A stretch of DNA of 42,853 nucleotides, taken from the IMG/VR virus record IMGVR_UViG_3300021371_000036, positions 1 to 42,853 of that record. The stretch is one strand, 5' to 3'. Of the stretch, positions 1-42,853 are shown in pieces. The number at the start of each line of letters is the position of its first letter. Position 1 is the first letter of the stretch. Under the pieces are notes generated by a model, which made no database searches, had not been told where the DNA came from, and saw only the letters and a program-made list of their open reading frames with translations. This DNA comes from a virus. The position numbers were made by a program, and so were the translations under genes.

Positions 1-199
1 GTAAACTGGTTGCACCTAAGAATTCAGGCAGATTGTAGATACTGAAATCTTGAGGAAACTCCTCAGATACAGTTGCAACTGCAAGAATGTTTTTCATATT
101 AGAGATTGTTTGAAGTGTATTACCACTTGTAACCTTAATCCCTTGGTTTATTGTTGAGAAATTTTTGAAGATATCTCTCGTATCATTACTTATTTTCAT
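1..199 (-). CDS. 45: Sliding clamp gp45, N-terminal part (runs off the window)
   Basis: The reading frame from the ATG at 199-197 starts MKISNDTRDIFKNFSTINQG and continues through the window edge, so only about 66 residues are seen. The start closely resembles T4 gp45 (Met-Lys-x-Ser-x-Asp-Thr, then Lys-Asn-Phe-x-Thr-Ile-Asn). The T4 family forms the trimeric clamp that holds the phage DNA polymerase on DNA and also activates late transcription together with gp55 and gp33. It lies 2 nt downstream of the DUF3310-like gene, so it is probably co-transcribed with it and with the CobS-like gene. The C-terminal two thirds are outside the window. The identification rests on the N-terminal similarity and the synteny with gp46, gp47 and gp55. 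Confidence 0.85.
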   Translation of the reverse strand, partial: MKISNDTRDIFKNFSTINQGIKVTSGNTLQTISNMKNILAVATVSEEFPQDFSIYNLPEFLGATSL

Positions 200-201
200 C
201 A

Positions 202-513
202 CTAGTTAGCCTCCTTATTTGCTTTGTCGTGAACATGTAGCATGAAAAGTGCATAGTGTAATACTTTAAGTATATCTGCACGATTCTTCCCATCTTTTTT
301 TCCGTATCTTTGGGCATACTTTAGTATATTCCCGATACAAAATCCTTCACCATGACCACTGTCAATTATAAATTCAGTGGACTGGTATTTGTTTAGACTA
401 TAATGTTGGTCATAGGTTTTATCAATATACTGAGAGAACTCCTTTAAGAGTTCTCCCTCGTTATATTTGTAGTCTATCTTTTTAGACTTGTTAAATAAAC
501 CCATACTAGTCAT
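202..513 (-). CDS. DUF3310-like small protein
   Basis: This protein has 103 residues if it starts at the ATG at 513 (MTSMGLFNKSKK), which overlaps the stop of the CobS-like gene by 8 nt. A second ATG at 504 would give 100 residues, and an in-frame extension to 555 lies wholly inside the upstream gene. The C-terminal half contains GFCIGNILKYAQRYGKKDG followed by a Leu/His-rich helix. That pattern (Gly-Asn-x-x-Lys-Tyr, Arg, Gly-x-Lys) is typical of DUF3310, a small-protein family common in phages with no firmly known reaction. It sits between the AAA+ ATPase and the gp45 clamp and shares their operon. Family assignment is by motif only. Confidence 0.6.
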   Translation of the reverse strand: MTSMGLFNKSKKIDYKYNEGELLKEFSQYIDKTYDQHYSLNKYQSTEFIIDSGHGEGFCIGNILKYAQRYGKKDGKNRADILKVLHYALFMLHVHDKANKEAN

Positions 514-1756
514 TATACTCTGAAGACTCAGTTTCGTCAACTGGGTTTTCTGCATTCAAGTCTACTCCAGCATCAATCTTGGAGTAGAGGTCGAGGATAC
601 TATTTCTAGTCTCTTCGTCAAATCTTGAAATACACATTGTTATTGACTTCAATTTGTCATTGAACATTCTGTATGCATTCACAATGTGAACCAATCTTCT
701 AGTAGTGATAACATCATCAATCGCACCTTCATAGTAGGTTTTTCTGATTATGTCCGCCCAATCTACTAGTTTGACACAGAACTCTTCGTCAACGTCTCCA
801 GTCAACTCCATTTCTTTTTTAAGAATACTTCTTTCAGTAGTCACTGGTGGGTATTCTTGTTGCATTGTGATTGCAAACCTTTCCAACATGGCTTCATTCA
901 TGATTTGAGTTCCTATGAACTTTCCATCGTCAGAACCTTGTCCTTTAGTGTTTGCAGTAGCAAGAATGGTGAAACCTTCTTTAGGTGAAACCCACTCACC
1001 AGTTTTCTTGATTAGGTATCCTTTACCTTCAAGAACTGATTGTAGACACATAAGTTTGTTAGAACCTAAGTCAACTTCGTCAAGAAGTAACACGGCACCT
1101 TTTCTCATTGCTTTGATAACAGGGCCTTCTCTGAAGACGACATTACCATTGACCAAAGTGTGACCACCCATTAGGTCGTCCTCATCAGTCTCGATTGTAA
1201 TGTTAACTCTGAAAAGTTCTCTCTTCAATTGAGCACAAGTTTGTTCAATCATTAACGTTTTACCGTTACCACTCAAACCAGTAACAAATACTGGAAAGAA
1301 GATTTTAGACTTGATTATGTTCTTGACATCTTTGAAGTGTCCGAAAGGAACATAATTAGACATTTTCTCGGGAATGATTTTCACATTGTCATTCATATTA
1401 ACAGACTCAGTAGCAGCTGCAACTGGCATGTTTTGTGGTGCAACTGGTGGTGCAACTGCAACCACTTTAGGTGCTGACATTACAGGAGGAACAACTGCAG
1501 ATTCAGAATATCCACCATTGTAACCACCAATAATTTGGGTAAGATTAAAGACACCATTGTCTCTAAAATTGTACCTAGAAGATTTTACCCAATATGGGAA
1601 CGTCCCAGTATTGTCAATTTCTTCTTTAGTAAAAACCGATTGATTCGGATACTTAGATACCAGTGTATCTAAAAATTCCTTCCTATCGGGTGTATAGTGA
1701 AACGGTTTTCCCATCACGTCAATCGATTCACTTCTATCGTAACTTCTTTTATCCAT
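506..1756 (-). CDS. cobS: CobS-like AAA+ (MoxR-type) ATPase
   Basis: This 416-residue protein has an N-terminal winged-helix-like segment (about 25-80), a Pro/Ala/Val-rich linker (about 87-115) and an AAA+ module. The module shows Walker A GLSGNGKT (160-167), Walker B AVLLLDEVD (221-229), sensor-like ATANT (266-270) and a conserved LERF arginine region (291-294). CobS is the ATPase of the aerobic cobaltochelatase, and homologues are widespread in cyanophages. More broadly, MoxR-type ATPases pair with VWA proteins to remodel client complexes. A VWA partner is encoded three genes upstream (2287-4677), which supports a two-component machine. The start has a good AAGGAG site, and a copy of the repeated early promoter lies at 1804-1833. 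Whether it works on cobalt chelation or another client cannot be told from sequence. Confidence 0.85.
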   Translation of the reverse strand: MDKRSYDRSESIDVMGKPFHYTPDRKEFLDTLVSKYPNQSVFTKEEIDNTGTFPYWVKSSRYNFRDNGVFNLTQIIGGYNGGYSESAVVPPVMSAPKVVAVAPPVAPQNMPVAAATESVNMNDNVKIIPEKMSNYVPFGHFKDVKNIIKSKIFFPVFVTGLSGNGKTLMIEQTCAQLKRELFRVNITIETDEDDLMGGHTLVNGNVVFREGPVIKAMRKGAVLLLDEVDLGSNKLMCLQSVLEGKGYLIKKTGEWVSPKEGFTILATANTKGQGSDDGKFIGTQIMNEAMLERFAITMQQEYPPVTTERSILKKEMELTGDVDEEFCVKLVDWADIIRKTYYEGAIDDVITTRRLVHIVNAYRMFNDKLKSITMCISRFDEETRNSILDLYSKIDAGVDLNAENPVDETESSEYND

Positions 1757-1803
1757 ATAGTCTCCTTGGTTTTAAGTTATTAATTATTTTTCTCATCTTG
1801 TAT

Positions 1804-1833
1804 AGTATACTAAAAAGTGAGACCCATTGTCAA
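1804..1833 (-). promoter_or_regulatory. Early-type promoter, repeat copy 1 (before cobS-like gene)
   Basis: On the minus strand, TTGACA (1833-1828) and TATACT (1809-1804) are separated by 18 bp. The 34-bp block including the spacer is identical to the copy at 4681-4714 and has one difference from the copy at 5034-5067. A sigma-70-like host polymerase probably reads it. The transcript would start some 40-45 nt before the ATG at 1756, leaving room for the AAGGAG site. Confidence 0.8.
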
Positions 1834-1841
1834 GTCTATTC

Positions 1842-2087
1842 TTACTTAATTGACTCAAATCTAGTTCCCATTTTTAGTTGTTGTTTCTCATTCAGTTCAC
1901 CACCATTGTTGACCCAAATTCTAAAGGCAAAACATTCCTTCTCTTCAGTTGCACACTCATTGACCATAGGACAATTGTATCTGACACATGGGGAAGGCCC
2001 CACGTCCATAACTGCGTCTGCAAACTTACTGTAATCTGTTTGGTGTGAAATGTAATATGCTTCGTCTACTTTTAATGTATCTCTCAT
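1842..2087 (-). CDS. Small four-cysteine protein, unknown
   Basis: This 81-residue protein is not recognised as a named family. Residues about 34-52 hold four cysteines with spacing C-x4-C-x5-C-x6-C, which could bind zinc or an iron-sulphur cluster. The rest is polar with no membrane segment. Its ATG overlaps the stop of the 67-residue gene by four bases (ATGA), so it is translationally coupled to it. It is the last gene of the group led by the CobT-like protein, and the next gene has its own promoter. Its position in a CobT-CobS segment makes a metal-related role conceivable, but this is inference from context. Confidence 0.75.
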   Translation of the reverse strand: MRDTLKVDEAYYISHQTDYSKFADAVMDVGPSPCVRYNCPMVNECATEEKECFAFRIWVNNGGELNEKQQLKMGTRFESIK

Positions 2088-2287
2088 TGTGTTTTCTCCA
2101 TGATTTTTTGTAAAGTGTATCTGTTATCCAATAGTGTCACTTCAAAAGTGTCTTGAATGTAATCGTGTTCTACTAGGTAAGGTGCTTCCTCATTCCTAGA
2201 TTGTAGAATCATAACCCTATTGGTAAAATCCCTGTAATCGTCTCTCTCTAAAATAAACGTTTCATTCATCATATATTTTGCTTCCAT
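2084..2287 (-). CDS. Small protein of unknown function
   Basis: This 67-residue protein starts MEAKYMMNETFILE and is acidic, with no recognisable domain, signal peptide or membrane segment. The ATG at 2287 shares a base with the stop of the CobT-like gene (TAATG), and its own stop overlaps the next start (ATGA). This tight coupling on both sides supports a real gene. It may act with the AAA+/VWA pair, since it lies between them, but nothing in the sequence shows how. Confidence 0.65.
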   Translation of the reverse strand: MEAKYMMNETFILERDDYRDFTNRVMILQSRNEEAPYLVEHDYIQDTFEVTLLDNRYTLQKIMEKTQ

Positions 2288-4677
2288 TATGCAATCTCCT
2301 TTATAAATTCGTTAGTCAAGAACCTTGAAGTGGTTTTTGATTTTTGGTTTCTTTTGAAGGCAGCCATTACCCTCACTTTTTTGGCATCAATAAACTCATC
2401 GTCAAGTTCGTCTGAACCCTCGGTGTGCATGTTCTTCGCATAAGTGACAAACAGTTTGTTATATCCTTTACACTTGAACACTTTACCTTCTTTTCTGATT
2501 TCTCTCCAACAAGTATCATAGTCTAGTGAATTTGCATTCTCAGTATATCCAAGAACATTGTACAGGTCTTGTTTTTTACCCATAACAAAGTATCCAGTGA
2601 CAATCACACCACAAGTCTCTGATATCCATTCTAGAATGTTTTGAGTCACACTGAAACCACCTCTGGCATAGTAGTCACTCTTTTCTTGAAGAGGGAACAC
2701 TTTGTTTGTGTAAGGGTCGATTAAGTCTCTAGACCTTGAAGTTCTCCATGCAACTTCACCGATATTTTTTTCTTGTTCTTGAATATCTTTTCTTTCCTCT
2801 TCACCTTGTCTGAGGAAGTCTGCAGAATGTGAGAACCCATCAGTGATTATAGTTAAGATTGATTTTTCAACTTGATATCTTGCATTGAACTCAGGCAATA
2901 GAGTTCTAAGTGCAACAAGTGTTTGGTCAAGTGGTGTACCACCTAGTCTGTAATCTTGAGGTCTGAAGTTTTGTTCTAAGTCCCAGTAACTACCAGTCTC
3001 AGCAGAACAATACTCATACTCACCAAAGAAATCATTGTAAGCACCAATAGCTTTTTCATAGTTTCTCCATGAAATTTTTTGAGTGAAGTAGTTTGCATAC
3101 AAACAACCAACATAACCTTGCATTTCTTTGTATTGTCTACTACTCATTTCATTAGAGAATATCTCAATAAGTCTTCCTTCGTTATTTAAATATCCACTCT
3201 CATCTTTAGGAACACCTTTGTAGTATGCATCAGAGAAAAGATACACTCTGAAAGGAATGTTTGTTTTGTTACAGAACTCTGCAAGTATCATTGATTGTTC
3301 TAAAAGGTCACATACTTCATCATTGATAGAACCACTCCAATCAAGAAGAACATTTAACCCGTGGTTTTCACCCTCGGGAAGATACACAGCTCTTTTGAAA
3401 ATGTCATCAACAATTTGGTATTTTGCAAGTCTATTCATATCTAACTTACCAGTTTTACCACTGAATGCTTTCTTAGAAACTTTTGCAGTTTGTCTCATCT
3501 CAAATTCTTTTGCCATGTGAGCAATAATTTTTTTGTTTTTTTGTTCCAGTTTCTTGGCAGCAAAAACACCTCTTCCGTAATTCTTTTCAAGTTTTTCTTT
3601 AGTGTAATACTCTGAAGTAGTACCAGTAACATAATCTTTCCAATCATTTAGAACTTGTTTGAAAGGAACCACAACGTCATGCATGTCATTCTCTGCAAAG
3701 GTTGTTCTTAGATTGATTGTAGACTTGATTATATTCTCATCAGAAAGAAATTGTTCTTCACTGTTATGTGCATAATGTTCTGTAATAGATTCTCTAGCAC
3801 CGTCTTCTTGGTCGTGGTATCCATCTGATTGACCACCTTCTTTACCACCAGTAGATTTAACTTGTTGGTCTGATTCATCAGTGTCACCTTCTTCGTCTGC
3901 AGTGTCCTCTTCAGTGTCACCACTGTCAATGTTATCGTTTAACTCGGGAAGTGTATCCTCTTCGGCATCCTCTTCGTCTGAATCTCCACCATCAGCAGAT
4001 TCTTCAGAGTCATTTTCCATCTCTTCCATTTCTGATTCTTCTTCGTCACCCTCTTCGTCACCCTCTTCGTCAAGGTCAAACATTTGAGGAACTAACATTT
4101 CATCGTCTTCAGTTCTTGTTTCGTTTTCTTTAGACCACTCATAGATTGCAGTTGCACATTCGACAACGTCTTCCCAAGTCTTACACGCTTCTGACATATC
4201 TAAGAATTCTTGTTCAACTGAATTGAATTGAAGACCAAGTCTTGAACCGACTTTAGTTTGTAAATTGATTTTATCAATCAATGAAAGTTCTGTAAGATTT
4301 CTATTCTTTAACTGAAAGAAATCCATTTCCATTAATTCATTGTATGCAGTGTAGAATGATTTCCTCAATCCTGCGAATTTATTTTTGATTGCTTTCTCAA
4401 TCCTAACATCTTCAACAACGTTAAGATATCCTTTAAGTGTTCTATTCATTTCTAATGCAGAGTGAAGTCCTTCATAAGGAGTATTCAATGCATGTCCAAC
4501 TTCGTGACCCATGAATAGGTCATAAAGTTCTGCAGATATATCTTCTTTAAAGATAGGACAAGCAAGTATCCTATTCTTTACGTCAAAATATGCAGTTGGT
4601 ATTTTCTTGTGAACAATGGTGATGTTCTCAGCAGCCATTAGTTTAGCAAGTATGTCTTTTTCGTTTCTTTTTGTCAT
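2287..4677 (-). CDS. cobT: CobT-like protein: zincin-like N-terminus, acidic linker, VWA domain
   Basis: This 796-residue protein has three parts. Residues about 20-130 carry HEVGH (58-62) followed by NVVEDVRIE (86-94), a zincin-like HExxH plus downstream Glu arrangement. Residues about 195-310 are an extremely acidic linker of Asp, Glu and Ser. The C-terminal part is a von Willebrand A domain with a complete MIDAS: DWSGS at 446-450, a Thr in RLGGTPL and an Asp in TDGF. The order (helical N-domain, acidic stretch, C-terminal VWA) matches CobT, the partner of CobS in cobaltochelatase, and related metallopeptidase-VWA proteins. The MIDAS should bind Mg and contact the ATPase ring. The ATG lies only 6 nt after the -10 box and has no ribosome binding site, so its mRNA may be leaderless. 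A true cobaltochelatase role is doubtful because no CobN-like subunit is visible. Confidence 0.8.
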   Translation of the reverse strand: MTKRNEKDILAKLMAAENITIVHKKIPTAYFDVKNRILACPIFKEDISAELYDLFMGHEVGHALNTPYEGLHSALEMNRTLKGYLNVVEDVRIEKAIKNKFAGLRKSFYTAYNELMEMDFFQLKNRNLTELSLIDKINLQTKVGSRLGLQFNSVEQEFLDMSEACKTWEDVVECATAIYEWSKENETRTEDDEMLVPQMFDLDEEGDEEGDEEESEMEEMENDSEESADGGDSDEEDAEEDTLPELNDNIDSGDTEEDTADEEGDTDESDQQVKSTGGKEGGQSDGYHDQEDGARESITEHYAHNSEEQFLSDENIIKSTINLRTTFAENDMHDVVVPFKQVLNDWKDYVTGTTSEYYTKEKLEKNYGRGVFAAKKLEQKNKKIIAHMAKEFEMRQTAKVSKKAFSGKTGKLDMNRLAKYQIVDDIFKRAVYLPEGENHGLNVLLDWSGSINDEVCDLLEQSMILAEFCNKTNIPFRVYLFSDAYYKGVPKDESGYLNNEGRLIEIFSNEMSSRQYKEMQGYVGCLYANYFTQKISWRNYEKAIGAYNDFFGEYEYCSAETGSYWDLEQNFRPQDYRLGGTPLDQTLVALRTLLPEFNARYQVEKSILTIITDGFSHSADFLRQGEEERKDIQEQEKNIGEVAWRTSRSRDLIDPYTNKVFPLQEKSDYYARGGFSVTQNILEWISETCGVIVTGYFVMGKKQDLYNVLGYTENANSLDYDTCWREIRKEGKVFKCKGYNKLFVTYAKNMHTEGSDELDDEFIDAKKVRVMAAFKRNQKSKTTSRFLTNEFIKEIA

Positions 4678-4683
4678 GTTTAT

Positions 4684-4713
4684 AGTATACTAAAAAGTGA
4701 GACCCATTGTCAA
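4684..4713 (-). promoter_or_regulatory. Early-type promoter, repeat copy 2 (before cobT-like gene)
   Basis: TTGACA (4713-4708), an 18-bp spacer and TATACT (4689-4684) lie on the minus strand, within a 34-bp block identical to copy 1. The start codon at 4677 begins 6 nt after the -10 box, so the expected transcription start falls at or next to the ATG. The -35 box overlaps the last codons of the upstream 99-residue gene. Confidence 0.8.
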
Positions 4714-5009
4714 GTTTTTGATGATTTAATTTCGTCTCTGATTTCAGAAGCAAACTGCCAAGCGTTTAAATCACCACCACATTCGATACCAAACTCATTT
4801 GAGTTGATAACTAATTTGTAGTATTTTGAACCATCGATTAACTCTAATTTTTTCCCATCTTTAACTTTATGAGTTATCCAATATTTGTTATAGGAATTTC
4901 TGACTGGAGCTGTCCTCCAACCTATTCCATGGATAAAGTTTAAGATTTTTTGGGGGTCGAGTATTCCCTCGTTACCTTTGGGAACTCTTAGTACTGGGTT
5001 AAAATTCAT
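4710..5009 (-). CDS. Small protein of unknown function
   Basis: This 99-residue protein starts MNFNPVLRVPKG. I chose the ATG at 5009 because a strong AAGGAGA site lies just upstream and the longer frame to 5066 would cross the promoter at 5037-5066. The protein mixes basic and acidic residues, including WRTAPVRNSYNKYWITHK and a Cys-Gly-Gly near the C-terminus, with no family I recognise. Its early-type promoter suggests expression soon after infection, like the CobT-like gene that follows. Its last codons overlap the -35 box of the next promoter. Confidence 0.65.
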   Translation of the reverse strand: MNFNPVLRVPKGNEGILDPQKILNFIHGIGWRTAPVRNSYNKYWITHKVKDGKKLELIDGSKYYKLVINSNEFGIECGGDLNAWQFASEIRDEIKSSKT

Positions 5010-5036
5010 ATATCTCCTTTTTTGTATTACTCTTAT

Positions 5037-5066
5037 AGTATACGAAAAAGTGAGACCCATTGTCAA
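5037..5066 (-). promoter_or_regulatory. Early-type promoter, repeat copy 3
   Basis: TTGACA (5066-5061), an 18-bp spacer and TATACT (5042-5037) lie on the minus strand. The 34-bp block differs from copies 1 and 2 by a single base just before the -10 box. It lies 20 bp after the stop of the oxygenase gene and 27 bp before the ATG at 5009, so the transcript has a short leader with a good ribosome binding site. Confidence 0.78.
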
Positions 5067-5085
5067 GTCTCGTATGAATTAATTT

Positions 5086-5736
5086 TTAGGAATTTTCTCT
5101 TAAAGAATGGTGGTTTAAAGCGAGGTTTTTTGTCCTTTCATCGGTGATTATACGGTCTCTATTACTACTATACCATTGTGATATAGTGTACCTAGCACCT
5201 CTTCTGACGGGATATACACCATGTTCTAGGTCTATCCCTCTAAATGCTATGCCTGTACCCCTTATAGGAGTCATTATTTGACCTGCTGGGCCTTCATTTG
5301 GGAAGTAAGTTTCACCACCTTTGTATGATTCATGACCATTTATATAAAGAATTACAGTCCATTCTCGACTTGTTAAGTCTATAATATTTTCTCTTATATC
5401 GACATCTGATACTGAATCATTATGTGGTGTCTGAACACCACCGATAGGCCACTCATTTATTGCACACATTTCGGGATACACTCTTAAACCCGAATGTTTA
5501 TAGATTTCTTGGGTAACGTCAAATGCTAATCTGTTGAAGATATCACGAATCCATTGGGTGTGGATATGCAATATGTTTATTGCAGTGTAATCTGAACCGT
5601 CTCCAATAGTTTTAAGATGCTCGTGAGTCTTGAACCACTGAATCAGTTCCTTCGACTCCGTTTCCGTTATTAGATTCGGAAGAATCAGCACTTTCTCGTT
5701 CTTGTATAGCTCTGGCGATTGCAATTCTTGTTTCAT
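5086..5736 (-). CDS. 2OG-Fe(II) oxygenase, prolyl-4-hydroxylase-like
   Basis: This 216-residue protein is counted from the ATG at 5736; a TTG two codons upstream is possible. Iron ligands H105-x-D107 lie in PHNDSVSD, followed by GGETYFP (about 140-146), H172 in LEHGVYP and the 2OG-binding R182 or its neighbour in RRGARY. Such enzymes hydroxylate protein or small-molecule substrates using Fe(II) and 2-oxoglutarate. The N-terminal ILPNLITETESKELIQWF is typical of the family, so the start far inside the deformylase gene looks real: the two frames overlap by 125 nt. The substrate is unknown. It follows the deformylase, hinting at protein modification, but that is only context. Confidence 0.85.
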   Translation of the reverse strand: MKQELQSPELYKNEKVLILPNLITETESKELIQWFKTHEHLKTIGDGSDYTAINILHIHTQWIRDIFNRLAFDVTQEIYKHSGLRVYPEMCAINEWPIGGVQTPHNDSVSDVDIRENIIDLTSREWTVILYINGHESYKGGETYFPNEGPAGQIMTPIRGTGIAFRGIDLEHGVYPVRRGARYTISQWYSSNRDRIITDERTKNLALNHHSLRENS

Positions 5737-6238
5737 AATCAATTCTCTTTTTTCTCTCTTTTGGTCTTGCTTTTAAAGCACGTTCCAGTTTGAGTCTAGA
5801 TGCACGTTGTAGGAATAGTATTCCATTTAAATGGTCACATTCATGTTGAACACATCTTGCACCTAAACCAGTTAAGTATATTGTATGTTCTTCACCACTT
5901 GCATCTTGGTATTTAAGTTCTATCTCTTTTGCTCTTTTTATCATTAGATAAATGTCGGGGAAGGATAGACAACCCTCTTTCATTAAATCGGTTTCTTGAG
6001 ATGCTTTAGTAATCTCGGGATTGAAAAATGCTTTAGTTCCACTGTCTGCAGTTTTCATTACAAAAACTCTGTAGTTCAATCCAACTTGATTTGCAGATAA
6101 ACCTATCCCACCATACTGTTCCATAGCAGCTGCCATGTTGAATTCTATCTCTTCGGGGTCTTCGGGTGGATTCTCGAAATCAAATTCGGGTGGTGGTGTT
6201 CGTAAGACTTTTGAGGCCTCTTCTATCAATTCTAACAT
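5612..6238 (-). CDS. def: Peptide deformylase
   Basis: This 208-residue protein carries all three deformylase motifs: GIGLSANQ (44-51), EGCLS (88-92) and QHECDH (131-136). The metal ligands Cys90, His132 and His136 and the catalytic Glu133 are therefore present. It removes formyl groups from nascent proteins, and phage versions are common in marine T4-like phages. The segment after about residue 165 is a basic then Ser/Asn/Gly-rich tail that phage deformylases usually lack or keep short. It is encoded where the oxygenase frame overlaps, so the tail may be a by-product of the overlap. The ATG shares one base with the stop of the upstream gene (TAATG). Confidence 0.95.
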   Translation of the reverse strand: MLELIEEASKVLRTPPPEFDFENPPEDPEEIEFNMAAAMEQYGGIGLSANQVGLNYRVFVMKTADSGTKAFFNPEITKASQETDLMKEGCLSFPDIYLMIKRAKEIELKYQDASGEEHTIYLTGLGARCVQHECDHLNGILFLQRASRLKLERALKARPKERKKRIDYETRIAIARAIQERESADSSESNNGNGVEGTDSVVQDSRAS

Positions 6239-7545
6239 TATTTAAAGTTTACCTCGGTGTTTACCTTTACTTTGACATCTACTTCAAAAACTTTCATTGC
6301 TTCTGATACAGATTCATTTATTAACTTTTTAGCACCTTCTGCTAATTCTGTAATTTTATTTATAAACCAATTCCATAGTGCAGTTAGTTTACCCTTTATC
6401 CAGTTCCATATGTCTTTAAGTTTGTCTACAAATATGTTCTCTGAGATTACACCCTCATTTAATTGATTTTTTGCTTGTATTACTTGTTCGTTTGCAGATT
6501 GTTTGAGTTCACCATGTTTATCTAATAGTGCAGATGCTGATACTCTTATTGCTTGATAAAAATTATATCCTGCTTTCTTATTATTGACTTTATATGAACC
6601 CGATTTTAAGTCTGCACGCATAGTCATTTTCTTTGCAGTTGCAGAGGCAAACTTTTTATCAATCGGTAATTGTTTGATTCTATCCATTCTATAATCCCAT
6701 ATGACCATATGTGTTGCAAGACCACTAACGTCACCACTACCTTGATTCATTGCATTCCCACCAAACTTTTCATGACCTGTCATGGCTTCAAATGCAAATG
6801 CACCACCAACTTCGGGATTATTAAATGCCTTTGCAAATAGTTTATTGATATCACCTTTTAATTTTTCTTGTTTTTCAACAATTTTTTTAGCTTCTTCATT
6901 TCCACTTTCGATTGCCTGTTCGGGTGTCATTTTTTTCAAGGTTCCTGAATCAATTTTTTCACCAACTGTTCTAGTGTTGTCTACAAAAACGTCTACTGCT
7001 TCTATTAATTGTTTCTTTAACTCTTCACTTGTTTTAACCATTGATAATGCAGATAAGATAGTTGCCTTTGCCTCTGCCTTTTTACCCGACATTAATTGTG
7101 CTTTCGGGCCTTTGACTGAAGAAGGTTTTCCACCAATCAATATATCCGCCTTTGAAGTGTCAATACCTTTACCAGTAGTTTCTTGCCAAAATTTACTTAG
7201 TTCTTTTTTTCTTTGACCAGCACCTGCGTCATGTTTACCACTTGGAAGTTTTGAATTACACACTTGTGCAAAGTCATACAGAATATCCATTTTCTCTTCT
7301 GTTGTTTTTACTTTATGTGTTGCAAATAGTTTGTTTGGTGTTTTAAGAAAACCAGTGACATAGTCGTCCTTGGTCATCTTCTCTATGAACTTATCCTTTG
7401 GTAATTTTGCATTTTGTAAACATGCAACTATAACACCTTCAAATTTTGTTGAGGCATCTGTTCCCTCACTAAGTGTAGGTGTATACTTAGGTAAATCTAG
7501 TTTGATTTCCTCTGTTGGATTAGTAAATTCTGAGAATGATTTCAT
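6238..7545 (-). CDS. Probable internal head protein with capsid-targeting-like N-terminus
   Basis: This protein has 435 residues from the ATG at 7545 (MKSFSEFTNPTEE). The longer frame to 7659 lies inside gp46 and crosses the late promoter. The N-terminus resembles the capsid-targeting sequence of T4 internal proteins (MKTYQEF), and residues 25-27 (LSE, before Gly) fit the gp21 protease consensus Leu/Ile-x-Glu. A middle segment (about 160-190) reads KADILIGGKPSSVKG and then QLMSGKKAEA, loosely like an Asp-x(n)-Ser-x-Lys nuclease core. Near the C-terminus an amphipathic Trp-rich helix (DIWNWIKGK then ALWNWF) precedes a helix of charged repeats. A late promoter sits directly before the ATG. I infer packaging into the head and possible ejection; the function is unknown. 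Confidence 0.7.
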   Translation of the reverse strand: MKSFSEFTNPTEEIKLDLPKYTPTLSEGTDASTKFEGVIVACLQNAKLPKDKFIEKMTKDDYVTGFLKTPNKLFATHKVKTTEEKMDILYDFAQVCNSKLPSGKHDAGAGQRKKELSKFWQETTGKGIDTSKADILIGGKPSSVKGPKAQLMSGKKAEAKATILSALSMVKTSEELKKQLIEAVDVFVDNTRTVGEKIDSGTLKKMTPEQAIESGNEEAKKIVEKQEKLKGDINKLFAKAFNNPEVGGAFAFEAMTGHEKFGGNAMNQGSGDVSGLATHMVIWDYRMDRIKQLPIDKKFASATAKKMTMRADLKSGSYKVNNKKAGYNFYQAIRVSASALLDKHGELKQSANEQVIQAKNQLNEGVISENIFVDKLKDIWNWIKGKLTALWNWFINKITELAEGAKKLINESVSEAMKVFEVDVKVKVNTEVNFK

Positions 7546-7550
7546 ATTAC

Positions 7551-7558
7551 TATTTATA
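7551..7558 (-). promoter_or_regulatory. Late promoter, 5 nt before ATG
   Basis: A perfect TATAAATA on the minus strand is followed by GTAAT and the ATG at 7545. No ribosome binding site lies between, so a transcript starting at the usual late position would be leaderless. The box begins one base past the gp46 stop codon. Confidence 0.7.
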
Positions 7559-9274
7559 TTATTCTGCAATTCTCGAGAAGTTTTTGTATTTCTCAAACCT
7601 AATAACGTCATTAAATTTATCATAAAGTGTTTCTCCTTTATGACTAATAATAAATGCATTCGTCTTTTCTGTCAAGGTGTTTAGTAATTTTAAGAAATCG
7701 TCTGTTCCTTGTGAGTCTAATGAAGAATCGAAAACTTCGTCTAAAATCAATAGGTTAGTGTTAACTGAGTTCTTCATTCTTGCAACACTTCTCCATGTGA
7801 ATAGTAGTGCAAGGTCGATTCTCATTTTCTCTCCTTGTGAGAAGTTATCATATTTGAATACGTCTCTAAATCTAGACTTGATTGTTTCTTCAAACTTTTC
7901 ATTCAGTTCAAAACCAACATAGAATTCTAATTGTGCAAGATACTTGTTAATCAGCTTGTTCATAATAGGAACATACTGTTTAATAATCTTTTGTCTTACA
8001 CCTTGGTCTCTGAGTAACACTTGTGCAATCTCAAAGTAGTGTCCTTGGTCTACTAGTGTTTCTTTCTTTGCATGTAGAATATCTAGTTTGTCTTCACTAT
8101 CACTGATTCTTTCTGACACGTCCCCATTACCAGTTGCTTCTTGTTTAAGTTCTGCAATCATTTTCTGCATTTTTTGAATGAACTTCTGATTAGATACAAC
8201 CTCTGTTTGTAGAATACCAATCTCTTTTTGAATTGTAGTTATTTCGTCTTGGATTCCGTTGATTTCTTGGATTCTATTATTGAGGTCTTCGACTTGTAAC
8301 TCAAGTTGTGACACCGCTTCCTTGATTTCTGAGACCTTATCCTGTTTTTCCTTAATGTGTTTCTTCTTGTGTTCACTGTCTAACCCCTGTTTGCATGTGG
8401 GACAATCGTCATTGTTCTCATAGAATTCAATGTCTTTAATTGCTTTTCTTCGAGCGTCCTCAAGTCTAGCTTCCATGTCAACTGTTTGTTTGAGTTTATC
8501 TTCTTTATTATCTTTATCTGAGATGGTGGATTTTTTCTCCACCACATTTTCCGTCTTTTCATCTATGTCCCCTAAAAGTTTGTTAATATTCTCTTGAGTT
8601 TCCTCAACGGTATCTTCATATTTTAGGATTTTCGATTCACGATTTTCACGAAGTGCATTAAGTTGTTCATTCAGTCCGTTAATTCTTTCTTCAAGTAAGT
8701 CGATTTCATGATTATTCTCTCTAACCTCAACAGTGTGATTAGAAATCTTTTTCTTAAGGATATCTCCCATAGTAGAAAAGATTGATATATCCAAAAGGTC
8801 TTCTACAAGTTTACGTCTATCCGATGCTTTTAATTGCATGAAAGGAGTAAAGTTTGCTGACCCGAGGATTGCAACTTGAGTAAAGGAACGATAACTCATT
8901 TTGAGTATGTTCTTTTCTAAGTGTTCTTGATAGTCTCTGACTGTTGCATCTTGGTTGACGAATACGTCATTAACATAGAGTTCGAATTTGTTTGGTTTGG
9001 CCGCTCTCATGACCTTATATTGTTTCTTACCAATAGAGAACTCAACCTCAACTACAAGGTTTCCTCCATTAACAGAATTGATTAATAGGTCTTTCTTTAG
9101 ATTTCTGAATCCCTTACCATAGAGTCCAAAACAGAGTGCATCTAGTAATGTAGATTTACCAGCACCGTTATCACCTAAGATTAGTGTTGTTTGGTGTTTG
9201 TCTAGTTGAATTTCTGTAAATTTGTTTCCACTGGATAGTAAGTTTTTATATCTTACTTTCTTAAAATTTATCAT
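7559..9274 (-). CDS. 46: Recombination endonuclease subunit gp46 (SbcC/Rad50-like)
   Basis: This 571-residue protein has an ABC-type ATPase split by a coiled coil. Walker A GDNGAGKS is at 34-41, a zinc-hook CPTC at 291-294 lies between long heptad-rich helices, and the C-terminal lobe has signature FSQGEKMRIDLAL and Walker B NLLILDEVFD. With gp47 it forms the Mre11/Rad50-type complex that resects DNA ends and degrades host DNA. Length matches T4 gp46 (560). Its start overlaps the stop of gp47 by four bases (ATGA), so the pair is translationally coupled. Confidence 0.97.
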   Translation of the reverse strand: MINFKKVRYKNLLSSGNKFTEIQLDKHQTTLILGDNGAGKSTLLDALCFGLYGKGFRNLKKDLLINSVNGGNLVVEVEFSIGKKQYKVMRAAKPNKFELYVNDVFVNQDATVRDYQEHLEKNILKMSYRSFTQVAILGSANFTPFMQLKASDRRKLVEDLLDISIFSTMGDILKKKISNHTVEVRENNHEIDLLEERINGLNEQLNALRENRESKILKYEDTVEETQENINKLLGDIDEKTENVVEKKSTISDKDNKEDKLKQTVDMEARLEDARRKAIKDIEFYENNDDCPTCKQGLDSEHKKKHIKEKQDKVSEIKEAVSQLELQVEDLNNRIQEINGIQDEITTIQKEIGILQTEVVSNQKFIQKMQKMIAELKQEATGNGDVSERISDSEDKLDILHAKKETLVDQGHYFEIAQVLLRDQGVRQKIIKQYVPIMNKLINKYLAQLEFYVGFELNEKFEETIKSRFRDVFKYDNFSQGEKMRIDLALLFTWRSVARMKNSVNTNLLILDEVFDSSLDSQGTDDFLKLLNTLTEKTNAFIISHKGETLYDKFNDVIRFEKYKNFSRIAE

Positions 9275-10338
9275 AGATAGTTATGTTCGTCCAAAGCCTC
9301 ATTATATAATGACGACATAAGTTCTGCAAGAGGTTTTTTCTTCCCTTGTATTTCCAACCCGTCAATATAGTTGTTTAATATAGTTAAAGTGTCTTCGATA
9401 TCTTCTATATCATCGTCACCATAGAAATCCATATGTTTATTATCGTCTACAACTGCAACGTGTATTGGATTACTTGCATGTAGTTTATCTAAAAATGTAT
9501 CAAACCAATAAGGATTGTCTTTGTTCACTACTATTACTTTCACAAATTTGTTTGTAAATTTAGAATAGTCTATGTTAGATATTGTTTCAAAAGTTTCTTT
9601 TGTATCGTCATAGAATGATTTCTCAAACATAGTGATTGGATTTAAAACTGGAGTAAGTTCTTGAGTCTCAGTATCAAATATATGGAAGTATTTGTTATCT
9701 CCATAATCTGACCAAGTAAATTGCATTTGAGACCCAAGATATCTGATATTTGCAAATTCAGATTTTTGGTGGAAATGACCACTCAAAACTGTTTCAAATC
9801 TTTTTACATAAGAATGGTCTAGTCCGTGTTGACACGTCATGCCTGGCATCATTAATGCACCTTCAAATTCGAAGTGTCCCATACACCAACTTGCATTTGC
9901 ACTCATTAAGAAGTCAACAGCGTCTGCATAGTTCTCGGGATTAATCCATGGAGACAATGCAATGTTAAATCCGTCATACTCTTTAACTTCATGTTCTTGA
10001 ATGACGTTTACATTTTTTTGATTGTATAATAACAACTCGGGTGAGTTTACTTCATTGGTGTTCTTATAATAAGTGTCATGATTACCTAAAATCAAATCCA
10101 TAGTAATACCACGTTCAGTCATTGGGTCAATGAAATGTTTGATATTTGCTTTCATAGAAGCAAAGTTTATATACTTTCTCCTATCAAAGTAATCTCCTAA
10201 GTGGATTATGTGTTTTATATTGTGTTCGTCCATATATGGAAAGAACACTTCATTGTAGAATCTTCCTTGGTAATTTGACATTTCTATCATATCACCTCGG
10301 ACACCACAATGGGTATCATTTAGTAAGGCTATTTTCAT
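9271..10338 (-). CDS. 47: Recombination endonuclease subunit gp47 (Mre11-like)
   Basis: This 355-residue metallophosphoesterase has metal-binding motifs in the expected order: D8-x-H10 (NDTHCG), GDYFDRR (48-54), GNHD (85-88), a His in MGHFEFEG and GHFH further on. It is the nuclease partner of gp46. Length is close to T4 gp47 (339). Its ATG overlaps the gp55 stop (ATGA), so gp55, gp47 and gp46 form one coupled operon. No promoter of its own is visible. Confidence 0.97.
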   Translation of the reverse strand: MKIALLNDTHCGVRGDMIEMSNYQGRFYNEVFFPYMDEHNIKHIIHLGDYFDRRKYINFASMKANIKHFIDPMTERGITMDLILGNHDTYYKNTNEVNSPELLLYNQKNVNVIQEHEVKEYDGFNIALSPWINPENYADAVDFLMSANASWCMGHFEFEGALMMPGMTCQHGLDHSYVKRFETVLSGHFHQKSEFANIRYLGSQMQFTWSDYGDNKYFHIFDTETQELTPVLNPITMFEKSFYDDTKETFETISNIDYSKFTNKFVKVIVVNKDNPYWFDTFLDKLHASNPIHVAVVDDNKHMDFYGDDDIEDIEDTLTILNNYIDGLEIQGKKKPLAELMSSLYNEALDEHNYL

Positions 10339-10892
10339 TCAGTAAATTTTTCTAAGTTTGTTTGTTTTTTAACTTTTTTAGTTCTAGATTTACGAGGTTC
10401 GTATTCAACACGATTCATGTTTTCTTGCATCCATTCCACATTAGTATTAGTAAGGGTTGGGTCGTGTTGTCCGTCAATTGTATCGAATGCACTTGTTATC
10501 ATTCCAGCAGCATCTGTTGCTTGTTGTTTAATGAATACTTGTTTCTTTTCCTTTTGTATTCTTCTGAGGAAGGCATAATAACAAATTTGTGTTATGTATG
10601 CAAATGCGTTAGTTGATTTCTCGGGGTTGAAATTTCCGATATACTGAATACAATTTTCAATTGCATCACATATCATTTCATCTCTGTATGTGTAGTTGAT
10701 AAAATTAGGACGAGTCGATAATCGAGTCGCAATCTTATAGATACATTCACCAATGTATTCTGTCATTTGAGGTTTAGACTTACCTTTCTCTTCTGCAAGT
10801 TTACATGCAATGTTAAACTCGGAGACTGCAGCTGTAAACTCTTTATTGTTTACGTAATGCTCTGCCTTTTTGGGGTCTTTTTTAGTAGTCAT
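10335..10892 (-). CDS. 55: Late-transcription sigma factor gp55
   Basis: This protein has 185 residues from the ATG at 10892 (MTTKKDPKKAEHYVNN). A TTG extension to 10910 would start upstream of the -10 box and is less likely. The segment YRDEMICDAIENCIQYIGNF then NAFAYITQICYYAFLRRIQKEKK matches the sigma region 2-like core of T4 gp55, which directs host polymerase to TATAAATA late promoters. Many such boxes occur upstream of the structural genes here. Position before gp47 and gp46 fits the marine T4-like order. The C-terminal tail is strongly basic before a terminal NLEKFTE that may bind the clamp gp45, as the gp55 C-terminus does in T4. Confidence 0.93.
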   Translation of the reverse strand: MTTKKDPKKAEHYVNNKEFTAAVSEFNIACKLAEEKGKSKPQMTEYIGECIYKIATRLSTRPNFINYTYRDEMICDAIENCIQYIGNFNPEKSTNAFAYITQICYYAFLRRIQKEKKQVFIKQQATDAAGMITSAFDTIDGQHDPTLTNTNVEWMQENMNRVEYEPRKSRTKKVKKQTNLEKFTE

Positions 10893-10898
10893 GAGTCT

Positions 10899-10927
10899 AT
10901 TATACACCAATTCTCTTATTTTGTAAG
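10899..10927 (-). promoter_or_regulatory. Probable early/middle promoter before gp55
   Basis: A perfect TATAAT (10904-10899) follows CTTACA (10927-10922), a 4 of 6 match to the -35 consensus, at 17-bp spacing. The ATG at 10892 is 6 nt after the -10 box and lacks a ribosome binding site, the same geometry as the CobT-like gene. A small inverted repeat (CTCTTA with TAAGAG) overlaps the -35 side. Confidence 0.6.
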
Positions 10928-10968
10928 AGGGTTTTTAAGTATTTATTTTTTTGAATTATTTGAAGAAA

Positions 10969-10985
10969 CCCACTAGACATGTGGG
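10969..10985 (-). terminator. Weak hairpin after the microprotein chain
   Basis: CCCAC, a 7-nt loop and GTGGG are followed on the minus strand by TTTCTTC. The 5-bp stem and interrupted T run make it a weak terminator candidate. It stands 42 nt after the last microprotein stop and ahead of the gp55 promoter. The 116 bp between 10911 and 11026 hold nothing else I can name. Confidence 0.35.
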
Positions 10986-11026
10986 AAATCTATGATAAAA
11001 TAAATATGTTGCCGCGGTGGAATATA

Positions 11027-11164
11027 CTAATAAGAGATGATATCTTTAATCCTACTCTTTGCAAACGATTGTATCTCCACTGCACGACTCATTTTATCAA
11101 TCTCACCAACGGCAAGATAAAACATGCATAATCCCAATGTTGTACCTATTATATAGTGTTTCAT
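11027..11164 (-). CDS. Membrane microprotein (45 aa)
   Basis: This 45-residue frame starts MKHYIIGTTLGLCMFYLAVG and then turns charged (EIDKMSRAVEIQSF). Residues about 4-19 could span a membrane. Its ATG overlaps the stop of the 68-residue gene by four bases (ATGA), the same coupling as its neighbours, which is the main evidence that it is a gene. No homologue is recognised. It closes a chain of four small membrane proteins. Confidence 0.55.
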   Translation of the reverse strand: MKHYIIGTTLGLCMFYLAVGEIDKMSRAVEIQSFAKSRIKDIISY

Positions 11165-11367
11165 ATTTGACTCAAATATAGGTTGATTAACCAAAAGGAT
11201 AACAACATAAAACCAAAAACGAGGACTTGCACGACTGTCATTACTGCAACTTGTTTCATAGGGTGAACCTCGACAATTCTTTCAATCCAAGATTCATCAG
11301 GAGAAAGATTTACAATTTGCAATACTTTCTTCTCTGTTTCGGGTTTTGTGAACCAAGGGACGAACAT
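11161..11367 (-). CDS. Small membrane protein (68 aa)
   Basis: This 68-residue protein has a charged N-terminal half (PETEKKVLQIVNLSPDESW) and a hydrophobic segment from about 42 to 66 (VVQVLVFGFMLLSFWLINLY), consistent with a C-terminal membrane anchor facing inward by the positive-inside rule. The start overlaps the stop of the 29-residue frame (TAATG), and the stop overlaps the next start (ATGA). A lysis or membrane-remodelling role is possible, but no family is recognised. Confidence 0.7.
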   Translation of the reverse strand: MFVPWFTKPETEKKVLQIVNLSPDESWIERIVEVHPMKQVAVMTVVQVLVFGFMLLSFWLINLYLSQI

Positions 11368-11456
11368 TATGATATTCCTGTAATTGATATAACAGACACT
11401 AAGAAGACAGCCACAAGTGTGCTTATCTCCAAAGTGTCTCTAAGTTTGTGTTTCAT
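11367..11456 (-). CDS. Membrane microprotein (29 aa)
   Basis: This is a 29-residue frame, MKHKLRDTLEIS and then a hydrophobic run (TLVAVFLVSVISITGI). The ATG at 11456 overlaps the stop of the 60-residue gene (ATGA), and its TAA shares a base with the ATG of the 68-residue gene (TAATG). It exactly fills the space between them, which argues for translation. It begins MKH like the 45-residue frame. It is too short for a family call. Confidence 0.55.
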   Translation of the reverse strand: MKHKLRDTLEISTLVAVFLVSVISITGIS

Positions 11457-11635
11457 CTATACAACCCCATAGGTGATGCATAAAACATTATAATGAATGG
11501 TAATAAAAACGGAAGAGTCATCAGCACTAGAAATTCGATAGTTTCAACCAGTTTTCGTTTTTGAGGACGGACTATATGGTTAATTTCTCTAGCTTTTCGC
11601 ACCATGCTCTTCGCAAAATAAGTTGCTGTGGTCAT
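11453..11635 (-). CDS. Small membrane protein (60 aa)
   Basis: This 60-residue protein has a basic N-terminus (SMVRKAREINHIVRPQKRK) and a hydrophobic segment about 33-54 (FLVLMTLPFLLPFIIMFYAS). This is a basic amphipathic region followed by one membrane span, as in some single-span phage holins. An AGGA site lies about 8 nt before the ATG. It is the first of four overlapping membrane microgenes. Function is unknown. Confidence 0.7.
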   Translation of the reverse strand: MTTATYFAKSMVRKAREINHIVRPQKRKLVETIEFLVLMTLPFLLPFIIMFYASPMGLYR

Positions 11636-11672
11636 GGTTTTCCTAAAATTAAGTTATAAATATTTTGTATAA

Positions 11673-11698
11673 TGCGATATAAATCAATCTTATACGCA
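11673..11698. other. Hairpin between the Sm-like gene and the microprotein chain
   Basis: TGCG-A-TATAA pairs with TTATACGCA around a 7-nt loop, giving a 9-bp stem with one bulged A. It lies in the 85-bp spacer between 11636 and 11720. It has no T run, so it may be a processing or stability element rather than a terminator. Confidence 0.35.
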
Positions 11699-11720
11699 CT
11701 TATTTAGACAAACTAAAAGT

Positions 11721-12209
11721 TTAATGAATTTTCTTAGGGTCGGTAGGTTTCATTGCAAGTTCGAACTCTGTTTCTGCAAGTTCTTCAAAGTAGTCATCAA
11801 ACAAGTCATCTTCTTTTACATTCTTAAGAATAGAATCAACTGCAGATTTCATGTATTCTCTTGATGCACCTTTCAAGTCATTGGTTAATGGAATAGTTCC
11901 TTGTTCCACCATTTTTAACCAGTTAGAAGAAGCTTCGTCATAGAACGGAATAAATTGCTGATTCATATTACTTCTATGTAAGACTTGGTCAAATGGGATT
12001 TTGACGATAGGGTCTTCACTCATAGGTGCATAAGGATAAAAGGTTGCAAGTGTTGAATTGATTGGTTGTTGAACTGACAAATGACATATCATAGGAAGTG
12101 TTATTTCAAGACCTTCTGTTGTATCTCTAACCATTCCTACAAACTCTGTACCAGTTTTAAGTTTGATAACTTCGTATCTTTGTTTAAGTAAGTCGTTTGG
12201 TGTTGCCAT
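11721..12209 (-). CDS. Conserved marine phage protein with Sm-like N-terminal segment
   Basis: This is a 162-residue protein. Residues about 12-45 (YEVIKLKTGTEFVGMVRD, then GLEITLPM) have the rhythm of an Sm/LSm barrel: two strands around Leu-Lys-x-Gly-Thr-x-x-x-Gly. The rest contains Pro-rich and acidic helical segments (KEDDLFDDYFEELAETEFEL). LSm proteins bind RNA, but the resemblance is short and may only reflect a small beta barrel. The start shares a base with the uvsW stop (TAATG). A TATAAATA inside the uvsW end (12262-12269) could add late expression. Similar proteins occur next to uvsW in marine T4-like phages, as far as I recall. Confidence 0.7.
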   Translation of the reverse strand: MATPNDLLKQRYEVIKLKTGTEFVGMVRDTTEGLEITLPMICHLSVQQPINSTLATFYPYAPMSEDPIVKIPFDQVLHRSNMNQQFIPFYDEASSNWLKMVEQGTIPLTNDLKGASREYMKSAVDSILKNVKEDDLFDDYFEELAETEFELAMKPTDPKKIH

Positions 12210-13654
12210 TAGTCTAAGTCAAATTGCTTTATTTCGTATGAAAAATTTTCCTCGTTGTAAATATTTATACGTTCTTTAAGGTGACCAAGTGTAAAATTAT
12301 CACATTGCAAATCGTCTGCAATATCAAATAATCTCATTTCACTCTTACCTTCAGTTTTCCTTAGACCTCTACCAATAGATTGTAGATTTCTTATCCTTGA
12401 CTTAGAAGGACTTGCAAAAACTACATTATCAATTTTCTTTATATTAACTCCAGTAGAAAAAGTTCCGTATGACGCTAGTATGACACTATCGTTGGATTTT
12501 TCTACCACCTCTCTGACTGTTTCTCTGTCTTCTGTATCTGTTCCACCATAGACATAGTGTAAGTCCTTTACTCTTCCGTCTAACATAGGATATAAGACTT
12601 CACCATGTTTCTCTACGTATTGAAACAATACAAGTGTATTACCTTTTAAACTTGCAACCAAATTTGTTATGAATTTGTTTCTACTATCACTGGATACCAA
12701 GTAATCCATTTCTTCTTGATATGATAATTTTTTCTGTTTGGTATGACGAAGTATGACACAATCAATCTTTAAATTTGCAATCGTACCCTCTTCCATTAAC
12801 TCGTATGACGTTATGACTTTTTTTACAGGGCCGAACAAACCTTCAAGTTGTAACCTATGAACTTCTGACCCGTCTAGTGTTCCAGTAGTTCCAAAACGAA
12901 TACTAGTGTGTTTCATTTTCTCTAAGATACCTTTTAGTGTTTGTGCTTTGAATAAGTGTGCTTCGTCTCCTATAACTACGTCAAATCCTTGTACGACTTC
13001 TTTAGGTGCTTTAGCAAAACTTTGCCATGTTGATATCGTAATGTTAGCAGGAAATACAGGTTGACCACTATAAATTTTACAAATTTCTTCATTATATCCA
13101 TATTCTTTAAAATCTTTTGCCATCTGTTCTACCAATGAGGTGGTGGGGACGATAATAATAGTTTTACAATTTGGTAGAGACATTTCTCCCTCATACCACC
13201 TACACAACATATAGATTATTAATGACTTACCACTTGCAGTTGGTGACAATAATAGTTGTCTACCATACTGTACAGAAGTTTTGAATGCTTCTATTTGATA
13301 ATCACGTGGTTGAAATGGAAGACCCAAGCCTGGGATTAAGTCGTCACCATTTATAAAGAAGTCCACGTCTTCGTCTGTAACTGTTGTTTTGTCTCCGATT
13401 ACTTCTTGTATACCACCAAACTCAAATCCTCGTTCTCTACAGAATTCGTCAACGTATGGAAGTAATCCGATATAAATCTTATGTGTCTTCATTGAGAAGA
13501 GTCTTACTTTGCCGTCCCAAAACTTATTCTTATAGGAAGGCATGAATTTTGCGCCAGGCACGGTAAAAGAAAAGAAGTCATATAAGTCTCTTGCAAGTCC
13601 ATCGTCACAATGAACTTTCATAAAGACATCGTCTATTTTCTCTACTCTAACCAT
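12209..13654 (-). CDS. uvsW: RNA-DNA helicase UvsW
   Basis: This 481-residue superfamily 2 helicase has an N-terminal domain (1-110) resembling the UvsW DNA-binding region, Walker A SPTASGKS (137-144), DEAH (230-233), GTTGTLDG as motif III, and motif VI SIGRGLRKTEGK. T4 UvsW drives branch migration and the switch from origin to recombination-dependent replication, and can unwind R-loops. Length agrees with T4 (about 500). It is followed without gap by the Sm-like gene and preceded by an oxygenase and uvsY. Confidence 0.96.
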   Translation of the reverse strand: MVRVEKIDDVFMKVHCDDGLARDLYDFFSFTVPGAKFMPSYKNKFWDGKVRLFSMKTHKIYIGLLPYVDEFCRERGFEFGGIQEVIGDKTTVTDEDVDFFINGDDLIPGLGLPFQPRDYQIEAFKTSVQYGRQLLLSPTASGKSLIIYMLCRWYEGEMSLPNCKTIIIVPTTSLVEQMAKDFKEYGYNEEICKIYSGQPVFPANITISTWQSFAKAPKEVVQGFDVVIGDEAHLFKAQTLKGILEKMKHTSIRFGTTGTLDGSEVHRLQLEGLFGPVKKVITSYELMEEGTIANLKIDCVILRHTKQKKLSYQEEMDYLVSSDSRNKFITNLVASLKGNTLVLFQYVEKHGEVLYPMLDGRVKDLHYVYGGTDTEDRETVREVVEKSNDSVILASYGTFSTGVNIKKIDNVVFASPSKSRIRNLQSIGRGLRKTEGKSEMRLFDIADDLQCDNFTLGHLKERINIYNEENFSYEIKQFDLD

Positions 13655-13660
13655 GTGGGT

Positions 13661-14341
13661 TTACTTGAAAGGAGTACCTAATAACCACCCTACTAGTGAT
13701 GTTCGAGTTCCTCTGATAACTGGGGTGACTTGGTGGTGAACGTCTGAAGGGAATATAATAATACTACCTCTTGTTTTTGCACTGAAAGGTGCAGTCCTCT
13801 TCATATCTATAACAGATACCTTTGTTTGACCTTGTTTTATTTTATCAAAACAATGTGTAGGTTCTAACCATTCGAAATGACCACCCTCATATTCTTCGGG
13901 GTCTGATAATTGAATAGTACAACTTAACTTACGAATGAGTCCTTCTGTACCATGTTCTTGACCAACTGGGCCTGAATCTGTATGCCATGTATAGAAATCA
14001 CCCTTTTTATTAGATTGTTCAGCATATTGTGTAAATTGAAAATTTTCAAAGTGTGATAATTCCCAATTCCATTTATTATCTCCTTTTGCATATTCAATAC
14101 CTGTTGCAAGTTTGTTATGAAATTCTTGTGGTAACATTTCATGTAGTAACCACTTAACACTTGACCTTCTGATTTCATCATCTGCTCGACCAGCTTCTGC
14201 AGTTGCACCATCGGGGTCTGTAGAATCAAATCCAACTCTAGCACCTTCCCAATCTATTTTATTTGCACATGCAATTATAGTATCAACTTCTGATTCTGTA
14301 AAGAAAGCCTCTGCAATCCAAACATAGTTTTGATATATCAT
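13661..14341 (-). CDS. 2OG-Fe(II) oxygenase, PKHD-type
   Basis: This protein has 226 residues from the ATG at 14341, which shares a base with the uvsY stop (TAATG); a longer frame to 14368 would overlap uvsY. Ligands H120-x-D122 sit in YTWHTDSG, H203 in DVHHQVTPV and R213 in GTRTSL, and a GGHFEW segment lies between. This is the PKHD hydroxylase pattern. Genes of this type are frequent beside uvsW and uvsY in marine T4-like phages. The substrate is unknown; DNA repair demethylation and protein hydroxylation have both been suggested for phage relatives. Confidence 0.88.
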   Translation of the reverse strand: MIYQNYVWIAEAFFTESEVDTIIACANKIDWEGARVGFDSTDPDGATAEAGRADDEIRRSSVKWLLHEMLPQEFHNKLATGIEYAKGDNKWNWELSHFENFQFTQYAEQSNKKGDFYTWHTDSGPVGQEHGTEGLIRKLSCTIQLSDPEEYEGGHFEWLEPTHCFDKIKQGQTKVSVIDMKRTAPFSAKTRGSIIIFPSDVHHQVTPVIRGTRTSLVGWLLGTPFK

Positions 14342-14784
14342 TATGACCCTGCCATGAATTTTCTCCAATCGATTGTATTCTTAATCGTTTGGTGTCTCCA
14401 AGTGATATTTTGCATACACTCTTTGAGATAATCTATTGTGACTTTTAAATACTCAATCTTTGCATTAAGTTCTTGTATATCTTTATCTGAGTTATAGAAG
14501 ATTTGTAAATCAGTTTTCATAATTTTTAATCCGTCTAAAGGGTCGTCTGACCAACCCAACTCTTTGATTTGTTCTTGTGACATTTTTCCGTTATACCACA
14601 ACCACTTATCCTTTAGAAGTGTATCGTATTTGTATTGGTATTGTTTCATAACAAGTATCTTACTGGATAGTAAGTCTTGATATTTTGCATGGAGTTTAGG
14701 GATTTCTAAAGACGATTTATCTAGTTCGATATCGTCTATTTCACAATCTGCTTCCCACTGGCTCTTAATTTCATCTAATGTCAT
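14341..14784 (-). CDS. uvsY: Recombination mediator UvsY
   Basis: This 147-residue protein starts MTLDEIKSQWEADCEIDD, and the following long helical segment (LHAKYQDLLSSKILVMKQ) is typical of UvsY, as is the length (T4 137). UvsY loads the UvsX recombinase on gp32-coated single-stranded DNA. A TATAAT 8 nt before the ATG and an 18-bp palindrome at 14796-14813 lie in the short gap to the upstream gene, so it may have its own promoter and operator. Confidence 0.92.
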   Translation of the reverse strand: MTLDEIKSQWEADCEIDDIELDKSSLEIPKLHAKYQDLLSSKILVMKQYQYKYDTLLKDKWLWYNGKMSQEQIKELGWSDDPLDGLKIMKTDLQIFYNSDKDIQELNAKIEYLKVTIDYLKECMQNITWRHQTIKNTIDWRKFMAGS

Positions 14785-14795
14785 AATATACTATT

Positions 14796-14813
14796 ATACC
14801 ATACTTATGGTAT
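14796..14813. promoter_or_regulatory. 18-bp palindrome before uvsY
   Basis: ATACCATA-AG-TATGGTAT (minus strand) has perfect 8-bp arms and directly abuts a TATAAT-like box ahead of the uvsY ATG. It could be a protein operator or an RNA hairpin. It lacks a T run, so it is not a standard terminator. It begins two bases past the stop of the 178-residue gene. Confidence 0.5.
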
Positions 14814-14814
14814 T

Positions 14815-15351
14815 TTAGGAAGTGGATTCTATATCGTAATATGTAAATCTAAATTCGACTGTTGCAACCACTGCCTCTGTCTCTGCACCACTCTGTAATT
14901 CTATACCACTAAGAGATATAGGAAATGCATCATGGAATCTGAAGAATTTATTTGGTATGTTTTTGTTAGTGTTAACCACTATTGTAATGTCTGAATATTG
15001 TGCAAGGTCATTAGTAACACCACTATATTGACCTGTTGCAGTTTTTTCTGTTCCAGTGAAGTTTGCATATGCAGTTGGGTCTGCAACTGGGACGATTGCG
15101 TTCATCCAATCATACATTTCCTTAAAGTTTGCAAGGTCTTCATCTACCAAGAATGATACACTTAGTGATTCAAACGACACTTTGTCGCCTGGAAAAAATG
15201 CATCTAATCCCACACCAGCTGCACTTATTGTTTCTGTAAATGATAAGCCTGGGATATTAACAGATTGAATATAGTATTCCACTGTAGGAACCTTGTCAAT
15301 CAGTAATCTAAAGTTATTCTTGTTAAGAATAGATTTGTTTATTTCAGTCAA
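14815..15351 (-). CDS. Tail-tube-fold protein (gp19/gp48/gp54-like)
   Basis: This 178-residue frame opens at a TTG (15351) with a GAGAG site about 10 nt upstream, and no ATG occurs nearby. The sequence NNFRLLIDKVPTVEYYIQSV, then LSVSFLVDEDLANFKEMYDW and a C-terminal beta segment VVATVEFRFTYYDI, follows the tail-tube fold seen in gp19 and the baseplate tube initiators gp48 and gp54. A separate, clearer gp19 lies at 21353-21850. This one is therefore probably a tube-end or baseplate component. gp3 (tail completion) is an alternative by position. Its first bases overlap the stop of the 72-residue gene by 8 nt. Confidence 0.7.
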   Translation of the reverse strand: MTEINKSILNKNNFRLLIDKVPTVEYYIQSVNIPGLSFTETISAAGVGLDAFFPGDKVSFESLSVSFLVDEDLANFKEMYDWMNAIVPVADPTAYANFTGTEKTATGQYSGVTNDLAQYSDITIVVNTNKNIPNKFFRFHDAFPISLSGIELQSGAETEAVVATVEFRFTYYDIESTS

Positions 15352-15562
15352 GTTTTAATACTCTCTTATTTGTTGAAGTGTCGAAGTAATCATTACCTCT
15401 ATACTCTCTAGTGACTACCTCTTCACAAAGGTATCCATCTTTTTCATACAGTGTGGTAATTTTTCTGTGTATTATACCAGCTGTTGTTTCTTCCCCATTA
15501 GGGAATGCTTTAGTTGACCAAGGGCCTTCTAAAACTTTCACTGTTCTTTCATAATCTGTCAT
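15344..15562 (-). CDS. Small conserved protein, unknown
   Basis: This 72-residue protein starts MTDYERTVKVLEGPWSTKAF. The ATG at 15562 has an AGAAGGAAT ribosome binding site and lies after the late promoter and leader hairpin; the longer frame to 15601 would cross that hairpin. The content is mostly beta-like and polar (GIIHRKITTLYEKDGYLCEE). It is co-transcribed with the tail-tube-fold gene that overlaps its stop, so a structural or assembly role is plausible but unproven. Confidence 0.65.
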   Translation of the reverse strand: MTDYERTVKVLEGPWSTKAFPNGEETTAGIIHRKITTLYEKDGYLCEEVVTREYRGNDYFDTSTNKRVLKLD

Positions 15563-15579
15563 AGTTATTCCTTCTAAAG

Positions 15580-15599
15580 GGGGTGAATAATTCCACCCC
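15580..15599 (-). other. Leader hairpin between late promoter and start
   Basis: GGGGTG and CACCCC pair around an 8-nt AT loop on the minus strand, followed by CTTT. It lies between the late box at 15607-15614 and the ribosome binding site of the 72-residue gene. It may protect the mRNA 5' end or partly terminate read-through. Confidence 0.45.
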
Positions 15600-15606
15600 A
15601 CAATAC

Positions 15607-15614
15607 TATTTATA
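15607..15614 (-). promoter_or_regulatory. Late promoter (TATAAATA)
   Basis: A perfect TATAAATA on the minus strand lies 44 nt before the ATG at 15562, just before the stop of the 71-residue gene. It probably drives the 72-residue and tail-tube-fold genes late in infection. Confidence 0.7.
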
Positions 15615-15615
15615 G

Positions 15616-15831
15616 TTATTTCTCATTAACAAACTCATTCAATTCAGATGCAACGGCGATAATATCCTGTGCATTGATTGATGTAGTAAGTAATGGTTTC
15701 TTATCATCAGGGTGATTATCGTTGTGGGTGTAAACCGCATCGTTTTTCCTTTGTAAGTTTTCTATTAGTATAGACTGAGCCATACTTAGTAAGTCGGCTC
15801 GTATTTCATAACCTGATTTTCCATTTGACAT
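15616..15831 (-). CDS. Small conserved phage protein, unknown
   Basis: This 71-residue protein starts MSNGKSGYEIRADLLSMAQS and is mainly helical, with NAQDIIAVASELNEFV near the end. A GGAGGAAA ribosome binding site precedes the ATG. Similar small proteins follow gp23 in marine T4-like phages as far as I recall, but no function is known. It lies after the gp23 terminator, so it needs its own promoter; none is obvious in the 107-bp gap, which also holds a short GT repeat (15842-15852). Confidence 0.65.
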   Translation of the reverse strand: MSNGKSGYEIRADLLSMAQSILIENLQRKNDAVYTHNDNHPDDKKPLLTTSINAQDIIAVASELNEFVNEK

Positions 15832-15889
15832 AATTTCCTCCTGTGTGTGTGTTTATGTCTGTATCATCATTGATACCTTTTATTTAGTA

Positions 15890-15921
15890 CATAAAAAAAG
15901 GGGACTTAGAGTCCCCTTTAG
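15890..15921 (-). terminator. Rho-independent terminator after gp23
   Basis: On the minus strand, AAAGGGGACT and AGTCCCCTTT flank a short loop, followed by a run of seven T. It starts about 18 nt after the gp23 stop codon. A strong stem with a proper T run fits termination of the abundant capsid mRNA. Confidence 0.85.
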
Positions 15922-15938
15922 TTCGAAATTGAATTCGA

Positions 15939-17234
15939 TTACAGAATGTTTGATACTGCAAATTTTCTGTAGTATTGGTTTGTTCCTGCTGAAGCAAGTC
16001 CGTCTGAAGGTGTTGAACCAACAAAAGGATTAGATACCATTCCGTATCTTGTTTTGAAACCAATTTTCGGTTGGAAAGTATTCTCACCAACTGCACGAAC
16101 CATTTGTAATGGAACGTAAGGGCAATAGAATAATCCAGCGTCATAAGGATTTGAACCTCTGTAACCAACTGTCAAGTAGTCTGAAGACGCATATGGGTCT
16201 ATGTAGACTTTTACTCTTCCGTTAAGAACACCAGCAAAAGTATTACCTGTGTCATCAACGTTTAAGTTAGTTGAAAGAGCAGGTGCGTAATCTAATACAC
16301 CAGCCATTGATAGTGCTGAAGCAACATCAGAAGAACAAAGAATAAAGTTTCCTTTTCCTCTTCTTGTTTCTTTAGCAATAACATTTGATTCTCTTTCGAT
16401 TTGGAACAATAGTCCTTTGAACTTTTCTACAGACCATCTACCGTTTGCATCAACGTCCAAGTTGAAAGTACCAGCAACAGCTGTTGAAGCTGCACCTGTT
16501 TTCGCTTGGTTGTTAACACTTCTCACAACTTCCCTGTTTATTTCAGCAAGGATTTCTGATGATAGAATGTTTGCAAGTTCTGATTCTGCATCAAGACCGT
16601 GGATTGCTTTGAGGTCTTGTGCTAATTCTAATGAATATTCCGCTTTAAGTGCTCTTGATTTCGCTGTCACTGTAGCTTTCTCGATTGAGAATGCCATTTC
16701 AGCAAAATGGTTTCCAGCTGCATCACCTAGTGATTCTGCTGAAGCTGTAGACATACCTGCAGAAGTCTGTGACGCATAAGAACCATTGAATGGGTCTCCT
16801 GAGTGGTCGCTTCCTACTGAAGTTGATGTTGTTTGAGCAGATGCTGAGTAATCAGTTCTAGCTTCGTTATGTAAAGCTTCTGATGTATTCAGTCTATCAG
16901 CGTCAACGTCATCGTTATATCTTGCTTTCATAGCAAAGATAAGTCCAGTTGGGCCGGTCATTGGTTGAACACCGCAAATGTCGTATGCAACGAGATTTGG
17001 CATGGCACGTCTTACTAATGAAATCAATATTGGATCCCAGTTAGAAATACCTGTACCTGTGGAATTTAAAGGTGCTGCTTCTGCAAGAGTAGCTCTGTCT
17101 TCGTTAAGGGCTTTCTCTTGGTTTTCAAGGATAACAGCTGTGACTGCACGTTTGTAGTTGTCTTCGATTTTTGGTAAATCGGAGTGCTCTAGAATCGGCT
17201 CCCACTTATCTTGTAAGTTTTCTGATAAAAACAT
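15939..17234 (-). CDS. 23: Major capsid protein gp23
   Basis: This 431-residue protein starts MFLSENLQDKWEPILEHSDL and contains the gp23-type segments WDPILISLVRRAMPNLVAYD, GVQPMTGPTGLIFAM and RALKAEYSLELAQDLKAIHG. The proposed gp21 protease site is LAE(50-52) before Ala53, matching the Leu/Ile-x-Glu rule and the T4 processing of gp23. It forms the HK97-fold hexamers of the head. A strong AAAGGAG site and the terminator behind it fit heavy late expression. It is shorter than T4 gp23 (521), as is usual in marine relatives. Confidence 0.97.
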   Translation of the reverse strand: MFLSENLQDKWEPILEHSDLPKIEDNYKRAVTAVILENQEKALNEDRATLAEAAPLNSTGTGISNWDPILISLVRRAMPNLVAYDICGVQPMTGPTGLIFAMKARYNDDVDADRLNTSEALHNEARTDYSASAQTTSTSVGSDHSGDPFNGSYASQTSAGMSTASAESLGDAAGNHFAEMAFSIEKATVTAKSRALKAEYSLELAQDLKAIHGLDAESELANILSSEILAEINREVVRSVNNQAKTGAASTAVAGTFNLDVDANGRWSVEKFKGLLFQIERESNVIAKETRRGKGNFILCSSDVASALSMAGVLDYAPALSTNLNVDDTGNTFAGVLNGRVKVYIDPYASSDYLTVGYRGSNPYDAGLFYCPYVPLQMVRAVGENTFQPKIGFKTRYGMVSNPFVGSTPSDGLASAGTNQYYRKFAVSNIL

Positions 17235-17254
17235 TTGTTTTAATCTCCTTTAAA

Positions 17255-18607
17255 TTAACCTAATGGTTTAAGTTTTGATAATGCCTCTGAATATCTAGCA
17301 ATTGAAGGGTCTAGGACTTTATCTTCGTTAGAAGTAAATTCTCCTGTTCCTTCTTCAACAACTGTATCTTCAGAGATGGTTTCACCTTCAACTGGGAAGT
17401 AAGCTTCTTTGATTTCTGATACTTTATCACTAAAGTCTTCGATATCTTTAAAGTCTACACCATTTGATAATGATTCCATTTTCTCTTTTTGTGATTCAGA
17501 TAAGTCTTTACAGGCTTCTCTTATCACGTTACTTCTCTTGAGAGAGTCGTTTTCCTCAACGATTTCCATATTTTTAGATACTTCTGCGTCAAGTTTTTCT
17601 TCCATCTCATCGAGACGATTTGCGAGTTCATCGATAACGTTATACTTATCTTCAGGAACGTCAACATAATGTTCTACGAACAATGTTTTCAATCCTTCGA
17701 TAAAGTTTTCAGTCATCTCAGACCTCAAACCTCTTTCTATAGCAAGTTCGTTTTCTTTCGTCCACTCGTCTGCACAATAAGTAAGATACTTGTCAACTGC
17801 TTCCGCAAGGTCACCTTTAACTTTCTCTACTGAGGTTTTTAATTCTTCTGAGTACTGAGACTCAAGTGTTTCTTTAATTTCTGCAACTTTTGATGTTACA
17901 GCAGCTTTGAAGATTGTTTTAGCTTTTTCTTGATTTTCTTCTGAAAGGTCAAGTGCTTCTGAGATTGCAGATAGGTCGTCTTCTACTTCTATCTCGACTA
18001 ATGAAGATTCAAGTTCTGCAGAAGTTTCCTCGTCAACAGATTCTTCTTTGACTTGTTCTTCTTTCTCTTCTTCTTCTTCGTCTTCATACTTCTCACGAAT
18101 CTTAGCAACATCTGCTTCGTCCATTGATTTAAGTGTTTCAACGATTTTTCTAGCGACTTCTGCTTTTGTCAAGGTTTCGTCAACTTCTTCTTCTGATACT
18201 TCACCAAAAGTTTTTTGAAGTTCTTCTTTAGTCATTTCCTTCATATTGTTGACGATAGCTTTAATGTTTTCCATTTTAGATGTTTCTACAACATCTTTTT
18301 TAGAATCTTCTTCACCTTCTTTGATTTTTTCCATCTTTTCAGGTTTGTCTGCACCTTTCTTCTGAGCGTCACCTTCGTTAGAAGGAGCTTTCTCAGCAGC
18401 TTTTACTGATGCAACAGCTTTGTCAACAGGATTTTCTTCAGGTTTGACGACATCACCTTTTCCGCTTTCGATTTTCTCAGCGTCAGATGACCCTTGTTTT
18501 ACTGGCTTCTTGTCACCATCTTCTGCTTTAGCGTTAGGTTGTTGACCCTCTTCTATAGCATTAACAGTCTCTTCGACTGTATCTAGGTTATTTTCTAACT
18601 CTGCCAT
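17255..18607 (-). CDS. 22: Prohead core scaffold protein gp22
   Basis: This 450-residue, highly charged, helical protein starts MAELENNLDTVEETVNAIEE. The N-terminal third is rich in Lys, Glu, Ala and Pro, the middle has an acidic run (DEEEEEKEEQVKEES), and the C-terminal half is predicted coiled coil (VIDELANRLDEMEEKLDAEV). Position between gp21 and gp23 and this composition identify the core scaffold, which is degraded by gp21 on head maturation. It is longer than T4 gp22 (269), mainly through the N-terminal charged region. A late promoter and CAGGAG site precede it. Confidence 0.9.
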   Translation of the reverse strand: MAELENNLDTVEETVNAIEEGQQPNAKAEDGDKKPVKQGSSDAEKIESGKGDVVKPEENPVDKAVASVKAAEKAPSNEGDAQKKGADKPEKMEKIKEGEEDSKKDVVETSKMENIKAIVNNMKEMTKEELQKTFGEVSEEEVDETLTKAEVARKIVETLKSMDEADVAKIREKYEDEEEEEKEEQVKEESVDEETSAELESSLVEIEVEDDLSAISEALDLSEENQEKAKTIFKAAVTSKVAEIKETLESQYSEELKTSVEKVKGDLAEAVDKYLTYCADEWTKENELAIERGLRSEMTENFIEGLKTLFVEHYVDVPEDKYNVIDELANRLDEMEEKLDAEVSKNMEIVEENDSLKRSNVIREACKDLSESQKEKMESLSNGVDFKDIEDFSDKVSEIKEAYFPVEGETISEDTVVEEGTGEFTSNEDKVLDPSIARYSEALSKLKPLG

Positions 18608-18635
18608 GTTTTTCTCCTGTTTGAGTTTACTTTTT

Positions 18636-18643
18636 TATTTATA
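18636..18643 (-). promoter_or_regulatory. Late promoter before gp22
   Basis: A perfect TATAAATA on the minus strand lies 28 nt before the gp22 ATG, with a CAGGAG ribosome binding site in between. It sits just before the stop of gp21 and probably serves scaffold and capsid genes. Confidence 0.8.
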
Positions 18644-18645
18644 TG

Positions 18646-19299
18646 TTAAAGACTCTCAACGAACCTTTTCCATTGTTTAATTGTAACTTCTTCCAACTTA
18701 TTTGACTTAGCAGACCGTATTTCAGTCCTCATTTCGTCAAATTGTCTTGCAGTAAGTAATCCGTTCTCATATACCCACTCTGTACCTTCCATAATTCCGT
18801 TAACGAAAGCTTCAGGTGCAGAAGGGTCTGCAACGATATCACCTGCTGTTGCAAGTTGAAAGTCATCTTTTACGTATTGAGCACCACCTTTTTGTTCTAG
18901 GGAACCTAGTCCACGAGATGAAACTCCTAATTTAGCACCATCATCGATTAAATTTCTTACAATTTGACCGTTTGGGGTACTTAAAATCTTTGCACGTCCC
19001 ACGTAATTGTTACCGTCTTCTTCTAATTTGGTAATCATGTGAGACACTTTGTCTAAATTGATAGTCGGCCCTTCGGGGTGTCCTAACTCACCGAATGCTC
19101 TATCCTTTTCAACGAATTCTTTGACGTAACGTTTTACTTCTTTCTGCATAACCTCTTTAGGATATACTCTTCCGTTACGATTTTTAATTTCGGATTGCAT
19201 AAAGATACCTTCAATAAAGTATTCTTTCTGTCCTTTTTCGTTCTCCTCTATAATAATTGGAGAAACACTGTAGTCATTAAACTCTGATATTAATTTCAT
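18646..19299 (-). CDS. 21: Prohead core protease gp21
   Basis: This 217-residue serine protease of the herpes assemblin-like fold used by T4-like phages has His74 in GELGHPEG and Ser127 in GVSSRG as the catalytic pair. It cuts scaffold, core and capsid proteins at Leu/Ile-x-Glu sites. Length equals T4 gp21 (212). It overlaps the 101-residue gene by 23 nt. The N-terminus MKLISEFNDY resembles the core-protein N-termini nearby. Confidence 0.95.
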   Translation of the reverse strand: MKLISEFNDYSVSPIIIEENEKGQKEYFIEGIFMQSEIKNRNGRVYPKEVMQKEVKRYVKEFVEKDRAFGELGHPEGPTINLDKVSHMITKLEEDGNNYVGRAKILSTPNGQIVRNLIDDGAKLGVSSRGLGSLEQKGGAQYVKDDFQLATAGDIVADPSAPEAFVNGIMEGTEWVYENGLLTARQFDEMRTEIRSAKSNKLEEVTIKQWKRFVESL

Positions 19300-19582
19300 T
19301 GAAAATTTCCTCTATGTCTATATTTTCTTCTTCTGACATTTGTTTTATGACACTCTTCATGGATTTCATTTCATTCTCTGCAGATTTTAAATCCTTGTAT
19401 GTTGCACCTCCGAAGTCCTGTCCATCTATGTATACATGAACTTTACCTCTAAACTCGGTGTAAGTAATCTTAATATTCTTACCACCAATCTTTACAACAT
19501 CAGATTTCAGTTCTTTGTGTCCACGAGGTAGTTTAAACTTTGCCTCGTTTAACTCAACACTGATTTCTGCAAATGATTTCAT
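19277..19582 (-). CDS. Prohead core protein, gp68-like by position
   Basis: This 101-residue protein starts MKSFAEISVELNEAKFKLPR. The N-terminus resembles the capsid-targeting sequence of T4 internal proteins, and LNE (11-13) before Ala14 fits a gp21 cleavage site. The C-terminal part is helical and acidic (EEENIDIEEIFNEINI). In T4, gp67 and gp68 lie between gp20 and gp21, and this gene occupies the gp68 position. Sequence similarity to T4 gp68 itself is not obvious to me. The stop overlaps gp21. Confidence 0.6.
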   Translation of the reverse strand: MKSFAEISVELNEAKFKLPRGHKELKSDVVKIGGKNIKITYTEFRGKVHVYIDGQDFGGATYKDLKSAENEMKSMKSVIKQMSEEENIDIEEIFNEINIRV

Positions 19583-19767
19583 TACTCTTCAGCTTCACCA
19601 GTAGGTTCAGGTTGTTTATCCATCCAGTCTACTTGCATTTCAACACGTTTCATGTCGATTGCTTCTGCAGACTTTTGTTTGATTCCGTCAAAGACTTGGT
19701 CTTTTGCAGTATCTAACTTACCCTGTTCTATTGAGTCAACTATTTGTTTTGCAATTTCACTACTCAT
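19582..19767 (-). CDS. 67: Prohead core protein gp67-like
   Basis: This 61-residue protein, MSSEIAKQIVDSIEQGKLDT and then KSAEAIDMKRVEMQVDWM, is helical and ends acidic. It parallels T4 gp67, which is also small with an N-terminal helix and an acidic tail, and lies in the same place after portal gp20. Its stop shares a base with the next ATG (TAATG). gp67 helps start prohead core assembly and is cleaved by gp21. The identification rests on position and pattern. Confidence 0.75.
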   Translation of the reverse strand: MSSEIAKQIVDSIEQGKLDTAKDQVFDGIKQKSAEAIDMKRVEMQVDWMDKQPEPTGEAEE

Positions 19768-19770
19768 TTA

Positions 19771-21306
19771 TTAAAATCCTCCGAAGTCATCTTCGCTTTT
19801 TTCATCTGATTCACCCTCTCCTTCTTTGGAGATTTGTTTATCAATTAATTTAATGTCTTCTTCCGTCTGTCTTAGAATGTATTTTCTAACATATTCTTTA
19901 GAAAAATACTCTCCAACATAGTCGGAAATATTTGAGAGAGTATCTAATCTCTCTCTTATTATCTCTGCATCTTTCAACTCTGTAAAATGGTTGTCCGTTG
20001 CAAAGTCATACTGAAGAAAGTCTTTGATTTCATCAAATTCGTCTCCAGTTGTGATTTCCTTAAGAACTAATTGTGTCTTAAGAATATCTGTAAAAACTCT
20101 TGCAAACTTCTTCTGAAGTCTGTTTGTGAACTTATTAAATTTAAGTTCGTCTCTAGAAATTTCAGACGCACGACCCATATTGAATCCGTTGTCTGCTTCC
20201 ATTCTAGAGGAAGGAACATTTAGTGATTGATATAGTTTCTTCTTAAAGTATTCTATATCTGCAATATCATCTAAGTTCTGTCCGCCTGGAAGTGTAGTAA
20301 TCTCTGTTCCTCTACCACCTTCTCTTCTAGGTAACCAAAAATCTTCCAACATACTCATATGTTTTCTATCGTCTTTGATTTCACCTGTATCTGCATTATA
20401 AACCAATTTGTTCTTATATCGGTTCATAACATCTGCAAGATACTGTTCTGCTTTTGCTTTTGGAAGGTTACCTACGTCAATGTAGAATATCCTTCTTTCG
20501 GGAGCTCTTGATATCCTATAGATAACAAGTGCATCTTCCAACATTGCTAACTGATTTGCAGTCTTTAATGCTTTGTGCAGATACCCGATAACTACATTTT
20601 TAGTGTAGTCAAGTAAACCCGAAGTCGTATATGTTACAGCTTCAGGTGCAATTTTGACTGTAACCCCTTCGGTTGCAGTCGATTTATCGAATCCTTTGTC
20701 GTTAAACATATAGAATTCTTCAATCTTTTTAATTCTATCTATCTTAGTCTTAGGGTCTTTTTCCTTTTCAATGTTTCTGACCTTTTTAATCTTAATTGGG
20801 TCAACATTTCTTAGGTCAACGATACCTAACTTAGGTCGTTTACTATCAACAACCTTATGGAAGTATATTCTTCCATCTACGTACCATTTTCTGAATAATT
20901 CATGAGAGTTCTGATTGAACTTCATTAGAGATAAGATGTGATTAAACTCTTCTTGTATCTTTGTTTTGATACTGTCAGAGAGCTTTACATCTCTGAGGTC
21001 AAGGGTCACTATCTTATCTGATGTGTCAGAAGTGATACACTCATTGACTATATCCTCGATTGCCGAATCACACTCGGGAACCAAAGAGGTTTCTCGGTAT
21101 CTACGAATGAGTTCTGCCTCATTCTTGACACCGCCTTCCATATCGACATACGACCCGTAGGCTGCACCCGATACGAAACCACTTTGTTGTTCAATGACGG
21201 GAGTCCCGTCATCGTCAACTGGTGGGACAAAGGACTTTTGGTTCTTGTCCTCTATCGTTCTTAAATCGTCTTTCTTACGATTTATTTCAAACCCTAAAAT
21301 TTCCAT
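19771..21306 (-). CDS. 20: Portal vertex protein gp20
   Basis: This 511-residue protein includes RYRETSLVPECDSAIEDIVN, DGRIYFHKVVD, YRISRAPERRIFYIDVGNLP and SLNVPSSRMEADNGF, all typical of T4-like portals. It forms the dodecameric vertex that nucleates the prohead, takes DNA from the terminase and joins the tail. Length is near T4 (524). The ATG at 21306 is 5 nt after a TATAAATA box with no ribosome binding site, so the late mRNA may be leaderless. It ends acidic (EGESDEKSEDDFGGF). Confidence 0.97.
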   Translation of the reverse strand: MEILGFEINRKKDDLRTIEDKNQKSFVPPVDDDGTPVIEQQSGFVSGAAYGSYVDMEGGVKNEAELIRRYRETSLVPECDSAIEDIVNECITSDTSDKIVTLDLRDVKLSDSIKTKIQEEFNHILSLMKFNQNSHELFRKWYVDGRIYFHKVVDSKRPKLGIVDLRNVDPIKIKKVRNIEKEKDPKTKIDRIKKIEEFYMFNDKGFDKSTATEGVTVKIAPEAVTYTTSGLLDYTKNVVIGYLHKALKTANQLAMLEDALVIYRISRAPERRIFYIDVGNLPKAKAEQYLADVMNRYKNKLVYNADTGEIKDDRKHMSMLEDFWLPRREGGRGTEITTLPGGQNLDDIADIEYFKKKLYQSLNVPSSRMEADNGFNMGRASEISRDELKFNKFTNRLQKKFARVFTDILKTQLVLKEITTGDEFDEIKDFLQYDFATDNHFTELKDAEIIRERLDTLSNISDYVGEYFSKEYVRKYILRQTEEDIKLIDKQISKEGEGESDEKSEDDFGGF

Positions 21307-21311
21307 ACTAA

Positions 21312-21319
21312 TATTTATA
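21312..21319 (-). promoter_or_regulatory. Late promoter, 5 nt before portal ATG
   Basis: A perfect TATAAATA on the minus strand is followed by TTAGT and the ATG at 21306. The spacing equals that at 7551-7558 and 28921-28928. Confidence 0.75.
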
Positions 21320-21352
21320 CCACATTATAGTGGTCACTTTTCACTGTAAAAG

Positions 21353-21850
21353 TTATTGAACTCTTTCCCAATGAGAAAAAGTAAAGTCAACTGTAAATTC
21401 CTCTAGTGCATCAACTGTATCGTAAGATAGTTCGATTGCACCTATATTTTTAGGGAACATGTTGAAAAACTCGTATCTCGCAAGGACTGAGTCATCTTTG
21501 TTAAGCTGTTCTACAAATGCTCTAGAAATAAGATAGTCTGTAGAAGTTGCACCTTCTCCACTATCCATAGCTTGAATCTCTTCTTGCCATGCTTCTAGAC
21601 CACTTCTTACTGAGAACTCAACATCGTTGATAACTGTAATCTGCCAATCTTCGAAAGTTCTTTCTCCAGCAAGTTTAAGGTTATGTCCTCTGAAAGGAAC
21701 AATAACTTCTCCTAATGTCCCTGCTGGGATATTAGCAGCTTTACACAAGAATTCAATCTTATTACCAGCTCTTGGTATGAAAACTTTGAATCGGTTGGCA
21801 CGTGGGCCTCCACCGATAAGTTGTGCTTTAAATTGGTCTATAGTTGCCAT
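21353..21850 (-). CDS. 19: Tail tube protein gp19
   Basis: This 165-residue protein contains NRFKVFIPRAGNKIEFLCKA, RTFEDWQITVINDVEFSVRS and a C-terminal ALEEFTVDFTFSHWE. These match T4 gp19 (163 residues) segment by segment, including the RTF-D-W core. It polymerises as hexameric rings inside the sheath. An AAGGAG site lies before the ATG, and it follows the sheath gene by 10 nt. Confidence 0.95.
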   Translation of the reverse strand: MATIDQFKAQLIGGGPRANRFKVFIPRAGNKIEFLCKAANIPAGTLGEVIVPFRGHNLKLAGERTFEDWQITVINDVEFSVRSGLEAWQEEIQAMDSGEGATSTDYLISRAFVEQLNKDDSVLARYEFFNMFPKNIGAIELSYDTVDALEEFTVDFTFSHWERVQ

Positions 21851-21860
21851 TTATTTCTCC

Positions 21861-23849
21861 TTAAACTGCACTGTAAATTTCTTCAAACTCAACACCACTT
21901 CTAGCAGCAACAAAGTTTAAAGTTATAAAGTTAATACTTCTAGCAGGTTTCACAAAGATAGAACATACAAATTCGTTTCTATCTATAACTGTATCAGTGT
22001 TGTTAGTTTCATCACATAATACTGAGAAGTCTACTAGACCTCGTCTGTTCTTAACATCTCTTAGGAAAGGTTCTACAGCAGCACGGAATTGAGCTCTTGT
22101 GAATGCATCATTGAATTCAAAGAGTTGTGATTTCGCTGCAACTGCGATTGCTTTTTCTAATACGATGAACAACCTTCTTACATTGATTCTATCAAAAGCA
22201 GAAGGTGAAGTTAGTGCTGTTTTATCTCCGAATAATACAGTACCTTGGCCTGGGAAGGTAACAATCGGATTAATCCTTGCACGATATAAGTCATCTCTAG
22301 ATGATTGTGAAGGATTAAACGCAAGTTTAGTAATACCTAAGTATTGACCTCTTGAGAAACCAGCTGGTGAGAACCATGGGTCTCTTAATAAGTCTGACCT
22401 TGCCATAATACCTGCTGTATGACCGTTAGAGGGCACGTAGCAGTATTTGTCGTTATATCTATCATATTGGTACACCCAACCACTGTCTAACACTGCATAT
22501 GAGGAAGAAGTGACTGAACTGTAGTCAGCAATAACGTTTGTTGATTGTGTTGATTCACTTGATACACCAACTACTGATGCACGTCTAGGTGAACATATAA
22601 CCATGCAGTCTTTTCTATTTTCTGCAATTTGTATAATTTGGTTAACAATTGAATTATGGTCTGCAAGTAAATCTTGTTCGGTACCTGAACCATCGTCTGT
22701 TCTTGTTGAACCTACGATTAAGAATGACACGTCTACTGTTTCTGCATCACCGAAGTGAGTTTGGTATGCACCATATTTCTCACCAGCAGTAGGAACTCTT
22801 CCGTCTACTCCACCACCAAGTGATGAAATTATAACTGAAGAAGGTCTTCCAAATGCTGTTGTAGCAGATTGTAAGTGTGTTCTTGTTTCGTTTGCACTTG
22901 CAAGTAGGTCTGTTGAATGACCTGACCAGTAAATGTAGTCTGATTCTCTTGCAATTACATTTTTGTAATAGTTTGATTGTCCTTGACTGTCTTTACTGTC
23001 TGAAGCAAGTGATAAGAAACCGTAAGTTTCTAAAATTGTGTTTTGAATTCCTGAGAATAATCCGTCTTCGTCTGAAACTACTACGTGAATTTCGTCATCT
23101 GAACCACCAGCGGCAGTTGCAGTACCCGACTTAGCAGGTGCTTTATCAAATGAACTGTAGAATTCCCAGTATCTATCTATATTAGCACCTGTTGCTACTA
23201 ATGCAGTTAGACCTGTTCCAGCAGGTTGACCGATTGCTTCAACTACTATTGAAGTTCCATCGGGTTTTGAAGTAACTCTGTATTCAGTGTTATGACCAGC
23301 AAACTTAACAATATCTCTTACAAAGAAAACTGAGGAATCAGTAACCGAAATGGTTGTCTGTCCTACTGATTCTTGTGCAGATGTTGTAGTTACTGCATCA
23401 TTGAAATATGCGTCTGAAGACCCACATACTGATACTTTTAATGAGTTACCTAAAGAACCTGCGTATTTTGCAGTCCAATTACCGACTGTTCCTGATTGAG
23501 AACCGTCTTGATAACTGGATACGTAATCGTCATTATTCTTTAGTAATGCAGTCCCACTTGATGAGTTTGCATTGTTTAATTGAGATGTGTTGATTCTAAC
23601 GACTCTAAGTGATGAACCATACTTTAGGAATGCTTCCGCTGAATAGAAGTCCTCTGCTCCAGCGTCGGAATTAGCAGGTTGATAGAAATTATCAACTAAA
23701 CCCTTTGAATCTGAAACTGTTACTACTTCACCAACAGGGCCCCATTGGAAATGTCCAGCAAATGCACCTGTAGTCGATGAAACGGCTGGAACAACATTAG
23801 TCAGGTCTATCTCGGAGACCTGAACGCCTGGTGATACTTGAAATGCCAT
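21861..23849 (-). CDS. 18: Tail sheath protein gp18
   Basis: This 662-residue protein starts MAFQVSPGVQVSEIDLTNVV and contains GAFAGHFQWGPVGEVVTVSD, with a conserved C-terminal domain including INVRRLFIVLEKAIAVAAKS and FLRDVKNRRGLVDFSVLCDE, the inner polymerising core of contractile sheaths. Length matches T4 gp18 (659). The middle Ser/Thr-rich part is the variable outer domain. A late promoter and CAGGAG site precede it. Confidence 0.97.
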   Translation of the reverse strand: MAFQVSPGVQVSEIDLTNVVPAVSSTTGAFAGHFQWGPVGEVVTVSDSKGLVDNFYQPANSDAGAEDFYSAEAFLKYGSSLRVVRINTSQLNNANSSSGTALLKNNDDYVSSYQDGSQSGTVGNWTAKYAGSLGNSLKVSVCGSSDAYFNDAVTTTSAQESVGQTTISVTDSSVFFVRDIVKFAGHNTEYRVTSKPDGTSIVVEAIGQPAGTGLTALVATGANIDRYWEFYSSFDKAPAKSGTATAAGGSDDEIHVVVSDEDGLFSGIQNTILETYGFLSLASDSKDSQGQSNYYKNVIARESDYIYWSGHSTDLLASANETRTHLQSATTAFGRPSSVIISSLGGGVDGRVPTAGEKYGAYQTHFGDAETVDVSFLIVGSTRTDDGSGTEQDLLADHNSIVNQIIQIAENRKDCMVICSPRRASVVGVSSESTQSTNVIADYSSVTSSSYAVLDSGWVYQYDRYNDKYCYVPSNGHTAGIMARSDLLRDPWFSPAGFSRGQYLGITKLAFNPSQSSRDDLYRARINPIVTFPGQGTVLFGDKTALTSPSAFDRINVRRLFIVLEKAIAVAAKSQLFEFNDAFTRAQFRAAVEPFLRDVKNRRGLVDFSVLCDETNNTDTVIDRNEFVCSIFVKPARSINFITLNFVAARSGVEFEEIYSAV

Positions 23850-23888
23850 ACTTTTACTCCTGTTAATGTAAAAAGTTGTTTACTGTTT

Positions 23889-23896
23889 TATTTATA
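23889..23896 (-). promoter_or_regulatory. Late promoter before gp18
   Basis: TATAAATA on the minus strand lies 39 nt before the sheath ATG, with CAGGAG in the leader. It is in the 66-bp gap after the gp17 stop and probably drives gp18 and gp19. Confidence 0.8.
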
Positions 23897-23915
23897 ACTT
23901 TAAATAACCCAACAA

Positions 23916-25517
23916 CTATAATTTAATTGGTATATCCATACTTTTATGATACCATCGGTCTCCTTCGGTGTCTACAAAGGTATCTGACTGGGATTCCCCG
24001 TCAAATATTCCAGCTGGTAGTAAATCATCTTCGATTAACTTCTGTTGTTCTGAATACAATAAATCCTTAACTTGTGTATCTGTTAAGTGATAAAAGTATT
24101 CAGTCGTCACAAACCAACTGAATAACACCAAATTCATGACCATATCGTCATTATATCCTCTATCTGCTTCCCAACTATTTCCCTTATGGACAAAAGTCAT
24201 AAGTTCTGTTATAGTATGTCTATCGCAGAGGATAAGTCTATTTTCTTCTAATAATTCCTTAAGAGTAGAACAACCGATTCTCTTAATTTTTCTTGACATG
24301 GTTACACCAATGTCTTCGGCCTTTAGTTGTCCTTGAACAAATACATTAGGATACTCAATATCGTAATGCAATTGATTGGCAACCATTCCACCTTCTGCAT
24401 TATTTTCTATAATAACTACTGGTTCATTATAGTGTTTAACGTATTTATTTATAATATCGGGGAAGAGAAGAGGACTTACCATATTATCTCTATAACAACA
24501 AACTTGTTTAAATGGACTTGTAGTAACATCTATAATTGAGAATGTAGAATAATCCAATCCTCTACCCTTAGATACATCTACCGTACAAACGTATCTATGA
24601 CCTTCAATTGGTTTTTCATATAGAAAAAGATTGTCTTTATTCCAGTCGGGTTCTATCGCTCTCATACCTAGTAGTGTATTACTATTGATAAGTGTATTAC
24701 CTGTTCCTAAGAAACTGTTACCATACTCTTGTTCAAACTGTGCTTCTGAAGTGTTTGCAATGGTTTCTTTCTTCCATTCTTCGTCTCTGCCTGGCACGTC
24801 ATACCAGTTAATAAGAAATGATTTGTATTCTGATTGACCATGTACTGCACTTTCATATATCTTATGGAACATATTACCCACACCGTTTGCAGTTGAGGTA
24901 ATAATAACCTTTGAGTCTTTACCTGATGTAACAACGGGATATGTTGCAGTATAGAATGTCTCTGCATCGTCTACGAATGCAAACTCATCAAGGTATAGTA
25001 GGTTAATAGATAATCCACGAATCGAACTTGAAGAAGTTGCAGCTGCAACGACTTTACTATCATTTGCAAACTCAATGGAACCTTTGTTAAGAATCTTAAC
25101 ACCAGGCTGTAGGAAGAATGGAACAGACTCCAACATGGTTACGATACGTGCAATCATTTCCCTTGCAATTGCACCTTTGTTAGCAAGAACTGCTACAGTA
25201 ACTTCGGGTTTAAATAATAGAAACCACAATAAGTATGCACAAGAAGTAATTGATTTACCACTCTGTCTACTTGCAAGAACCACATTGAAACGATTGTCAT
25301 TATAGTGATTGATTAGGTTTTCTTGATATCCACGAAGTGTGAAAGGAACCATACCTTCATCTAGTGATATGATTTGTGTATAATTTTCTATAAAATGAGA
25401 AGGATTTTCAGAACACTTCAAGTATTCTGCCATTTGTTTTTTGGTATACTGGGTTTCAATTCCAGCTCTCTTAATAAGATTATTACCAAGATATCCTTCG
25501 TTTGTAGGTTTAACCAT
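23916..25517 (-). CDS. 17: Terminase large subunit gp17
   Basis: This 533-residue protein has an N-terminal ATPase with Walker A ASRQSGKS (82-89) and Walker B NLLYLDEFAF (172-180), then a C-terminal RNase H-like nuclease with CTVDVSKGRGLDYS, VVIIENNAEG and GYNDDMVM supplying the acidic metal ligands. It cuts concatemers and pumps DNA through the portal. It is somewhat shorter than T4 gp17 (610). It overlaps gp16 by 8 nt. Confidence 0.97.
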   Translation of the reverse strand: MVKPTNEGYLGNNLIKRAGIETQYTKKQMAEYLKCSENPSHFIENYTQIISLDEGMVPFTLRGYQENLINHYNDNRFNVVLASRQSGKSITSCAYLLWFLLFKPEVTVAVLANKGAIAREMIARIVTMLESVPFFLQPGVKILNKGSIEFANDSKVVAAATSSSSIRGLSINLLYLDEFAFVDDAETFYTATYPVVTSGKDSKVIITSTANGVGNMFHKIYESAVHGQSEYKSFLINWYDVPGRDEEWKKETIANTSEAQFEQEYGNSFLGTGNTLINSNTLLGMRAIEPDWNKDNLFLYEKPIEGHRYVCTVDVSKGRGLDYSTFSIIDVTTSPFKQVCCYRDNMVSPLLFPDIINKYVKHYNEPVVIIENNAEGGMVANQLHYDIEYPNVFVQGQLKAEDIGVTMSRKIKRIGCSTLKELLEENRLILCDRHTITELMTFVHKGNSWEADRGYNDDMVMNLVLFSWFVTTEYFYHLTDTQVKDLLYSEQQKLIEDDLLPAGIFDGESQSDTFVDTEGDRWYHKSMDIPIKL

Positions 25518-25917
25518 CTTTCTTTTCTTTCTTCAAAAACTTCTGCAGTTCTGAAGTAGAACCAACGTATAGGTGATTTTCAACTTTACCTATTCTTTGT
25601 TCGTCCTCTTTCTCTAAATCCTTAATTTTCTTTTGTACGTCTAGTAGTTTCTCTGCAGTATCGGCCACAGTCTTAATCAACTGTCCTGCGACTTCATATG
25701 CACGTGGGTGTTCGGTTTCTTTGGATAACTCAAGTATTCCGTCTATTGCATCTTGACCACGTTCTACGAGGTTATAGAGGTTCTCACGGGCATACTTATA
25801 GTCCGTGTCCATGTTCTCTGCTCTTGTGGGTAGTTTAACTACTGAAGTTTCTTTTTTGATATCGGTGTTGATATCTAAGAGAGAATTTAACTTATCGTCT
25901 ATTGGTTCTTTTGTCAT
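25510..25917 (-). CDS. 16: Terminase small subunit gp16
   Basis: This 135-residue protein, with YARENLYNLVERGQDAIDGI and AGQLIKTVADTAEKLLDVQK, has the central antiparallel coiled coil of T4-like small terminases (T4 gp16 164). It regulates gp17 and recognises DNA for packaging. It lies directly after gp15 and overlaps gp17, as in relatives. Confidence 0.92.
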   Translation of the reverse strand: MTKEPIDDKLNSLLDINTDIKKETSVVKLPTRAENMDTDYKYARENLYNLVERGQDAIDGILELSKETEHPRAYEVAGQLIKTVADTAEKLLDVQKKIKDLEKEDEQRIGKVENHLYVGSTSELQKFLKKEKKDG

Positions 25918-25919
25918 AA

Positions 25920-26957
25920 TTAACTGTCATTGGTTTCACTAAAACTTTCTTTAGCACCATCATCATAAAATGTCACTGTTTCTGCAACCACAAATGTATC
26001 TGTTGGGTCAACAGAACCTACAAATTTAAGTGTAGTGTTTGTTTCTATAGTCACTGCACTCGACACTACCATTGATAGTTTATCGACTGCAACTGAAACT
26101 ACTGTTGGATTGGTTGCATTTCCTGTTCCAAATATTTCATCATTTGCACTTATCTTTGTATTTATTGCAGTTGGAAAGGTGATTGTTGTGGAGTTGGACA
26201 CTGCATTACATATTTCTGCAAAGGCAGGTTCGTAATGTTTAACCTCTTTGACCAATCCTGATTCATTAATCTCTGAAGTTGTAAAGTTTGCATTTCCAGT
26301 GTTAATGTATTCTCTTTCAATAACACTCTTAATAATAGTTCCAGTATAAACAGGGCCGAAGAAGTATAGTTTCATAGTAAACTCTAAAGTATACTCAATA
26401 ACTCTTCTTTCTTCGAAGGAACCTTCATAAGTATCTTCCATTGCAACACTATTGAGTGTTATTGGAACGTCTCTAGTATCTGACATAGAGTCAATCATTT
26501 TCATTGTGACTGTATATTCGGGTTGGAAATATGGTAATATCTGTTCTACAATTTGTAATGCATCATTCATGTTCTTTGCAAGAACACTTAGTGTAAAAGT
26601 TAAGTTGTATGGTGCTGGATTGTATTGATATGAACGATTCACTCCGTCTGTATCTAAATCAGACTTAGAATGTCTTATCAATTTATTTTGTTGTCTTGTA
26701 GGGTCATACTCAAAACCACTCAGTTCGAATGCAAGTCTTGGTAAAGAAATTGCACTTCTATTATTATCAGAAAGATTTGGTTCTTCCTGTAGTCTTGCAA
26801 GGAATTTTTGTTTAGGGCCGTATGAAATTGGAACCTTTGTTATACTCAATACAGTTCCGTCTTCCTTTGTTTTCTTTAATGTGATATTATTAAACAGTGT
26901 TCCAAAGATTGATACTGCTCTTTTAATTGTCTCATTATAAAAATGTGTCCCAAACAT
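25920..26957 (-). CDS. 15: Tail sheath terminator/stabiliser gp15 with C-terminal extension
   Basis: This 345-residue protein starts MFGTHFYNETIKRAVSIFGT and contains QYNPAPYNLTFTLSVLAKNM and QIVEQILPYFQPEYTVTMKM, which match T4 gp15 clearly. gp15 caps the tail and joins it to the head. T4 gp15 has 272 residues; here about 70-80 extra C-terminal residues (after about 255) are Thr/Val/Asn-rich, with SAVTIETNTTLKFVG, and look like a small beta domain. The ATG shares a base with the gp14 stop... in reverse order gp14 is upstream by 1-nt overlap (TAATG). Confidence 0.93.
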   Translation of the reverse strand: MFGTHFYNETIKRAVSIFGTLFNNITLKKTKEDGTVLSITKVPISYGPKQKFLARLQEEPNLSDNNRSAISLPRLAFELSGFEYDPTRQQNKLIRHSKSDLDTDGVNRSYQYNPAPYNLTFTLSVLAKNMNDALQIVEQILPYFQPEYTVTMKMIDSMSDTRDVPITLNSVAMEDTYEGSFEERRVIEYTLEFTMKLYFFGPVYTGTIIKSVIEREYINTGNANFTTSEINESGLVKEVKHYEPAFAEICNAVSNSTTITFPTAINTKISANDEIFGTGNATNPTVVSVAVDKLSMVVSSAVTIETNTTLKFVGSVDPTDTFVVAETVTFYDDGAKESFSETNDS

Positions 26958-27799
26958 TATGTGACCTCACCGAAAGGGTTGGTTTCTGAGAAGTCTAGAT
27001 AGTTGTCTGCAGTATCTTCAAAGTCTTTGTTTTGTGCAGAACCATCGTTAGACATAGTCAATACGTCATTGATAGCTGCAATTGTATCAGATACACCCGA
27101 ATCAACACCAACAAGTGTATCACCGACTGTAAGTGTTGCAGTGTTGTGAATAATTGTTGTTGCATTACCTAGTGACGTTTGAACCTCACCAACAACAACT
27201 CCGTTCTTAGTTATGTTTTCACCAATAGAATATGCATTGGTTGAAGACATTGTTAATCCTATTGAATATGCTTGGTCTAGTTCTATTAGGTCTGCACCTG
27301 TACCAGTATCGAAATCTTCTCCACTGTATTCAAATAATTCACATTGTAATTTAAATACAAATAGTTTTCCGACTTGATAGAATGGGTCTTCATGTTCTAC
27401 AAATTTGATTTCAAACATAGAACCACTAAGAGGGAAATAAATTAAATCTCCTTCGTTGGGTCTGAGTGAAGTTGCAAGGTTAGAATCTAGTGATATGAAT
27501 CTCTCCCATGTTCTCAAAGAAAGAACAAAGGTTGCTTGGTCTCGTACTTGGACACCAAACTTGGACATGAGGTCTCCTTCTCCTTCGAAACCTTCTGTAT
27601 TTTCTAAGTACATTTCAACCGAATATGCATCACCAAAAGTTGACTGTACGTCTTCTCCAAGTATAGAATCCTCTTCTACAATCTCTCTTGGTAGATAATA
27701 AGTTTCATGACCATACATTCTAAGTGACTCAACAACCAAATCCTCATATAGGTGTTGTTCAGTGTTTACTGCATGGTTAAAAAATACATTTGTAGGCAT
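26957..27799 (-). CDS. 14: Neck protein gp14
   Basis: This 280-residue protein starts MPTNVFFNHAVNTEQHLYED and includes YYLPREIVEEDSILGEDV and VGKLFVFKLQCELFEYSGED, the gp14 core. The C-terminal FDTGTGADLIELDQ is followed by a Ser/Thr/Val-rich region (about 185-250) before the conserved end DFSETNPFGEV, suggesting an inserted beta domain compared with T4 gp14 (256). gp14 with gp13 completes the neck. It lies 4 nt after gp13. Confidence 0.92.
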   Translation of the reverse strand: MPTNVFFNHAVNTEQHLYEDLVVESLRMYGHETYYLPREIVEEDSILGEDVQSTFGDAYSVEMYLENTEGFEGEGDLMSKFGVQVRDQATFVLSLRTWERFISLDSNLATSLRPNEGDLIYFPLSGSMFEIKFVEHEDPFYQVGKLFVFKLQCELFEYSGEDFDTGTGADLIELDQAYSIGLTMSSTNAYSIGENITKNGVVVGEVQTSLGNATTIIHNTATLTVGDTLVGVDSGVSDTIAAINDVLTMSNDGSAQNKDFEDTADNYLDFSETNPFGEVT

Positions 27800-27803
27800 T
27801 CAA

Positions 27804-28619
27804 TTACCCCATCATATCCATGACTGGCATTTCAAAATTCAGTCGGGATTCTTCTTCTAATTTTGTAATCTCTTCTTGTGCTTCTTGTTTCATTGCAGAA
27901 CCGTCAAGTGTTACCCCGCCTGGAAGTGCAATACCCGAAAACTTCGATAAGTTTTCACCCCATTGATATTTAACTAATGCAGTTGCATATTTCTTCAACC
28001 ACATATCATTGTAGATATCAGTCATGTCTGTAGGGTCTAATTTTCTATAACATTCAATAATGATATACTCCCCAGCACTCAATTTACTTGCACTGTAGTC
28101 CATGTAGAGTCTGTTAGAGTGCATATTATATCTAATAGGTATCTGACCCACCAATATGTCGTTTAACATAGATAAATGAGACTGTACTTGTGAGTAATAT
28201 AGAACACTCGTTGAAGTTAAATCCCATAAATCATTTAATCTTAATTGATACTGAATATCAAACATACTTGAAGTCTGACCCGAATTGAAAGGGAAAATAT
28301 TGATTACACTTAACACATGTTCGGGTAGTGTTAAGTAGTTTTGACCTTCTCCGTATGTCTGACTTGCGATTGCTTGTGTTCCAGTTGTAGCTGCATTATG
28401 AGTTTCATTTGTTTTAAATGAATCAATCTCTGCCTGAGTGATTTGGTGTTTAAGATATGTTTTTATAGAACCGTCATAGTGATATTCACGGAAATACTGA
28501 AGTGCCTCGTCCATTCTATCGTCAAATTGGTCATCGTCCACGTTGATTTCTAGAACTGGAGCTCCAAGTTTTCTCTTTATATACTCTTTAAAGGTTGCTT
28601 TTGAATTTGGTTCTGCCAT
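27804..28619 (-). CDS. 13: Neck protein gp13
   Basis: This 271-residue protein starts MAEPNSKATFKEYIKRKLGA, then DEALQYFREYHYDG and LKKYATALVKYQWGENLSKF, typical of T4-like gp13 (309). It joins the portal to the tail and, with gp14, closes the head after packaging. A late promoter and CAGGAAA site precede it, and gp13 to gp17 read as one operon. Confidence 0.93.
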   Translation of the reverse strand: MAEPNSKATFKEYIKRKLGAPVLEINVDDDQFDDRMDEALQYFREYHYDGSIKTYLKHQITQAEIDSFKTNETHNAATTGTQAIASQTYGEGQNYLTLPEHVLSVINIFPFNSGQTSSMFDIQYQLRLNDLWDLTSTSVLYYSQVQSHLSMLNDILVGQIPIRYNMHSNRLYMDYSASKLSAGEYIIIECYRKLDPTDMTDIYNDMWLKKYATALVKYQWGENLSKFSGIALPGGVTLDGSAMKQEAQEEITKLEEESRLNFEMPVMDMMG

Positions 28620-28640
28620 AGTAGTTTCCTGTTATACTAC

Positions 28641-28648
28641 TATTTATA
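28641..28648 (-). promoter_or_regulatory. Late promoter before gp13
   Basis: TATAAATA followed by GTAGT on the minus strand, 21 nt before the gp13 ATG, with CAGGAAA in between. The bases after the box resemble those at the leaderless sites. Confidence 0.8.
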
Positions 28649-28654
28649 ACGATT

Positions 28655-28915
28655 TTAATCTTGGAAATAGGTTTTACTTTGAAGTCTATCTATCTTTGCA
28701 TCGATATTGTTGATTGAGTCCATAATTCTTTGAAAATCAGCCTCAATCTGTTCTCTTGTTGCATAATCTCTTGCAATTTCTTCTCGTGTTTTATTTACTA
28801 AGATATCAATTCTTTTTTGCTCGGATAGAACATTTCTAACTAAGAAACCTATGGGTAAGATTACGACTGTCATTATGACATTCCATAAGATATAAGGTGA
28901 TACGACTATTTCCAT
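28655..28915 (-). CDS. Small membrane-anchored coiled-coil protein
   Basis: This 86-residue protein has a hydrophobic N-terminus (ILWNVIMTVVILPIGFLV, about 9-26), followed by a helical charged region with heptad character (EQIEADFQRIMDSINNIDAK). That is one membrane span with a coiled coil facing the cytoplasm. Spacing and size fit small phage proteins linked to lysis or the membrane, but no family is recognised. The ATG is 5 nt after a CATAAATA box and lacks a ribosome binding site. Confidence 0.7.
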   Translation of the reverse strand: MEIVVSPYILWNVIMTVVILPIGFLVRNVLSEQKRIDILVNKTREEIARDYATREQIEADFQRIMDSINNIDAKIDRLQSKTYFQD

Positions 28916-28920
28916 ACCAT

Positions 28921-28928
28921 TATTTATG
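28921..28928 (-). promoter_or_regulatory. Late promoter variant, 5 nt before ATG
   Basis: CATAAATA on the minus strand, then ATGGT and the ATG at 28915. It matches the late box except for the first base. Confidence 0.55.
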
Positions 28929-28936
28929 AAAACCAG

Positions 28937-29647
28937 TTAGTTGTTAGTGTCTGTTTTTGGGAATAAGTGAATTAAAGTTCCGTTTTCATCAGTAGTGAAG
29001 GTAAGTTCATCGGGGTGATAACCTTTAGGATTTCCAAATCTACCCCCTTTACTTAAGTGTGATACATTCATATTAAATGAGATACTGTATCTATCCTTAT
29101 TAGTTAAGTTTGGTTCAACCATGTGCATTAAGGCACTTGGAAATAAAAATAACTTACCAGTTGTAGGTTGCATTCGGAATGATTGTTGTTCTCTTGGTGT
29201 ATGTGGAAAGTCTGATACTACCTTTGGTGCAGTATCGATTGCCATGAATTGACCTTCATCTCCGTCTGCATGAATATAAAATACACCACTATACCAACAA
29301 CCATTGTGTAAGTGTGGAGCATTCCATGCAGTATTATCATTTATGTTTGCCCATGAATTACCCATTGTTAGTTGAAGGCTTCCTCTATCGTGTCCAGTCC
29401 AATTTAAAAGTTCAGTATCAAAGGTTTCTTTAATCACTCTTAGTATTTTTCCAAATGCTGGGTGACTCTCACAACCGTCATCTGATTGCCAACCAGTATA
29501 TTGATTTGATACGTTTCTACCAACTGGGTCTTTCTTTCTCATTCCGTCTACAGAATCTTTGAGAAGTTTAACATAGTCTTCATTGATTGCACCTTCTTCT
29601 AAAAGATTTCTTTCAATGCAGACATATGGGAATAATAATCTAATCAT
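28937..29647 (-). CDS. 2OG-Fe(II) oxygenase-like protein (TIGR02466-type)
   Basis: This 236-residue protein contains APHLHNGCWYSGVFYI (110-125), FRMQPTTGKLFLFPS and HMVEPNLTNKDRYSISFN. The order fits the TIGR02466 putative 2OG-Fe(II) family: H112-x-H114 as proximal site, H175 distal and R186 for 2-oxoglutarate. A second His in place of the usual Asp or Glu is a noted feature. Its start overlaps the cupin-like gene by 8 nt. The substrate is unknown; a surface or fibre modification is possible from the neighbourhood. Confidence 0.75.
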   Translation of the reverse strand: MIRLLFPYVCIERNLLEEGAINEDYVKLLKDSVDGMRKKDPVGRNVSNQYTGWQSDDGCESHPAFGKILRVIKETFDTELLNWTGHDRGSLQLTMGNSWANINDNTAWNAPHLHNGCWYSGVFYIHADGDEGQFMAIDTAPKVVSDFPHTPREQQSFRMQPTTGKLFLFPSALMHMVEPNLTNKDRYSISFNMNVSHLSKGGRFGNPKGYHPDELTFTTDENGTLIHLFPKTDTNN

Positions 29648-30536
29648 TTTCTAAGTCTAACTCCATTTGTATTTCGGGTGAATCCTCACTCACATGATAA
29701 GGACATTCGGGTGGTGGATTCTCCTGTTTATATAGTTTACCTTTATTAGAGTGAAGGGAACCAGCACGATAACCACCAACTCCCATTTCATCTCTCCTAG
29801 TTTCTTCACTAGTCGATGGTTCTCTTGCATACTCGTCCATTGTTTTATTTGAACGATTACTAGTCACATGACTTCTATTCTTTGTCCAATCATTAGACTT
29901 GTATGTAAGATATGTAGCTTGCCATTCTTCCCTTTTATATGGTATAATTTGACAAAGAGGTGTTCCTTTTGGTATAACAAATGAATGTCCAACACGAGGA
30001 TAGAATATTATTTGTGCATTATCATAGTTTGCATTAAACTTATCTGTATCAATGATACCTTGCCATGTTGCAAAGAACTTGTTTTGAAATAGAAACGGGT
30101 CTAGATATAAACAAGAATATCCAGGCGGTGTTGTAATATTCCATGGATTTCTAAATTTAAATGCACCTCTTATTGGTGCTTCGTCATCGGGAAGATATTG
30201 GAATCCATATCCCATTTGACCAGCTGGGTGATTCGGTGAAGGGTGTTCAAAACCGTCACCAAATTCATGAGTTGACATATAAATTTCATCATCTTCATCT
30301 GTATCTGTAATATTACCATTCTTAACAATCATATCTCTGTTTGCAAGTAGATACCAACCACTCTTTAACCAATCGTCCATAGCTGGACATGCACGAATAG
30401 TTGTTATTAGATTTCCACGATTATATTCACTAAACTTCATCTGCTTCCACCATTCGGGTGAAACAGATTTTGCAAGAACAGGTTTTACATCTCTAAGTGT
30501 TTGTTCGTTATATGTATTAAATTCTATCGTGGGCAT
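29640..30536 (-). CDS. Cupin-like (DUF6065-like) protein
   Basis: This is a 298-residue protein. ACPAMDDWLKSGWYLLANRD, then APIRGAFKFRNPWNITTPPG and VGHSFVIPKGTPLCQIIPY, suggest a double-stranded beta-helix fold of the DUF6065 kind, found in marine phages and bacteria. The last ~80 residues are polar and disordered-looking (SNRSNKTMDEYAREPSTSEE). No clear metal triad can be assigned. It overlaps the next gene by 8 nt and the upstream oxygenase by 13 nt, so three proteins are made as a block. Confidence 0.6.
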   Translation of the reverse strand: MPTIEFNTYNEQTLRDVKPVLAKSVSPEWWKQMKFSEYNRGNLITTIRACPAMDDWLKSGWYLLANRDMIVKNGNITDTDEDDEIYMSTHEFGDGFEHPSPNHPAGQMGYGFQYLPDDEAPIRGAFKFRNPWNITTPPGYSCLYLDPFLFQNKFFATWQGIIDTDKFNANYDNAQIIFYPRVGHSFVIPKGTPLCQIIPYKREEWQATYLTYKSNDWTKNRSHVTSNRSNKTMDEYAREPSTSEETRRDEMGVGGYRAGSLHSNKGKLYKQENPPPECPYHVSEDSPEIQMELDLEND

Positions 30537-31270
30537 TGTTTAAAAAACTCCTCATCTTTTACCAATCTAATTTCATCACCTCTAATGACTATGGACTTTC
30601 TATCTATATAACGTGCTTCGGGTGTAGGTGCATCTGCACCATGTGGTATTCTTCCGTCAAATATAACAAGTCTATTTGGTTTAAATTCTATCTCTGCAAT
30701 TTGGTGATTCTTTATATGATTTGCACGACCATGTAATCCTTGTTGCATTTCGTCATAGATTCTCAAAGGGCCTCCCCAATGTTCTGACCATATCTTATTT
30801 GTATAATATAAAAAAGATAAATTCCATTCATCTTCTTCTTGACAATCTGCATGTGTTGTTCCATGCAATCCTTGTGTTTGTGAATTCAATCCCATATACT
30901 GAAATCTCTCCCACATAAAACCAAAGTCTGTTTGTAATTTTTTATCTAGATATCGTGCAGCTGCCCTAATCTGTATTAAACTCAAACAGTTGTCTTTATG
31001 AATATCAGCTGCAAAATCGGGATATGAATATTTTGAACCCCTGCGACCATTATCAAAAAGTCCAGCACCCCAAAATTGGTGGTGTGGTAATCCTGTTTTT
31101 GAATTACCAGTTACTTGATTACTTTTTGCCCATATTCTACTATGTGATATTGCATTGTCTATCCAATGATGTAATTGTATAGGTAACCAATTGTCGACAA
31201 TATGAATGTCTTTAAGTGGGAATCCTACGTCTTGTAACTTGAAGGACTCATTATGATAAATGAGTTCCAT
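30524..31270 (-). CDS. 2OG-Fe(II) oxygenase
   Basis: This 248-residue protein carries H140-x-D142 in GTTHADCQEE, a GGPLRIYD strand, distal H210 in GRIPHGAD, and R220 or R224 near RYIDRKSIVI. These fit a prolyl-hydroxylase-type 2OG-Fe(II) enzyme. It is the fourth such gene in the window. It starts 3 nt after the stop of the 186-residue gene and overlaps the cupin-like gene by 13 nt. Target unknown. Confidence 0.8.
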   Translation of the reverse strand: MELIYHNESFKLQDVGFPLKDIHIVDNWLPIQLHHWIDNAISHSRIWAKSNQVTGNSKTGLPHHQFWGAGLFDNGRRGSKYSYPDFAADIHKDNCLSLIQIRAAARYLDKKLQTDFGFMWERFQYMGLNSQTQGLHGTTHADCQEEDEWNLSFLYYTNKIWSEHWGGPLRIYDEMQQGLHGRANHIKNHQIAEIEFKPNRLVIFDGRIPHGADAPTPEARYIDRKSIVIRGDEIRLVKDEEFFKQCPR

Positions 31271-31273
31271 GCA

Positions 31274-31834
31274 TTAACCTGTTCTTGAATCGGGTGTTAC
31301 CATTGGGTCGGGAAATGCAGAAAGATAATCTTCAAATGGTTTTAAAGTATCTTCTCTTGTTTGTGTTATCTCGTTTGCAACACTTTCAAACACTGTCCAA
31401 ATTGCATCAAAATACTCTAATGTTCTTCTTGCATCTGAACGTCTAGGGTGATTAGACCCCTCTCTTCCAGCAATATTTGCATAATTTAAGTCATACATAC
31501 CATATTGTTGTGCAGTACCATTTGTGTAATCGATTACTACACCTTCAAGTCTGTTAATGTATTGTGTATTTAAAGAATAACCTAAAGGTGGTTCTGCATT
31601 ATCAATATACATTTCAATTGCATCTTTCTCATCATCAGTTATATGCACCTTCTCTTGTTCGTCAAAATCCTTTCCTTCTTCCCATTTAAGTATTTTTACT
31701 TCAATGTCTTCATATATCAACACGTCATAATCAAATCCTAAATCAGGCTTATCGACATTTTCATAGTCCCACTCCAATCCATTAGGTTTTCTTATCGTAA
31801 GTCTACAATCTTGGTTATATATTAATGCATTCAT
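31274..31834 (-). CDS. Unknown protein, island member
   Basis: This 186-residue protein is acidic, with EVKILKWEEGKDFDEQEK, GREGSNHPRRSDARRTLEYF and DAIWTVFESVANEITQTRED. I do not recognise the family. A GAGGAAC site precedes the ATG. Helical content and place between a glycosyltransferase and oxygenases, near the fibre genes, would suit an assembly factor or chaperone, which is inference only. Confidence 0.65.
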   Translation of the reverse strand: MNALIYNQDCRLTIRKPNGLEWDYENVDKPDLGFDYDVLIYEDIEVKILKWEEGKDFDEQEKVHITDDEKDAIEMYIDNAEPPLGYSLNTQYINRLEGVVIDYTNGTAQQYGMYDLNYANIAGREGSNHPRRSDARRTLEYFDAIWTVFESVANEITQTREDTLKPFEDYLSAFPDPMVTPDSRTG

Positions 31835-31862
31835 ATTTTGTTCCTCTATTCATTATATACTA

Positions 31863-33443
31863 TTATTTGCTTTTCTGCAAGTTGGTTTTTGCAGTTATCC
31901 AATCATCTAAGTTATTTATGTTGGAATAATCCATTCCTTTTACCCATGGGCCACCCCTTGTATAATGGATACCATGATAATCCCATTTCTCATCGGGGTC
32001 ATCATACCCTTCAGTAAAGACATACTTTTCGGGTATTTTACTAATCTTATCAGTCCATTCAAACTGGTGTAATTGTTTTCCAGTCCAAGTGTTTACTACT
32101 TCGGGTGTTAATTTCTTACAGTCTTCATGTCCATTATTAAACACCATAAGACTTGACCATAGTTTTTTAGGATAATCTATATTAACCTCACCATTAAACT
32201 TAGTTTCATCGTGTTCTATTTGTTTGTATTGAATACATGCAACTGCATCATCTAAATTCAAATAATAGAATAAAGGTAGTATAGATTTTCTCCATATGAA
32301 ATCATTATCCATAAAGATACTATAACCTTCATAATTTTCTAAATGTGGAATTAAGAATCTACTATAAGTGAATTCAGTAGATTGATTTGCATAATCTCTA
32401 TTATAATCGGGAAGTTTAGAAATGTCAAGAAACTTGATTTCAGGCTTCCACTCTGTTTCTTTAATTAGGAAACCTTGGTGTTGACTGGATAGATTTTTAA
32501 GTATTGAATCTTTACTGATTTCATGTAAGTCTCCGTGGTTACTATCATATCCGATGTAGATGTTTAGGGGTTTACCTTTTGCTTGAAGTGTTGCCTTTTT
32601 ACTATGTTCCCAAACTTCTTTTCTAAAATCTAAGGCCATTAAGTCATGATTGTATTCCATGTTTCCATTACATAATGTTACGGACATACTAAAATTATTA
32701 ACATTATCTTGTTTTTCTACTAGTTTATTTTTCCAGTATTCTAACACTTCGTCACAAGTCAAAGGTGGTGTATCAAAAATATCATGTATATCTGTTGCAA
32801 ATATTTCAAAACTTGGGTCTTCTAATTCTTCGAAAACTTTAGACCTAATAGAGCCTGGGTGTATTCTAAAACCAAATCTATCTTCAACTGTAAATGTTGT
32901 TCCTTGTATTGGGTGTCTCAATCCTTCTTCTTGTATACTTTGAATTAACCAATGTGCCTTTGCACTATGATAATACATAGAATTTAATGATACCTCTACA
33001 TGGTCTTCTCTCTGTTCTTCTGTTAGAGGTGTATAATCTCTGATATCTGCATATTCACCATCAGGAGTTTTGCAGTCCATATTTCCAACAGATTTACCAG
33101 TTCTTTCTTGGTCGGTATAGATATAAGGTAAATATTTGTGATAATGCATAGATTCCAATGCAGTTCCTTGGAATCCTATGAATGTTTTATTCTTACGTAA
33201 GTCTAAGATATCTCCCCACTTAATAATTTTTGTGGGTGGTATAATGTTCTCAAAGACATATTTGAATGATTTATAGACTTCACTATCTTTGTCTATATTC
33301 CGTATATCGTTAAATGCACCAAAGTGATAATCTTCTCTTTGATATAATTCGTGAATTTTTTCTTGTTTAGTTAGTTCCTTAAAGTCCCAATCTTCGGGTT
33401 TGAGTGTCTCTAAGACTTCGGTATAATATTTCAAATGTTTCAT
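31863..33443 (-). CDS. Fusion: ParB-like N-domain and GT8-like glycosyltransferase
   Basis: This is a 526-residue protein. Residues about 165-205 (HWLIQSIQEEGLRHPIQG and then FRIHPGSIRSKVF) resemble the ParB/sulfiredoxin-type fold with its HPG-x-x-R motif. Residues about 292-520 resemble a glycosyltransferase of the GT8 or related GT-A type: IYIGYDSN at the start, TYSRFLIPHLENYEGYSIF, and a DND (379-381) in FMDNDFIW that should bind the metal of a nucleotide-sugar. It may glycosylate phage fibres or host surface molecules. No signal peptide is seen. A CCTAAATA box lies 6 nt before the ATG. Confidence 0.72.
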   Translation of the reverse strand: MKHLKYYTEVLETLKPEDWDFKELTKQEKIHELYQREDYHFGAFNDIRNIDKDSEVYKSFKYVFENIIPPTKIIKWGDILDLRKNKTFIGFQGTALESMHYHKYLPYIYTDQERTGKSVGNMDCKTPDGEYADIRDYTPLTEEQREDHVEVSLNSMYYHSAKAHWLIQSIQEEGLRHPIQGTTFTVEDRFGFRIHPGSIRSKVFEELEDPSFEIFATDIHDIFDTPPLTCDEVLEYWKNKLVEKQDNVNNFSMSVTLCNGNMEYNHDLMALDFRKEVWEHSKKATLQAKGKPLNIYIGYDSNHGDLHEISKDSILKNLSSQHQGFLIKETEWKPEIKFLDISKLPDYNRDYANQSTEFTYSRFLIPHLENYEGYSIFMDNDFIWRKSILPLFYYLNLDDAVACIQYKQIEHDETKFNGEVNIDYPKKLWSSLMVFNNGHEDCKKLTPEVVNTWTGKQLHQFEWTDKISKIPEKYVFTEGYDDPDEKWDYHGIHYTRGGPWVKGMDYSNINNLDDWITAKTNLQKSK

Positions 33444-33449
33444 ACAATG

Positions 33450-33457
33450 TATTTAGG
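33450..33457 (-). promoter_or_regulatory. Late promoter variant (CTAAATA) before glycosyltransferase
   Basis: CCTAAATA on the minus strand lies 6 nt before the ATG at 33443 and directly after the terminator T run. CTAAATA is a late-promoter form reported for cyanophages. No ribosome binding site is seen. Confidence 0.5.
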
Positions 33458-33461
33458 ATAC

Positions 33462-33488
33462 AAAAAAGGGACTCGAAAGTCCCTTTTA
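33462..33488 (-). terminator. Rho-independent terminator with UUCG loop
   Basis: On the minus strand AAAAGGGACT-TTCG-AGTCCCTTTT forms a 10-bp stem closed by a UUCG tetraloop, then TT. It follows the stop of the repeat protein at 33507 by about 18 nt and separates fibre genes from the island. Confidence 0.85.
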
Positions 33489-33506
33489 AATTTGTTATTG
33501 AGTTTC

Positions 33507-34316
33507 TTATAACGCACCCACGTTCTTCGTACCATCTCCTGTTGGTAAGAAGTTACCACCTCCACTCTGATAGAAGTATACAACTGGGAGTCTGTAATTA
33601 TAGATTGACGGTGACCTTGCAATGTTAGGTTGTCTAGCATTTGCAATATAAGGTACACGATATGTAAACGGATTCCTTGCACTGTTAGGTTGTCTAGCAT
33701 TTGCAATATATGGAACTCTGTATGTGAATGGATTCCTTGCACTGTTAGGCTGTCTAATATTCGCAGGATATCTTGCACTGTATGTGAAAGGTGACTGTTT
33801 ATTACTAGGACTCTGAGCATTCGCAGGATACCTTGCATTGTATGTGAAAGGTGACTGTTTGTTTCTTATGTTAGGCTCTTGTGCAGATACAGGGTTTCTG
33901 TAAGTGAAAGGTGACCTATGTTGATAAGTGTTAGGTTGTCTAGCATTACTTGGGTTCTGATAAGTGAACGGTGACCTATGTTGATAAGTGTTAGGTTGTC
34001 TAGCATCACTTGGGTTCTGATAAGTGAACGGTGACCTATGTTGATACGTAGCAGGCTGTCTTGCTTGTGCAATATAAGGTTGTTGACCATTTGCAATATA
34101 AGGTTGTTGTGCATCTGCAATATAAGGATTCTGAGCATTTGCAATATAAGGATATGGAATTTGTGTTAATTCTTGTCCTGATGCATTATTCCACCCTGTA
34201 GGTGTTTTCACATAGATTTGGTCTACTGCATTCCAACCAGCAGGTGTTTTTACCCATGCACCTTGTGTTGCATTCCAACCTGTAGGTGTTTTGACTTTTT
34301 GATTTCCTGATGCCAT
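33507..34316 (-). CDS. Repeat-rich virion/fibre-associated protein A
   Basis: This 269-residue protein starts with three copies of a KTPTGWN/KTPAGWN motif (about 8-45). It then has octads of the type xPYIAxAx and some nine units built on SPFTY or NPFTY, with a spacing of about 20 residues, for example SPFTYQNPSDARQPNTYQHR. It is rich in Pro, Asn, Gln, Tyr and Arg, almost without acidic residues. The DNA shows near-identical 60-bp units (33900-34050). Likely an elongated fibre or adhesin component, since it is in the fibre cluster. An AGGAATAAG site precedes the ATG. A paralogue lies directly upstream. Confidence 0.7.
   Translation of the reverse strand: MASGNQKVKTPTGWNATQGAWVKTPAGWNAVDQIYVKTPTGWNNASGQELTQIPYPYIANAQNPYIADAQQPYIANGQQPYIAQARQPATYQHRSPFTYQNPSDARQPNTYQHRSPFTYQNPSNARQPNTYQHRSPFTYRNPVSAQEPNIRNKQSPFTYNARYPANAQSPSNKQSPFTYSARYPANIRQPNSARNPFTYRVPYIANARQPNSARNPFTYRVPYIANARQPNIARSPSIYNYRLPVVYFYQSGGGNFLPTGDGTKNVGAL
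33600..34150 (-). repeat. 60-bp tandem repeats encoding PFTY units (gene A)
   Basis: Repeated blocks of about 60 bp, most alike at 33901-34050, code for SPFTYQNPS/DARQPNTYQHR-type units. Diverged copies and an octad xPYIAxAx series extend to about 34150. Near-identity in adjacent units suggests recent expansion. Confidence 0.8.
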
Positions 34317-34326
34317 TATCTTATTC

Positions 34327-34980
34327 CTATGTTATTGGTTGTGCAGGCCACTGTTGTGTTACTACTCCGTCCCATCTAGCTTCAGGAGTTCTACCTTGAG
34401 TTGCATATGTAGAAGGTTGTCTGTTCTGATACGTAAATGGTTGTCTGTTCTGATACGTAAATGGTTGTCTGTTCTGATACGTAAACGGTGTCTGACTGTT
34501 TCTAATATTAGGTTCTTGTGCATTCACTGGGTTTCTATAAGTGAAAGGTGTTTGACTGTTTCTAATATTAGGTTCTTGTCCGTTCACTGGGTTTCTATAA
34601 GTGAAAGGTGTTTGACTATTTCTAATATTAGGTTCTTGTGCAGATACAGGGTTTCTGTAAGTGAACGGTGACCTATATTGATAAATTACTGGTTGTCTTG
34701 CATTTGCAATATATGGAACCCTATATGTAAATGGGTTTCTATAAATTACTGGTTGTCTTGCATTCGCAATATAAGGCACCCTATATGTAAAGGGTGACTG
34801 GAATGTAAATGGTTGTTGAGCATTCGCAGGATACCTTGCACTGTATGTAAACGGTGACTGAAAAGTATATGGTTGCTGAGCACTTGCTGGGTATCTGGCA
34901 TTATAGGTGAACGGGGTTTGACTGTTCACAGCTGTTTGAGCACTACCCGAATTTGGTTGCTGAAAGAATCCTGTTGCCAT
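34327..34980 (-). CDS. Repeat-rich virion/fibre-associated protein B
   Basis: This is a 217-residue paralogue of protein A: SPFTYSARYPANAQQPFTFQ, NPFTYRVPYIANARQPV, TPFTYRNPVNAQEPNIRNSQ and three QPFTYQNR units in series. It lacks the KTPTGWN block and starts MATGFFQQPNSGSAQ instead, ending with TQQWPAQPIT. Basic and almost free of acidic residues. It follows a late promoter with a mini-frame in its leader and a GGAG site. Fibre-associated role is inferred from position and composition. Confidence 0.7.
   Translation of the reverse strand: MATGFFQQPNSGSAQTAVNSQTPFTYNARYPASAQQPYTFQSPFTYSARYPANAQQPFTFQSPFTYRVPYIANARQPVIYRNPFTYRVPYIANARQPVIYQYRSPFTYRNPVSAQEPNIRNSQTPFTYRNPVNGQEPNIRNSQTPFTYRNPVNAQEPNIRNSQTPFTYQNRQPFTYQNRQPFTYQNRQPSTYATQGRTPEARWDGVVTQQWPAQPIT
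34400..34915 (-). repeat. PFTY repeats in gene B
   Basis: Three 27-bp copies of CAGAACAGACAACCATTTAC type near 34420-34485 are followed by 60-bp units at about 34495-34680 and further diverged ones to 34915. They share the PFTY core with gene A. Confidence 0.75.
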
Positions 34981-35006
34981 TTATATTATCTCCGTTAGCA
35001 TACTAT

Positions 35007-35014
35007 TATTTATG
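35007..35014 (-). promoter_or_regulatory. Late promoter variant before repeat protein B
   Basis: CATAAATA on the minus strand, then ATAGT and an ATG (35001-34999). That ATG opens a six-codon frame MLTEII whose TAA ends directly before the ATG of gene B at 34980, with GGAG inside it. Confidence 0.6.
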
Positions 35015-35035
35015 TGGTACAAACTTTACCCCGAA

Positions 35036-36715
35036 TTAGGAGTAAAGAATCCACAAATCACCAACTGCACCATCTCCACTTGAAGGAGCTGAGGTTGATT
35101 GATACATATTTCTTGCAGTTCCACCAGCATTCGTTGCATTAGTGATTGTTATCGCACCTGAGGCAATAGTTCCTAATGATACATTTGAACCACTTTCATA
35201 TTTTGTGTCCAATGCAGCTTGTAATCCATCAACATTTGCAATGATATGATTATGTGAATCATCTGCGATTGTTGCTGAGATTGAGATATCTGCAGAACCA
35301 TTGAATGAAGCAGAACCTGAAAGGTCTCCACCCAAACTAATTGTTCTTGCTGTCTCTAAGACTGTTGCTGAACCAGCATTTCCTGAAACTGTTCCTGTGA
35401 CATTACCAGTTAATGCACCTTCAAAAGTCGCTGCAACAAAAGTTTCTGAACCTACTGTCCATTTGTCATTTGTCTCGTCCCAAAGAAGAGTTTTAGCAGC
35501 AGAACCACCACGAGTTACACTGATACCAGTGTCTTCTGTTGGTGAACCTGAAGTGAAATTACTGTTTAATGCAATAATGTTATCTGCAAGTGAAATTGTT
35601 TCTGAGTTTACAGTTGTTGTAGTTCCTGAAACTGTTAAATCACCTGTGACTGCTAAAGAGTCATTAATTGTGACATTACCTGTTCCATTTCCTGTTAACA
35701 CTAAGTTAGTGTCTGTGCTTCTTGACTCTATTGCATCTACATCAATTGAGTTTGAGAATTGAATTGCATTTCCATCTGATGAAGATATAGCATTTGAAGC
35801 TTGTATCTGCATAGGTGCTTTAATTTGTATATTACCTGTTCCAGTTGCATCTAATTCGATATCACCCGAACCACCTGTTTGAAGTGATACGTTTTGGTCA
35901 TCGTCTGCAGAAATAGTAATTGTTCCTGAATTATCTGAAACCACTTGTTGTCCATTAACATATAATGAACCTGGCCCAACATAGATATCTCTCCATTGTT
36001 TTGAAGCAGAACCTAAGTCGTATGTTACGTCTGTAGTTGGAACAATATTTGCATCTACAGTTGCTAGTGAAGTCATCACCCTTGCATCTGTAAAATAGAG
36101 GTTTGTTGACCCCTCTGCAGTTTCGTCTGTTGTTTGTGCGTCAACATATGCTTTTACTGATTGTTGTGATGGGAGTTTAGTAGCACTATCAGATGACATA
36201 TTGTCTTCGTCAATTAATGCATTTGTTATTCTCGCATCTGCTCTTGCATCTGTATAATAAAGGTTTGAACTTCCTTCTGATAATGCATCTGTATCTGCAG
36301 CTGTGATTCTTGCGTCTGCTCTTGCATCTGTGTAATAAAGGTTTGAACTTCCTTCTGATAATGCATCTGTATCGAATGAAGAAAGACTTACAGTTATGTC
36401 TATTGCACCATCACCAGCATCATCGTATGCTACTGATAAACCTGTATGTGTCCCATTAGTGACTAAAGCACCACCAATGATATCTTGTATTTCTTCTTCT
36501 GTTTTACCTGTTGATGAGATTGTAATAGTATCAGCATCATCATCATAAGTTACGGTTGTTGAACCTGAACCTTGTATAATTGAACCGATTTTGTCTGCGA
36601 TTGCTTCTTGAACCGCGGCACCTACTCCACCTGCGGCAATATTACCACTGGAGTCGATTACCTCTACACCACCAATGGATAAACCATTTTTGATATTAAA
36701 ATTCTTTGCTGTCAT
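35036..36715 (-). CDS. Tail-fibre-like protein
   Basis: This 559-residue, Ser/Thr/Asp/Gly-rich beta-structural protein starts MTAKNFNIKNGLSIGGVEVI. It contains repeated LSEGSSNLYYTDARADARI (two near-identical copies plus a third diverged NLYFTDARV), DYTLGSASKQWRDIYVG-type signals, SGDIELDATGTGNIQIKA and a C-terminal ASSGDGAVGDLWILYS. The repeat pattern is shared by many long marine phage fibres. Receptor-binding or fibre-shaft function is likely. It starts with a shared base after the 86-residue gene (TAATG). Confidence 0.8.
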   Translation of the reverse strand: MTAKNFNIKNGLSIGGVEVIDSSGNIAAGGVGAAVQEAIADKIGSIIQGSGSTTVTYDDDADTITISSTGKTEEEIQDIIGGALVTNGTHTGLSVAYDDAGDGAIDITVSLSSFDTDALSEGSSNLYYTDARADARITAADTDALSEGSSNLYYTDARADARITNALIDEDNMSSDSATKLPSQQSVKAYVDAQTTDETAEGSTNLYFTDARVMTSLATVDANIVPTTDVTYDLGSASKQWRDIYVGPGSLYVNGQQVVSDNSGTITISADDDQNVSLQTGGSGDIELDATGTGNIQIKAPMQIQASNAISSSDGNAIQFSNSIDVDAIESRSTDTNLVLTGNGTGNVTINDSLAVTGDLTVSGTTTTVNSETISLADNIIALNSNFTSGSPTEDTGISVTRGGSAAKTLLWDETNDKWTVGSETFVAATFEGALTGNVTGTVSGNAGSATVLETARTISLGGDLSGSASFNGSADISISATIADDSHNHIIANVDGLQAALDTKYESGSNVSLGTIASGAITITNATNAGGTARNMYQSTSAPSSGDGAVGDLWILYS

Positions 36716-36975
36716 TAGAATGTTCCTCCATCTAATTGTGGTAATGATAATTCACCTGAAGATGAATTATAACTTAAATTTGTTTCACCCGATGCAAGTG
36801 ATATGGCACCTCTTGCAAGTGAGTTTGAAAAGTATTGATTCACTGACCCTTCTGCAAGGTTATCAGTATCTAATAAAGATAATGCAGTTGCAGCGAGTTT
36901 ACCAGCACTAGATATGATTTCAGTAGTTCCTACTGTTAAACCATACTCAATTACGAATGTATTTTGTGTTGCCAT
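36715..36975 (-). CDS. Short fibre-related protein
   Basis: This 86-residue protein starts MATQNTFVIEYGLTVGTTEI and ends SGELSLPQLDGGTF. It has LAEGSVNQYFSNSLARG, a diverged version of the NLYYTDAR repeat found in the larger fibre. The ending LPQLDGGTF resembles that of the large fibre at 41304 (DGGTF). It may be a fibre end piece or a remnant of a longer fibre. A late promoter and AGGAG site precede it. Confidence 0.65.
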   Translation of the reverse strand: MATQNTFVIEYGLTVGTTEIISSAGKLAATALSLLDTDNLAEGSVNQYFSNSLARGAISLASGETNLSYNSSSGELSLPQLDGGTF

Positions 36976-37011
36976 TGAGTGAAGTCTCCTAACTTTTGTA
37001 TTTTACTTGAA

Positions 37012-37019
37012 TATTTATA
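37012..37019 (-). promoter_or_regulatory. Late promoter before short fibre gene
   Basis: TATAAATA on the minus strand, 36 nt before the ATG at 36975, with AGGAGAC in the leader. The 121-bp gap to the next gene (36976-37096) otherwise holds only A-rich sequence. Confidence 0.75.
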
Positions 37020-37096
37020 AAGTCTTACTCCCTAAAAGAGAAAGAAACATACAATAATTGAAAAAAAGATTAAAAAAATTATGAAGACTCTAGTGT

Positions 37097-37387
37097 TTAA
37101 ATTCCTGCGTTCTCGTTTGCTGTTTTCTTAGCGTTCTTTACTGTTGTTGTCCAAACTGCTGTTGCTATACCTTGAACCTCTGCTGATTCACCTGATACAT
37201 CTGTATCTGTATGAGTCCAAGTATCGTCATCATTTTGTACAGAGCTTACACATTCTAATGCGTGTCTATGAAAAGACCTACTAAGCTCTACACCATCTTC
37301 TTTGATGACTGTAGCTGTTCTTACTTGTATAGTTTTGTAGTCTCCTACAACTTCTATTTTATCTTCTATTAATTCTTTTGTTATCAT
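37097..37387 (-). CDS. Small protein in fibre cluster, unknown
   Basis: This 96-residue protein starts MITKELIEDKIEVVGDYKTI, then SRSFHRHALECVSSVQND. As far as I recall, similar small proteins occur beside fibre genes of marine T4-like phages. Mixed alpha/beta with a His and Cys cluster; no domain name is known to me. A CAGGAG site precedes the ATG after a hairpin leader. Confidence 0.65.
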   Translation of the reverse strand: MITKELIEDKIEVVGDYKTIQVRTATVIKEDGVELSRSFHRHALECVSSVQNDDDTWTHTDTDVSGESAEVQGIATAVWTTTVKNAKKTANENAGI

Positions 37388-37402
37388 TTTTTCTCCTGTC
37401 CG

Positions 37403-37422
37403 TACCTAGAATCCACTAGGTA
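37403..37422. other. Hairpin in the leader of the 96-residue gene
   Basis: TACCTAG and CTAGGTA pair around six bases between the fibre stop at 37426 and the CAGGAG site. No T run follows, so it is more likely an mRNA stability or processing element than a terminator. Confidence 0.4.
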
Positions 37423-37425
37423 TAA

Positions 37426-39627
37426 TTAATTTGTAATATAATGTCCTGCTAAATGTATTTCTGTTCCTGTTTGCATTTGATTTGCTGAAGTATTGCTTCC
37501 TGTTGCAGAACTTCCAACATATATACTAACAAATGAACTGCCTGTTGGTATAAAACTAACAAAATCACCAATATTTGTTGAAACAGAATTATAAATAAAA
37601 GTAGTTGCTGTGCTTCGCGTAGATGCTGTAGGAGAAGTATTTGCTACAGTAAAGGGCAAATTCATATTTAACCTACCACTTGGGCTAGAAACACTTGCAA
37701 CATCAACACGATAATTAAAGAAAACTCTGTTACCTATTTTTGTATAGTAACCGACATTAAGACTGGATAAAGTGACAGTTCCACTTACAGAAGGCGTTGC
37801 TGTTACCGTAAAAGTACCTTCTTCATAATCGTCAAGTGTATTTGCTGCACCTGTACCTCCTATACCTATTCCTGCTCCAAAATTTACTTGACCACTATTT
37901 TTAATAGTCATAGCTGTATTTGAAGAATTTGCTAAAAAGTTCCAATTATCATTGTATGCTCTTATATAATGAGAACCTGAAGAATTTTCTAGTTTTATCT
38001 CAGGGCCGCTGCCTCCTCCTAATACGTGTAGCATTTCTGAAGGCGAATCTGTTCCAATTCCAACTTTGCCATCAGCATTGACATATAGACCTGTTCCAGT
38101 TGTAGGGTCAAAAACATTACCACTTGAACCAACGCCTATATATGCTGTATCTGAAGTTTTAAGCATTAATCCAAAATTAGCTGACAAAACATTGTGTCCA
38201 ACACTTATTGATGAATATTCATTTAAATTATTAATATCTGATTCAAATATAGCTAAACGATTACTTACCCCACTCGTTGAATTTACATGTAATGGAACAG
38301 CAGGAACAGAAGTTCCAATGCCAACATTGCCGCTGGTTCTTTCAATCGTAACTAAATCTGCATTTCCTGAGTAATCACGAATGTTCATGGCACTAGCAGT
38401 ATCAGTTGTCTGAATAGACATATAGGCTGATGAACCATCACCAATGATTAAATCTATTTTATCACTGCCACCATCAAATAAAACATTGCTTCCGTATGCT
38501 TCAAAAGCTCTTGTTCTATTTCCAAAAGTACCCATGTCTACAGTACCCGAAAATACAGGACTTGCTAATGGAGCTTTAAGTGCAATACTATTTGTTACTG
38601 TCGTACTAAAGTTTGCATCATCACCTAGTGCAGCTGCAAGTTCATTCAGAGTATCTAATGTTGCTGGTGCAGAATCAGTAATCGCTGCAACTACTGTGGA
38701 CTGTGTTGCATATCCGTTTGAAGAAAGATATGATTCAACATCTGAATCTGCATATTGTGTTATTGTACTACTAAATGTTGTTCCCGATAGACTCAATCCA
38801 GTTCCAGCACTATATGTTGTATCAGTATTTGAAACTGTATTTGTTATTACTCCAGTTGAACTGTTATATGAAATTCCAGTTCCAGCACTTATTGCACTTC
38901 TAGCGTCCGAGTCTGCATACATTGTAGGTTCTGAGTAAGATATAACACCCGTTGAACTGTTATATGCAAGATTTCCACTAACACTTATTGCACTTCTAGC
39001 GTCTGAATCAGTATATGTTGTATCGGAATCTGAATATGATATTACACCAGTTGAAGAATTATAAGATAAATCACCACTAACACTTATTGCACTTCTAGCG
39101 TCTGAATCAGTATATCCTGCTGGGATATCACCGAATGATAAAACACCACTTCCATTTGTTTTTAAAACTTGTCCGTTTGTTCCGTCTGAAGTAGGATAGG
39201 TGATAGAAGACCCTGTAAGGGCGTTGGTTGCAGTTAAAGTGGTTGCAGTTAAGTCACCCACCTGTAAGTCTGCAAGTGTATAACCTGTTCCACTAGTATT
39301 GACTGTAGTCGTTGGTTCTACTTCTAATCCATCAAATAACTTCCATGTTGAGTCTGATGCATCTCTAAAAAATCCAGTATACTCTGATGCATCATCACCC
39401 AATCCGTCATCATAGTTTCCGTAAATACCTATATCAAGTGTATCAGAAGATAAGTTTGCATTTGCAAGCTCTAACATTGAATCTTCCACCGAAGTTGTAG
39501 TGGAATTGACTGTTGTTTGGGTTCCGTTGACTGTTAGGTTGCCTGATACAGTGACGTTCCCGTCTACTTGTAAATCTGCATCGGTTTTTATACCTAAATC
39601 AGCACTGAATTTCGAATTAGTTGCCAT
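37426..39627 (-). CDS. Large tail-fibre protein
   Basis: This is a 733-residue protein. The N-terminal part has DLQVDGNVTVSGNLTVNGTQ and TTVNSTTTSVEDSMLELAN, followed by three or four copies of TDSDARSAISVSG with LSYNSSTGVISYS. The middle has two SGNVGIGT-type units (GNVGIGTSVPAVPLHVNST and GKVGIGTDSPSEMLHV), and the C-terminus starts DDYEEGTFTVTATPSVSG and ends GTEIHLAGHYITN, a known receptor-side domain in marine phage and prophage fibres. Probably a host-recognition fibre. Confidence 0.85.
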   Translation of the reverse strand: MATNSKFSADLGIKTDADLQVDGNVTVSGNLTVNGTQTTVNSTTTSVEDSMLELANANLSSDTLDIGIYGNYDDGLGDDASEYTGFFRDASDSTWKLFDGLEVEPTTTVNTSGTGYTLADLQVGDLTATTLTATNALTGSSITYPTSDGTNGQVLKTNGSGVLSFGDIPAGYTDSDARSAISVSGDLSYNSSTGVISYSDSDTTYTDSDARSAISVSGNLAYNSSTGVISYSEPTMYADSDARSAISAGTGISYNSSTGVITNTVSNTDTTYSAGTGLSLSGTTFSSTITQYADSDVESYLSSNGYATQSTVVAAITDSAPATLDTLNELAAALGDDANFSTTVTNSIALKAPLASPVFSGTVDMGTFGNRTRAFEAYGSNVLFDGGSDKIDLIIGDGSSAYMSIQTTDTASAMNIRDYSGNADLVTIERTSGNVGIGTSVPAVPLHVNSTSGVSNRLAIFESDINNLNEYSSISVGHNVLSANFGLMLKTSDTAYIGVGSSGNVFDPTTGTGLYVNADGKVGIGTDSPSEMLHVLGGGSGPEIKLENSSGSHYIRAYNDNWNFLANSSNTAMTIKNSGQVNFGAGIGIGGTGAANTLDDYEEGTFTVTATPSVSGTVTLSSLNVGYYTKIGNRVFFNYRVDVASVSSPSGRLNMNLPFTVANTSPTASTRSTATTFIYNSVSTNIGDFVSFIPTGSSFVSIYVGSSATGSNTSANQMQTGTEIHLAGHYITN

Positions 39628-39655
39628 AAAATACTCATTTATATTTGTCTAAATC

Positions 39656-39663
39656 TATTTATG
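39656..39663 (-). promoter_or_regulatory. Late promoter variant before large fibre
   Basis: CATAAATA on the minus strand, 28 nt before the ATG at 39627. A second TATAAAT-like stretch lies nearer the ATG. It follows the terminator at 39678-39708. Confidence 0.5.
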
Positions 39664-39677
39664 GTTTTTTTCAGGCC

Positions 39678-39708
39678 AAAAAAAAGGGGAACCGAAGTTC
39701 CCCTAAAA
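39678..39708 (-). terminator. Rho-independent terminator with UUCG loop
   Basis: On the minus strand AGGGGAAC-TTCG-GTTCCCCT is followed by a run of T. It follows the stop at 39728 by about 20 nt. Confidence 0.88.
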
Positions 39709-39727
39709 AGATTTTTTTAATTTAGAT

Positions 39728-40138
39728 TTAAGCGTCTACCACTGTTCTATCAAATTTGACGATTGTGCTATTTGCACTCGCAGGTGTTATTAACAACCTT
39801 ACATTGTCACCACTAATATCTGCATCAAAAGTTGCAAGATTAGTATCTTTCAATGTTCCATATGAAGTCATAGTCACTGTAGAACCATCGTGAACTAACA
39901 TAATTTCGGTTGAGTGGAAGTTTGTTCCCTCGTCCATTGCAATAACATATCTTGCAGCTCTATAACTTGCATGAGCAAATGTATCGAGTGCAACTTCTGT
40001 TGTTGCAGTGTATGTTGTTCCACCAGTCTTTTTATTCTTAGACTGTATGGCTTTACTTGTCACTATTTCGTCATTATCAACATCAAAAGTGATAGCACGG
40101 ATTAACTCAGCAATCTTAAAAGCATTTGTTTTAGCCAT
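39728..40138 (-). CDS. Virion/fibre protein with single ITPA-type domain
   Basis: This is a 136-residue protein. The C-terminal half (YVIAMDEGTNFHSTEIMLVH, then LATFDADISGDNVRLLITPA) parallels both copies of a domain in the upstream neighbour (40150-41271), which end RLLITPANT. The N-terminal part (FKIAELIRAITFDVDND) is different. It ends 20 nt before a terminator, so it closes the first visible fibre operon. Structural role is inferred. Confidence 0.7.
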   Translation of the reverse strand: MAKTNAFKIAELIRAITFDVDNDEIVTSKAIQSKNKKTGGTTYTATTEVALDTFAHASYRAARYVIAMDEGTNFHSTEIMLVHDGSTVTMTSYGTLKDTNLATFDADISGDNVRLLITPASANSTIVKFDRTVVDA

Positions 40139-40149
40139 TTCTTATCTCC

Positions 40150-41271
40150 TTACAATGTTGTTTTCTTAACTGAAACAGTTGTGTTAGTATTTGCAGGTGT
40201 AATAAGAAGTCTCTGTGAGCTTCCTGAAACATCTGCACTCAATGTAAACAATGATGCATTTGTGTATACGTCTCCAAATTGGACGAAGTATGCGTCTGAA
40301 CCATCGTTAGTTAATGTCACTTCTGCAAAGTGTGTTCCCGCAGTAGCATGTGTTGCTACTAGTTCAAATTTAACACCCTTAACTCCTGTTGAAACACTAG
40401 ACAACACTTGGTCTGCTGTAGTAGCAGAGAATGATGTAGAGTTTCCAGCAGCTGGAAGTTTAATATAAGAACTTGAAACACTTGTATCAGTATTTGCTGG
40501 AGTAATTAATAATCTCATATCACTACCACTGATATCAGTAGCAAGTGTAAACAGACTTGCATTCGTAAATGTGTCTGCAAATTGTGAGATATAAGAATTA
40601 CTTCCGTCATTCACTAATACGACTTCTGCAAAGTGATTACCCGCAGTCGAGTGTGTTGCAACTAGATTGATTTTCACCGCTCTATTTGCAATTGGAACTG
40701 ATAACAATGCTTGGTCTGAATCTGTTGTCGACAAATCACTACTTCCTGTGGAAGCAGAAGTCGAACCTGAACCAGGCGTTCTAACTACTAATACGTCACC
40801 ACTTACTGCATTTGCTTGTAGAGTGATTGTAGAAGTGTTAGTTGTTGCATAGTCAGCTCCCCCGTCAACTAATAAAACACCATTTAGGTATACTTGTTCT
40901 TCACCAATTGAATAGGACAATGTTTGTCCGTCATCATCGCTTCCTGAGAAAGCTGTTTGGTTAGAAGTTACAGAAAATGTGTAAACGTTATCTGATGAAG
41001 ACCCTGAGTCTGCAAAAGAAAGTGTTCCACTTCCGTCTGTTTGTAATACCTGTCCTGATGTTCCGTCAGAAGTTGGGAAAGTTATAGCATCATTAATTGT
41101 CAAAGAGGCTGGGATTGACCCTACCTCGACAACGGCAGCCGAACCATCGTTCTTCTCAGTATAAACCCTACCGTGGTAAGTGTTTAGTGCTAATTCACCG
41201 ACTACTAAATCACTAGTAGAAGGGACTGCATTCTGAGTAGAACTCTTTTTAAATGTAATTACAGTTGCCAT
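40150..41271 (-). CDS. Fibre-related protein with duplicated domain
   Basis: This is a 373-residue protein. The N-terminus has FKKSSTQNAVPSTSDLVVGE and LNTYHGRVYTEKNDGSAAVV, typical of marine phage fibre N-termini, followed by ITFPTSDGTSGQVLQTDGSG. The C-terminal half holds two ~85-residue copies of the same domain: NLVATHSTAGNHFAEVVLVN to RLLITPANTDT and ELVATHATAGTHFAEVTLTN to RLLITPANTNT. A third copy forms the next gene. A GGAGAGT site precedes the ATG. Confidence 0.78.
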   Translation of the reverse strand: MATVITFKKSSTQNAVPSTSDLVVGELALNTYHGRVYTEKNDGSAAVVEVGSIPASLTINDAITFPTSDGTSGQVLQTDGSGTLSFADSGSSSDNVYTFSVTSNQTAFSGSDDDGQTLSYSIGEEQVYLNGVLLVDGGADYATTNTSTITLQANAVSGDVLVVRTPGSGSTSASTGSSDLSTTDSDQALLSVPIANRAVKINLVATHSTAGNHFAEVVLVNDGSNSYISQFADTFTNASLFTLATDISGSDMRLLITPANTDTSVSSSYIKLPAAGNSTSFSATTADQVLSSVSTGVKGVKFELVATHATAGTHFAEVTLTNDGSDAYFVQFGDVYTNASLFTLSADVSGSSQRLLITPANTNTTVSVKKTTL

Positions 41272-41303
41272 TTGACTCTCCTATATTGATTGATTAACTA
41301 TTA

Positions 41304-42853
41304 TTAAAATGTTCCACCATCAATAGCTGTAATTGCAACATCACCTGAAGTGAGTGTGAAATTAGCAGAGTCGAATGAAGCTATACCTTTACTTGAAGTC
41401 GTTGCATCGTTGATAGCAACATCACCACTAGTCACTGTATAGTAACTACCTGAGAATGATGCAATACCTTTATTCGATGAAGTTGCGTCTTCAGCTGAAA
41501 GTGTGATACTTCCGTCAGCATTTGTAACATCAAGTCCTTCACCAGCAGTTAAAGTTGCAAGTTCCATGTCTCCATTAGAACCATTACCAATTAAGACTTG
41601 ACCAGCTGTTGGAGCTGCACCGTCTACTGAAGTAATAGAACCTGTAAGAGCTAAACCACCAAATTTAACATTACCAGCTGTACCCGAGAATGTTGAAGAT
41701 GAATCAGTTGCATCAGGTATAAATGTAAATGCAGCGTCTGTATCATCGTAACCGAAGAAACCTACTTTTGCAGAACCATCGTTATACTTAAATTTCAAAC
41801 CTCTATCAAGGTTATCGTCTGAAGCATCATCACCGATTTCAAATACTGGGTCAGCAACTGATGTAGTTGTTGAGTTTACAGTTGTAGTAGTTCCATTAAC
41901 TGTTAAGTTTCCTGTCACAACAACGTTTCCACTTGCAGTCATTGTTGATGCAGTGATATCGTCTGATTGTAATTGACCTGAAACAATTAAGTTATTTGTG
42001 ACTGTTAAGTTGTTTCCAACTGTCACGTCATTAGGTAAACCTACTGTTAAAGTTTGTCCTGAAGCAGAAGTTTCGATTTCGTTAGTTGTTCCAGCAATCG
42101 TTAATGATTGTGAATCTAGGTCTACTGACCCTGTTCCTGAATCAGATGCGAAGTCTAAGTCTTCTAAAGTTGCAGTTGCTTGGATTTTGTCCAAGATAGC
42201 TGCAGATGTCATTAATGATACGTCATCATCAGAGAATGTTTCTCCTGATGTTTGGACTACCGCACCATCTAACATTGCGAATTCTACAGTTCCAGCACCT
42301 ATTACAGTGACACCTGATGAATTCATTGTTATATCACCACTCATTGATACGTTGTCAAATGAATCACTTCCGTCATGAACAAGTATTTGTCCAGTGCTTG
42401 GAGATGAGATATCTGAATCAGACGCACCTGCTAGTGTTGATGTTGTTGAGACAAAAGAAAGGTTTCCTGAACCATCTGTTGCCATAACTTGGTTTGCACT
42501 ACCGTCTGCTGAAGGTAATACGAAAGAGACATCACTTGCTAGATTATCGGGAGCTTTAAGAGCAACGGAATTTACACCGTTGTCTGAATCTTCCATTAAC
42601 TTTAATGAACCACCTGAAGTAGAACCATTACCAACTTTTAAGTTAGCAGGGGCTGCAGATGAACCACTCAAGATATCCGTATAATACTTACCACCAATGG
42701 CTTGTATTAAAGGAGTTGAGTTGTCTGAATCTACTGATTCAATAAAAAGTTTTGCACTAGCACCTGAATTCGCTCTATCTTGCACATACGCTAATTCACC
42801 TTCCGATAAGTCTGAGACTGTTGGAGCTGAAAGGCCTGTGCTTCTTTTGATTT
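41304..42853 (-). CDS. Tail-fibre-like protein, start outside the window
   Basis: The frame is open to the window end. Reading back from a GTG at 42785 gives KRSTGLSAPTVSDLSEGELA upstream, the usual fibre N-terminal pattern, so the true start lies beyond 42853. At least 515 residues are visible. It includes LPSADGSANQVMATDGSGNL, TVTNNLIVSGQLQSDDITAS, NVVVTGNLTVNGTTTTVNST and a double SSKGIASF unit, and ends AITAIDGGTF. Ser/Asp/Gly/Thr-rich beta repeats point to a long fibre shaft. Confidence 0.8.
   Translation of the reverse strand, partial: IKRSTGLSAPTVSDLSEGELAYVQDRANSGASAKLFIESVDSDNSTPLIQAIGGKYYTDILSGSSAAPANLKVGNGSTSGGSLKLMEDSDNGVNSVALKAPDNLASDVSFVLPSADGSANQVMATDGSGNLSFVSTTSTLAGASDSDISSPSTGQILVHDGSDSFDNVSMSGDITMNSSGVTVIGAGTVEFAMLDGAVVQTSGETFSDDDVSLMTSAAILDKIQATATLEDLDFASDSGTGSVDLDSQSLTIAGTTNEIETSASGQTLTVGLPNDVTVGNNLTVTNNLIVSGQLQSDDITASTMTASGNVVVTGNLTVNGTTTTVNSTTTSVADPVFEIGDDASDDNLDRGLKFKYNDGSAKVGFFGYDDTDAAFTFIPDATDSSSTFSGTAGNVKFGGLALTGSITSVDGAAPTAGQVLIGNGSNGDMELATLTAGEGLDVTNADGSITLSAEDATSSNKGIASFSGSYYTVTSGDVAINDATTSSKGIASFDSANFTLTSGDVAITAIDGGTF

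Follow-up and report, generated by a model that had tools for sequence, protein, structure and literature searches.

What does a CobS-like ATPase gene do in a marine phage when a full-length CobT-like gene stands beside it? Marine viral ecology counts cobS as a vitamin-B12 auxiliary metabolic gene and uses it as a cyanomyovirus marker, and the gene has been listed under 'Vitamin B12 synthesis' (PMC9983427). Here we analyze such a pair in IMG/VR virus record IMGVR_UViG_3300021371_000036, referred to below as the window (the whole 42,853-nucleotide stretch). The nearest capsids to that of the window phage are those of Methylophilales and Pelagibacter phages.

The gene pair and its genomic context

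The segment under study and its flanks contain the following features:

2..202, minus strand: N-terminal part of the gp45 sliding clamp (PHROG 223, E=1.5e-25)
506..1756, minus strand: CobS-like MoxR/CbbQ-type AAA+ ATPase, 416 aa
1803..1833, minus strand: sigma70-type promoter directly upstream of the CobS-like gene, identical to that of the CobT-like gene
1842..2087, minus strand: 81-aa protein with four cysteines (invariant C-x4-C-x5-C-x6-C)
2084..2287, minus strand: 67-aa protein, overlapping the CobT stop
2287..4677, minus strand: CobT-like protein of predicted zincin-linker-VWA layout, 796 aa
2287..3360, minus strand: VWA domain and C-terminal part, with MIDAS (D446-W-S-G-S450, T581, D613-G614)
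3787..4089, minus strand: acidic linker, predicted disordered (residues 197-297)
4090..4677, minus strand: predicted N-terminal zincin-like domain (residues 1-196; HEVGH 58-62; E89/E94)
4683..4713, minus strand: sigma70-type promoter (TTGACA-N18-TATACT) directly upstream of the CobT-like gene
7559..10338, minus strand: gp46/gp47 SbcCD-like recombination nuclease genes (gp47: PHROG 100, E=3e-96)

The CobT-like protein matches PHROG 459 ('peptidase') end to end (E=1.4e-150) and its neighbor matches PHROG 249 ('porphyrin biosynthesis'; E=4.8e-113), placing the identification of the pair far beyond chance. The ATPase has the Walker A (GLSGNGKT, residues 160-167), Walker B (VLLLDE, 222-227) and sensor 1 (TAN, 267) motifs of MoxR-clade AAA+ proteins, scores 64.6 bits against PF07728 (AAA_5) and, among solved structures, matches CobS (PDB 9ujv, E=8e-23) and NorQ (9qh4, E=5e-12). 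In the AF2 model of the CobT-like protein (mean pLDDT 73.6), the pLDDT profile follows an N-domain/disordered linker/VWA layout, with values below 50 at residues 197-288; the linker consists of 47% Asp+Glu and 3% Lys+Arg. The MIDAS is complete and invariant across alignment A1, and its DxSxS motif is present in 168 of 168 full-length viral relatives. Foldseek returned the VWA of NorD in the NorQ-NorD complex as the best PDB match of the model (E=4.3e-4), with the Rea1 MIDAS also among the matches, while sequence-profile comparison with solved structures yielded acidic-linker noise and no direct link. A bacterial origin via plasmids was considered and rejected, the window CobT having no tblastn match in 72,556 plasmids.

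The same two proteins, in the same order and in the same slot between gp46 and gp45, form the PHROG 459/249 pair of T4-like cyanophages and pelagimyophages, as seen in S-PM2, P-RSM4 and HTVC008M (gp107-gp108). The window copy differs in the two small genes lying between them and in its two sigma70-type promoters, and its CobT is only about 30% identical to cyanophage homologues. CobS is the next gene on the same strand in all 171 informative CobT loci (those on contigs that continue for more than roughly 700 bp beyond CobT), and records matched with each gene comprise 365 from Synechococcus phages, 61 labeled 'Cyanophage' and 24 from Prochlorococcus phages. Near-universal and syntenic in T4-like cyanophages, the pair forms a core module in marine phages of the T4-like type. 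Published work calls it cobST (PMC8651126, PMC7029224), and in the cyanophages the partner of cobS is annotated as 'peptidase'. Related phages can differ at one slot, HTVC008M having the module and Melnitz lacking it. An IMG/VR scan with a Vibrio phage CobT as query found nothing. Two further MoxR ATPases were considered as members and left out: that of Staphylococcus Kayvirus, where the 682-aa upstream and 281-aa adjoining proteins have neither an HExxH nor a convincing MIDAS, and that of IncC plasmids.

In the window, gp46 is assigned from its position and SMC-like sequence, as in S-PM2 and HTVC008M. Elsewhere the pair adjoins DNA ligase and/or Pol III alpha (SSU5, hairong, RHph_X66, BUCTxx99), DNA polymerase/primase (Zobellviridae) or EndoV (CRP-810); for Gordonia phage Monty, no replication neighbor lies within the stretch seen. 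Replication or repair genes adjoin the pair in nearly every phage lineage examined. Co-location by itself does not amount to function.

The 67-aa and 81-aa reading frames overlap by a few bases with CobT and with each other. Homologues of the former occupy the same place in 31 loci, and Pfam and PHROG searches with it gave no match; the latter, found in all 79 pelagic loci with enough flank, matched no known family in Pfam, PHROG and further profile searches. Sigma70-type promoters of this kind occur three times in the whole window, against 0.07 expected; such an element precedes CobT in 59 of 75 relatives (background 2.8%) and a similar one precedes cobS in 54 of 77 (background 5.9%). Strong host-type promoters at both genes imply that the pair is expressed early; the pelagiphage transcription literature (PMC12753301) does not cover the phage type of the window.

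A sequence-only reading of this segment had described a CobS-like gene with a full-length CobT-like partner bearing a MIDAS, an acidic linker and an HExxH with a downstream glutamate, two coupled small proteins (one with four cysteines) and no visible CobN. All of these elements are present, and no CobN occurs in the record, itself a fragment. Its view of a CobT partner beside cobS as exceptional is not supported by the cyanophage records.

The N-terminal domain of the CobT-like protein

The HEVGH motif is followed by E89 and E94 within NVVEDVRIE, and an HExxH with a downstream glutamate is the classic peptidase arrangement. HExxH and NxxEDxx[IV]E are both present in all 168 full-length viral relatives, so that conservation of the former, proposed in the sequence-only reading as a test, is borne out. 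Only 15 columns are invariant in an N-domain alignment of 64 sequences from two distant phage groups, and they include H58, E59, H62, N86, E89, D90 and E94; across alignments the putative catalytic Glu59 varies no more than the putative zinc ligands. HExxH also stands at the aligned site in several unrelated phage CobTs, those of SSU5, RHph_X66, CRP-810, T5S1, MJW and a Klebsiella phage, and is missing from 81 of 81 rhizobial-type CobTs examined. Both histidines are lost in the CobTs of three phages or phage-plasmids, hairong, BUCTxx99 and pAba10324c (SEIAK, REVST, QEVAK), which keep the pairing with CobS, two of them with ligase/primase/Pol III neighbors; some members can thus do without zinc catalysis.

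The AF2 model of the domain (mean pLDDT 85.7) has three strands, an HExxH helix (49-65) and a glutamate helix (79-100), a zincin layout; the fold without a zinc site that the sequence-only reading had named as a refutation is not what the model shows. Its top Foldseek matches, selecase, abylysin, jannalysin and myroilysin, have E-values of 0.12-0.5, none significant, with probabilities up to 1.00; metallopeptidases, together with ArdC, an antirestriction protein resembling them, account for 15 of the 16 highest-ranked PDB matches (best E 0.12), the ArdC match being weak (E=0.34). The domain is thus predicted to be zincin-like, resembling zinc metallopeptidases. Minigluzincins such as selecase, abylysin and jannalysin share the compact arrangement of HExxH and glutamate helices but are stand-alone small peptidases, whereas the window domain shares its chain with a linker and a VWA and is coupled to an AAA+ ring. 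The 2021 paper that called the pair cobST declared the 'peptidase' label a mistake, and the invariant zinc-site motif, read from sequence, argues against that remark.

Proposed function and alternatives

By a slight balance of probability, we regard the pair as an early-expressed MoxR-AAA+/VWA protein-remodeling machine with a zincin substrate domain, and not as a cobaltochelatase. Remodeling of the MoxR/VWA type instead of cobalt chelation is, taken alone, quite probable; whether CobT is a catalytically active protease stands at about even chances, and a replication-linked target is equally finely poised. The sequence-only reading had rated a remodeling or metalloprotease machine as likely as chelation: the remodeling, metalloprotease-like part holds and fits better than chelation, and the parity does not.

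In the proposed mechanism, CobS would form a hexameric motor and CobT would serve as adaptor, its VWA domain engaging the CobS ring and its MIDAS metal gripping an acidic residue of the target. The N-terminal zincin, on its long acidic linker, would also bind this target and probably cut or clamp it during the twisting and stretching driven by ATP cycles, a mode of action suggested for NorQ/NorD. This target would most likely be a protein of the phage DNA replication, recombination or transcription program, or an obstructing host protein. Hexamer formation, zinc occupancy, proteolysis, target and early timing are elements that we infer.

Several known systems share parts of this design. Midasin/Rea1 likewise couples a MoxR-type AAA+ to a MIDAS/VWA that acts on an acidic target residue, but is a single giant eukaryotic chain without a zincin. 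The chaperones NorQ/NorD and CbbQ/CbbO likewise pair a MoxR-type ATPase with a VWA protein of two domains, NorD having the same N-domain/disordered linker/VWA layout (PMC9976466, PMC13036017); in contrast, the window ATPase matches CobS better by sequence than NorQ or CbbQ, no nor or cbb genes are present and the window N-domain is zincin-like.

A NorQD-type metal-insertion or cofactor chaperone, opening a phage or host metalloenzyme while the N-domain site carries or senses the metal without cutting, is an unlikely alternative. It agrees with the NorD VWAs as best structural matches, with a 2OG-Fe oxygenase and a peptide deformylase within 2 kb of the pair, with the four-cysteine protein always found in the operon of pelagic relatives, and with histidine loss in three lineages, which argues that cutting is not essential. 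However, the peptidase-like arrangement with an invariant Glu59 is at odds with it, and neither oxygenase nor deformylase adjoins the pair in S-PM2 or P-RSM4.

We consider it improbable that the pair is a counter-defense or host-takeover protease directed against a host defense or RNA polymerase component. The early expression that the promoters imply, ArdC among the fold matches and the presence or absence of the module at one slot are in keeping with such a role, but counter-defense genes are usually patchy in distribution, whereas this pair is near-universal and syntenic in cyanophages within a constant replication-gene neighborhood, and the ArdC match is weak.

Very improbable, finally, is a cobaltochelatase booster, in which phage CobS and CobT replace the host chaperone subunits and work with host CobN to raise cobalamin, with ribonucleotide reductase as one possible beneficiary. 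This interpretation has been published (PMC8651126) and was put forward earlier for cobS alone (PMC2984593). It draws on homology to CobS and, through other phage CobTs as a bridge, to bacterial CobT (hhalign 100%, E=2.5e-52, a stronger link than the direct one from T4-like CobT, whose profile reaches bacterial CobT weakly, at 77%), and on cyanobacterial hosts that can have CobN, Synechococcus elongatus being positive for PF02514. Against it, the window ATPase scores 81.7 bits for the TIGR01650 CobS equivalog, far under the cut-off of 558.55, and the window CobT fails the CobT Pfam domains PF06213/PF11775, which a distant Klebsiella phage relative matches; the zinc-site motif has no counterpart in the bacterial CobTs examined and, to our knowledge, no role in chelation; and the loci read show no B12 gene in the vicinity of the pair. 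Some phages with related pairs infect Klebsiella, Salmonella or Vibrio, bacteria that are not known to use the aerobic CobNST pathway; another, HTVC008M, infects Pelagibacter, which is not known as a B12 producer. Pelagimyophages encode both ribonucleotide reductase subunits (PMC7029224), suggesting a B12-independent class I enzyme. Since just 2 of 50,697 phage records contain CobN, unannotated in both, and replication or repair genes neighbor the pair in nearly every lineage, cobalt chelation by the phage pair is unlikely.

A possible role of CobT beyond cobalamin synthesis

Bacterial CobS/CobT (PDB 9uka) likewise join an AAA+ ring to an N-domain/acidic linker/VWA partner, but the bacterial CobTs examined, unlike that of the window, lack HExxH at the aligned site, and in Rhizobiales CobT normally occurs with CobN (28 of 30). 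Across CobT-bearing alphaproteobacterial genomes, CobN is missing in 105 of 216, so that CobT cannot safely be taken as a B12 gene in cells either. Bartonella-type genomes were considered as cases of CobT without CobN and rejected, the three Bartonella loci tested having CobN; the signal came from the broader class sample.

Extending the remodeling-machine reading, phage CobST might be a widespread ATP-fueled zinc-protease machine acting on replication proteins, its motor and protease being distinct chains that a VWA adaptor with a MIDAS connects; bacterial cobaltochelatase CobST would then be a specialized relative whose zincin lost its zinc site, and a B12-independent role would survive in CobN-less, CobT-bearing Alphaproteobacteria. 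We offer this broader view tentatively, as rather doubtful in its entirety, and the tally of CobT without CobN does point to a B12-independent role of CobT in bacteria. If the phage pair is a remodeling or protease machine tied to replication, many statements on viral B12 metabolism would be misannotations, and phages abundant in the ocean would carry a core gene pair whose role is undiscovered.

The cobT-cobS pair in the window and across phages

The window is a 42.9-kb virus record from IMG/VR. The virus is of the T4-like type by its portal, sheath, scaffold, protease gp21, major head protein, UvsW, UvsY, gp55 and gp47, and its major capsid protein is nearest to those of Methylophilales phage Melnitz (67%) and Pelagibacter phage HTVC008M (66%).

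Features after gp47/gp46, going downstream
6238-7659, minus strand: 473-aa ORF, first after gp47/gp46
minus strand, after the 473-aa ORF: peptide deformylase
minus strand, after peptide deformylase: 2OG-Fe(II) oxygenase
5036-5066, minus strand: third sigma70-type promoter copy, overlapping the 5' end (TTG start) of the 118-aa ORF
4710-5066, minus strand: 118-aa ORF of unknown family, between the oxygenase and the CobT-like gene
2287-4677, minus strand: CobT-like gene (cobT)
minus strand, between the CobT-like and CobS-like genes: 67-aa ORF, then 81-aa ORF
506-1756, minus strand: CobS-like gene (cobS)
minus strand, after the CobS-like gene: DUF3310 protein, then start of the gp45 sliding clamp

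The 473-aa ORF has a single, sub-threshold match, to the restriction-endonuclease-fold family Tox-REase-3 (E=0.005). Dense tandem repeat families with 24-nt and 60-nt units occupy positions 33603-34926.

The profile of PHROG 459 ('peptidase') covers the whole CobT-like protein (E=1.4e-150), and that of PHROG 249 hits the CobS-like protein (E=4.8e-113). The sequence-only reading had seen the features of the pair correctly, all of them being found in the window at the residues it gave, and its direction towards a remodelling or metalloprotease machine is sensible; its premise that phage cobS usually stands without CobT, which made the partner look unusual, is not borne out. Searches of 50,697 phage records returned equal counts for the two proteins among marine T4-like phages (365 Synechococcus, 61 'Cyanophage', 24 Prochlorococcus and 3 Pelagibacter records each), and cobS lies on the same strand directly downstream of cobT in 171 of 179 viral loci retrieved by CobT queries, the contig stopping within about 700 bp of cobT in the remaining eight. 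Since the two genes are found together across genomes, the premise reflects annotation habit, not genome content, and the pair is a known, near-universal phage module. Both genes have been reported in pelagimyophages (PMC7029224), and their names are already applied to the phage pair in the literature (PMC7029224; Liu et al., PMC8651126). In Pseudoalteromonas phage vB_Psh_XG4, a record flagged UNVERIFIED, cobT and cobS are each broken over several frames, perhaps through sequencing errors; HExxH is kept, and gp45 follows the pair.

CobN and cobalt chelation

Searching the 50,697 phage records with a full-length bacterial CobN gave two hits only: a record named for P. aeruginosa and a 7-kb faecal contig. 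Neither is annotated, and both may be host DNA. Unlike phages, CobT-bearing Rhizobiales-type genomes carry CobN in 28 of 30 cases. A class-wide alphaproteobacterial sample (n=289, genomes labelled G001-G318) contained CobT in 216 genomes, CobN in 115 and both in 111. CobT (PF06213) stands without CobN (PF02514) in 105 of the 216 CobT-bearing genomes, some perhaps incomplete, and the named control genome, Caulobacter vibrioides, has CobT and lacks CobN. These 105 genomes show that CobT need not imply B12 synthesis, even in cells.

Promoters and replication-side placement

Perfect sigma70-type promoters (TTGACA-N18-TATACT) occur three times in the window against 0.07 expected, ahead of the 118-aa gene, cobT and cobS. 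Similar elements precede cobT in 59/75 relatives (background 2.8%) and, with a looser pattern, cobS in 54/77 (background 5.9%). The elements suggest early transcription of both genes by host RNA polymerase; the 118-aa ORF may be part of the same early regulon, with its true start further in. The 81-aa protein between cobT and cobS is present in 79/79 informative pelagic loci, with C-x4-C-x5-C-x6-C invariant.

The module lies between gp46 and gp45 in S-PM2, P-RSM4 and HTVC008M, between DNA ligase and a large DNA polymerase gene in SSU5, and between ligase and Pol III alpha in hairong and RHph_X66; it is flanked by primase and Pol III in BUCTxx99, and adjoins DNA polymerase and primase in Zobellviridae and endonuclease V in CRP-810. 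Among the phages compared, only the stretch read in Gordonia phage Monty had no replication/repair-type neighbour. The order of the pair differs between phages (cobT-cobS or cobS-cobT), so this placement is not one inherited block. The module is naturally absent from the gp46-gp45 slot of the related Melnitz, where a TIGR03299 phage/plasmid-like gene takes the place of cobTS. MoxR-type ATPases with different small neighbours also occur in replication/recombination regions of an IncC plasmid (302 aa; ssb, bet, exo) and Staphylococcus Kayvirus (281 aa; DNA ligase).

The probable zinc site, the predicted motor and a proposed mechanism

HExxH, NxxEDxx[IV]E downstream of it and the DxSxS of the MIDAS were conserved in 168/168 full-length viral relatives, which go down to about 25-30% identity and take in a separate phage-plasmid group. 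Only 15 columns are invariant in an N-domain alignment of 64 sequences from two distant phage groups, H58, E59, H62, N86, E89, D90 and E94 among them. HExxH stands at the equivalent position in Salmonella phage SSU5, Rhizobium phage RHph_X66, Roseobacter phage CRP-810, Zobellviridae T5S1, Vibrio phage MJW and a Klebsiella phage. In profile comparisons, T4-like N-domains align with those of other phages across HExxH (99.2%, E=1e-19), and other phage CobTs can be aligned to bacterial CobT along their whole length (100%, E=2.5e-52); through the phage-bacterial alignment, HExxH was found in 0/81 rhizobial-type CobTs (one a fragment), and in 0/22 from the class-wide sample.

The isolated N-domain was modelled with AlphaFold2 (mean pLDDT 85.7) as three strands and two helices, one (49-65) with HExxH and the other (79-100) with E89 and E94. 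Its best Foldseek matches were selecase, abylysin, jannalysin and myroilysin; ArdC and BlaR1 also rank within the first sixteen. Probabilities go up to 1.00, and all E-values are at least 0.1. Motif and model point to a probable, not a proven, gluzincin-type site, and the remark that 'peptidase' is a mistaken label (PMC8651126) is therefore unsupported as regards the active-site motif.

HExxH is replaced in three CobTs (SEIAK in Pseudomonas phage hairong, REVST in Stenotrophomonas phage BUCTxx99, QEVAK in an Acinetobacter phage-like plasmid), yet all three retain the pair, flanked in both phages by ligase/primase and Pol III genes. Either remodelling alone is enough for these CobTs, as pseudo-enzymes, or catalysis is not the main role of the zinc site.

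In the CobS-like protein, Walker A, Walker B and sensor 1 are all intact, and its closest single-ring proteins in the PDB are bacterial CobS and then NorQ. The CobT model comprises the N-domain, a disordered acidic linker (197-288, pLDDT <50) and the VWA; the PDB structures most like it are NorD VWA domains from NorQ-NorD complexes (E=4.3e-4), with Rea1-MIDAS also listed. In NorQD a VWA finger inserts into the ring pore and the MIDAS touches the target; the linker that joins VWA and N-domain is proposed to be twisted and stretched by ATP cycles (PMC9976466, PMC13036017). Given this predicted common architecture, we propose that the phage CobS ring and CobT VWA adaptor would work likewise on the linker between VWA and N-domain.

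The best-supported reading is that of a predicted early MoxR/VWA remodelling machine, tied to DNA replication and bearing a zincin-type substrate domain; the proteolytic activity of CobT and its target are putative. This known phage module carries a name that is unlikely to fit its job.
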